DNA from: a virus
Direction: 5' to 3' (one strand)
DNA length: 35,704 nucleotides
Virus record (IMG/VR): IMGVR_UViG_3300049825_000434
Span: 1-35,704 of that record
Made by a program: the position numbers and the translations under genes. Shown here piece after piece: positions 1 to 35,704 of this stretch. The notes beneath the pieces are model-generated. The model ran no database searches and was not told the DNA's origin. It saw only the letters and a list, made by a program, of their open reading frames with translations. Position 1 is the first letter of the stretch, and every line of letters starts with the position of its first letter.

Positions 1-516
1 GAAGAGCGTAGATGTAATTATTTGCCCCAGCAGTTCCAGAAGCTGTCACCCCTGTGATAGTAGGAAGGCCAGAGGTCCTTACTTGAAAAGCCCCAAGGTT
101 ATCTTTAAAAACTTTCATAGGCCTTGGGTAAGCGTCACTTGTTAAGTAAACGTGACCATTCCAGGGACTGTACGACACGTCACTGTTAGCATCGCCTAAG
201 CTAAATACATCGTTTCCTGATGGACCCTGAAGTGTGGCGTAGGCTGAGGGGTTTCTATAATATACTTTTTTAGCACTTTGAATTAGTAGCTTTGTGGAAT
301 TATCGTAGTTTATAAGGCTACCGATTCTTGAAACACCGGCAGGGATTTGTCCGTTTGTAAGATCGTCTATTTCAGATCCTGGGCGTGTGATCATTGAGCC
401 GTTGGATTGAATAACGAAGTTATCTAGAAATGCAGCCTTTTCTAAATTATTAGAAAACAAGTGGTCCGTGATCCCACCTACGAATCTGTTAATTTCTAGA
501 GGCTGAGTCCCTAACA
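1..516 (-). CDS. Tail nozzle / T7 gp12-like protein, N-terminal part only
   Basis: The open frame starts at an ATG at 516 and leaves the window at base 1, giving 172 codons of a longer protein. The N-terminus has the pattern INRFVGGITDH, then an aromatic/Ala stretch, then LDNFVIQSNGSMITRPGSEI. This is the same layout as the T7 tail tubular protein B N-terminus (a GGIS-type segment, then a DNG/RPG-type segment), whose family closes the tail of podoviruses. The rest is beta-rich with Tyr/Gly/Asn turns, as in a propeller-type nozzle. It begins 2 nt after the stop of the preceding gene, with a GTGGGG stretch just upstream. It could instead be a P22-like hub or stabilisation protein. The missing C-terminus prevents a firm call. 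Confidence 0.55.
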
Positions 517-518
517 TT

Positions 519-890
519 TTACCCCACTAAAGCTGTGAACGAAACAGTGTTGTCATTAGAGAACACCTCAAACTGCGTAGCTGTAAGAATAGTTACCTTA
601 GGAAACACGGCTGCGTTGTTCACCCTAAAGCTGAGTTGAGCTTTTGCTAAATCAAAGGCTGCAGGGACACTTACTGTTTGCTTGTACATCCCACCAACAT
701 CCGCGATCCACGAACCTTGCGGAACCACCACAACCCCAGACTCAATTGAACTGCCTGGAAGTTTGGCGGAGTTTGCCCCGTTATGCGTATGATCGTTTAA
801 TTGCTGGATGTCACTTTCAAGGGCTGGGAATACCGTAGGCCCTCTGTCGCCTGCATCTGGTTTTTTAAATCCATAGGAAAGTGTTTGCAC
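519..890 (-). CDS. Small virion-associated protein, function unknown
   Basis: A 123-aa protein starting with GTG at 890. The start is set by a strong SD (GGAGG) that overlaps the end of the upstream gene. Near the N-terminus it has GFKKPDAGDRGPTVFPALES followed by LNDHTHNGANSAKL. A Gly-Phe-x-Lys-Pro ... Asp-His-x-His-x-Gly pattern of this kind is common in small structural proteins next to phage tail genes (recalled, not searched). No signal peptide or membrane segment is visible. Its place between the lysis-type genes and the nozzle-like gene supports a role in the tail or its appendages. The exact function is unknown. Confidence 0.6.
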   Translation of the reverse strand: MQTLSYGFKKPDAGDRGPTVFPALESDIQQLNDHTHNGANSAKLPGSSIESGVVVVPQGSWIADVGGMYKQTVSVPAAFDLAKAQLSFRVNNAAVFPKVTILTATQFEVFSNDNTVSFTALVG

Positions 891-891
891 G

Positions 892-1173
892 CTACCTCCG
901 AATACCGACTAAAAGACCAAGGACAAAAGCTGTTGTTGTAAAGCTCGCAATACTTGCAGGGTCTTGCCACCACTCGTTTGAACACTCACGAGCCTTGCAC
1001 TCGTTAAAATATCTTTCAGTGGACTCAAGGTTTAATTTAACCTCGTCACGCTCTTTAATAATGTCAGCTATTTTTTTAGTCTCTAGTACGTTTAAGCATT
1101 TATTCTGAGAGTTTGCTGTCGATGACATCAGAATCAGACTTACCAGAATACTTTTCATCAATTTTTTTAGCAT
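892..1173 (-). CDS. Small secreted/membrane protein, spanin-like candidate
   Basis: A 93-aa protein with an N-terminal signal-type segment (SILVSLILMSSTANSQ), a charged middle predicted to be helical, and a C-terminal hydrophobic segment SIASFTTTAFVLGLLVGIRR that looks like a membrane anchor. A signal sequence plus a C-terminal transmembrane segment spaced by a charged helix is the general layout of envelope-spanning lysis proteins. However, the first Cys (NKC) is not in a lipobox, so it is not a standard o-spanin or u-spanin. The SD is AAAGG 8 nt before the ATG. Its 5' end overlaps the preceding gene by 74 nt in another frame, as Rz/Rz1 pairs often do. The role is inferred from layout and neighbours only. 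Confidence 0.45.
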   Translation of the reverse strand: MLKKLMKSILVSLILMSSTANSQNKCLNVLETKKIADIIKERDEVKLNLESTERYFNECKARECSNEWWQDPASIASFTTTAFVLGLLVGIRR

Positions 1174-1330
1174 TTCGTAACCTTTCGTTTTCTAACTCAA
1201 GATCTAAAATCTTAGCCTCTTGTTTGGAGGCCTGACTTTTTCTCATCGCGTAACCAAGACCAAAAGCAGCAATCGCTCCAGGCAGAAGCTCCAAAAGTTT
1301 TTGCACTAAGGAGCTTGTTTCTGGGCTCAC
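1100..1330 (-). CDS. Membrane-anchored coiled-coil protein, i-spanin-like candidate
   Basis: A 76-aa protein. Residues about 9-28 contain a hydrophobic segment (LLELLPGAIAAFGLGYAM), followed by a Lys/Glu-rich helix with coiled-coil spacing (EAKILDLELENERLRNAKKI). One N-terminal anchor plus a soluble coiled coil is the Rz-type inner spanin layout, but at this size it is short. The start is a GTG at 1330 whose bases overlap the stop of the upstream gene (GTGA), suggesting coupled translation. It overlaps the next gene by 74 nt. It sits in a run of four small membrane proteins after an endolysin-type hydrolase, which supports a lysis role. It could equally be a holin accessory. Confidence 0.45.
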   Translation of the reverse strand: MSPETSSLVQKLLELLPGAIAAFGLGYAMRKSQASKQEAKILDLELENERLRNAKKIDEKYSGKSDSDVIDSKLSE

Positions 1331-1632
1331 AACTTTGGTTCTTTAAGACGTTGTAGTATTTTATCCACTACAAGAGCTGATTTCTCTAGAATCTCAGCTA
1401 CTTTGTGGAATAAAGCTGCAATGTAGTAAAGAATAGATTCAGGCTTTGAGGTCTTAAGGACTCGCATACTCAGCTCTAAAACAACAGCTACTACAGCCAC
1501 CAAAGGGCCGAGCTCTTTGTTTAGAAAAGCTAAGACTTGATCTAAAATTGATGGCAGCACTACAGGTGGAATAACTTCTTGTCCGAACGCTGCAAAACCT
1601 AGAAACAATAATCCAAAAATAAATAACCTCAT
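1327..1632 (-). CDS. Two-segment membrane protein, holin candidate
   Basis: A 101-aa protein with an N-terminal hydrophobic segment (FIFGLLFLGFAAFGQ, possibly a signal peptide) and a second one at about 43-60 (GPLVAVVAVVLELSM), then an amphipathic Lys-rich tail. Size, two hydrophobic helices and a charged C-terminus fit small phage holins, but holins have no shared sequence motif, so this is a positional call. The SD AAGGAG lies 5 nt before the ATG and is formed by the last codons of the upstream gene. It is coupled to the next gene by a GTGA overlap. Confidence 0.45.
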   Translation of the reverse strand: MRLFIFGLLFLGFAAFGQEVIPPVVLPSILDQVLAFLNKELGPLVAVVAVVLELSMRVLKTSKPESILYYIAALFHKVAEILEKSALVVDKILQRLKEPKL

Positions 1633-1634
1633 AA

Positions 1635-1877
1635 CTACTCCTTAGTTAAAATTCTTAATTTTGAGTGAGCCTCATCTATATCTTTTTGCATTTTCGGTAA
1701 AATATCTATGGCCTTTTGAAGATGCTCGATCTTGGTCTCAAGCTTTACCATAGCGATAGTGTTTTTCTCTAAAGCCTCTGTGTTCTTTTTATGTCGATCA
1801 AAAAGCATAGATATAACTTCTTTGATAACTAAAAACCCTAAGGCACTAACAATGACTATTTGATTTGCTTCGTTCAT
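1635..1877 (-). CDS. Membrane-anchored coiled-coil protein in the lysis cluster
   Basis: An 80-aa protein with one N-terminal membrane segment (IVIVSALGFLVIKEVISMLF), then a long Lys/Glu/Leu-rich helix ending in LRILTKE. The layout is again that of an anchor with a long coiled coil, as in i-spanins or haemolysin-like holin partners. Its ATG overlaps the stop of the endolysin-type gene (ATGA), which ties the two together. Which of the four small membrane proteins is the holin and which are spanins cannot be decided by eye. Confidence 0.5.
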   Translation of the reverse strand: MNEANQIVIVSALGFLVIKEVISMLFDRHKKNTEALEKNTIAMVKLETKIEHLQKAIDILPKMQKDIDEAHSKLRILTKE

Positions 1878-2296
1878 ATAGTTTTCACCCAGTCTGGATA
1901 AAAAGGCATAATGATAGTCTGAAGATCTTTCCTATGATCGAACACTCGGATACGGGTACAAGCACCTTGTCTTTTAGCAATCTCTACAGTCACGGTTGTA
2001 GAGTCTCCTCCGCCTGCTTCGATAACCTGAAAATTATTAAGCATAAACGCCACGTGAGAAATTTCTTTTAAGCTTTTGCCATAGAAACAAAGAGCCCCAA
2101 ACCCCTTTTCCCCAGGCGTGCAGCGAGATTTAAAATGGTCATATAGAGCCTGGGCATTCTGTACGCCTAAGGGGTCCATACCTAAAGTCTTTAAAATATT
2201 CTCTGTTAGCCCAGAACAATCCATGCCTAGCATAGGGTTTTTACCTCCCCATAAATACGGCGTGTTTAGGTAGGAAAGAATAATTTGCTTAGTCAT
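1874..2296 (-). CDS. NlpC/P60-type peptidase, probable endolysin
   Basis: A 140-aa single-domain cysteine peptidase of the NlpC/P60 family, which cleaves peptide stems of peptidoglycan. The family pattern is clear: TPYLWGGKNP, then GMDCSGL with the catalytic Cys at 27, ISHVAFML with the His at 81, and VIEAGGGD as the likely third site. It has no signal peptide, so it would need a holin or act inside the tail. It overlaps the upstream gene's stop by one base (TAATG) and the downstream membrane gene by four. Followed by four small membrane proteins, it reads as a lysis enzyme. A tail-associated hydrolase that helps DNA entry is the alternative. Confidence 0.75.
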   Translation of the reverse strand: MTKQIILSYLNTPYLWGGKNPMLGMDCSGLTENILKTLGMDPLGVQNAQALYDHFKSRCTPGEKGFGALCFYGKSLKEISHVAFMLNNFQVIEAGGGDSTTVTVEIAKRQGACTRIRVFDHRKDLQTIIMPFYPDWVKTI

Positions 2297-4104
2297 TACT
2301 TAACCCCGACACAAAGAACATCAAACGCGAATGCTTGAGCTGCGGCACCTGCATTTGTATAAGTTTTTACGATTGTGTCTGAAGCTGTTGTTGTAGCTCC
2401 GATATATGCGGCAATCGCGAAACTCCCTATTGTAGGAAAACAAGTAGGTGCGGATGACCAGGCCCCAGCGTTAAAGCTGCAAGTAAAAGTTGATGTCGAA
2501 GTGATAGGACAGTTCCCGTTGATGAAGTCCGAAGTTTCCCCTGACACAACACCTGTATCACTGACAGAAGCTTTTTCAATTTTTAAAGAACCAAGAGTAG
2601 AAGAAAAAACACTTCCCACTAACTTTGGAGCATTTGCCGTAGGAGACTTCCAGCCCGATATTGGTACTGTAAATTCTAGATTAACAATACTTGAGGCGGC
2701 TATATCTGCTCCAGCAAGAGAGTAAACCGTATTCAAATAATCCATTTTAACAGTGTTGGACCCAGCGTACCCCACAGAAAACGCGCTTTGCGAGCTTCCT
2801 GTAAGAATAAATATACCCTGACCTAAAGAAGCTTGATTTGTTGTCCCTGTTAATTTTGAGGTGTCGATTGTCTGAGAACCTTCTAATGTGAAAGTAACGC
2901 TAGTGGACCCTGTTCCGGAAGATCCGTCTTTGGTGAAGCTGATCGCATAATTTGCTGAGTCGCCCACACGGCGGTATTTACAAGAACTTGTACCTGACCC
3001 CGTACCGAGACCGCTCACTGTAGTTGTGCAAGACTGCCAGTCTGTAATGGCTGGGTCACTTGATGAAGTAACAGCTACACTTGAAGTAGATGGGTAAAAA
3101 TAAACTTCAAAAGTTAAGTCTGCAGCCTCCGCATAAATCTCAGAAGAAACAGCCCCAGTTGTAGAAGTGGATTGAATATTAATGTCTAAATTAGTCTGAG
3201 AGGACACATACGCTAAAGTTCCAGCGAGCACTGGAGAAGTTGCTGCTGTATTTGTGCTTGTGGCCCCCACCCCTTGAGAAGCTGAAAAATTAATCCCGTC
3301 TGAAAATCTAAATAAGGGCCAGTTACCAGTGTCTGTATTATCTTTTCTAAAGTTCCCCAAAGCTTTTATAGAAAGTGCCCCCACACCTACGTAAGGAACC
3401 CTAAAGCCTGGTTTTTTAGTTGGTAACGCCTGTAAAACACCCGTAACTGTAGGTGTTGTGCAGTCCGTATCCGCAGCATAGTCTGCAAAGCTTCCGTTAT
3501 TGGCTTGCCAACGACAGCTTGCAGCCCCTGAGTAAGTCAATGTTCCTAAGAATTTTGCTTGAGCTACTTGTGTAACCTTAACTTCGTCTAAGTAACAATC
3601 ATCAATAGATATTGAAGGCTCGTTAGCCGCCACTGAAATAATTCTAGGGCGTATGCTGCCACTTGTTGGAAAAGGTGCGGTCACAATATTTACTGCGGGT
3701 GTAGAGCTTGAGCTAAGGACCACTTCGTTTAGAACACTTGTACCGTCATAAATCTGAAGCTTATGTGTAGCTACACCACTTGGTACTCTGATCAAGCAAG
3801 AAAGCTCAGCGTTTCTACCTTTTAGTCCGTTAGGAATCGTTAGGGCTGGTCCAGTTAATGTTTGAGCCGCAGCACTCGAATCCCAGGTAGCACTGACTTT
3901 ACCATTTAAAAGCTCAGATCCGCTTGTAACAGTTGAGAATGTCCCACCACTTGCGGTCCACCCTACTTTTCCATTCTCAAAGCCTGAGTTTGAAAGTTTA
4001 TTTTTTGCTGAGATGTCTGCACGATCAACGTCGGAGATTGCTGAAAAAGACGTGGATGCTGCAAGAATAGCAAAAATGTAGATACCAATAATTAACTTAA
4101 GCAT
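2296..4104 (-). CDS. Large secreted virion-type protein with Sec signal peptide
   Basis: About 602 aa. I place the start at the ATG at 4104, because GGGGAG lies just upstream and the protein then begins with a clean signal peptide, MLKLIIGIYIFAILAASTSF, cleaved around SA-ISD. The longer open frame would run into the upstream gene. The mature N-terminus NKLSNSGFENGKVGWTASGG resembles the start of carbohydrate-binding jelly-roll domains. The rest is Ser/Thr/Gly-rich and beta-like, as in tail fibres or adhesins. The C-terminal part has several Cys (NGNCPI, FTCSF, APTCFP, VLCVGVK) that could form disulfides after export. No catalytic motif was seen. An adhesin-like or particle-decorating role is inferred. 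Confidence 0.65.
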   Translation of the reverse strand: MLKLIIGIYIFAILAASTSFSAISDVDRADISAKNKLSNSGFENGKVGWTASGGTFSTVTSGSELLNGKVSATWDSSAAAQTLTGPALTIPNGLKGRNAELSCLIRVPSGVATHKLQIYDGTSVLNEVVLSSSSTPAVNIVTAPFPTSGSIRPRIISVAANEPSISIDDCYLDEVKVTQVAQAKFLGTLTYSGAASCRWQANNGSFADYAADTDCTTPTVTGVLQALPTKKPGFRVPYVGVGALSIKALGNFRKDNTDTGNWPLFRFSDGINFSASQGVGATSTNTAATSPVLAGTLAYVSSQTNLDINIQSTSTTGAVSSEIYAEAADLTFEVYFYPSTSSVAVTSSSDPAITDWQSCTTTVSGLGTGSGTSSCKYRRVGDSANYAISFTKDGSSGTGSTSVTFTLEGSQTIDTSKLTGTTNQASLGQGIFILTGSSQSAFSVGYAGSNTVKMDYLNTVYSLAGADIAASSIVNLEFTVPISGWKSPTANAPKLVGSVFSSTLGSLKIEKASVSDTGVVSGETSDFINGNCPITSTSTFTCSFNAGAWSSAPTCFPTIGSFAIAAYIGATTTASDTIVKTYTNAGAAAQAFAFDVLCVGVK

Positions 4105-4114
4105 AAACTCCCCT

Positions 4115-5023
4115 TTAACTAAATGAAATTTCTGTCGCATAAACCAAAGCTCGTAAGTCTTCAACCGCAGTATCAGTACCACGACCTAGTTCAACCTTTA
4201 ATAAATCCCCTGCAGCCACGGCCACAGAGTTAATTGTTCCTGTAGAACTACTTAAATCCAAAACCACGTTTTGTGGAATGTCTACGGTTCCAGCACTTAA
4301 AGTAACTGCTGTGTTAGTAGATGTTCTTTGGTTCGTAGTAGAAGTAATCGCGTCCACTCCTGGCTTAATTAAAGTAGCCACTGTTTGAAGTAGGGCTGTG
4401 TTAGCATTTTCTGGAGAGTAAAAAGGAAGCTTTAAAGCTATAGGACTTCCAGCTACATAGCTTGCTGGAACTTTTACTAAAGCATAAAGTTTCTGAAGAG
4501 CCCCTTGGGCATATTTGTAGACTTGCTGTTGGTACTCAATTTCTGGAATTGGGGATATGGCGTCTTCAACCCACTTTAAACTCCCACCGCCACCGCCACC
4601 GCCTAGTGGAACCCAAGCTGAACCTGTGTCCACAAGAACTGTTGAACGATCAGTGATGTAAGCTATCCTCCCAGCGTTTCCGACAGCAGGCTTTCCAGAG
4701 AAGGTGTAATTCTCAGCTCTAAAGCTAAGTTGGTTTAGTGCTGTGGAAAGAGTGCCCTCAGATGTCGCATCGGCCCCAGCTAGGAATTGAAGAACCCCTA
4801 CGGCACCTCTATGAAGTCTGATATTATCGTTAGCAGTTCCTGAGTTACCGATTACTGCTTTAGAATCATTTCTTAAAAGTGCTCTGATCAAAGAACCATC
4901 AGCAACTTTTACTCGTCCTTCAGCAGTGTTCCACCAAGCAGCCCCGACAATTCCTGACCACGCAGGATCACTGGAAAGATTTTCTAATTGTGCTCGCTCG
5001 AGCTGTCCATATATTCCAGGCAT
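4115..5023 (-). CDS. Tail-fibre-like virion protein
   Basis: A 302-aa protein with no signal peptide. The middle contains GNAGRIAYITDRSTVLVDTG, then AWVPL and a run of eight glycines, followed by a Lys/Tyr/Gln helix region and a Thr/Ala/Val-rich C-terminal beta domain ending in ATEISFS. The GR-x-A ... VDTG-x-AWV segment is also present in the next upstream gene, so the two share a fibre module. The SD GGAG lies 7 nt before the ATG and is built from the end of the upstream gene. The glycine run probably acts as a flexible linker between the shared N-terminal module and a variable tip. Confidence 0.65.
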   Translation of the reverse strand: MPGIYGQLERAQLENLSSDPAWSGIVGAAWWNTAEGRVKVADGSLIRALLRNDSKAVIGNSGTANDNIRLHRGAVGVLQFLAGADATSEGTLSTALNQLSFRAENYTFSGKPAVGNAGRIAYITDRSTVLVDTGSAWVPLGGGGGGGSLKWVEDAISPIPEIEYQQQVYKYAQGALQKLYALVKVPASYVAGSPIALKLPFYSPENANTALLQTVATLIKPGVDAITSTTNQRTSTNTAVTLSAGTVDIPQNVVLDLSSSTGTINSVAVAAGDLLKVELGRGTDTAVEDLRALVYATEISFS

Positions 5024-5027
5024 ATTT

Positions 5028-7148
5028 CTACTCCATCCCTATTAATCTGAACGACCCAGCAGGCAGTGCAGGACTCACGGTCACTCGAACCTGTGTTGCA
5101 CTAATAGCTTTGATCGAACAATAGATTCTGTCAAAATCATTTGCGTTATTATGAAGTGCCCAGATCGCGTTTCTTGCGTCTTGAATGCTAGCACTTACTG
5201 TGAAATCTTGTGTTGTCTGAACCCCGTCCCAAGTCGTGTCTGAAACAAACTTAGAAATCCCAGCCACAACCCAAGCAGCCCCTGTGTCTACGTATATTTT
5301 ATTATTATCCATAGCGAAAGCTAGGCGGCCTATATTCTGAGCACTTGAGCTAGGAAGTGAGCCGGATGTGTAATTCTCAAGCCTTAGGCCTTTAAACTCA
5401 CCCTTTGTGTAAACGTCTCTAAAGTAGTTACCAGATCCGCCAAGATCTGTCCCACTCCATGAACCAGAGTAACTGGCGTTCGTAAAAGGTCTGAAATGAT
5501 CTTTTGTAAGAACGCTTCCTTTAGCTGCGTTTGAAGTACTTTCTAAAGTTAAATTTTCACTGGCAGCCGTGCCGCCAATAATACTTTGACCGCCAACTCT
5601 CCCAGCAAGCATCACAAATTGTGTGTGTCCTGCATCTGAAGTGGTTAATCCTGAAAGTGTGTTGTGCGTGATTTCTGTGTCTGGATTAGAAGCCACCCAC
5701 TTAGTGCCATCATAAAACAAGGCCATTCCAGCAGCGACGCCTACGTTGATGTCTCTTAGAGATTGAAGCGTGCTTCGTGTGACTACTGTAGTGCCATCAG
5801 AGATATTTCCAGCTAAGTATAAATCTTTAAATTTTAGAGCTGACGAGCCTAAGTCAAAAGCATTATTTGAAGTAGGATTTACTGAACTTGAAAACTCTAG
5901 AACACCCGATCCATTTGGAGAAAGCGTAATATTTCCATTTAAGTTCTGTGAAGAAATGACATTCGCATCAAGGCGAAGATTGTCTACATTAAGCTGCCCT
6001 GTGACTGTTATAATCCCTGTGGTCGTAATCCCAAGAGTTGTCATAGCATGCTGAACGTCTACAATGCCCGTTCCGTTAGCAGACAAAACAAGATTTCCGT
6101 TTAAGTTTGTAACAGAAATCGTATTTCCTGAGAAAGATAAATTCCCAATAGCAAAACTTGTAGCTGTAAGTGCTCCGCAGGAAATTGATCCTGTGGTTAT
6201 TAAATTATTTGATCCAAAGTTTATAGCGGCACTTAAAGAAGTAATTGATCCATTTGCAAACGTAATATCCGCAAGCTTTGAACCAACTCCAGCAAATAAT
6301 GTTCCCGTAGTAGTTAGGTTTTCATTCCCGAAGCTAATAGCTCCGCTTGAGTCCGTGATACTACCACTGCCAAGTGCTAAAGTGCCAGCCCCTACAGTCC
6401 CAGAGAACACACCGTTCACAGCATTAAAATTACCTGTGGTAGTTAGGTTTTCATTCCCGAAGCTAATAGCTCCGCTTGAGTCTGTAATTGAACCAGAAGC
6501 CAAAGCCAGTGTTCCAGCGTTAGCAATTCCTGAAATCCATAAGTCTTTGAATTTTATGGCTGAGGTACCAACGTCATACGTTCCTGTAAGTGTAGCTCTA
6601 AAGTTATCATCAACCTGAACAAACCCTGTATGTGCCCCTACGCCATCACCTGAGTTAGCTCTTAAGGTAAGATTCTGTCCTGAAAGATTACCGCCATGAA
6701 CTGTTTGCCCTGCAAAAATTGCAGTAACTACGTTACCTGAAACATCAAGATCAGATTTACCTTTTTGGTAAACATATAAGTCTTGCGTAACGTCTTGAAA
6801 AGCCGCAAGGATGGAATCCGTGCTCCAGTCAAAATCAAATACTTTATGCCAACTTGCTGAAACTTCGCCCTCACGCTGCTCCCAGCGATAACCAGCCTGC
6901 TTACCGTCCCCATCGTCTTGCACGACTCGGTAGTCATTTAAGGTGTTTCCTACAAGTGGGAGGGATGCTGGGTCTGCAACGGTAGCCTTGGCATTAGGGT
7001 ATAAAACTTTAACGATCCAGTTAAACGCAGAGTTGATATCACTTACACCTGGAAGTGCTGGGTTGGCATAGGCAAAGTCCGATAAAGTATGTTTCAGCGG
7101 ATGCTGTGCCAGGGTCCAAATTTCAAATCTATGTTTATCAAAAATCAT
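5028..7148 (-). CDS. Long repeat-containing tail fibre protein
   Basis: A 706-aa fibre-type protein. The N-terminal 150 residues look globular (FNWIVKVLYPNAKA, WSTDSILAAFQDVTQDLYVY) and may attach it to the particle. The middle is built of Gly/Ser/Thr/Asn-rich beta repeats. SGSITDSSGAISFGNENLTT occurs twice, with a weaker third copy, and DVGTSAIKFKDLWISG / DLGSSALKFKDLYLAG bracket the repeat block. The C-terminal third carries RLAFAMDNNKIYVDTGAAWV, shared with the 4115-5023 product. At DNA level 6310-6353 and 6439-6482 are identical 44-bp copies. Receptor binding is the expected role. There is no pectate-lyase or endosialidase signature. Confidence 0.7.
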   Translation of the reverse strand: MIFDKHRFEIWTLAQHPLKHTLSDFAYANPALPGVSDINSAFNWIVKVLYPNAKATVADPASLPLVGNTLNDYRVVQDDGDGKQAGYRWEQREGEVSASWHKVFDFDWSTDSILAAFQDVTQDLYVYQKGKSDLDVSGNVVTAIFAGQTVHGGNLSGQNLTLRANSGDGVGAHTGFVQVDDNFRATLTGTYDVGTSAIKFKDLWISGIANAGTLALASGSITDSSGAISFGNENLTTTGNFNAVNGVFSGTVGAGTLALGSGSITDSSGAISFGNENLTTTGTLFAGVGSKLADITFANGSITSLSAAINFGSNNLITTGSISCGALTATSFAIGNLSFSGNTISVTNLNGNLVLSANGTGIVDVQHAMTTLGITTTGIITVTGQLNVDNLRLDANVISSQNLNGNITLSPNGSGVLEFSSSVNPTSNNAFDLGSSALKFKDLYLAGNISDGTTVVTRSTLQSLRDINVGVAAGMALFYDGTKWVASNPDTEITHNTLSGLTTSDAGHTQFVMLAGRVGGQSIIGGTAASENLTLESTSNAAKGSVLTKDHFRPFTNASYSGSWSGTDLGGSGNYFRDVYTKGEFKGLRLENYTSGSLPSSSAQNIGRLAFAMDNNKIYVDTGAAWVVAGISKFVSDTTWDGVQTTQDFTVSASIQDARNAIWALHNNANDFDRIYCSIKAISATQVRVTVSPALPAGSFRLIGME

Positions 7149-7149
7149 G

Positions 7150-7662
7150 TTAGTACCCTACCGTAAATGATGAGTCTGGAACAAAAGAAGCGTCCCAAGT
7201 GGCTTCGCCTTCTTTTTTTCCACGAAAAATTGTAGATGTAGCATTCTGGTAAACGTATTCAGTAACCTTACACGGTGTACCCGTTTCAGCAAACACCGCC
7301 GCAGAGTAAATTCTAAAAGGTCTGCCTTCGGAATCTAATTCTTGATATTGCTTCGTAAGCTCGTAATCATTTGTTTTTATAAGTGCTGTCTTTGATCCTG
7401 AAGGCGTAGGAAGAACAAATAAAGAATCTGGAACAAAGCTTGTGTCCCACGTTGTGTAGCCTTCTTTTTTAGCTCTAACTATTGTTGTCGTGTCGCTTTG
7501 ATATAGGATTTCTGTAACAAGGCATGGATCCCCAGTCTTTGCATAAACTGGGGCTGTATAAATCTTAGAAGACCTTCCAAACGCATCAAGAAGTTGGTAC
7601 TGTTTTACGTACTCAAACTCGCTTGATTTTAAAAGGTCTGTCTTTGATCTCTCTAAACTCAT
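7150..7662 (-). CDS. Virion protein of two tandem about 80-residue domains
   Basis: A 170-aa protein made of two clear copies of one domain. Copy 1 (residues about 7-84) runs from KTDLLKSSEFEYVKQYQLLD to WDTSFVPDSLFVL. Copy 2 (about 91-168) runs from KTALIKTNDYELTKQYQELD to WDASFVPDSSFTV. Each has a central block like RxxxIYxAxVxAxTGxPCxVTE and then KKEGxxTWD. The same domain occurs once in the 11095-11400 product. Predicted all-beta with one conserved Cys per copy. The location among tail-appendage genes suggests a structural or decorating role. I do not recognise a named family. It overlaps the upstream hydrolase gene by an ATGA. Confidence 0.65.
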   Translation of the reverse strand: MSLERSKTDLLKSSEFEYVKQYQLLDAFGRSSKIYTAPVYAKTGDPCLVTEILYQSDTTTIVRAKKEGYTTWDTSFVPDSLFVLPTPSGSKTALIKTNDYELTKQYQELDSEGRPFRIYSAAVFAETGTPCKVTEYVYQNATSTIFRGKKEGEATWDASFVPDSSFTVGY

Positions 7663-8153
7663 CCTAAAAGCCTCAAATTTTTCATAGAGTCATACGCTGT
7701 CACAAGGTCAATTAAGCTCGTGTCGTCGTTAAAATTAACTTGCCTAAATATTCCTACAAAGACGGCGTACATTTCTGAACAATGAAGAACCCCATTTTTC
7801 ATATGGAATTTTAGCCCTATCTTTAATACTTTTCTAACAAAGCTCTGCACAGCCATATAAGCAAGCTGTCCTACAGAGTAAGGAATATCCACCATACACG
7901 CGATAAAAACTTTTGCTTCACCTTCTGTAATTTGAGCAATTAAGATTCTATCTTTTTGTTCATATATTTTTTCCCAGTCAGACTTTAAAATATGCCTCGA
8001 AACAGGGGCTACTGATTCTAGAATTAATGGTTTTTCAAACTCAAACTCTAAAGACACATGAGAAAAAGGTGTGCCCTGAGCCCACATGATAGCCTTAGCA
8101 CCTACTAGGTTATGGCCTCGTTTTGTAGAGCAAACAGCGTACACATTAATCAC
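7659..8153 (-). CDS. Permuted papain-like (YiiX/LRAT-type) hydrolase
   Basis: A 164-aa protein with the residue order of circularly permuted NlpC/P60 enzymes: His first in TPFSHVSLEFEF (His32), an acidic partner in LILESVAP (Glu46), and the nucleophile Cys late in LHCSEMYA (Cys125). In that family the Cys-Ser-Glu motif at a helix start is typical. Substrates are cell-wall peptides or lipids. It has no signal peptide. The start is a GTG at 8153 overlapping the preceding stop (GTGA), with GGGAG upstream. It sits in the virion gene run far from the endolysin, so a virion-borne hydrolase that acts at entry is more likely than lysis. The exact chemistry is unproven. Confidence 0.6.
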   Translation of the reverse strand: MINVYAVCSTKRGHNLVGAKAIMWAQGTPFSHVSLEFEFEKPLILESVAPVSRHILKSDWEKIYEQKDRILIAQITEGEAKVFIACMVDIPYSVGQLAYMAVQSFVRKVLKIGLKFHMKNGVLHCSEMYAVFVGIFRQVNFNDDTSLIDLVTAYDSMKNLRLLG

Positions 8154-8473
8154 GGGTTTGCTCCCACCTGAATCGAGCGAATTGCAGCTAGTACCTGAAG
8201 CATCACTGTGTTTAGTTTTGTCGAACCAATAGTCTGTCCTGTTGTGGGGTGAACTAAAGGGATCGCCGACTCGCCGACTGCTGCAAGATCAAGATTAGCA
8301 GTTAAAGTTTCCATCTGCTGAAGCTCTCTCACAGAACCATCAGCTAATTTAACCGCCAAGGCTTGCTCAATAACTGCGGACGGAATGCCGCCTGTTGTTG
8401 GCCAGATCACCGTGATCTTATTTGCTCTAACATAAGGAACGCCCACTGCTGTAGAATCATAATTTATAGACAT
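8150..8473 (-). CDS. Small conserved virion-module protein, unknown function
   Basis: I start this gene at the ATG at 8473, which has AAAGGAG 5 nt upstream. The longer frame to 8518 runs into the preceding gene and lacks an SD. The product is 107 aa, beginning MSINYDSTAVGVPYVRANKI and ending RSIQVGANP, with mixed beta and helix and no membrane segment. HPTTGQTIGSTKLNTVMLQV is the most conserved-looking part. Its neighbours are a signal-peptide-bearing fibre-like gene upstream and a papain-like hydrolase downstream (GTGA overlap). It may be an adaptor or chaperone for these appendages. That is position only. Confidence 0.5.
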   Translation of the reverse strand: MSINYDSTAVGVPYVRANKITVIWPTTGGIPSAVIEQALAVKLADGSVRELQQMETLTANLDLAAVGESAIPLVHPTTGQTIGSTKLNTVMLQVLAAIRSIQVGANP

Positions 8474-8483
8474 AAAAACTCCT

Positions 8484-10397
8484 TTAAAATGCTTTAAGTA
8501 CAGTGTACCCAGCAACAACCAAGGTGCCTGCGACAGTTACGCGAACACGAAGTAGTTGTGCTTGTATATTTAACACTGTGGTTTGAGTCGTAGAGCTTGC
8601 CGCAGGAGAGAATGTAGCCCCAACCGCGTACCAAGTAGCTCCGTTATCGTCAGACCCTTCGATCTGAAGAGTGGCTGGGGTTGTGGCCGTTCCTATATTA
8701 ACAACACACTGAACATTCTTAGCCATTCCGGTTGTTAAACTAGGAGTGACTGAGTTTAAAGTCGTCATTGAAATTGTTCGGTCTATGATCTGACGAAGTG
8801 GTGTGTACGAAGTTAAAGAATTTTGCAGCCTATGAATGGCGCGGGTGAAAGACGGAGTTGTTCCAGTAATTGTTTGCACGTAACGAACCCTATTCCCAGT
8901 TAGTGGGAACACAGGGGATCGGTACATGCCTGTTGCTGTGATTCTTGGGAAATCATATATGGCTACCCAGTTAGTGCCTGTGTCATCTGATTCTTGGATT
9001 TGAACGTCCATCGCAGGGGTTGTTCCTGTAACTACGGTAACTGGAATTACTACAGAGTAAGAAGACCCCGATCCTGGAGTAAACGTGGCTGATGTTGTTG
9101 TTGTAGTGATAGCAGCAGAAGCTTGATCTGTTACAAGCAGCGGTATTGCAGCATTGCTTGAAGTAACACTTGCTACCGCTGTAACTGAGGAAACAGTCGT
9201 CACGGTTCCAGAAGCAATCGTTGCTGTGGTTAAAAGATTGGCGGCTGTATTTTGTACTATCTGGTTAAACCCAGGGGCCCAAGAAGTTTGTGAAAATTTA
9301 GAGTGCGCCTGGATGCTCCCGCCTGTGATTGCTGTAACGATTCGTATTCTATGAAATCTGAACTGTAGTGGGAATGTATATCCAAACTGAGAAGCAGAGG
9401 CTGTGATGGCTGTTGTGATTGGGGCCCCAGTAACGGTGGATTGAATGAACACAGGAATTACTTGAAAGTTTACGTTATCATTAGAGCCTTCAAATATAAA
9501 TGTCCCGCCCGTACCAGTAGACACTACTTGAACAAGGGCTGATCTATAGCCAGTGGTGTCTGTTGCTGCAGCCCCTGCTGTAGCGGTTAAAATATTATTA
9601 ACAATAGCTGTTTGAGCCGCTTGTCCTGTTACAGAAAGATCTTGCACGTTCTCAGAAGAAAGTGTGACGCCTAAAGAAGTAGAAGCTGCTTGCTGACCAA
9701 GGGCCGTTGGAAGTCTTGTTTCTGTAGTGCTTACTGCGGATTGATCTGAAGAAATTACTACAGGAGAACTATTTGCCATGGTTTTTTGGCCAACCGTTGG
9801 TGTGTTCGTAGCAATCGTACTTAAAGAAGTATTCCCTGTTGTCTGAAGTGCTGAGGTGGACGCTCCTGTAGGAAGTGGTAAACTCGAAGCACTAATCGGT
9901 TGTGTAACACCTGACCCATCAACTGGCTGACGTCCAGAAACTAAGGCTGGGGTTTTAGAGTCAATACTTGAAAGACTTGTATTCCCTGTTGTCTGAAGTG
10001 CTGAGGTGGACGCTCCTGTAGGGATAGGTAAGGATTGGATGGCGTTAATCTCTAAACGCCCTTGGGTGTCTAGCTTAAAATGTCTTTTCAACCCGCCTGC
10101 ATCAATACCTGACACAGAAACAGGATTTAAAACAGGCGCAGCACCCACTGCAGACTGACCAGATACTAATATAGAATCCACAGAATTAGAAAGGGACCAA
10201 ACCCTGTCTCTTGGATCTACTTGAGTCCCACCTACAGTGACACCCACGTCTAGGGATCTTTGGCCGCCGTTGCTTTGAGAAGTAAGCCCGTTTCCAGCAG
10301 CATCAAAAATGTAAGTTCCTGGGGAGTACGCTGCTTGAGACAAACTTGAGAAAACAAAAATAAATGTGAACAGTAAAGTCCTTAACCGATATGCCAC
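8484..10397 (-). CDS. Large secreted virion-type protein with internal repeats
   Basis: A 637-aa protein starting with GTG at 10397, which overlaps the upstream gene by 16 nt with AGGGGGG just before it. The N-terminus is a strong Sec signal peptide: LRTLLFTFIFVFSSLSQAA, then YSPGTYIFDA. Near residues 120-190 the segment PTGASTSALQTTGNTSLS occurs twice, and the DNA at 9829-9872 and 9979-10022 is identical over 44 bp. The rest is Thr/Ser/Val-rich beta structure with two similar blocks (FEGSNDNVNFQVIPVF and IEGSDDNGATWYAVGATF), typical of phage appendage domains. A cleavable signal on such a protein is odd and is discussed separately. Confidence 0.65.
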   Translation of the reverse strand: MAYRLRTLLFTFIFVFSSLSQAAYSPGTYIFDAAGNGLTSQSNGGQRSLDVGVTVGGTQVDPRDRVWSLSNSVDSILVSGQSAVGAAPVLNPVSVSGIDAGGLKRHFKLDTQGRLEINAIQSLPIPTGASTSALQTTGNTSLSSIDSKTPALVSGRQPVDGSGVTQPISASSLPLPTGASTSALQTTGNTSLSTIATNTPTVGQKTMANSSPVVISSDQSAVSTTETRLPTALGQQAASTSLGVTLSSENVQDLSVTGQAAQTAIVNNILTATAGAAATDTTGYRSALVQVVSTGTGGTFIFEGSNDNVNFQVIPVFIQSTVTGAPITTAITASASQFGYTFPLQFRFHRIRIVTAITGGSIQAHSKFSQTSWAPGFNQIVQNTAANLLTTATIASGTVTTVSSVTAVASVTSSNAAIPLLVTDQASAAITTTTTSATFTPGSGSSYSVVIPVTVVTGTTPAMDVQIQESDDTGTNWVAIYDFPRITATGMYRSPVFPLTGNRVRYVQTITGTTPSFTRAIHRLQNSLTSYTPLRQIIDRTISMTTLNSVTPSLTTGMAKNVQCVVNIGTATTPATLQIEGSDDNGATWYAVGATFSPAASSTTQTTVLNIQAQLLRVRVTVAGTLVVAGYTVLKAF

Positions 10398-11092
10398 TCG
10401 CCCCCCTGAGCTATTAAAAATATTGAATCATATAAAAGCGGACCTGATAAAATAGCTTGTGAATTTCCATCAATTTTACCACTTGCCGTTCCCACAGTAA
10501 CAATCCCAGACTGACGGCGTTTAATCCATATTTCAAGACCGTCAAGAACGGATGGGTCTGGGAGTGTTATTAAGATGTTTGTAGTGGCGTCTGAAACTAT
10601 AAAATAATCCGTATCTAAAACATTGTAGTCTGCAGTTACTGAAATAACGGGCTTTAGAAAGCTTTGCTTACTGTTAAATAAAAGCCAATCGCTTTGTGAA
10701 AGATATCCATCTGTGGCGGCGTCTGCTTTAGGGATCTCTAAGTTCAAGTCCGCACTTAAATCCGCACCTCCTATAAGTGGTGCTATTGTGTTTATAAGTC
10801 TTGTGCTATCAACTTTTGATCCAAGCTTGGCGTCTGTGTCGTCGCGGAGTTCAACAAGGGCTGCTTGAACATTTACAGAAGTTAAATCCCCGTTGGGAGT
10901 AAATACTGTGTCAATAGCTTTTAAATTTAATTTACCTGTAACACCGTCTAAAACTTTTACCCAATCGGATGGGGTTGCTGACCCTATAGAAAGATAATGG
11001 TCTTTGTTCGAGGTGTTTATATAGTGATGTCCCGCCGCCGTTGGTACGGTGATCGGTGCGCCAGGTTGTTTAAAAATATGCTGCACTGACAT
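10382..11092 (-). CDS. Tail-fibre / appendage protein
   Basis: A 236-aa protein. The N-terminal half (FKQPGAPITVPTAAGHHYIN, SATPSDWVKVLDG) looks like an attachment part. The middle, VNVQAALVELRDDTDAKLGS, is a typical phage fibre segment. The C-terminal 90 residues form a beta domain (SVTADYNVLDTDYFIVSD, then SGKIDGNSQ and FLIAQGGEWHIG) of the kind that ends many phage appendage proteins. The SD CGGAG lies 9 nt before the ATG. It is probably a minor fibre or adaptor that builds on the capsid-proximal tail parts. Enzymatic motifs are absent. Confidence 0.6.
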   Translation of the reverse strand: MSVQHIFKQPGAPITVPTAAGHHYINTSNKDHYLSIGSATPSDWVKVLDGVTGKLNLKAIDTVFTPNGDLTSVNVQAALVELRDDTDAKLGSKVDSTRLINTIAPLIGGADLSADLNLEIPKADAATDGYLSQSDWLLFNSKQSFLKPVISVTADYNVLDTDYFIVSDATTNILITLPDPSVLDGLEIWIKRRQSGIVTVGTASGKIDGNSQAILSGPLLYDSIFLIAQGGEWHIG

Positions 11093-11094
11093 CT

Positions 11095-11400
11095 TTAAAA
11101 CTCCGTAAGTTCGTTGCCTAAATCATCGGTCAACTGTTCAAATAAGTCATCTGTCAAAAGGACTGGTTCTCCCTCAAAGGCTTCTTGCCAAACTGAGTAG
11201 CCTTCTTTCCTTCCGACAACTGCCAAAGGAAAAAGTCCAGAATACAAATACTCAACAACAATACAGGGTCCACCAACCTCAATAAAGGAGGGGGCTCTGT
11301 AAATTTTAGAAACCCTGTTCTGAGAATCGTACTCTAGGTACTCTTTATTAATCTCAGAACGAACAGTTTTTAAAAGTTCTGTCTTGCTGATCGAAAGCAT
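11095..11400 (-). CDS. Single-domain relative of the 7150-7662 protein
   Basis: A 101-aa protein with one copy of the domain duplicated in the 7150-7662 product: KTELLKTVRSEINKEYLEYD, then RVSKIYRAPSFIEVGGPC with the shared Pro-Cys, then VVGRKEGYSVWQEAF. The C-terminus is an acidic Leu/Thr/Asp tail (DDLFEQLTDDLGNELTEF) not found in the double-domain protein. It is the first gene after the major capsid gene in the direction of transcription, behind a small hairpin, with a GAGGTG SD. It could be a head decoration, head-tail joining or fibre-anchoring part. There is no recognised family. Confidence 0.6.
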   Translation of the reverse strand: MLSISKTELLKTVRSEINKEYLEYDSQNRVSKIYRAPSFIEVGGPCIVVEYLYSGLFPLAVVGRKEGYSVWQEAFEGEPVLLTDDLFEQLTDDLGNELTEF

Positions 11401-11418
11401 AACACCTCAAAAGTCTTC

Positions 11419-11436
11419 AGGCCCCTTTCGGAGCCC
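11419..11436 (-). terminator. Stem-loop after the capsid gene
   Basis: On the transcribed (minus) strand GGCTCC-GAAA-GGGGCC folds into a 6-bp stem with one G-U pair and a GAAA loop, directly after the major capsid stop. No immediate U-tract follows; TTTT comes only about 6-9 nt later. It is therefore a weak or partial terminator, or an mRNA end that protects the abundant capsid message. Confidence 0.4.
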
Positions 11437-11448
11437 AAAGATTTATCC

Positions 11449-12708
11449 TTAGTAGTTCGGGATAGAATGCATAATCGCGTTTTTCCAAGGAGAGGTACAA
11501 ACCAATTCCCCAAAAAGACAGTGGTCTAAAACATAACTGTAACCAGAGGTAGCACGAATTTCGTAGTACTGTTTTCCATCTGGAGCGGTACGACGTTTGA
11601 ACATTCCGTTAGAGAAGAATGTAATCGTGTTCCAATCAAGGTACATAATTGCGTCGTCGTCCATTTCTTGGATACCAACAAGTTTTAAAGTATTTCCAGA
11701 AACAGAGCCAATTTCGATAGTGTCAAAACCGTATTGTGAAGTCTTACGAGAATTTGGTACTACGTTAAATGCTCCTTTTTGGATTTCTAAAACTTTCATT
11801 GCTGATCCAAAGTGTTTGAAAGACATCAATACTTCAGGGGCAGCTCCGCCTTTACCAAGGATTTGACGTTGTACGTACCCATCAAAGATTTTCTCTAAGA
11901 TGTTTGTAGCACTAACAGCAGATCCGTTGACTTGAACAGCTTGTAAGTACGGGTAAGCAAGTTTTGTTTGCCCGTAGATAGTAGCTCCCCCACCATTTGC
12001 CAAAGACAAAAGCTGAGATTTCAAGCTTGTGAAAGATCCAGTCTGAGCACCTGGGTGATAACACTTAGCCACTTGAGCTACTGTGTAAGCACTGATATCA
12101 GCCGCAGCACCGCCACGAGTAAGTGACAATGTCACAGAACCTTTAGCTAAAGTTCCGCCGTTGATGTTAATTGCAATTACATAGTAATTTGCAGCAGCAC
12201 TATTGTTATCTTGTAAAGATAACTTTTGATCCAATGAAAAGCGATCAATACGATCAACCTCTAGAACGCCGCCCACTGTTCCATCAACTGTCGCTTTAGC
12301 AAAGTGTGGACCATTAAGCATGTTCACAGAAACTACCATTTTCATGTACATCATGAAATCTTCGATTTGATCAGGCAAAATCTTCAGGAAAGATTTCTCT
12401 GGGATTTTCCCATCATGCTCCATCAAGTCGCGGTGCTCGAACTTCATAGTTCCCCAAGCTTCAGGCATGCTCGTGATTTGACCACGTACATACTTATGCT
12501 TAGAGATATCTCCATCAGCCGCTAATTGACCGAACTCGATTGATGAGCTGTGCTGTCCTTGAAAAGGAACAGGCAAAGTTCCGCCCTTCCAGCCGTCATC
12601 TTTTTGTGCTTTGTTTAAGCAGTAATCACGTTTTTGCATTTCTTCTTGTAACAAATCAATAGCCAAATACTCATTTAGCATTGATTGAAAATCTCTATTT
12701 GTTCCCAT
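11449..12708 (-). CDS. Major capsid protein
   Basis: A 419-aa protein placed directly after the scaffold-like gene, as expected for a head cluster. Features that fit a HK97-fold shell protein are the helical N-terminus (FQSMLNEYLAIDLLQEEMQ), a Gly/Pro-rich arm region, an E-loop-like segment (KYVRGQITSMPEAWGTMKFE), a long spine helix region (DQIEDFMMYMKMVVSVNML), and a C-terminal P-domain-like part with DTIEIGSVSG and YSYVLDHCLFGELVCTSPWK. No protease domain is fused. The SD AAGGA lies about 9 nt before the ATG. A downstream hairpin and its separation from the next gene suggest its message is handled separately. The call rests on size, order and general shape. Confidence 0.75.
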   Translation of the reverse strand: MGTNRDFQSMLNEYLAIDLLQEEMQKRDYCLNKAQKDDGWKGGTLPVPFQGQHSSSIEFGQLAADGDISKHKYVRGQITSMPEAWGTMKFEHRDLMEHDGKIPEKSFLKILPDQIEDFMMYMKMVVSVNMLNGPHFAKATVDGTVGGVLEVDRIDRFSLDQKLSLQDNNSAAANYYVIAININGGTLAKGSVTLSLTRGGAAADISAYTVAQVAKCYHPGAQTGSFTSLKSQLLSLANGGGATIYGQTKLAYPYLQAVQVNGSAVSATNILEKIFDGYVQRQILGKGGAAPEVLMSFKHFGSAMKVLEIQKGAFNVVPNSRKTSQYGFDTIEIGSVSGNTLKLVGIQEMDDDAIMYLDWNTITFFSNGMFKRRTAPDGKQYYEIRATSGYSYVLDHCLFGELVCTSPWKNAIMHSIPNY

Positions 12709-12734
12709 TTTTTAAATTCCTTTTAAATTAATTG

Positions 12735-13736
12735 TTATAGTGACCTTGCATGCTCTTTAAGCTCCTGCAAAGATTTGAACGATTTTTTAACAGGGCTCGT
12801 TCCTTTCCCTCCGATAACTGGAATAACTGGGGGTTTCTGCCCTGGCATTTGCTGTGCCTGGACCTGAGGCGTTTGTTGGTTCGACATAGCTGGCTCGCCG
12901 CCGATCAATTTGGAATACTTCTGCACCACATTGTTAATGGCTTCTTCGACTGTCAGGTCTTTTTGGCCTTGTGACATATAGTGAGCATTAATTCCTTCTT
13001 GAACAACAAGGTCTCGGAAATACCCGATTTGTCCCATCTTGCTATCAATTGTAGACGCAAATGTAGATACATCATTTCTAGACAATAGCGTGTCTAGCTG
13101 CATTCCCCTGGCTTGGACTGCTTGATTGTACACTTGTGACTGATACGTATTATTTTCTTGAGATAGAAGATAGTTTTGCTGTCTAATCTTCGCCTGCTCA
13201 TCAATTTGCGCAAGGGCTTGCGGGCCTTGCTGAAGAGCCTCAAGTTTTTTATTCATCCAATTTACTAACTGGTCAAAATTTACATCTAGACCAGCTTTTC
13301 CGAAAAGATTGTCGTAGTCGCCTGCTTGCATAAAATGCTGAACATTTCCAACAACTTTATCCATATTAGCGTAGTAGTTTTCTTTTTGAGAAAACTCCTG
13401 TTGTCTCTTTTCATAGCGTTCTTTAACGATATCTAGTCCGTGCGCTTTTTCAAAAACATCACGAACTTTTTTCTCTGTTTCGGCGTCTTTGATAATTCCT
13501 TTAGCCCAGTCTGCCATTTCTAACTCTTTACCCATGACTTTAAACTTAAAGTTTGGAGTAAAGGCCGGAGGCAAAGGAGCTGTCGCTGCTAGAGTTCCAT
13601 CAGGATTAGTCTGTGGAGTACTTGGTGTTGCTTCCTGCGGAGTTACCACATTTGTGGTAGTCTCAGGTGTTGTGCTTACCACATCAGTGGTAACTTCGTT
13701 TGTCGATACGTCCGTAGACGAATTTTCTGTCGTCAT
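12735..13736 (-). CDS. Head scaffolding protein
   Basis: A 333-aa protein with a Thr/Ser/Pro/Val-rich disordered N-terminus, a helical Gln/Glu/Lys-rich middle (KERYEKRQQEFSQKENYYAN, EALQQGPQALAQIDEQAKIR), a Pro/Gln-rich linker, and a basic helical C-terminus (VKKSFKSLQELKEHARSL). This charge pattern, with a basic helix at the very end, is typical of internal scaffolds that bind the capsid protein. The position between portal and capsid genes agrees. It overlaps the portal gene by ATGA. There is no sign of a protease domain, so removal would rely on exit or host proteases. Confidence 0.7.
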   Translation of the reverse strand: MTTENSSTDVSTNEVTTDVVSTTPETTTNVVTPQEATPSTPQTNPDGTLAATAPLPPAFTPNFKFKVMGKELEMADWAKGIIKDAETEKKVRDVFEKAHGLDIVKERYEKRQQEFSQKENYYANMDKVVGNVQHFMQAGDYDNLFGKAGLDVNFDQLVNWMNKKLEALQQGPQALAQIDEQAKIRQQNYLLSQENNTYQSQVYNQAVQARGMQLDTLLSRNDVSTFASTIDSKMGQIGYFRDLVVQEGINAHYMSQGQKDLTVEEAINNVVQKYSKLIGGEPAMSNQQTPQVQAQQMPGQKPPVIPVIGGKGTSPVKKSFKSLQELKEHARSL

Positions 13737-15874
13737 TGCATATTCCTATTCGGGGTCATTCCCTGACCCATGGGTGGACGAGGACCACTTCCTTGTTGTA
13801 ACTCGTTACCTTGTTTTTTATCTAGCATCCCTGACATTTCTGACACGGCTCCTTGATTCAATGTTGTAAGCACCTCTTGACTTGATCCTTGGTCCGCTAA
13901 CCTTTTGATTAGCCAATCCACGGATTCAGCAGGAAGTGTTGCGCGTTCTACTCTATTAGGATTCGACTGCGAAGGAACGTAGTAGTCAATCTTAACCCGT
14001 GCGCCGCCAGTCGGAATAAAGTCCGCTTGGGCCGCCATAATTTTTTGTTGGTTTTGCGCTTCCAAGTCTTCATAGAACTGAATGTAAGTTTGATAAGAAT
14101 TTTGTAATTGCGGGTCCAGTTGCCTAAAATCCGATTGTCGAACTCTATTCACTAACCGTTTGATCATATAAGTCGGAGTATCGTATTTATTAGGCGGTGG
14201 TTGTTCGCCACGGTCTAAAGCTAAGATCATATTTGTCGCAGTGTCGTACTCAAGAGTTAAATCATTGTAGCTTTCGTCGTTATTAGCAAACGGGGATGTT
14301 CTAATAAGCTTTCCAATGTCTTCTCTAGAGAGCTGCTTCCCTACGTACTGTAAAATATTTTGATTAAATAAGAATTTACCCATCATCGTATTAACATCAT
14401 CAAGCTGAGGTTCAGTTTTTATCTGATAATAAAGAGGCGTTGTTGTTTTAAACTCAGCAATATTAACGTATTCCATTTTACCAACTGCTGCGATCAAACA
14501 ATCTTCGGGAAGATAATATCTCGCAAGTGTAAGGTACGTTTCACAAATACTTTGCAGAAACATTTCAAATTTCTCACCATAGGTAGAGAATTTCTTTTTG
14601 TTTCTTAGAGACATGAATAACTGACCCATAGCATCGTACTTAGCATCTTTTAACTGAGCGTCTTCATTTACATTAGATACTTCGTACATCTCTTTAATCT
14701 GATCATTCATGTAAGAAGCATATTGCTCCCCAGATCTTCCACTTAGAACTGTTGGCGCAAGACCTGAGTACTGAAGTGTCCTTACTCCAGGAAGATGGCC
14801 TCCGTTTGTTACTTTTGTACCCGACTGAACTAAGAGTTTATCATCTCCAAGAGTGACTTGATGTTCTGCTATTTTTGAAGCAGCGCGATTAATCTCTGCT
14901 TGGTAAGGGCGAAGTTGTTTAACAATTGATCTGTGTCTCGGAGAGGTTTGAATTTCATCAAACCCACAATACAAAATCGGGAAAACTCCGTAAGGAAGAT
15001 CTCCCTCAAACAAAATGCCGCCTTCAACAGTGATGTAATAGTACCCTTGCGGATATTCCATGCACGGCTTGTAGTAGTATTCTTTAACAAGTATTTGATT
15101 CTTTGAGTTTTGATAGTTCTGACTATTTCCATCGAAGATGTGATAAGTCCTGTCTGATTCTTCTTTAAGCCAACGAAGCTTTTCTTCATCGTCCCCAACC
15201 ATGGCCTTCATTTCATCAATTGATGCCATTTTTCTAATACCCCAAAACGGAGTATCTTCAGCCGCTTTTGCTGAGGGGGACCTAAACAAGTTGAAACCAA
15301 ATATTCTCTCAAACTCAAACTCGCCTTCAAACACAGGCGTTTTTGAGGGGGCTGGCTGGCCGCTTTCATCCGTGAGAGCTTGTCCCGTTTCGTCCGTCGC
15401 CTGCTCATAACCTAAAAATTTACCTTTATGCGGATTCCAAAAAATCTTTACAGCACACTCGCCAATCTCAATATAATCCTTGGCCCATTGATGTACTTTA
15501 AGTCTTAAATTATGTTTTACCTTAGCATCTTCCCAAACTGACTTATTTAGCTCAGCCGCTTTTGTGTCTGGAAGTTCCTTTTCATTCTTAGGTAAAATTG
15601 TCACCCACGGAGCGTGAGAGACTATGTTGTTTACGTATGTTTTTGTTATTTTCTGGATATGGTTTTTTGTAAGCCTTAATTTCTGCTCACTCGATAAATC
15701 CTTAGAGTCTCTAACTCTGTTCCAAAATCTAGAATTTTTCTTTGTATAATGGTCACCGGAAATAAGTAGGATATTAGAGCGTTGCTCAGCAAAAAGCTCT
15801 TGATCTGCTTTTTCTGATTCACTGTAGATTTGGTTCAAATCTTCAATGGTTTTTTTCTTTGTCTCTGTCTGCAT
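13733..15874 (-). CDS. Portal protein
   Basis: A 713-aa portal (head-tail connector ring) of the long, P22-like type. Supporting segments are the N-terminal KLRLTKNHIQKITKTYVNNI, the clip/wing part WAKDYIEIGECAVKIFWNPH, the stem-like helix region RPYQAEINRAASKIAEHQVT, and a C-terminal Gln/Asn/Pro-rich tail (KQGNELQQGSGPRPPMGQGM). Location between TerL and scaffold fits. Two SD-like GAGG stretches precede the ATG. Its start overlaps the 108-aa gene by 32 nt. The length exceeds typical siphophage portals and matches portals of podoviruses with a barrel extension (family knowledge). Confidence 0.8.
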   Translation of the reverse strand: MQTETKKKTIEDLNQIYSESEKADQELFAEQRSNILLISGDHYTKKNSRFWNRVRDSKDLSSEQKLRLTKNHIQKITKTYVNNIVSHAPWVTILPKNEKELPDTKAAELNKSVWEDAKVKHNLRLKVHQWAKDYIEIGECAVKIFWNPHKGKFLGYEQATDETGQALTDESGQPAPSKTPVFEGEFEFERIFGFNLFRSPSAKAAEDTPFWGIRKMASIDEMKAMVGDDEEKLRWLKEESDRTYHIFDGNSQNYQNSKNQILVKEYYYKPCMEYPQGYYYITVEGGILFEGDLPYGVFPILYCGFDEIQTSPRHRSIVKQLRPYQAEINRAASKIAEHQVTLGDDKLLVQSGTKVTNGGHLPGVRTLQYSGLAPTVLSGRSGEQYASYMNDQIKEMYEVSNVNEDAQLKDAKYDAMGQLFMSLRNKKKFSTYGEKFEMFLQSICETYLTLARYYLPEDCLIAAVGKMEYVNIAEFKTTTPLYYQIKTEPQLDDVNTMMGKFLFNQNILQYVGKQLSREDIGKLIRTSPFANNDESYNDLTLEYDTATNMILALDRGEQPPPNKYDTPTYMIKRLVNRVRQSDFRQLDPQLQNSYQTYIQFYEDLEAQNQQKIMAAQADFIPTGGARVKIDYYVPSQSNPNRVERATLPAESVDWLIKRLADQGSSQEVLTTLNQGAVSEMSGMLDKKQGNELQQGSGPRPPMGQGMTPNRNMQ

Positions 15875-16169
15875 CCTCTAGATCCCTCTCAAGCAACAAC
15901 TGTTCAAACATGGCAGGGTCTTCTATGTTCATCATAGCAAGTTGATCTTCACGGGTTTCTACAACCTCTTTGTTCAACTCGGACTCTGCGATCTTATCTG
16001 ATTTTCTCGAATACCTTGGCTTAGGCTTCGAGGTGTCGCTTGAAAAATCTATGGCTGGATCTTCAAGAACTATCTCTAAATCACCATTTTTATAACTTTT
16101 AACACCGTTTTTCTTTAAAACTCGGATAATTTTAGTAATTTCTTTAAGTTTTTTTGCATCGGTGCTCAC
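15843..16169 (-). CDS. Small charged protein between terminase and portal
   Basis: A 108-aa, Lys/Glu/Asp-rich soluble protein: helical N-terminus (KKLKEITKIIRVLKKNGVKS), a beta pair (NGDLEIVLEDPAIDF), then a disordered Ser/Lys stretch and an acidic helix. The start is GTG at 16169, 7 nt past the terminase stop, with only a weak ribosome site, so it may rely on reinitiation. The end overlaps the portal start. Small charged proteins are often found at this spot in phage genomes. No function is assigned. Confidence 0.5.
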   Translation of the reverse strand: MSTDAKKLKEITKIIRVLKKNGVKSYKNGDLEIVLEDPAIDFSSDTSKPKPRYSRKSDKIAESELNKEVVETREDQLAMMNIEDPAMFEQLLLERDLEDADRDKEKNH

Positions 16170-16175
16170 AAGTCA

Positions 16176-17801
16176 TCATGAATAAAGGTCGTTCCAGTAG
16201 TCAAGCTCTTCTTCAACGGATTCGTTTTCCTGGGCCTGACTTTCGTTGGTAAACCATTTCCTTCTTTCTTCGGCATCCGTCAATTGTCTAGCAGGGAGTG
16301 GGTCTTTCTGGTCGGCTTCTTGTAATTCTTCAATGTCTGAAAAATCCCAAGGTACTGCCATTGCTGCATAGCGTAGTGCGTCTGAAAGATCGTCTAAAGA
16401 CTTTGTCTTGTCCGCGTCTACAGCTATCGAGCATAGCTCTCCTACAAGCTTTTCATTCTCTGAATCATCAATCTGAATCTTAAGCATTCCAGACTTGAAC
16501 AAGGTATTAAGTAGTGAAATACCTGCATCTCGCTCTTTATTAGCTGGAGAAAAGCTTTCTCCTTGGTTGCTGGCCACCATGAAAAACTCTTTTGATCCAT
16601 GATCGTATTTCTGCGCATCTGGCTTTAGCGTCCCTCTAAGCTCTCGGTATTTTTTTAATATATCTGGGCTTGTTGTGGGAATGCCGTCACCTCGCCAAGT
16701 CTTAAACACCCTTCCATGCTTAAAGTCTGGACTCACTGATAAAAAAACAATCGCAGCCGGATGTCCTGATTTTCCACCTGAGCCTGGATCAGTGCCAGAA
16801 TAAACTTTCCATGTCCTTGGAAGTGGGTGCGGGCTTGCGGTGTTTTTTATTCTGTCAAAACTCTCATAGCGTAATCCCTCTGATTTAACAAACTTTCCAA
16901 AAATCCTTCTCTGAATCTCTGCTTGCGTAGCACAGCGATTAATTGCTCTTTTTATTTTATCCTCGGTCCAAGGGCTTGGGCTCCCGTCTTCGTACTTTAA
17001 ACAATCATAAAGGCTTACTTGAATCTTCAAAGCATCTTTATGTCTTTCTTCAGCTATAGTTTTAGGCTCTATGGTTTGCTCCCAATAAAGCTGTCCAAGG
17101 GTTGCAGTGAATACCATGTTTAAATATCCGTCTGTGGCATTTAGCCTAGCCGATAATTCTGGAAGAATTTTTATAGGAAGTTCTTCATCACAGGAAACCA
17201 TATAACAAGTTCCCGTCTGAAGGTCCTGAAGCTTTTGTGAGTAAGCCTTAAAGTAAATAGTTACACCACTATTAAATTCAATCGAATCTATGTCTTGACC
17301 GTCGTACTTTGCTGTCCAACCAAATATCGGATGATCCTTGTATTTCCCGCGCGGTAAAAAATCAGGCTCCCACTTTGTCTCAAATTCCACAGTGGCCACA
17401 GACAAAGTAGGATACAAATACCAAAACTGATTAGGCTTTTGATCAGGCCTAAGGCCAGGCCAGCGTTTTCTCCAAAAATCTTTATCAAACGCTATACCTG
17501 TGGCGTAGTGAATATTTCTTCTTATAAGTGTTGAAGACTTTGAAATCTGATTCGCAGCACACAGAAAATTTTCTTTGTTTAAACTCTCAAAGTATTCTAA
17601 GGCCCAGGGATACCAAGGAAAGCCGTAAAGATGCGGAAGGCCTTCTTGCATATCTAACAAGTCTTCAACGTCTTTAAGGGCCTGTGCACGCTCTGCCTCA
17701 GGAAGCTCAGCGATCTTATCTATGTCACTCTTCTGGATCTTTGGCAGTATTGGGTAAGATCGGTCTAACATCCCTGGTCTCGATTCTGTTTTTAATTTCA
17801 T
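16176..17801 (-). CDS. terL: Terminase large subunit
   Basis: About 541 aa. ATPase part: a Walker A-type segment LCAANQISKSST (about 81-91), the AANQ-x-x-KS variant common in phage terminases, and a Walker B-type CYMVSCDEE at about 200-207. Nuclease part: YSGTDPGSGG (Asp about 338), KYDHGSKEF, and the late SLDDLSDALRYA aspartates, the RNase H-like set that cuts the DNA. It drives genome packaging through the portal encoded just downstream. I use the ATG at 17801. A TTG one codon earlier and an ATG at 17771 are possible, and none has a good SD. The start overlaps the upstream gene by 77 nt, so coupling is likely. Confidence 0.9.
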   Translation of the reverse strand: MKLKTESRPGMLDRSYPILPKIQKSDIDKIAELPEAERAQALKDVEDLLDMQEGLPHLYGFPWYPWALEYFESLNKENFLCAANQISKSSTLIRRNIHYATGIAFDKDFWRKRWPGLRPDQKPNQFWYLYPTLSVATVEFETKWEPDFLPRGKYKDHPIFGWTAKYDGQDIDSIEFNSGVTIYFKAYSQKLQDLQTGTCYMVSCDEELPIKILPELSARLNATDGYLNMVFTATLGQLYWEQTIEPKTIAEERHKDALKIQVSLYDCLKYEDGSPSPWTEDKIKRAINRCATQAEIQRRIFGKFVKSEGLRYESFDRIKNTASPHPLPRTWKVYSGTDPGSGGKSGHPAAIVFLSVSPDFKHGRVFKTWRGDGIPTTSPDILKKYRELRGTLKPDAQKYDHGSKEFFMVASNQGESFSPANKERDAGISLLNTLFKSGMLKIQIDDSENEKLVGELCSIAVDADKTKSLDDLSDALRYAAMAVPWDFSDIEELQEADQKDPLPARQLTDAEERRKWFTNESQAQENESVEEELDYWNDLYS

Positions 17802-18387
17802 CAAGTCGGTTTAAAAACTTTTCCGCATCCTTGGAACTGACGTTAATGTTTGTGTTGATGTTTTGTTGCTGGATCTCGTGCTTCTGGACCATCGGCCCGT
17901 GAAGCCTGTTGTAAGAAAACTCCATAGCCTTTAGTACTACAGCCGCAGCTCTTGAGTCCATGTGTCCATTTGGAAATATAAGGTTTGATTTCTCAATAGC
18001 TTCTTCAAGCTTTAAAAAACTCTTCTCTAAAACGCTCTCCATGATGGCCACAGCCCCAGGCGGAGGTCTAAGCATCCATGCAACTTTATACTTATTTTTT
18101 AGATAGTAACTGTAGAAATTCTGCTTTAAACAAGCGTTATTGTAGATGTCTGCTGCTGTAATTAAGTCTTTTTTACCTTGGGCGTGTTCTGAGCAGGCCC
18201 GCCAAAAGTTCATCCTTAGCAAGTTGTCAGTTGTGGTCACATGAGCCTTGATCTTTAGCTCTTCTTCACTGATCTGGAAGTACTCAAGCGGTACATCTAG
18301 AATGTGCCTAGCTACCGCTTTCGGTAATATGTCTAAAGCCCGCTCTAACATTTCTTTTTCATTGTCTATAACAAGAAGATCATTCAT
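17725..18387 (-). CDS. Terminase small subunit candidate
   Basis: A 220-aa, mostly helical protein directly upstream of TerL. The N-terminal 130 residues have helices and basic patches (NLLRMNFWRACSEHAQGKKD, YYLKNKYKVAWMLRPP) that could bind DNA. The C-terminal part ends with a predicted helix (KDAEKFLNRLDEIKNRIETR) and a short tail that may contact TerL. Order and size match small terminases, but I see no clear HTH, so the name is by position. There is no good SD before its ATG. An AAGG lies 16 nt upstream in a tiny hairpin (TAAGG/CCTTA) that would shorten the distance. Confidence 0.55.
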   Translation of the reverse strand: MNDLLVIDNEKEMLERALDILPKAVARHILDVPLEYFQISEEELKIKAHVTTTDNLLRMNFWRACSEHAQGKKDLITAADIYNNACLKQNFYSYYLKNKYKVAWMLRPPPGAVAIMESVLEKSFLKLEEAIEKSNLIFPNGHMDSRAAAVVLKAMEFSYNRLHGPMVQKHEIQQQNINTNINVSSKDAEKFLNRLDEIKNRIETRDVRPILPNTAKDPEE

Positions 18388-18394
18388 TTACTAA

Positions 18395-18422
18395 GGATTA
18401 TTACCTTAAAGTAGAATGTCAA
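18395..18422 (-). promoter_or_regulatory. Possible promoter before the terminase genes
   Basis: On the minus strand a perfect TTGACA (18422-18417) is followed 16-17 nt later by a poor -10 (TAATCC), with an AT-rich TAATAAT a little closer. If used, transcripts would start within the leader of the small terminase gene. The -10 is weak, so this is only a candidate for the start of a late packaging/head transcript. Confidence 0.3.
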
Positions 18423-18427
18423 TAATA

Positions 18428-18559
18428 TTACCTCGGGTCATAGCTATTAGAAGCTCGCCTTTGATCCTTACAGTTTAAAGCCTTGTATATAAACACAATA
18501 GTGATTATAGACCCACTGATAAAGCCCGAAAAAAATAAGAACGTCTCATAATGAGTCAT
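18428..18559 (-). CDS. 43-aa single-pass membrane protein
   Basis: I take the ATG at 18559, which overlaps the preceding stop (ATGA) and has TTAGAGG 4 nt upstream. The longer frame to 18628 is mostly a shadow of the ribbon-helix-helix-like gene. The product begins MTHYETFLFFSGFISGSIIT, continues with IVFIYKAL as one membrane helix, and ends in a basic, polar tail (CKDQRRASNSYDPR). It is the last gene of the accessory run before the terminase genes. It could be a small inner-membrane effector or a lysis regulator. Neither is shown. Confidence 0.5.
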   Translation of the reverse strand: MTHYETFLFFSGFISGSIITIVFIYKALNCKDQRRASNSYDPR

Positions 18560-18690
18560 GAGGCCTCTAACATTTCCACTAATACCCGCTGCCAAGTCAG
18601 CCCATTTTCGGCCAACTTGTGCTTCCATTTTCTGTAGAGTTTATTAGGAACTTTTACTGTGACCGTTTTATATTCTTTTGGTTTTTTCAT
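18556..18690 (-). CDS. 44-aa ribbon-helix-helix-like protein
   Basis: This gene has a good SD (AAGGAA, 4 nt before the ATG) and is chained by ATGA overlaps on both sides. The 44-aa product starts MKKPKEYKTVTVKVPNKLYR, followed by a helix (KWKHKLAENG) and a second helix (LTWQRVLVEMLEAS). One beta strand with alternating T-V-x-V-x-P, then two short helices, is the MetJ/Arc/CopG plan, whose dimers bind DNA with the strand pair. It could be a repressor of this operon or of the late genes that follow. Confidence 0.55.
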   Translation of the reverse strand: MKKPKEYKTVTVKVPNKLYRKWKHKLAENGLTWQRVLVEMLEAS

Positions 18691-18905
18691 ATGATTCCTT
18701 TTTTAAGTTCTTCTCCGTACTCGAACTCACACTCTGCACACTTGGTTCTTTGTCCAGGCTTCGGGCACTGGCCTTCGTCTGGGTAAACAGCGTCTGTAGT
18801 AAAAGCTTCTCCGAATACTACATCCCGACTAAAGACTAAAATCAAGTCGTAGCAATTTCTGCAGTAGTATTTTTCATCTTTTCTGTACATTGTTTGCGGG
18901 GTCAT
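18687..18905 (-). CDS. Small zinc-ribbon protein
   Basis: The start is set to the ATG at 18905 because it overlaps the preceding stop (ATGA). The product is 72 aa, beginning MTPQTMYRKDEKYYCRNCYD. Two Cys pairs, YYCRNC and KCAEC, with an extra Cys in GQCPKPGQ between them, make a zinc ribbon or short zinc finger. Such proteins in phages contact nucleic acid or host proteins. The target is unknown. It is chained to the ribbon-helix-helix-like gene downstream, again by ATGA. Confidence 0.6.
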   Translation of the reverse strand: MTPQTMYRKDEKYYCRNCYDLILVFSRDVVFGEAFTTDAVYPDEGQCPKPGQRTKCAECEFEYGEELKKGII

Positions 18906-19273
18906 TTCTTCTCGCTCCAAACGGCTTCCAACTCGACTCCGCAATACTTACATTTAGCCGCCTCTAATATATTTCGAAAATACGGACCGTCAGTTTTAAA
19001 CCCTGCTATTTTAACTGTGACTAAAGCTTCGTGTTTGCAAGGCTTCTTTGGAAGTTCCTCGATGAGCGCGAGACGGGCTTTGTGAGTTGCAGCGATGGGC
19101 AGCGCGTATTGATTGAAGTACCACTGGCTATTGTTCTCTAGGGCATAAACCACGGGCCACGATTCAATAAGATTGTTTAGCTTTTCGTTGGCGTTTTGAG
19201 CAGACACTTCGGCATAATTTTTCTCTGAAGTAACGTCCGCATAAAAATCCTCTGGCTTGAAAAATTCCTTCAC
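18902..19273 (-). CDS. Accessory protein with C-terminal Cys/His cluster
   Basis: A 123-aa protein starting with GTG at 19273, overlapping the preceding stop (GTGA) with GGGGG upstream. The N-terminal half is helical (EKNYAEVSAQNANEKLNNLI). Then comes an aromatic stretch (QWYFNQYALPIA), and the C-terminal half has PCKHEALV and AAKCKYCGVELEAVWSEKK, i.e. Cys/His plus CxxC, a likely metal site. The last ten residues are nearly repeated by the 21-aa peptide at 21526-21591 (ELQATWSEKK), evidence of past duplication in this run. Function unknown. Confidence 0.55.
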   Translation of the reverse strand: MKEFFKPEDFYADVTSEKNYAEVSAQNANEKLNNLIESWPVVYALENNSQWYFNQYALPIAATHKARLALIEELPKKPCKHEALVTVKIAGFKTDGPYFRNILEAAKCKYCGVELEAVWSEKK

Positions 19274-19497
19274 AGCACCCCCAACACTTCTATGCGACCA
19301 TCTTTAATTGTTTGATTAAATAATTCTGCGTTTATAAGCATACCTTTTTCAAATCCTAGATTTAGCACGTAGGCCATTATTTCCGTTTCAGTACTCATTA
19401 TATAAACAGAGCTTGTATGTTCTATACTTGCTTGAACAAGCGGGGTTGCAATACCCAGATCTCCAGTTTGTGATGATAAAAATACGATGTTGCTCAT
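19270..19497 (-). CDS. Small protein of unknown function
   Basis: A 75-aa soluble protein with alternating strands and helices (NIVFLSSQTGDLG, YIMSTETEIMAYVLNLGFEK). The SD is AGAGGG 5 nt before the ATG. It overlaps the gene before and the gene after it by four bases each, so it belongs to the coupled accessory run. No motif is recognised. Confidence 0.5.
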   Translation of the reverse strand: MSNIVFLSSQTGDLGIATPLVQASIEHTSSVYIMSTETEIMAYVLNLGFEKGMLINAELFNQTIKDGRIEVLGVL

Positions 19498-20504
19498 GGG
19501 TTCCCTCTTAAATTTTTGGACACAATTTTACTCACAGCACTTTTAGAAACACTAAGGTTCAACGCAATCTTTCCTAAAGACATATTATTTTTTCTTAATA
19601 ACAAAACCTTTTCCCAATCTATAGACCTTGGACGGCCCGTCGGTGCTTTTGATTTTTTTTGTCCCACTTTTATTCTTAAAGACCGCTCTTCTGGGGTAAG
19701 ATAATAACTTAAAGTCCCCATACTTGTTGGTACTGCAATTCGTTTCTCCCTTGCAAAATCATATAAGGCCGCTTTTGTGGGAGCCTTTTCTTGACCTAAG
19801 AACTCATTAAAATTTATTCTTGTCCATTTAATTACCTTTTCTCTATACTCTACGCTGAGGTCAAACGAGACGGTGAGCATGGCTGCGGTCTCAGTATCGT
19901 ATTTGAACCATTTCATTCCGCCTATTTTATAGGTCGTCTTTCTATTTAAGAAATAAAAAAAACTATTTACACAAAGTGCCCTTTGAGTATCTTTTTCAAT
20001 TTTTAAGGGCTTTTCTTGCTTTAAGGCTTCAAAAAGATTTGCGACCTCAATCTCCTGCATTATTTGTCTTGAAACCGATTCTCTGGCGGCCAAAAAAGCA
20101 AAAGCAATTTGCATATTTTCTTTTATTTTTTTTCTATATAAAAGAACTTCAAGAAAGCTTTTAATGTTTTCGCTGAAATATGAAAAAAAATCTAAATAAA
20201 TTAGATCAAATACCTGCTCTGTTTTTGATAAATAATTTTGTACTGTCTCATTAAATATTTGTACCTTTGGGTGTGCATTAAACATTTTTTTCAAGTGCTC
20301 ATAAATGACCCTATCTTCTTCCAAGCAAATAATTTTTCCTACTCCAGACTGAGCTAAGAAAAACCAGGCATCGTGACCCGTTGATCCTGGTAGGCAAAGT
20401 ATACTTAGTTTTGAGTTTCCAGACATACGTGCATTTTTTAACATTCCATAAAGGAGTGTGTTTTGAGTTTTTCTTTTTTCTGGGTTGTATAGTTGTGGAT
20501 TCAT
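19494..20504 (-). CDS. Methyltransferase-like domain fused to C-terminal HTH
   Basis: A 336-aa protein. Residues about 33-130 look like a class I (Rossmann) methyltransferase: LSILCLPGSTGHDAWFF as motif I, KIICLEED as the acidic end of strand 2, and FDLIYLDFFSYF as the motif IV region. No NPPY/DPPY catalytic motif of DNA amino-methyltransferases is seen. A divergent middle follows. The C-terminal 50 residues read GRPRSIDWEKVLLLRKNNMS then GKIALNLSVSKSAVSKIV, a resolvase/Hin-like helix-turn-helix. It could be a DNA- or protein-modifying enzyme targeted by its HTH, or a regulator with a degenerate enzyme fold. Good SD; ATGA overlap with the gene before. AT-rich coding with many Phe/Lys. Confidence 0.55.
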   Translation of the reverse strand: MNPQLYNPEKRKTQNTLLYGMLKNARMSGNSKLSILCLPGSTGHDAWFFLAQSGVGKIICLEEDRVIYEHLKKMFNAHPKVQIFNETVQNYLSKTEQVFDLIYLDFFSYFSENIKSFLEVLLYRKKIKENMQIAFAFLAARESVSRQIMQEIEVANLFEALKQEKPLKIEKDTQRALCVNSFFYFLNRKTTYKIGGMKWFKYDTETAAMLTVSFDLSVEYREKVIKWTRINFNEFLGQEKAPTKAALYDFAREKRIAVPTSMGTLSYYLTPEERSLRIKVGQKKSKAPTGRPRSIDWEKVLLLRKNNMSLGKIALNLSVSKSAVSKIVSKNLRGNP

Positions 20505-20698
20505 CCCTCACCCCCAGCCTCTTTTATCTTTTCAAGATTTGCAAAAGTTTCTGGATGACACCAACAAATTAAAGTTCCTTTTGGGACGTGGATTTCTGGC
20601 ACTACAAACATAATATCCCCTCGAAATTGACCAAGCTCATACGCTTTTTTTAAAATCTTTTCTGCTGTTACTGATGGGCTCGTTTTAATCTCTATCAT
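20501..20698 (-). CDS. Small protein of unknown function
   Basis: The start is moved to the ATG at 20698, which has AAGG 9 nt upstream. The longer frame to 20767 lies over the previous gene. The 65-aa product starts MIEIKTSPSVTAEKILKKAY and ends with CWCHPETFANLEKIKEAGGEG. The CWCHP segment could bind a metal or be a redox pair. It overlaps the fusion gene after it by ATGA. Confidence 0.45.
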   Translation of the reverse strand: MIEIKTSPSVTAEKILKKAYELGQFRGDIMFVVPEIHVPKGTLICWCHPETFANLEKIKEAGGEG

Positions 20699-20882
20699 TT
20701 TTTTGTACCTTAATATATTCGCAGCCATCATAGCCAAGATAGATTGTAAGTGCGGGCTTGCTTGCATCTATTTGTTTCCAAACCATTGGGCCCAATCTCT
20801 TATTTCTACCAAAATGTCTTTTCAATAAAAATTGCAGGATGTATTCCTCTATTATAATTATAATTAAAATGTCTTTAATCAC
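20685..20882 (-). CDS. Small protein, hydrophobic N-terminus
   Basis: A 65-aa frame from a GTG at 20882, four bases after the previous stop. The N-terminus is Ile-rich (IKDILIIIIIEEYILQFLLK), followed by a basic stretch and WKQIDASKPALTIYLGYDG, the part that looks most gene-like. An internal ATG at 20786 would give 33 aa. The SD is weak (GATGG close to the GTG). It may be real because the space would otherwise be empty in a very compact run, but the start is unsure. Confidence 0.35.
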   Translation of the reverse strand: MIKDILIIIIIEEYILQFLLKRHFGRNKRLGPMVWKQIDASKPALTIYLGYDGCEYIKVQKNDRD

Positions 20883-20885
20883 CCA

Positions 20886-21182
20886 TCACCCATCACCTCT
20901 CAACTCACGAATCTTGGCGAGTGCTTCGTTAGCACAAGCAGCTTGACCTTCGTTTGCATAGTCATCGGGCGAATAATCACCTGTGCTTGACCATTCGTAG
21001 CTACTTCTTTTTGATTTCATTTCTAGAAAATCAACCGCCACTTTCAAGGCTTCGTTGTCCAGCTTGTCGCGACAATCGAATCCTGCTTTGAAATACTCAG
21101 CCACATTATTGTCAATTTTATTGCAATATTCTTCAGCAATTTCATCGCGGATCTCGCTCATGGTTTTAGGGGTGTGGGTCAT
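20886..21182 (-). CDS. Accessory protein of unknown function
   Basis: The start is the ATG at 21182, which overlaps the preceding stop (ATGA). A 98-aa acidic, helical protein: MTHTPKTMSEIRDEIAEEYC, EYFKAGFDCRDKL, then KVAVDFLEMK and a C-terminal helix ANEALAKIRELRGDG. I have a general memory of similar EIRDEIAEEY-type small proteins in phage accessory regions, without a known function. Confidence 0.5.
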   Translation of the reverse strand: MTHTPKTMSEIRDEIAEEYCNKIDNNVAEYFKAGFDCRDKLDNEALKVAVDFLEMKSKRSSYEWSSTGDYSPDDYANEGQAACANEALAKIRELRGDG

Positions 21183-21529
21183 TTCATTTCCCAATCTAGG
21201 TCAACCAATGTATGCAAAACAAAGCGAGTTCTTTTGCCAATGCCTTTGCACACATCCAACTCATAAGTCGCATCTTCAATTCCTAATGCTTTTTTCTCAA
21301 CCGCCGCTTCAGCAATTTGAAACGCAGCATTTCTAGTTCGATGTTCAAATAGACTTTTGGCATCTTTCGTGTGTTCAATTTCTTGTTGGGTTTGAATTAA
21401 CTCTTGTCCAAACTCTAAAACATGTTTATCCCACCACTTAGACAAGGCATATTCTCTATCTCTTGGAGTCGTATGGTACGCACACTCAAGCAACATTCTT
21501 TTTACTCTGATTGCGTTGATGTGGTTCAT
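21179..21529 (-). CDS. Accessory protein of unknown function
   Basis: A 116-aa, helical, basic protein (MNHINAIRVKRMLLECAYHT, DREYALSKWWDKHVLEFGQE). It starts inside the stop of the 21-aa peptide gene (ATGA), which strongly supports coupled translation from that peptide. A C-terminal part LDVCKGIGKRTRFVLHTLVD is better ordered. No motif is recognised. Confidence 0.5.
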   Translation of the reverse strand: MNHINAIRVKRMLLECAYHTTPRDREYALSKWWDKHVLEFGQELIQTQQEIEHTKDAKSLFEHRTRNAAFQIAEAAVEKKALGIEDATYELDVCKGIGKRTRFVLHTLVDLDWEMK

Positions 21530-21591
21530 TTCTTCTCACTCCATGTAGCTTGAAGCTCGCTCTTTTTATTGAACATTTCTGATGTGGTCAT
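21526..21591 (-). CDS. 21-aa leader-type peptide
   Basis: This tiny gene has a GAGG SD 7 nt before its ATG and ends in an ATGA overlap with the next gene. The peptide starts MTTSEMFNKKSELQATWSEK. Its last ten residues match the C-terminus of the 18902-19273 product (ELQATWSEKK against ELEAVWSEKK), and in both cases the next gene starts inside the stop. It is therefore either a remnant of a longer paralogue or a translated leader kept for coupling. Confidence 0.5.
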   Translation of the reverse strand: MTTSEMFNKKSELQATWSEKK

Positions 21592-21619
21592 GTGTTTTCC
21601 TCAATAAACTTTTCTAGTT

Positions 21620-21775
21620 TTAGTAGCCGTTGCCGTAGCCGTAGCCGTAGCCGTCGCCGTTGCCGTTGCCGTTGCCGTTGCCGTAGCCGTTGCCGTAGCC
21701 GTAGCCGTAGCCGTAGCCGTAGCCGTAGCCAATAACAGAGTGTTGTTCCTCAAAGTTTATAGTTTGTTTGCCCAT
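21620..21775 (-). CDS. 51-aa Gly-Tyr/Gly-Asn repeat microprotein
   Basis: An ATG at 21775 with AGGG nearby opens a frame of 51 codons: a 15-residue head (MGKQTINFEEQHSVI) then 18 dipeptides, mostly Gly-Tyr with Gly-Asn in the middle and one Gly-Asp, ending at TAA. The DNA is a pure hexamer array, GGCTAC or GGCAAC. It overlaps the end of the preceding gene by 19 nt. Only the second codon position of the variable residue changes, and Gly is always GGC, so the array is young or is kept even by slippage. Low-complexity aromatic/Gly repeats can drive self-association. A function is not known. Confidence 0.6.
   Translation of the reverse strand: MGKQTINFEEQHSVIGYGYGYGYGYGYGNGYGNGNGNGNGDGYGYGYGNGY
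21623..21730 (-). repeat. 18-unit hexanucleotide array (GGCTAC/GGCAAC)
   Basis: This is 108 bp of uninterrupted 6-bp units on the minus strand: six GGCTAC, a mixed centre rich in GGCAAC with one GGCGAC, then mostly GGCTAC again. The unit is a multiple of three, so gain or loss of units keeps the reading frame of the microprotein it encodes. Confidence 0.95.
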
Positions 21776-22074
21776 TTACCCTGATCCACGTCTATAGATA
21801 GAACTTTTGTTAAAACCTCAAACTCAACAACCCCATTACATTTATCAAGCTTTGTGTCTTTAGTCGGCCCGTCTTTTGCCAACTCCCCAAGTCCTTTGGT
21901 TGTGCCCCAATTTCTAATTGTACTAGCCTCGTGTAAGAAGCACTGGTCAGCTTTACGTTCAAATTTACCAATTAAAACCCAGCCCCTTTGTAGAACTACA
22001 ATTTTAATAGGTCCTTCAAACTCTACTTTAGAAGCTAGACTTTTCTCTATATATTCAACTCCGTTAATAATCAT
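21757..22074 (-). CDS. Small beta-rich phage protein (DUF6948-like, tentative)
   Basis: A 105-aa protein with strong SD (AAGGAG). The core is IKIVVLQRGWVLIGKF, then FLHEASTIRNWGTTKGLGEL and GPTKDTKLDKCNG, ending in a beta strand pair. I recall small phage proteins with the RGWV...G ... RNWGTTKGLGELA ... GPTKDT-x-LD pattern, which I associate with DUF6948; this was not checked. No catalytic residues are obvious. It is the first gene after a 131-nt spacer that can fold, and it overlaps the repeat microprotein gene downstream. Confidence 0.55.
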   Translation of the reverse strand: MIINGVEYIEKSLASKVEFEGPIKIVVLQRGWVLIGKFERKADQCFLHEASTIRNWGTTKGLGELAKDGPTKDTKLDKCNGVVEFEVLTKVLSIDVDQGKWANKL

Positions 22075-22104
22075 ATTTTCTCCTTAAGTTATTTAATCAT
22101 TATC

Positions 22105-22203
22105 CCCACTAGCTTCATGGCTTAATGGTCTCGTAAGTCGGGCCAAGTCTATCTCTTGGCAGTCCACCTGGTTAAGCGATAAGCTCACCACAAAGCTAAT
22201 GGG
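22105..22203 (-). ncRNA. Candidate structured RNA in an intergenic spacer
   Basis: Nested inverted repeats fill the spacer between the genes at 22206 and 22074. The outer arms 22105-22115 and 22193-22203 pair over 11 bp; the only non-Watson-Crick pair is G-U on the minus strand (it would be C-A on the plus), which favours the transcribed strand. The middle arms are 22120-22125 with 22172-22177. The inner hairpin is 22142-22147 with 22155-22160 (GCCAAG/CTTGGC, 7-nt loop). It is not a tRNA: no T-arm, and no U33 in the loop. It may be a leader element, an RNA processing site or a stable spacer RNA. Confidence 0.4.
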
Positions 22204-22205
22204 TT

Positions 22206-22607
22206 TTATTCTTCAACTACCGTACATAAAAATTCTACGGGTTTTCCGTTATGATTACTCATCGTGGCGTCGAACTCTATAGCCAGAAAAATAATACTCT
22301 CTGCGTTTTTATAAAGGTTAAATCTCCTTTTTGGCGGGCGGCTTGGTCCTCGGTCCTTGTTTAATTCTTCAATATTCTTTTTAAGCTGAGCAGACCACGG
22401 AATATCCGTTGGTCCATAAATCGGGTCTATTTGTCTCAGCATATCTGCAAACCCTGGAGATGTTGGTATCTTAATTTCCTTCGTGTTTAATAGCTCAAGC
22501 TGCTTTCTTATAAGCTTAAACTCAGAGTCGTCTTTATTTGCTAAATGTTGGTCGTAAGCATCCACAAACCCCTGTAGCCACAATACAAATTTTTCATGGG
22601 AGGTCAT
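22206..22607 (-). CDS. Accessory protein of unknown function
   Basis: A 133-aa protein beginning MTSHEKFVLWLQGFVDAYDQ, a start I recall in many small phage proteins of unknown role. A helical N-terminal half is followed by a Pro/Arg-rich link (GPSRPPKRRFN) and a beta-like end (IIFLAIEFDATMSNHNGKPV). The SD AGAGGG is about 7 nt away and the start overlaps the XRE gene stop (ATGA), so it is made from the same message as the regulator. Confidence 0.5.
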   Translation of the reverse strand: MTSHEKFVLWLQGFVDAYDQHLANKDDSEFKLIRKQLELLNTKEIKIPTSPGFADMLRQIDPIYGPTDIPWSAQLKKNIEELNKDRGPSRPPKRRFNLYKNAESIIFLAIEFDATMSNHNGKPVEFLCTVVEE

Positions 22608-22843
22608 TTCGCGGCCCTCTTCTTCATACGCTCCACTGCATTATTAAGAACCAATCTCTCTAAAGTACTCTCCGACAAACGAAGATGCTTCGCTAGCTGC
22701 GGCACCGCCTGAAGTGGGATGGGCGCAAGTCCTCGCTCCATAATAGACACGAACTGTGGTGTTGCATACCCAAGCCTTCTGGAAAGCTGGAGTTGTGTGA
22801 TCCCTAATTCTTTACGGCGTTTAGATATTAGACGGTGGGGCAT
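22604..22843 (-). CDS. XRE/Cro-type HTH regulator
   Basis: A 79-aa DNA-binding protein with the Cro/CI helix-turn-helix at residues about 6-40: LISKRRKELGITQLQLSRRL then GYATPQFVSIMERGLA, where the second helix contacts DNA. A further helical part (LQAVPQLAKHLRLSESTLER) completes the five-helix fold. There is no separate dimerisation or protease domain, so it resembles Cro more than CI. Strong SD (GGAGAA). It is the second gene of the leftward operon, whose promoter carries a 24-bp inverted repeat (23246-23269) that is the obvious operator candidate, hence likely autoregulation. Confidence 0.8.
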   Translation of the reverse strand: MPHRLISKRRKELGITQLQLSRRLGYATPQFVSIMERGLAPIPLQAVPQLAKHLRLSESTLERLVLNNAVERMKKRAAK

Positions 22844-23204
22844 AACTTTCTCCGTGGTTTAATTTCATCTGAATGTCGTAGTGAAGCTTATACTTTCTTA
22901 ATTCTATGTTTTCTTGCTGAAGTTTATCAATTATAGAAGCCTTAGCTTTTAGCTCGCTACTTACTAATGGAGATTCGAGGATCTTGTCCCTGTAAATACA
23001 TAAATGCTTTGCAAATTCTTCGCTTGGAGAATTTGCTCTGTATATGTCAATACCTGGGACGATAAACATAAATCCAAAAGAATAATCCCTAGAAACGTGA
23101 GAATAATGAACGGGAGTTTCTTTATCTACTAAGTACGGCTCAAGGCCTATTTCTTTTGAAAAGGCCTTAAAAAAAGAACTGAAGCTCTCAAAAGTCTGTG
23201 ACAT
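22821..23204 (-). CDS. First gene of the leftward accessory operon, unknown
   Basis: A 127-aa protein. The N-terminal part is aromatic-rich (FESFSSFFKAFSKEIGLEPY), the middle SFGFMFIVPGIDIYRANSPS looks beta-like, and the end is a coiled-coil helix (IDKLQQENIELRKYKLHYD). The SD AAGGGG is 8 nt from the ATG. It overlaps the XRE gene by 23 nt. As the first product of the repressed promoter it may work with the regulator, for example as an antirepressor or cofactor. That is inference. Confidence 0.5.
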   Translation of the reverse strand: MSQTFESFSSFFKAFSKEIGLEPYLVDKETPVHYSHVSRDYSFGFMFIVPGIDIYRANSPSEEFAKHLCIYRDKILESPLVSSELKAKASIIDKLQQENIELRKYKLHYDIQMKLNHGESYAPPSNI

Positions 23205-23245
23205 TTAGGGTCCCCTTTTTATGGGCTGCGGATCTTGGTTCGTGA

Positions 23246-23269
23246 ATCAGTATTTACTGAAATACTGAT
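23246..23269. promoter_or_regulatory. Perfect 10-bp inverted repeat, operator candidate
   Basis: ATCAGTATTT and AAATACTGAT are exact reverse complements separated by ACTG. The element lies between and over the -35/-10 boxes of the leftward promoter, the classic place for a repressor of the XRE type encoded in the same operon. It does not match the LexA box. Confidence 0.7.
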
Positions 23270-23279
23270 CGAGTGTCAA
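23251..23279 (-). promoter_or_regulatory. Leftward sigma70-type promoter
   Basis: On the minus strand a perfect TTGACA (23279-23274) is followed after exactly 17 nt by TAAATA (23256-23251). The first gene starts about 45 nt downstream with a good ribosome site. The operator palindrome covers the spacer and -10. The -10 is imperfect, but spacing and -35 are ideal. Confidence 0.6.
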
Positions 23280-23401
23280 GGCCCGTGAAAAAAGGAAAGT
23301 GCGGCAGAACTAAGCTAAAACTTAAAAGCACGACCCCACCCCCCTCATCAAATAAATGCGAATTTCGATTCGATATCTATTAATATATGACGCTTGCACC
23401 G

Positions 23402-23453
23402 TGTAACAGTTACAAAACACCATGTAAATAATACTTGTGTTACATAATGTTAC
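23402..23453. repeat. TGTTAC / GTAACA half-site cluster
   Basis: TGTAACAGTTACA at 23402-23414 is a perfect palindrome around a central A. TGTTAC then occurs at 23438-23443 and 23448-23453, spaced 10 bp, so on one face of the helix. This looks like a multi-site protein binding region between the two operons. Confidence 0.5.
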
Positions 23454-23633
23454 TTATCAGATGGTTCAACGATACTCGGGCCTTGAGTACTTTGGGTCTC
23501 GAGTTGGGACGGGATGGTTCTTGGGCTTCGGTTCTAGGTTGTTGCGAGCGCAACGTGGTCTATAAGATATAGAGACACTAAAGACTGTATCAACTTAAGT
23601 CAATTAAAATAAATTTAAAATAATACTAAAGTC

Positions 23634-23663
23634 TTGTACATACATACCGATATAGTATATAAT
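23634..23663 (+). promoter_or_regulatory. Rightward promoter
   Basis: TTGTAC (23634-23639) and a perfect TATAAT (23658-23663) are 18 nt apart, just upstream of the AGGAGG ribosome site of the first rightward gene. It would give a leader of about 25-30 nt that contains the palindromic ribosome-site element. Confidence 0.6.
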
Positions 23664-23673
23664 TAAAGAACAC

Positions 23674-23694
23674 AAACCATACCTAGGAGGTATT
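23674..23694 (+). promoter_or_regulatory. Ribosome site inside a short palindrome, copy 1
   Basis: ATACCT-AGG-AGGTAT is an inverted repeat in which the right arm is the SD core. The 21-nt block is identical to 24780-24800, before another gene of the same operon. The hairpin has a 3-nt loop, so it may be weak, but a binding protein or a second RNA could use it. Confidence 0.6.
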
Positions 23695-23696
23695 TA

Positions 23697-24347
23697 ATGT
23701 TTTGCCACGAGTTAAAAGTATATTTCGTTAAAAACAATCACCCTGTATCAAATGACCAGATTATCAAAATGATGGAACTACAACTAAGGGTTCCACATGA
23801 TATGCCACAACTTAAAGTCAACCCTAAAAATAGTATCAAGTCTTTAATTAAAAGAATTAAATCTCATTTCGAATGTAAAGTTTCTGAATCAATTCAAGAC
23901 GGTTGTTATGGTGCAAGACCTGGTACATCGTCTAAAGGCCTTTCAGTTTGGATGCACGCAAAACATTTAACAGATCGTTTTGTCACGGCTGAAGGTGAAG
24001 AGATGGTCAACCCTTACCATCTTTTAATGGAACATGGTGAATTAGTGCCCGATCTTGACGGCGAACAATTCGACAAATGGACTGAGTGTTTAGGGGTCGA
24101 GACAAAAGCAGACAATACATATAATTATTCAGGACAAAACACTGAAGACGCACAACACATTTTTGATTTTCAATTCACAAGTGCTGAAACTAAAGACAAC
24201 GGCTTAGTTGTATCAGTGATGTTTCATTGTGGTGGAGACCCACGTGGAAACTACACAAACAAAATGATTTTCAAGTTCCAATACATCGAAGATTTTTATT
24301 CTGTCATTTATCCATCTAAACAACTTACTTCACAAGATGGTGAATAG
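23697..24347 (+). CDS. First gene of the rightward operon, unknown function
   Basis: A 216-aa soluble protein with the strongest ribosome site in the area (AGGAGGT). The N-terminal 70 residues look like a small helical, basic domain (SNDQIIKMMELQLRVPHDMP, IKSLIKRIKSHFECKV) that may bind nucleic acid or protein. The rest is beta-rich and acidic (HGELVPDLDGEQFDKWTECL, VVSVMFHCGGDPRGNY). There is no signal peptide and no recognised family. As the first product of a strong promoter it may be an early host-takeover protein. That is a guess from position. Confidence 0.6.
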   Translation: MFCHELKVYFVKNNHPVSNDQIIKMMELQLRVPHDMPQLKVNPKNSIKSLIKRIKSHFECKVSESIQDGCYGARPGTSSKGLSVWMHAKHLTDRFVTAEGEEMVNPYHLLMEHGELVPDLDGEQFDKWTECLGVETKADNTYNYSGQNTEDAQHIFDFQFTSAETKDNGLVVSVMFHCGGDPRGNYTNKMIFKFQYIEDFYSVIYPSKQLTSQDGE

Positions 24348-24348
24348 T

Positions 24349-24774
24349 ATGAAAAATATAATCTTGACTTCTTTAATATTTTTACAAGCATGCGCTCCAG
24401 CAAGTAGTTCATCACCTACAGCGGCTGATTCAAAGGTTGCACAGCCCGTTGTAGCTCCAGCAACCAACGACTGTTCAGCCGATCCTTTAATAGGAACTTG
24501 GCAATCTCAGACTAACGCGGCTGAGATTTGGAGATTCAATGCTGATTGTACTGGAGTGAATCAACTTTGCTCTCAGACTTTCACTTGGCCTAGCACTCAC
24601 TCATACAACTTCTTGATCACTCATACGAGCGGTCAAACTACAGGACCAGAGTGTATGCCCACGGACAACATTGTTAAGCCAAACAGAACTATTAACGCTA
24701 ACTTTTTGAATGGCCCACTTCAGATTTCAGGAAATTATCACGGGGCTTGGTACTTTAACAAAATCGCCCCTTAA
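24349..24774 (+). CDS. Lipoprotein, lipocalin-like candidate
   Basis: I start at the ATG at 24349 so that the product opens with a lipoprotein signal (MKNIILTSLIFLQACAPASS). LQAC is a good lipobox and the mature protein would begin at Cys18. After a Ser/Ala/Pro-rich tether comes DPLIGTWQSQTNAAEIWRFN, then CTGVNQLCSQTFTWP and a final strand block NYHGAWYFNKIAP. The GTW opening and strand pattern are like short lipocalin-type barrels, with conserved Cys that could pair outside the cytoplasm. Phage-encoded lipoproteins often block receptors against superinfection (known for T5 Llp). That role is inferred here. Confidence 0.65.
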   Translation: MKNIILTSLIFLQACAPASSSSPTAADSKVAQPVVAPATNDCSADPLIGTWQSQTNAAEIWRFNADCTGVNQLCSQTFTWPSTHSYNFLITHTSGQTTGPECMPTDNIVKPNRTINANFLNGPLQISGNYHGAWYFNKIAP

Positions 24775-24779
24775 TTAAA

Positions 24780-24800
24780 AAACCATACCTAGGAGGTATT
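24780..24800 (+). promoter_or_regulatory. Ribosome site inside a short palindrome, copy 2
   Basis: An exact 21-nt copy of 23674-23694, ending directly before the ATG of the zinc-ribbon gene. The distance from SD to ATG is 3 nt shorter than in copy 1. Confidence 0.6.
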
Positions 24801-25106
24801 ATGAATAAATTATGCACTTGTGGAGTACACTTAAATCTTAAGAACACCACATATATCGGTGAATCCACATTCAAAACAAAAATTGTAAAGTATTATAACT
24901 GCAACGCTTGTAAATCTACAATGGTTAGCGTCCGAAAAGTTTGTCCTGAATTTTCGAACCGCTTTGGGACTTCTGTTCTTCTAGAATCTTTCGGTTCCGG
25001 CGAATATCCTCGTACACATTTTTGTCGGAAGGATTTAACACGCCGTCGATGGCATTATTTGCAACGTCTTTCAAACCTTGCCAAACGCCTCCAGAATCTT
25101 TTTTAA
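24801..25106 (+). CDS. Zinc-ribbon protein, possibly with a scrambled C-terminus
   Basis: A 101-aa frame. Residues 1-46 are convincing: MNKLCTCGVHLNLKNTTYIG, then YYNCNACKSTMVSVRK, two CxC/CxxC pairs that make a zinc ribbon. Residues from about 47 on are Arg/Ser/Leu-rich without pattern, and exactly there the opposite strand has a 64-codon frame with a natural-looking sequence (24925-25119). The original gene may have ended near 24940 and been joined to a foreign piece. Strong SD from the copied 21-nt leader. Confidence 0.5.
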   Translation: MNKLCTCGVHLNLKNTTYIGESTFKTKIVKYYNCNACKSTMVSVRKVCPEFSNRFGTSVLLESFGSGEYPRTHFCRKDLTRRRWHYLQRLSNLAKRLQNLF

Positions 25107-25119
25107 CATTTTTGTCCAT
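24925..25119 (-). pseudogene. Antisense 64-codon frame, possible inverted gene fragment
   Basis: This minus-strand frame, within a plus-strand operon, reads like a real phage protein (SGGVWQGLKDVANNAIDGVL, NPSDKNVYEDIRRNRKILEE, ending KIQDKLFGR). It has no SD before its ATG and its neighbours run the other way. I read it as a fragment of a minus-strand gene inserted by rearrangement rather than a working gene. An independent antisense gene is possible. Confidence 0.3.
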
Positions 25120-25134
25120 ATAAGGAAGTTTATT

Positions 25135-25353
25135 ATGAGTATATTTAAAATTTCAAGTCTCATTTTAGGATTTTTACTTTGGTCTGTAGGACTTTACATT
25201 ACAGCTACACTTCTAGTCGTTAACAGTCACTACAACATGGAGCTAGTAAAACAGCTTAAGGCGGACCTAACTCTTTCAGCTCCGGACCGCTTAAAGCTCT
25301 ACAAGATGACTAAACGATCATTCAGTTACGGGAGTTCAAATGAACAACTTTAA
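25135..25353 (+). CDS. Small membrane protein
   Basis: The start is the ATG at 25135, with AAGGAAG 6 nt upstream. The longer frame has no ribosome site. The 72-aa product has one strong membrane helix (FKISSLILGFLLWSVGLYIT, then ATLLVV) and a polar, helical tail (MELVKQLKADLTLSAPDRLK, KMTKRSFSYG). It overlaps the next gene by 14 nt. Together with two lipoproteins it suggests an envelope-directed operon. Confidence 0.55.
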   Translation: MSIFKISSLILGFLLWSVGLYITATLLVVNSHYNMELVKQLKADLTLSAPDRLKLYKMTKRSFSYGSSNEQL

Positions 25354-25852
25354 GACCGCTAGACTAGACCGCTTATACTTTCAATACATATGGGACAACC
25401 CCAAAATGAAGGGTTGGGACGCTGAAACGCTCGCAAAGGCCCTAGAATCGCTTGGAATGGTACGCCTTCATACCATCGACTCTAAACTTAGATACGAGCG
25501 TCTTGAGCCATTTAAGGCCTTTGAGCATCGCGTTAACTTTAATAGCCTGATTCCACAACTAACGGAGGTACGTATGAAAAACGCTTATATTGGAAAATCC
25601 TTGAAAACTTTGGCCCTTGTTATTGTTTCATTAGCTTTGGGAGCTTGTGCCTCTCCAAAACCAAGAGGCTTTGAGCTTCCGCCTGCGCTTTCAGAAGTTT
25701 TTAGAAATGGAGAGCTTAAGGGTCTAGAGACAGCTACCGATGGAAACTTAGGTATCCCCAACCAAAACGCCCGAGTCCAACATGTTTGTGTTAGCCAACC
25801 TTTGTACGACCTTTACGGGAACTACACAAGAACCGCAGTCCGATGTTTTTAA
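25340..25852 (+). CDS. 170-aa ORF containing an in-frame lipoprotein gene
   Basis: The frame begins inside the previous gene and its first 78 residues form a soluble, helical, Arg/Leu-rich part (NFKTARLDRLYFQYIWDNPK, WDAETLAKALESLGMVRLHT). It then runs without a stop into a lipoprotein signal sequence that has its own ribosome site. The full-length product would carry an internal signal sequence. Either two genes have fused by loss of a stop codon, or both products are made. The N-terminal part has no recognised family. Confidence 0.5.
   Translation: MNNFKTARLDRLYFQYIWDNPKMKGWDAETLAKALESLGMVRLHTIDSKLRYERLEPFKAFEHRVNFNSLIPQLTEVRMKNAYIGKSLKTLALVIVSLALGACASPKPRGFELPPALSEVFRNGELKGLETATDGNLGIPNQNARVQHVCVSQPLYDLYGNYTRTAVRCF
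25574..25852 (+). CDS. Nested lipoprotein gene (in-frame internal start)
   Basis: GGAGGT lies 4 nt before the ATG at 25574, a better site than that of the longer ORF. The 92-aa product starts with MKNAYIGKSLKTLALVIVSL, then ALGACASPKPRGF: a positively charged n-region, a hydrophobic core, and a perfect LGAC lipobox with Cys25. The mature part is about 68 aa with two Cys near the end (HVCVSQPLYDLYGNYTRTAV, ending RCF), likely a disulfide. A small outer-membrane or periplasmic lipoprotein such as an o-spanin or receptor-blocking protein is possible. It lies far from the lysis cluster, which argues against a spanin. Confidence 0.65.
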   Translation: MKNAYIGKSLKTLALVIVSLALGACASPKPRGFELPPALSEVFRNGELKGLETATDGNLGIPNQNARVQHVCVSQPLYDLYGNYTRTAVRCF

Positions 25853-25895
25853 GGAAGTCAACATATTTCAAAATTTAGACTAAACTGATTAACTA

Positions 25896-26265
25896 CTACC
25901 ACGGCAGTTTTCTCCAACTCCGGAAGCGCACAGGAAGAGGGGTTTATAAAAGGAAATATTAAATGTTCTTAAATTGCTAAACATTAAAATAACCTCTGTA
26001 TTCCCATTGAAAGAAAACTGCCGTAAATGCCGTGGTAGATAACAAAAAATAATAAAATCAAGTACTTATACCACGGCAGTTTTCACTTTGAAAATGCCGT
26101 CCACGGCAGTTTAAAATGCCGTGGTAGGGCCGAAAACCGCACTTTTCCAACAAAACACCCCTGCCCACATTTTAAGCACTGCTTTTTTAAAAGCACCCCA
26201 AAACAAAAAAAAAGATGGATTTTTACTCCATCTTTTCAAAACTGCCGTGGTAAACTGCCGTGGTA
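25896..26265. repeat. GCCGTGG/CCACGGC repeat array, origin or control site candidate
   Basis: This gene-free stretch between convergent genes holds seven exact GCCGTGG cores in both orientations (CCACGGC at 25899, 26071, 26101; GCCGTGG at 26029, 26118, 26244, 26257) and two shortened GCCGT pieces (26021, 26096). The wider unit is TACCACGGCAGTTTTC or its complement. Copies pair: 25896-25912 with 26013-26038, and 26101-26108 with 26117-26124 as a hairpin. The two at 26241-26252 and 26254-26265 are head-to-tail, 13 bp apart. It abuts the 3' end of the primase-helicase gene. Confidence 0.8.
26210..26236. terminator. Bidirectional terminator between convergent operons
   Basis: AAAAGATGGA (26210-26219) and TCCATCTTTT (26227-26236) are exact complements with a 7-nt loop. 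An A-tract on the left and T-tract on the right let it stop transcripts from both sides: the rightward lipoprotein operon and the leftward primase gene. Confidence 0.8.
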
Positions 26266-26280
26266 TTACACCACAGCGCA

Positions 26281-28587
26281 TTAAAAATCATCAGCTTTTA
26301 ACACCATATTCGAGATCCGATAGATCCCTTTCCAGTCCTTAAACGTCTGTGCCCAAGTTTCATCAAGTCTTTTAAAGAACCGATGCTTACCAGGCTTGTA
26401 CGATCTTCCATACGAATCTTCGTACCATATCTTAAAGACTTCCCAAACCTTGGATCGTTCAGCGTATTCGTCTCTTTTTTCCACGTCTTTGTTCTCTAGA
26501 TACTTAGAGCCGCCTTCTTTAATTTCAGCTAACCACTGCCCAATAGAGTCGTGCTCCATGAGCCATGAATCCATTTCCTGTAGGCTTGACTCAGGGACAG
26601 TATATTTACCTCGGTTGGCTACAACCCGCCTAGCCCCTTCTAAAGCCCAAGCCAATATTCCTTCTTTTTCCTTTAAGAATAAATCAATCCCGTAGTTTTT
26701 ATCCATTTTATCATTTTCAATTGGCTTTGCTTGTATCTTTAGGAGAATCCATCTTCGTCTGTGAGCGTCTGATTTCTCATAAGTAGCTGGAGTGTTGTTG
26801 CCTCCGAAAATATGAACCGCAGGGATTGTTGCGCGGACCAAGGCTCGCCCTTTTCTGTTAATACTTATAGGTACTCTATCCTCTATCGTTTTAATTGTGT
26901 GGTTTGGAATTGGTTTATCAAGCTCTATATCAGTTACAATATTTACCATTTTACCAATGAGAGACTCCATGTGAAAGCCTTCGAATAAATGTGGATCAAG
27001 AGAGGCACAATTTTCTGGGGCTATCATTTGGTGAGCGGGGTATATAAGCGTACTTTTGCCAGTGGCAGCACGCCCGAAGATCATAAATAGTTTTGGATAT
27101 ATCGGAAACAGACAGGCTCCATACATTTCCTGAACACTTTCAATTTTTGAAGTTTGGTCAGAATCGCCTTCGAACAGACGATTCAAGAAACTCAGAAATT
27201 CTGGGCACGTGGCTCGCGGATCGTAGTCAATGTCTATATAATTAAGATTTAAGTCTTTAGTGTCGTGGGCGTGCTCTTCTATTTTGTCATTCATAACTCT
27301 TAGTGTTTTGTTTCCTACAACGCAGACGTAAGGACTTGTTATATAGGGGTTTTTATACATGTGGGGGACAATATCCTTAAAAGTCCTTAAGATACTTTCT
27401 GCTTTTCGTTGTGAGTTTTGTTTACCGAGAGCCACGTTAATTTGAACGCGGACCTTAGCTAAATTATCTTCTCCTAAAGAGACCCAGCGTTTTCCTTCAT
27501 AAAAGAATAGCTCACCTTCGTATTTTAGAACTTTGTCTTTATAATACATCAGTATGTGGTGCGCTACCTCAAGGTCTGTAGGGGGTAAGGGTTTTCCGTT
27601 TTCGGCGAGCCGCTGAGCCAAGGGCTGAACTCCGTTGATGTAGCCCTCTAGATACTTTGGGTGGGCACCATCCGTGATGACTTCAGCCGTAGCCAGGACT
27701 TCACTAAACGAAAGCTCTAAGGCCTGAGTCACAGCTTCAAGGCCCTTAGCTTGCATGATATCGTTAAAGTCACTACAGCCTGTGAGCTGCTCAGGAACAC
27801 ATAAGGTAGCGTGTGCTCTAAGAGCAGCTTGCTCCCCTGCCTCAAGGCCCGCGTTGGGGGTTTTTGTAAAGTCGTTGTCACAGGCTACTACTATTTTAGA
27901 GTGTTTATACTTTTTGCGTAGAGCAAGAGCCACGTTTTCCATATTGGTGGAACCAAAAGCACACACTACTTGAGCTTTTGGCCTTGCTAGTTTTAGAGAT
28001 ACCCCAGTGGAATATCCTTCGCAGAGTATGATCTCACTTGCTTGTGTGATCTTTTCACTATTTATGACGTGGATTAAATCTTTTTTACGAGCCTCTGGCT
28101 CAAAGCTTTTTGCACCAAGTGGTGATATAACGTGGAGGTTCCAGATCTTTCCAGACAAGTCTGTCATGGGGATGAATAACTCTTCGGTATTGGCTTGGTT
28201 AACGACACACTTCACACCTTCAGGCAAAGTATGTAAACCTTTTTTGTTTAGGTAGATGGAACTAGGAATTGTTTCTAGGTCTTTGTACCTTTTCTCCAAA
28301 GCAAGAGCCACGGCTTTTTGTTTCGCGGTCCTAGCTTCGCTGATAACTTTTTCGTTTTCCTTATCGACTTCGCTCCATGATTTATCGTCTAGTGCATAGC
28401 CATGCTTTTGTGTAAGCTTTTGGCCCGTGCGCCAGTCACCAAGGGTAACGACGGCTTTTCCGTCACGTAAGTGACCAACGTACCAACCCTTTTTACTTGC
28501 AGTGCTGAACTCATGAAACGCGCCATCAAGCTCAAGCGTAGGCAAGTCATAGCCCGAAGCGCGAAGCTTTGTTAAAATTTCTTCCAT
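26281..28587 (-). CDS. TOPRIM primase fused to SF3-type helicase
   Basis: A 768-aa replication protein of the phage P4 alpha / plasmid RepA-like type. The N-terminus (GAFHEFSTASKKGWYVGHLR, then LGDWRTGQK) is the usual lead-in for TOPRIM primases of this class. TOPRIM motifs are IILCEGYSTGVSL (Glu about 190), VVACDNDF (237-239) and CSDFNDI (272-276). The helicase part has Walker A FGRAATGKST (about 504-513), Walker B-type VNIVTDIE, sensor FGGNNTPATYE and the DAHRRRW arginine segment. It would make primers and unwind DNA for the PolA at 32467. The start is the ATG at 28587, with GAGGGG upstream. No zinc-finger is visible at the N-terminus. Confidence 0.85.
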   Translation of the reverse strand: MEEILTKLRASGYDLPTLELDGAFHEFSTASKKGWYVGHLRDGKAVVTLGDWRTGQKLTQKHGYALDDKSWSEVDKENEKVISEARTAKQKAVALALEKRYKDLETIPSSIYLNKKGLHTLPEGVKCVVNQANTEELFIPMTDLSGKIWNLHVISPLGAKSFEPEARKKDLIHVINSEKITQASEIILCEGYSTGVSLKLARPKAQVVCAFGSTNMENVALALRKKYKHSKIVVACDNDFTKTPNAGLEAGEQAALRAHATLCVPEQLTGCSDFNDIMQAKGLEAVTQALELSFSEVLATAEVITDGAHPKYLEGYINGVQPLAQRLAENGKPLPPTDLEVAHHILMYYKDKVLKYEGELFFYEGKRWVSLGEDNLAKVRVQINVALGKQNSQRKAESILRTFKDIVPHMYKNPYITSPYVCVVGNKTLRVMNDKIEEHAHDTKDLNLNYIDIDYDPRATCPEFLSFLNRLFEGDSDQTSKIESVQEMYGACLFPIYPKLFMIFGRAATGKSTLIYPAHQMIAPENCASLDPHLFEGFHMESLIGKMVNIVTDIELDKPIPNHTIKTIEDRVPISINRKGRALVRATIPAVHIFGGNNTPATYEKSDAHRRRWILLKIQAKPIENDKMDKNYGIDLFLKEKEGILAWALEGARRVVANRGKYTVPESSLQEMDSWLMEHDSIGQWLAEIKEGGSKYLENKDVEKRDEYAERSKVWEVFKIWYEDSYGRSYKPGKHRFFKRLDETWAQTFKDWKGIYRISNMVLKADDF

Positions 28588-28619
28588 ATAATTGATTCCC
28601 CTCAATATGTGAAGAATCA

Positions 28620-28648
28620 AATTAAGTTGACAAAATATCTGGGGTCAA
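28620..28648 (-). promoter_or_regulatory. Leftward promoter for the primase-helicase gene
   Basis: On the minus strand TTGACC (28648-28643) and TTAATT (28625-28620) are 17 nt apart, about 33 nt upstream of the ATG. A second TTGACA on the plus strand (28627-28632) makes the pair TTGAC...GTCAA a loose inverted repeat, so it may also be a binding site. The -10 is weak. Confidence 0.4.
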
Positions 28649-28682
28649 TGAAATTTATTTTATAACAGGCTAGTTTCTGTTG

Positions 28683-28721
28683 CCGCGCAAGCTTTACCTC
28701 AATAGGGCTTGCGCGGTTTTT
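28683..28721 (+). terminator. Rho-independent terminator in a divergent region
   Basis: CCGCGCAAGC (28683-28692) and GCTTGCGCGG (28707-28716) form a perfect 10-bp stem followed by TTTTT. It points rightward although no rightward gene lies directly upstream. It would end a short RNA or antisense transcription from the primase side, or attenuate the replication operon. Confidence 0.85.
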
Positions 28722-28728
28722 ATTTTAT

Positions 28729-28742
28729 CACTATATATAGTG
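28729..28742. promoter_or_regulatory. 14-bp palindrome, operator candidate
   Basis: CACTATATATAGTG is a perfect palindrome just after the terminator and about 62 bp before the first rightward replication gene. It could be a repressor or activator site. Confidence 0.45.
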
Positions 28743-28778
28743 TTTAATTTAACGCATAATGTTTGAGCTTGCAGTTCG

Positions 28779-28792
28779 TGTTTACGTAAACA
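28779..28792. promoter_or_regulatory. 14-bp palindrome before the replication operon
   Basis: TGTTTACGTAAACA is a perfect palindrome that ends 12 bp before the ATG at 28805. A protein bound here would block the start region of the first replication gene. It differs in sequence from the palindrome at 28729, suggesting two different regulators. Confidence 0.5.
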
Positions 28793-28804
28793 TATCTTAG
28801 GCGC

Positions 28805-29098
28805 ATGACGAATTTAAAGCTTGTAGAAAACACTTCAGACAATGAAGTGATAGATGACGATGTAAAAATAAAAACAATTATTGCTAAGATGGAAGTGCCA
28901 CTACTATTAGATGTTGGTGGATCAAAGCTTGGCAAAGTTAGAGTATATAGCCGTGATGCGAGCTTTGATAAACTTGTAGATACAAGCTACACGTTAGAGA
29001 AAATGATTGGAAGTGAAGGACATTGTTTCGTTGAGATAACGATGCTTCCGCATAGGATTAAACACATCAAAAAGATATTGGTACAAGATCCGTGGTAG
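28805..29098 (+). CDS. First gene of the rightward replication operon, unknown
   Basis: A 97-aa acidic protein with no signal sequence. Segments: DDDVKIKTIIAKMEVPLLLD, VGGSKLGKVRVYSRDASFDK, then LEKMIGSEGHCFVEITMLP and a basic helix RIKHIKKILVQDPW. The mix of strands and one C-terminal helix suggests a compact fold. The ribosome site is weak (TAGG). No family is recognised. Confidence 0.5.
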   Translation: MTNLKLVENTSDNEVIDDDVKIKTIIAKMEVPLLLDVGGSKLGKVRVYSRDASFDKLVDTSYTLEKMIGSEGHCFVEITMLPHRIKHIKKILVQDPW

Positions 29099-29244
29099 GA
29101 GAGCCCCAAGCACGACATCTGGGCTTTCTAAGCGGATGTAGGTACGTGAAGGGGCCCTTTCGGAGTAACAACTGTGGGCTATTAATAGTATCGGATATTT
29201 TTTAGGTTTTGGTACTGGATGAAAGTATATATTGAGGGGGAAAT

Positions 29245-29586
29245 GTGCTAATTTTAGAAGTTGCTTTATTACTTATAGGCTCTGTAATTTGTGTAGACTT
29301 ATATAATAGACTAGCCATATCTGAGTCCCAGATTGAAATTAATTTTAGGAAAATAAAATCTCAACACGATTCATTTAGAAATCATGTGTTAAAGCAAGAA
29401 AGTATTGCGAGCAAGTTATTCTCTGACCTTGGTGTAAAGTCAGCAGAGATAGATTTAGCTGCTAAGCAGAGAGACGTTAACCTTTTAAAAGCAATTGATG
29501 ATTTAAAGCCTAAAATTCCAGATCCATGCAAGTATGACCCTGAAAGTTTTAGAAAAAAAGCAGTCACAAAGAAATATAAAAAATAA
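29245..29586 (+). CDS. Membrane-anchored coiled-coil protein
   Basis: A 113-aa product starting with GTG at 29245. AGGGGG lies 5 nt upstream, and the overlapping ATG at 29243 stops after two codons. The N-terminus is a membrane helix (ILEVALLLIGSVICVDLYNR), followed by a long charged helix (QIEINFRKIKSQHDSFRNHV) and a basic tail ending FRKKAVTKKYKK. It overlaps the helicase gene by one base (TAATG). It may tether replication proteins to the membrane or act on the envelope. Only the topology is visible. The spacer before it (29099-29244) has a GGGCCC-containing hairpin stretch but no gene. Confidence 0.5.
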   Translation: MLILEVALLLIGSVICVDLYNRLAISESQIEINFRKIKSQHDSFRNHVLKQESIASKLFSDLGVKSAEIDLAAKQRDVNLLKAIDDLKPKIPDPCKYDPESFRKKAVTKKYKK

Positions 29587-30992
29587 TGGAACTTTGGAAG
29601 CACCAGGTTGACACCATTAACAGAGCTTTAGGCTCTAATGAGCTCGCGATTTTAGCTGATCCTGGAACAGGAAAAACTAGAAGCTTAATAGAAATATTAA
29701 GAGCTAAATGTAATTACGAGCATAGGCTTTTAAAAACTTTAATATTCTGTCCTAAAGTGGTCTGCACGAATTGGAAAGAAGAACTCTCCAAATTCTCCAA
29801 CATAAAACCAGAGAATGTGCATGTACTTCTTGGAAAAGGAACGGATAGAATATCAAAGATTAACTCACTAGAAAGTGGTGTGATAATCACAAACTATCAG
29901 TCCATGACTATGGCAGGAGTGTTTGAAGCTCTTCAAGGATGGGGAGCTGAATTTTTAGTGTGTGATGAATCTCATAGAGTTAAAAATTCTCAAGCAGTGA
30001 CTACTAAGAAAATAGCTGCCCTTTCAGCAGGCACTAGATACAGGTACCTACTAAGTGGGACTCCGATTCTTAGGGATTACAGAGATGTTTTTGGACAGTG
30101 GCTAATTCTAGATAAAGGAGAAAGTTTTGGTAAAAATTATTTCTTGTTTCAAAATGAATACTTTTACGACAAAAATTATTCTTTACCTTGGGCCACTTGG
30201 AAAGAGTACGTTATTAAACCAAACTACGATTCACTCATCAAAGCGATCATGGCTAAAAAAGCGGTGTTCATTAAAAAAGAAGACTGCCTAGATTTGCCTC
30301 CGTTTATCCGTAAGAAGATAATTGTAGAATTATCTTCTGAGCAGCGTAAGGCTTATACGCAGATGGAAAATGATTTAATCAGCTACGTAAACGACAAGGC
30401 CTGTGTTGCTTCGATTGCGATTACAAAGGCTTTACGCCTTCAGCAGATTACAAGCGGCTTTATTCCAGTCGAAGATTCGATGACCGCGAAGCGTGAAACG
30501 ATAGGCTTTAAAGATGTACCTAGGCTAGATGCTTTAAAAGAATTGTTAGAAGATTTATTAGAAACGACAGACAAGATTATTGTGTGGGCTTGTTGGAGGG
30601 AAAATTATGCTCAGCTCAGAAGATTATTTGAATCTATTGGGGTTAAATACGCCGAGATTCACGGAGAAATTACAGATAAAAAAAGAGAAGAAGACATTAA
30701 TAATTTCAGGAACGACAAAGAATATAGACTTCTCATTGGAAATCAAGGAGCTGGGGGCATTGGGATCAACCTCATCGAAGCACAGGCTGCGGTTTATTAT
30801 TCAAGAAATTTTTCACTGGAGCATGACATCCAGAGCGAGGCCAGGAACTATCGGGGGGGCTCTGAGAGGCACAGTCACATCACGCGCTACGACTTAGTGG
30901 CAAAAGATACTATAGACGAACAAGTTTTAGAGCGTTTGGCTGAGAAAAAAGCCATTGGTGACGATTTAGTAAATCAGTACAGGAGAAAATAA
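29586..30992 (+). CDS. SNF2-type SF2 helicase
   Basis: A 468-aa DNA-dependent ATPase. Motifs in order: I ADPGTGKT (24-31, Lys30), Ia FCPKVVCTNWKEEL, II CDESH (126-130), III LSGTP (156-160), then the second lobe with DKIIVWACWRENYAQLRRLF, the motif V-like GNQGAGGIGINLIEA, and a motif VI-like QSEARNYRGGSERHSHITRY, a variant of the SNF2 QAxxRxxRxGQ pattern. The minimal length, without insertions, matches phage SNF2 helicases seen in replication modules. It would remodel or unwind DNA during replication or recombination. The start is coupled by TAATG to the gene before it. Confidence 0.85.
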   Translation: MELWKHQVDTINRALGSNELAILADPGTGKTRSLIEILRAKCNYEHRLLKTLIFCPKVVCTNWKEELSKFSNIKPENVHVLLGKGTDRISKINSLESGVIITNYQSMTMAGVFEALQGWGAEFLVCDESHRVKNSQAVTTKKIAALSAGTRYRYLLSGTPILRDYRDVFGQWLILDKGESFGKNYFLFQNEYFYDKNYSLPWATWKEYVIKPNYDSLIKAIMAKKAVFIKKEDCLDLPPFIRKKIIVELSSEQRKAYTQMENDLISYVNDKACVASIAITKALRLQQITSGFIPVEDSMTAKRETIGFKDVPRLDALKELLEDLLETTDKIIVWACWRENYAQLRRLFESIGVKYAEIHGEITDKKREEDINNFRNDKEYRLLIGNQGAGGIGINLIEAQAAVYYSRNFSLEHDIQSEARNYRGGSERHSHITRYDLVAKDTIDEQVLERLAEKKAIGDDLVNQYRRK

Positions 30993-31453
30993 TGGAGCAA
31001 ATAGATATGGAATTTGAAGCACCAGATGTGTCAAAGACTACGATAGCAGAACTTACAGAATTTTGTAAGTCTATCGTTTTAAAAAGAGAAGAAGTTGAAG
31101 AATTTAAGAAGCAATATCAAGAAAAAAACACAGAGCTTGATAAGCTTGAAGCCAGAATGTGTGAAACACTAGAGGCTTTAGGTCTTACGAGTTTTGATTT
31201 TGGACAAGGGGAGGTTCAGAAAAGAATAAGAACATCGGTCCGAGTACCACATGGACCTGAAAGAGATGAGTTTTTTAATTACTTACGTGAGAAAAATGCT
31301 TTTGATGCTTTGATCACTGTAAATAGTCAAACACTTAACTCTTGGTACAAACGAGAAGTAGATATTGCCGCGCAGAGCGGACAAGTCTTTAACCCGCCAG
31401 GCCTTGGACTTCCTTCAGGGAACATAAGCCTAGCAATTAAATTAAAAAAGTAG
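30992..31453 (+). CDS. Conserved phage coiled-coil protein of the replication module
   Basis: A 153-aa protein. The N-terminal half is a charged coiled coil (SIVLKREEVEEFKKQYQEKN). The C-terminal half has FDFGQGEVQKRIRTSVRVPH, then DEFFNYLREKNAFDALITVN and SQTLNSWYKREV. I recall the combination of a helix pair, a basic strand, a FFxxLxxxxxFxxLxTVNSxTLNxxYK segment and a Gly-rich end in phage proteins next to SSB-like genes, with no proven function. TAATG coupling with the helicase gene suggests a partner of the helicase or SSB-like protein, perhaps a Gam-like nuclease inhibitor. Confidence 0.6.
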   Translation: MEQIDMEFEAPDVSKTTIAELTEFCKSIVLKREEVEEFKKQYQEKNTELDKLEARMCETLEALGLTSFDFGQGEVQKRIRTSVRVPHGPERDEFFNYLREKNAFDALITVNSQTLNSWYKREVDIAAQSGQVFNPPGLGLPSGNISLAIKLKK

Positions 31454-31458
31454 GAAAC

Positions 31459-32193
31459 ATGAAACAAGAACTAACAAAAGTAAAAACACAAGCCGTAGCA
31501 AATATTCCAGCCCACCTTATGGACATGAGTCAATACGGAGAGGCTGATAAAACAGATATTTTAATCCCAAAACTTTTACTTCAGCAGGGTTTATCAAAAC
31601 TTGTAGCTGCTGAAAAAGCTAAGATGGGTGACATATGTGATAGCATCACAGGGGAAACTCTAGGTGATAAATCTAAGCCCCTGGAAATCATCCCACTTAA
31701 GCTTTTTAAAACTTGGGTGTTATTTAAAACAGTAGCTGGCAAGCAAGAGTACTTTAAGACAGAGCCTTTTGTTGCTGGAAAATATGACTCTGAAAACGCT
31801 ATTGTTGACGGCGTACCAGGAGCTGCATATCAGAGTTTAAATTTCTATGTGTTATTAAAAAAAGATTTAACCGAACCATTCGCCCTTCCCTACGCTATTT
31901 CTTTTAAAAGCACTGGATACACAGCAGGAAAAAAATTAAACACGCAGTTTGAGATTTCTAAAGCTGCTGGAATGCCACCTTTTACTATGAGCTATAAGTT
32001 AGTACCCACTAAAATTACGAACGATAAAGGTGTTTTCTATAATTATGATATTGAAAAAGGCGAGGCTGTTAAGGAATTTACTTTGATTGAAAAGCTTGTA
32101 AAAATGCTTTCTACTTCTAACGTCGTGGTCGATGACTCTGACGAAAAAGATCTGAAAGTAAAACCACAAGCTCAAGCTGCTGACGAGTACTAA
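31459..32193 (+). CDS. Single-stranded DNA-binding protein candidate
   Basis: A 244-aa protein. The N-terminal part TDILIPKLLLQQGLSKLVAA then KMGDICDSITGETLG belongs to a pattern I recall from phage replication genes. The middle is beta-rich with aromatic residues (KLFKTWVLFKTVAGKQEYFK, LNFYVLLKKDL), as needed for an OB-like DNA groove. The C-terminus is acidic (VVVDDSDEKDLKV ... AADEY), like the tails of phage SSBs that recruit polymerase and helicase. It has a good SD and lies five nt after the coiled-coil gene. The function is by pattern and context. Confidence 0.55.
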   Translation: MKQELTKVKTQAVANIPAHLMDMSQYGEADKTDILIPKLLLQQGLSKLVAAEKAKMGDICDSITGETLGDKSKPLEIIPLKLFKTWVLFKTVAGKQEYFKTEPFVAGKYDSENAIVDGVPGAAYQSLNFYVLLKKDLTEPFALPYAISFKSTGYTAGKKLNTQFEISKAAGMPPFTMSYKLVPTKITNDKGVFYNYDIEKGEAVKEFTLIEKLVKMLSTSNVVVDDSDEKDLKVKPQAQAADEY

Positions 32194-32208
32194 ATTTTTT
32201 ATCCGTTC

Positions 32209-32239
32209 TAGCCCTGTGCGGAGAAATTGAGCAGGGCTA
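32209..32239 (+). promoter_or_regulatory. Hairpin covering a ribosome site
   Basis: TAGCCCTG (32209-32216) and CAGGGCTA (32232-32239) form an 8-bp perfect stem with a 15-nt loop. There is no T-tract after it. The right arm holds the AGGG that serves the gene at 32246, so folding would hide the ribosome site and lower output of the 74-aa gene and perhaps the coupled polymerase. Confidence 0.5.
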
Positions 32240-32245
32240 ATTAAT

Positions 32246-32470
32246 ATGAAAAGAAGAATGCCTGTAGAACAAACTGAACTACTTCAAGCCTATGTTTATC
32301 CTCGTCACAAGAAGGCTTTAGATCTCATTGCTAAGAATGATATTGATAACTCTGAGTGGACAAGACACAGGCCTTCTGTATCTAGACATGTACGCCATGC
32401 GATAGATCAATATATAAGCACCCTACCAAAAGATTTTAAAACTCAAATTGGTCTTAATAAAATCAAATGA
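32246..32470 (+). CDS. Small basic protein before the polymerase
   Basis: A 74-aa, Arg/His/Lys-rich protein: MKRRMPVEQTELLQAYVYPR, then HKKALDLIAKNDIDNSEWTR, then RPSVSRHVRHAIDQYIST. A strand followed by two helices with basic residues would suit a ribbon-helix-helix or other small DNA-binding fold, but this is uncertain. It overlaps the polymerase gene by ATGA, so it sets polymerase translation. Confidence 0.5.
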   Translation: MKRRMPVEQTELLQAYVYPRHKKALDLIAKNDIDNSEWTRHRPSVSRHVRHAIDQYISTLPKDFKTQIGLNKIK

Positions 32471-34389
32471 GTAAAAATATAATTGTTGAAGACGGTAATC
32501 TTCAGGATACGCTTATTTATTTAAAAAACCAAAAGGTGTTAGCCGTTGATACGGAGACCACGGGCTTTAGGGTCTTTCAAGATGACGAACTATTTTCCAT
32601 TCAGATAACTACTGAAAAGTTAGAGAACTTTTATTTTAACTTTTGGGAGTATGACAAGTGCGGAGCGTGGTGCACTGACGAGGGCGTATTAGATGCCATT
32701 TCCTACGAAGGTGAAATCTATAAAACTCTAGGCCCTGTATTGTCTAAAGAAATTATCCCTCGTTTAAGTGATGTACTTCGGGGGAAAATGGTGTTTTTGC
32801 AAAACGCTAAGTTTGATATGCATTTCTTAGAAAAAGCGGGTGTGGAATTAGATTTTGAGGTCCACGATACGTGGGTCGGAGGGCGTTTACTTTATAACGA
32901 CCACGCGTCTTACTCACTGGACAATCAGGCAAAGCGTGAGCTTGGAGAAAGTAAAATAGACCTTGTGATGAAATACATGGATGACATGGGCGCATATTCT
33001 ATGGAGTTTGTTCAAGGTAAGCAGTCAAAGAATAAAAACTATAGGTTTTACGAAGTTCCTTTTGGGCTGATGTTTGAGTACGGCTGTAAAGATACTGAGC
33101 TTACAATGCGCTTAGGCCTTAAACAGGTGGAAGGAATAAAAGCCCAGAACGCAAGACAAAAAGTAGGGACTCTTTATGGCTTTGGGTTTATGGATGTTTA
33201 CGAAAATGAAAAAACTTTAACTAAAGTCTGTCAGAAGATCGAGAAACGTGGAATTAAGATTGATAGGAGATATTGTGAAGAAGCCTTTGAATTTGAACGT
33301 ACAAGTTATTTACAAAAAGAAGCAGAATTTAGTAAAGAAACCGGAAGAGAATTTATTGATTCAGGAGATTGCCTCGGTCCAATCCTTAATGCAAGAACTG
33401 GAAAAGAACTACCAAAAACACAGGACGGGGCCTGGGAAGTGTCAGAATCCGTGCTTTCCAAGTTGGACGACACTGTAGCAAAGCTTGTTCTTGAGCATAG
33501 AAGTCATTATAAAAACGCACACACTTATTTCGCAGGATTTATGAAGTTTGCTGATAAGAATGATATTCTTCACCCAGACATGCTTCAAGCAGGCACAAGA
33601 ACCGGACGATTTTCATATAGAGACCCCAACCTTCAAAATGTTCCAACTGAAGACACAAGTAAATACCCGATCCGAAGAGCCTTTGTTCCTAGGGAAGGAA
33701 AGTACTTTGTGATGATAGATTATAAACAGATGGAATTTAGGCTCATGCTTGAGTACGCTCAAGAGACAGAGCTTATAAGAAAACTTTTACAAGGGTTTGA
33801 CCCCCACCAAGCGACTGCAGATTTAACTGGAGTCACACGGTCTCAAGCTAAAGTATTGAATTTTGGCATATTATATGGGATGGGAAAAGATAAGCTTGCA
33901 GCCGCCTTAAAGTGTACTTCTAAAGAAGCATACAACTTTAAGCAACAATACTTTGACGGACTTCCTATGGTACAAAACTTAATTATTCAGCAAACCACTA
34001 ATGCTAAAGCTAGAGGCTTTGTTATTAATTGGTTTGGAAGGCTATTTCAATTCCCAGACCAAAGGTTTTCTTACAAAGCAACAAATGCCCTTATTCAAGG
34101 CGGTTGTGCAGACGTAGTAAAAAGAGCCATGGTTATGATGAAAGACGAGCCCGTACTTTTGCAAATACATGATGAGATTTTGCTTGAGTATGATTTAGGG
34201 GACACAACGTCTGTGGAAAAAGCTGTGCATACTATGGAAAACTCTTTTCCAGCAAAGCGTTTACCCTTGACGACATCCATAGAGCACAGCCTAGAATCTT
34301 GGGGTGACTCTATGGAAGGATTACCAGATGCCGCAGAAACCAGAAACCGCGTTCAAAAAGAAAGTCCAAGCAGCTTTGCTAACGCTTGA
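32467..34389 (+). CDS. Family A DNA polymerase with 3'-5' exonuclease
   Basis: A 640-aa phage replicative polymerase. Exonuclease: Exo I AVDTETTG (Asp28, Glu30), Exo II NAKFDMHFLE, Exo III EYGCKDTELTMRL, so proofreading residues are present. Polymerase: the template-binding segment GTRTGRFSYRDPNLQNVPT, motif A MIDYKQMEFRL, motif B RSQAKVLNFGILYGMG, motif C LLQIHDEILLEY. There is no 5'-3' exonuclease domain, as usual for T7-like enzymes. The 640 aa fit that class. It works with the primase-helicase (26281), SNF2 helicase and SSB-like protein. Confidence 0.93.
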   Translation: MSKNIIVEDGNLQDTLIYLKNQKVLAVDTETTGFRVFQDDELFSIQITTEKLENFYFNFWEYDKCGAWCTDEGVLDAISYEGEIYKTLGPVLSKEIIPRLSDVLRGKMVFLQNAKFDMHFLEKAGVELDFEVHDTWVGGRLLYNDHASYSLDNQAKRELGESKIDLVMKYMDDMGAYSMEFVQGKQSKNKNYRFYEVPFGLMFEYGCKDTELTMRLGLKQVEGIKAQNARQKVGTLYGFGFMDVYENEKTLTKVCQKIEKRGIKIDRRYCEEAFEFERTSYLQKEAEFSKETGREFIDSGDCLGPILNARTGKELPKTQDGAWEVSESVLSKLDDTVAKLVLEHRSHYKNAHTYFAGFMKFADKNDILHPDMLQAGTRTGRFSYRDPNLQNVPTEDTSKYPIRRAFVPREGKYFVMIDYKQMEFRLMLEYAQETELIRKLLQGFDPHQATADLTGVTRSQAKVLNFGILYGMGKDKLAAALKCTSKEAYNFKQQYFDGLPMVQNLIIQQTTNAKARGFVINWFGRLFQFPDQRFSYKATNALIQGGCADVVKRAMVMMKDEPVLLQIHDEILLEYDLGDTTSVEKAVHTMENSFPAKRLPLTTSIEHSLESWGDSMEGLPDAAETRNRVQKESPSSFANA

Positions 34390-34657
34390 TAATATTTACT
34401 TTTTTAAAACTCAGCAAGTAGCCCTGCTTGGCATACCGGACATGATTATTTGCGTGAATGGGATGTTCGTTGCTCTTGAGCTTAAGTCGAAGCAAGGAAG
34501 AGCCTCAAAAATTCAAGAATTTAACCTTAATAAAATTAACAACGCTAAAGGGCTAGGGCTTGTTGTCTACCCAGACAACTGGTCAAAAGTTTTTTTGGCT
34601 TTAAAAGCACTTTCTAAAGGGGGAGTATATGATCGAGCTAACTTGGCAGCAAGCTAA
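34328..34657 (+). CDS. VRR-NUC family nuclease
   Basis: A 109-aa PD-(D/E)XK nuclease of the VRR-NUC type, found in phages next to polymerase and helicase genes, where it resolves branched DNA or trims ends. Motifs: an N-terminal Glu in KPETAFKKKVQ, then GIPDMIICVNGMF (the Asp), ALELKSKQGRAS (Glu-x-Lys) and KIQEFNLNKINNAKG. I prefer the ATG at 34328, with AAGG 8 nt upstream; a GTG at 34304 in the same frame is possible. It starts inside the polymerase gene. Confidence 0.8.
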   Translation: MPQKPETAFKKKVQAALLTLDNIYFFKTQQVALLGIPDMIICVNGMFVALELKSKQGRASKIQEFNLNKINNAKGLGLVVYPDNWSKVFLALKALSKGGVYDRANLAAS

Positions 34658-35039
34658 GAACCAATTTTTCAGACAAGGATTTTCCAAGGTTGTTGGAACT
34701 TCCCACGATATAAAAACAAACTACCACATTATGAGGATTTGTAAGCTCATGGACCAAGAGACGAAAATCTACGATGACATGCACTTAAAAATTCTTGAAA
34801 AGTACAACGCTTTAAAGCCAGACGGGTCTTACTCTGTACCTGAAGAAGCTCACACGGAGTACAAAAAAGATATGGATTTGTTGTCTGATACTAAATTTGT
34901 TATTGAAAAAACAAAAATTAATATATCTAATTTAAAGTGTGAGTTGACACCGATTGAGTTATTGGCTTTAGAGCCTATGCTTTTCGGATTAGAACTTGTA
35001 GGAGGGGGATCAAATGGCGAAGAAGAAAAAAACAGTTAA
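34629..35039 (+). CDS. Replication-module protein of unknown function
   Basis: A 136-aa protein with GGGGGAG upstream of its ATG. Mostly helical, opening with MIELTWQQAKNQFFRQGFSK, then IKTNYHIMRICKLMDQETKI and a C-terminal LTPIELLALEPMLFGLELVG with an acidic end. The pattern YxIxxIxKxxxxE plus LxPxELxALEPLL is one I recall in phage proteins near late genes, with no known function. It may be a virion or packaging factor at the border of the replication module. Confidence 0.55.
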   Translation: MIELTWQQAKNQFFRQGFSKVVGTSHDIKTNYHIMRICKLMDQETKIYDDMHLKILEKYNALKPDGSYSVPEEAHTEYKKDMDLLSDTKFVIEKTKINISNLKCELTPIELLALEPMLFGLELVGGGSNGEEEKNS

Positions 35040-35061
35040 AAAAGTTTCTAAAAAGAAATAA
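35014..35061 (+). CDS. 15-aa lysine-rich peptide
   Basis: MAKKKKTVKKVSKKK, with nine Lys in 15 residues, is preceded by GGAGGGGG 5 nt before the ATG, one of the best ribosome sites in the window. It overlaps the end of the previous gene by 26 nt and is followed at once by a terminator. It is small enough to be ignored by gene finders. It could bind nucleic acid or charged surfaces. Confidence 0.5.
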   Translation: MAKKKKTVKKVSKKK

Positions 35062-35066
35062 AGCAA

Positions 35067-35086
35067 AGGCCCCTTTTGAGGGGCCT
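35067..35086. terminator. Terminator between convergent modules
   Basis: AGGCCCC (35067-35073) and GGGGCCT (35080-35086) form a 7-bp stem with a 6-nt loop. On the minus strand it is followed by TTTGCTTTATTTC and on the plus strand by no clear T-tract, so it acts best on leftward transcripts entering the replication operon, and may also stop rightward ones. Confidence 0.65.
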
Positions 35087-35114
35087 GCACCTATTGTCCT
35101 AGGCCTTTAGGGTA

Positions 35115-35345
35115 TTATTCTTCTTTTGATTTCTTAGAAGCTACGGCTCGAAGTTCAGCTATAGAAGATATAGCTTTTTTCTTGTCGGCCATTTTCTCTA
35201 GAACTAATTTCATCAATTCAGGGTTAGCTTTAATCTCTTCAGCTCGAAGAAGATCGTTAACCGCGCAGTCAACTTCCCACTTGTCGTACTTTTTCTCAGA
35301 CTCTTCTTCTACGCCCACAGGGCTTGCATCAATAGTTACTTTCAT
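35115..35345 (-). CDS. Small acidic protein at the border of late genes
   Basis: A 76-aa helical, Lys/Glu-rich protein (MKVTIDASPVGVEEESEKKY, KWEVDCAVNDLLRAEEIKAN). Strong SD (AAAGGAAA). It overlaps the upstream virion-type gene by ATGA. It resembles small chaperone-like proteins next to phage structural genes, but has no known motif. Confidence 0.55.
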   Translation of the reverse strand: MKVTIDASPVGVEEESEKKYDKWEVDCAVNDLLRAEEIKANPELMKLVLEKMADKKKAISSIAELRAVASKKSKEE

Positions 35346-35704
35346 GGGTTATTTCCTTTGTTGTTTTGTAGCATGTTCCAGATTGAGTTCCCTATTTCTG
35401 GGGAAAATCCTTTTAAATTATCATAGCCAGGCTTAGCGTACGGAGAAAGTAATTCACCCGCTTTTGACAAAGCCTTTGTGTAGTTTTTAACAGCTAAAGG
35501 ACTTGCAATAGCCGTTGCCCCAGCCGCCCCAGCCGCCATCCCTACAGGGCCACCTAATTTATACCCTAAAGCTGCGCCTAAAGAACCAACAGAAAGACCC
35601 CTACTTGTTGAGGTGCTTCCCTTAGAGCTTTTTGCTAAAAGACCAGGGTTAGAAAATTCCCTAAAAGCAGAAAATGTTTTAGCTTCTGGAAAAAGATCGA
35701 CCCC
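35342..35704 (-). CDS. C-terminal part of a virion-type protein, cut by the window edge
   Basis: The frame is open to the right edge, so the visible 120 residues are the end of a longer protein. It contains FPEAKTFSAFREFSNPGLLA, SRGLSVGSLGAALGYKLGGP, then an Ala/Gly-rich stretch MAAGAAGATAIASPLAVKNY and ends SIWNMLQNNKGNNP. An internal ATG at 35539 exists but the open frame upstream argues it is not the start. Ala/Gly-rich C-termini like this occur in internal virion or ejection proteins. The call stays generic. Confidence 0.5.
   Translation of the reverse strand, partial: GVDLFPEAKTFSAFREFSNPGLLAKSSKGSTSTSRGLSVGSLGAALGYKLGGPVGMAAGAAGATAIASPLAVKNYTKALSKAGELLSPYAKPGYDNLKGFSPEIGNSIWNMLQNNKGNNP

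Follow-up and report, generated by a model that had tools for sequence, protein, structure and literature searches.

The window analysed here is a whole 35.7-kb contig (35,704 nt; IMG/VR record IMGVR_UViG_3300049825_000434), which represents the genome, or a fragment of the genome, of a tailed phage. Portal, weak terminase and tail matches all lie on the - strand, and the + strand encodes an SNF2 helicase, two Pam3-like proteins and polymerase A. Between these two groups of genes sits a small + strand block, whose last ORF is lipoprotein-like, has no family match, and is followed by a primase-helicase gene on the - strand (Table 1). Elsewhere in the window, we noticed, on the + strand at 28682-28717, a strong hairpin of 15 pairs that resembles a terminator, between the start of the primase gene and the divergent + strand operon, as well as 18 copies of tandem GTAGCC/GTTGCC hexamers at 21623-21730, possibly a coding repeat.

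The convergent gap that separates the lysis genes from the primase gene is filled by a repeat array (25897-26265) that lies directly 3' of the primase-helicase gene, with units starting 16 bp beyond the primase stop (26265 vs 26281). The array comprises nine copies of the unit (T)ACCACGGCAGTTTTC, seven of them with full cores and two truncated, and the units occur in both orientations, three one way and six the other. TACCACGGCAGTTTTC is exact at 25897 and 26069, the units at 26237 and 26250 carry 1 mismatch to it, and the other array units carry 3-4 mismatches. The array is absent elsewhere in the contig; specifically, seven exact GCCGTGG/CCACGGC cores fall within 25899-26263, and outside the array this motif occurs only twice, each time singly (4216 and 28308). 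The clustering of the units (p ~1e-16) exceeded that in all of 200 order-2 Markov shuffles of the array's 3-kb neighbourhood, the best of which reached 5e-10. Inverted units fold as strong hairpins, as RNA or as single-stranded DNA, and a search of the array against Rfam gave no match. A single ACCGCACTT at 26136, a Haemophilus uptake-type word, was dismissed as it is present in one copy.

Most of these features had been noticed in a sequence-only reading of the contig. The seven exact cores and two partial ones that it listed are all present, the truncated copies being at 26013-26024 and 26090-26100; the stretch is gene-free as described, given that the single ORF inside the array (73 aa) looks spurious; and the head-to-tail copies 13 bp apart are seen, in inverted orientation, at 26237 and 26250. 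A terminator placed at 26210-26236 was recovered at 26209-26237 on the - strand, where it belongs to the primase gene, and is probably not part of the origin proposed below. The 9-nt insert reported at 26013-26038, on the other hand, makes better sense as a pair of truncated units, GAAAACTGCCGT and AAATGCCGTGGTA, arranged head-to-tail 9 nt apart.

Table 1 Features of the repeat array and of its flanking genes, in window coordinates.
Feature	Position	Strand	Basis
Lipoprotein-like ORF (possible spanin), convergent neighbour, outside the proposed origin	25340..25852	+	signal/lipobox read by eye
Iteron unit 1, TACCACGGCAGTTTTC exact; left border of AT-rich core	25897..25912	+	sequence
AT-rich stretch, GC 0.21; proposed melting region between opposed units	25943..26012	.	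lowest-GC 70-mer of array
Truncated unit GAAAACTGCCGT; right border of AT-rich core	26013..26024	-	sequence
Truncated unit AAATGCCGTGGTA, head-to-tail with truncated unit 26013..26024	26025..26037	-	sequence
Second A/T-rich gap; stretch 26036-26070 has GC 0.14	26039..26068	.	duplex-stability analysis
Unit TACCACGGCAGTTTTC, exact	26069..26084	+	sequence
Truncated unit GAAAATGCCGT	26090..26100	-	sequence
Unit, 4 mismatches, GTCCACGGCAGTTTAA	26099..26114	+	sequence
Unit, 3 mismatches, TTAAAATGCCGTGGTA as + strand	26111..26126	-	sequence
Intrinsic terminator-like hairpin of primase gene, within array span	26209..26237	-	terminator prediction
Unit, 1 mismatch, CAAAACTGCCGTGGTA as + strand	26237..26252	-	sequence
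Unit, 1 mismatch, head-to-tail with unit 26237..26252, period 13	26250..26265	-	sequence
Primase-helicase (Toprim_3 + D5_N + SF3/DUF5906), proposed initiator	26281..28620	-	profiles, model

The adjoining primase-helicase

Family profiles locate Toprim_3 (197-293), D5_N (355-483) and DUF5906 (515-622) domains in the window primase-helicase, placing a Toprim primase and an SF3 helicase in one chain, the combination that characterizes proteins of the P4-alpha type. A structure model of residues 340-779, built with twelve sequences, reached a pLDDT of 81.5 (an earlier whole-primase model from 6 sequences, with a pLDDT of 47.6, was too poor for use). Its best structural match was the SaPI5 primase-helicase (Foldseek E 2.7e-16; VIA-align Z 28.4, rmsd 4.7, 375 residues), which a profile search also put first (E 6.5e-38). 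With 7ola/7om0 being best by profile, Foldseek and VIA-align, the protein falls among the SF3/D5 proteins related to SaPI Rep, and we model it as a D5/SF3 primase-helicase closest to the SaPI5 initiator.

At the C-terminus, where P4-alpha-type initiators carry a winged-helix origin-binding domain, the window protein has no family match and the lowest confidence anywhere in its model. In the homologue from the related contig G005 (see below), a C-terminal Pox_D5-type domain (727-795) scored above the curated cut-off and an RFX_DNA_binding match below it. The tail profile of the window protein did not match the tail profile of G005 and G015 (probability 4.9).

Relatives, AT-rich core and strand skew

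A nucleotide search of the 25.5-29 kb region against phage records gave no match, and single-protein searches with the primase and the polymerase returned no relatives in IMG/VR. Alignments were therefore needed, and the family was found by alignment-based scans with helicase, primase and terminase. Relative to the window, G002 (L216/L226) shows 30%, 52% and 53% identity in primase, portal and terminase, respectively, and G005 (L237) shows 48% in helicase and 51% in portal. Of 16 contigs searched with a six-primase profile, 9 carried the gene and, together with the window, G002 and G005, gave 12 contigs for comparison.

The GCCGTGG array is found in none of the relatives. We scanned the contigs, blind to position, for mixed-orientation k-mer clusters, and a cluster ≤300 bp from the primase stop ranked first or second in seven of the twelve (i.e., the window, G002, G005, G014, G016, G017 and G018), where the 700 bp around the stop lie in the top 1.6-4.1% of same-contig windows. 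By our own arithmetic, the joint chance of 7/12 is ~1e-7 assuming independent contigs, which these are not fully. The units of the arrays differ, namely (G)AAAACTGCCGTGGTA, TTTTGCCCC, TCTCTTGTTC, CGGTGCA, AGCGGTTCCGG, ACTGGACAC and GAAACTACC; the last, from G018, resembles the start of the window's GAAAACTGCC, a resemblance that may be due to chance. Units overlap the end of the primase gene in G002, G005 and G014, and the G002 array is modest when taken alone (1 of 60 shuffles was equally good). As for the other contigs, in G004 both the repeats and a very AT-rich stretch lie 5' of the primase, G015 has a weak repeat set near the primase stop, and G001 has no clear array at that stop, its best nearby cluster being 1.3 kb away. 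G003 and G013 have no cluster near the primase.

Repeats were also observed at other places. G013 carries a mixed-orientation cluster of CAAAGGCCC at 33227-33664 (L269 region 8787-9065), 7 kb from the primase, and G015 carries four 26-bp tandem copies with TGTCTCAAAACGAGACA palindromes at 6500-6595 (L293), 0.7 kb past the primase. In another relative, a 1.3-kb gene-poor region (L136:1200-2480) contains two tandem copies of a 26-bp sequence, two occurrences of GTGACAATTTTYGTCACCGGGTAATTT and five units resembling CCGCTTCAG, and could be the origin or a regulatory region of that relative. Of four cultured phages examined that have a distant D5-type primase, K300, 9NA and Flyfo lack a strong cluster near it. 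Streptomyces phage Mischief19 (MK686071; L131:1628-1948) has eight AGCATGCA copies with flanks, arranged in two mirrored sets around a ~140-bp gap; the cluster adjoins a D5-type primase gene on its 5' side and is a possible origin in a cultured phage.

All seven arrays at the primase stop contain an AT-rich gap of ~80-120 bp bordered by oppositely oriented units. The gap measures 108 nt in the window (with one unit to the left and eight to the right), 103 in G005, 83 in G018, 113 in G014, 93 in G017 and 120 in G016, and ~110 nt in G002 when read from the sequence, ignoring a weaker unit inside the gap. Arrays make up 1-2% of a contig, and the contig's lowest-GC 70-mer lies inside the array in G014, G016, G017 and G018, and also in G004, there on the 5' side. 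The proportion of 70-mers as low in GC as the core is 0.03% in G005, 0.23% in G002 and 0.65% in the window, where the lowest-GC stretch lies near 23595 and not in the AT-rich core. Duplex stability agrees with the GC picture, as only 0.22% of the 60-mers in the window are as unstable as its core. Judged by its sequence, the gap has the form of a DNA-unwinding element between putative binding sites.

Since raw skew follows gene direction, we fitted third-position GC skew with gene strand and array side as separate terms. Strand-corrected + strand GC3 skew was higher to the right of the array in all nine contigs (9/9), and the 90% bootstrap interval of the side term lay above zero in eight of these (6 kb span). 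In the window, + strand skew is negative in the lysis genes (+) to the left of the array and positive over most of the primase gene (-). When all positions were scanned, the window, G002 and G017 had their skew optimum at a distance of 0.4-1.1 kb from the array, and the array ranked at the 93rd-98th percentile in G005, G016 and G018, with larger optima away from the array in G005 and G016. The array reached only the 67th-76th percentile in G001, G004 and G014, hence these contigs are unsupportive. Overall, the skew evidence lends moderate support to an origin. We note a second strand-corrected GC3 skew switch in the window at 12200-12700, with a sign opposite to the array's, which is a candidate replication terminus.

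A putative replication origin and competing explanations

Among the functions suggested for the array from the sequence alone, an iteron-type origin used by the adjoining primase-helicase is now the best supported, given that the layout recurs and that strand-corrected skew rises across the array, where a switch in skew had been looked for. The unit occurs at one place only in the genome, and no relative shares it; what has been kept among relatives is the position, the AT-rich core and the mixed-orientation layout. Because these three recur and the skew rises, the evidence does not show the lack of conservation and of skew change that would argue against an origin, despite the turnover of the unit. 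We consider it highly likely that the array is a phage replication origin, with iterons around a DNA-unwinding element, immediately 3' of the gene for a Toprim-D5/SF3 initiator. The adjoining primase-helicase is most likely the initiator of this putative origin, and the array is best read as an origin of the PICI/SaPI style, here belonging to a family of complete tailed phages.

Under this origin model, the C-terminal tail of the protein would bind the 13-16-bp units and, because the units flanking the ~100-bp AT-rich core point oppositely, two hexamers would load face to face. The SF3 motor would melt the AT-rich core, the Toprim domain would prime both strands, and the phage polymerase A would extend two diverging forks, i.e., replication would start bidirectionally.

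The converging flanking genes, the strong hairpins formed by inverted units and the terminator within the array span would also suit a transcription feature of the convergent gap, either hairpin repeats that terminate transcription or block read-through or an operator array for a phage regulator. We regard this as unlikely, considering that an ordinary terminator is already there, that termination needs no ~100-bp AT-rich core with opposed borders (often the contig's lowest-GC spot), that units run into the end of the primase gene in three of the relatives (G002, G005 and G014), and that the skew rise would be left unexplained. Short repeats in both orientations, as present here, are typical of partition and copy-control sites, and copy control and origin may coincide, e.g., in P4 crr. 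A partition or copy-number control site for a ParB-like or other small protein, an option raised at the outset, has nonetheless lost ground and appears very unlikely: a ParA-type gene (PF13614) was found in none of the 12 contigs, with all control genomes positive, and neither an AT-rich core nor a skew rise is expected of a partition site.

An attP, with short arm-type sites of either orientation bound by a tyrosine recombinase, would fit the short enzyme of this class (~175 aa) encoded within ~1 kb of the array in G002 and G005, and further off in G015. However, the gene is lacking in the window and eight other contigs, including G014, G016, G017 and G018 with their strong arrays (3/12 positive), and the recombinases found are merely ~175-256 aa, making an attP highly improbable. 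Finally, insertion of a small mobile or REP-like element next to the primase gene, also proposed initially, would account for inverted near-identical units and for relatives without a trace of the window's unit. Several findings speak against such an element: all copies of the unit sit at a single site in the contig, rather than being dispersed in the manner of REP or MITE sequences; inverted 10-mer pairs of the unit occur in none of 2.9 million viral contigs (IMG/VR); and the 63 hits of tandem 10-mers in GTDB were all unrelated tandem arrays, mostly coding-type. The exact 15-mer gave 59 single hits in viral contigs, roughly the chance number for the collection size, none of them with the array. 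Insertion would also not predict that relatives carry comparable arrays, built of other sequences, at this position, and we find a mobile repeat scarcely credible.

Comparison with known systems

In SaPIs and PICIs, the origin directly follows the initiator gene on its 3' side, with one iteron set on each side of an AT-rich region (PMC6092414, PMC7581432). The Pri-Rep-ori arrangement (SaPI5, SaPIbov1, EcCICFT073) is matched here by the position of the proposed origin 3' of the putative initiator gene, which is seen in the window and six relatives, and by iterons on both sides of an AT-rich region; SaPI5 additionally shares a D5-type SF3 helicase fused to a primase as initiator. In contrast, PICIs are satellites, whereas the window encodes portal, terminase and tail proteins and therefore does not represent a PICI. 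Furthermore, the primase part of the window protein is Toprim_3 and not AEP, the units on either side of the core face opposite ways, and related phages have different units. These observations suggest that complete tailed phages use a SaPI/PICI-type origin too, with a Toprim primase.

A more tentative proposal, possible but on balance doubtful, is that the origin retains its architecture and location throughout this phage family, whereas the iteron is replaced by a new sequence in each lineage; initiator tail and iteron would then co-change fast, so that each replicon becomes private. If true, a private replicon might, for example, guard against satellites or co-infecting relatives using the origin. 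The seven related phages, with a shared layout and different iterons, thus form a natural series for tests of co-change between SF3 initiators and their sites. The layout also offers an origin-finding rule for uncultured phages: look immediately beyond a D5-type primase gene for an AT-rich core enclosed by clustered repeats in mixed orientation.

Other systems share parts of this design. Phage P4 alpha, acting with ori1/crr, likewise combines a Toprim-type primase, an SF3 helicase and an origin-binding tail that acts on repeats in one protein (domain facts from PMC4234260), the tail being a candidate here; P4 differs in its unit sequence and in being a satellite. In SCCmec, the D5-family helicase Cch2 uses its C-terminal domain to bind repeats that lie a short way downstream of its own gene (PMC7581432). 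The window resembles it in having a D5-family helicase with repeats just downstream of the gene, but Cch2 has no fused primase, has three iterons only, and belongs to a mobile cassette. The pRN1 ORF904 origin falls in the 166 bp that follow a primase-SF3 helicase gene at its 3' end, and an origin of the tailed phage BIP-1 has also been proposed (PMC4234260); both agree with the window in origin position and differ from it in having a large stem-loop without iterons and an AEP-type primase. The mechanism is already known; what is new, as far as our searches reach, is the family of phages, their Toprim variant and the speed at which the unit changes.
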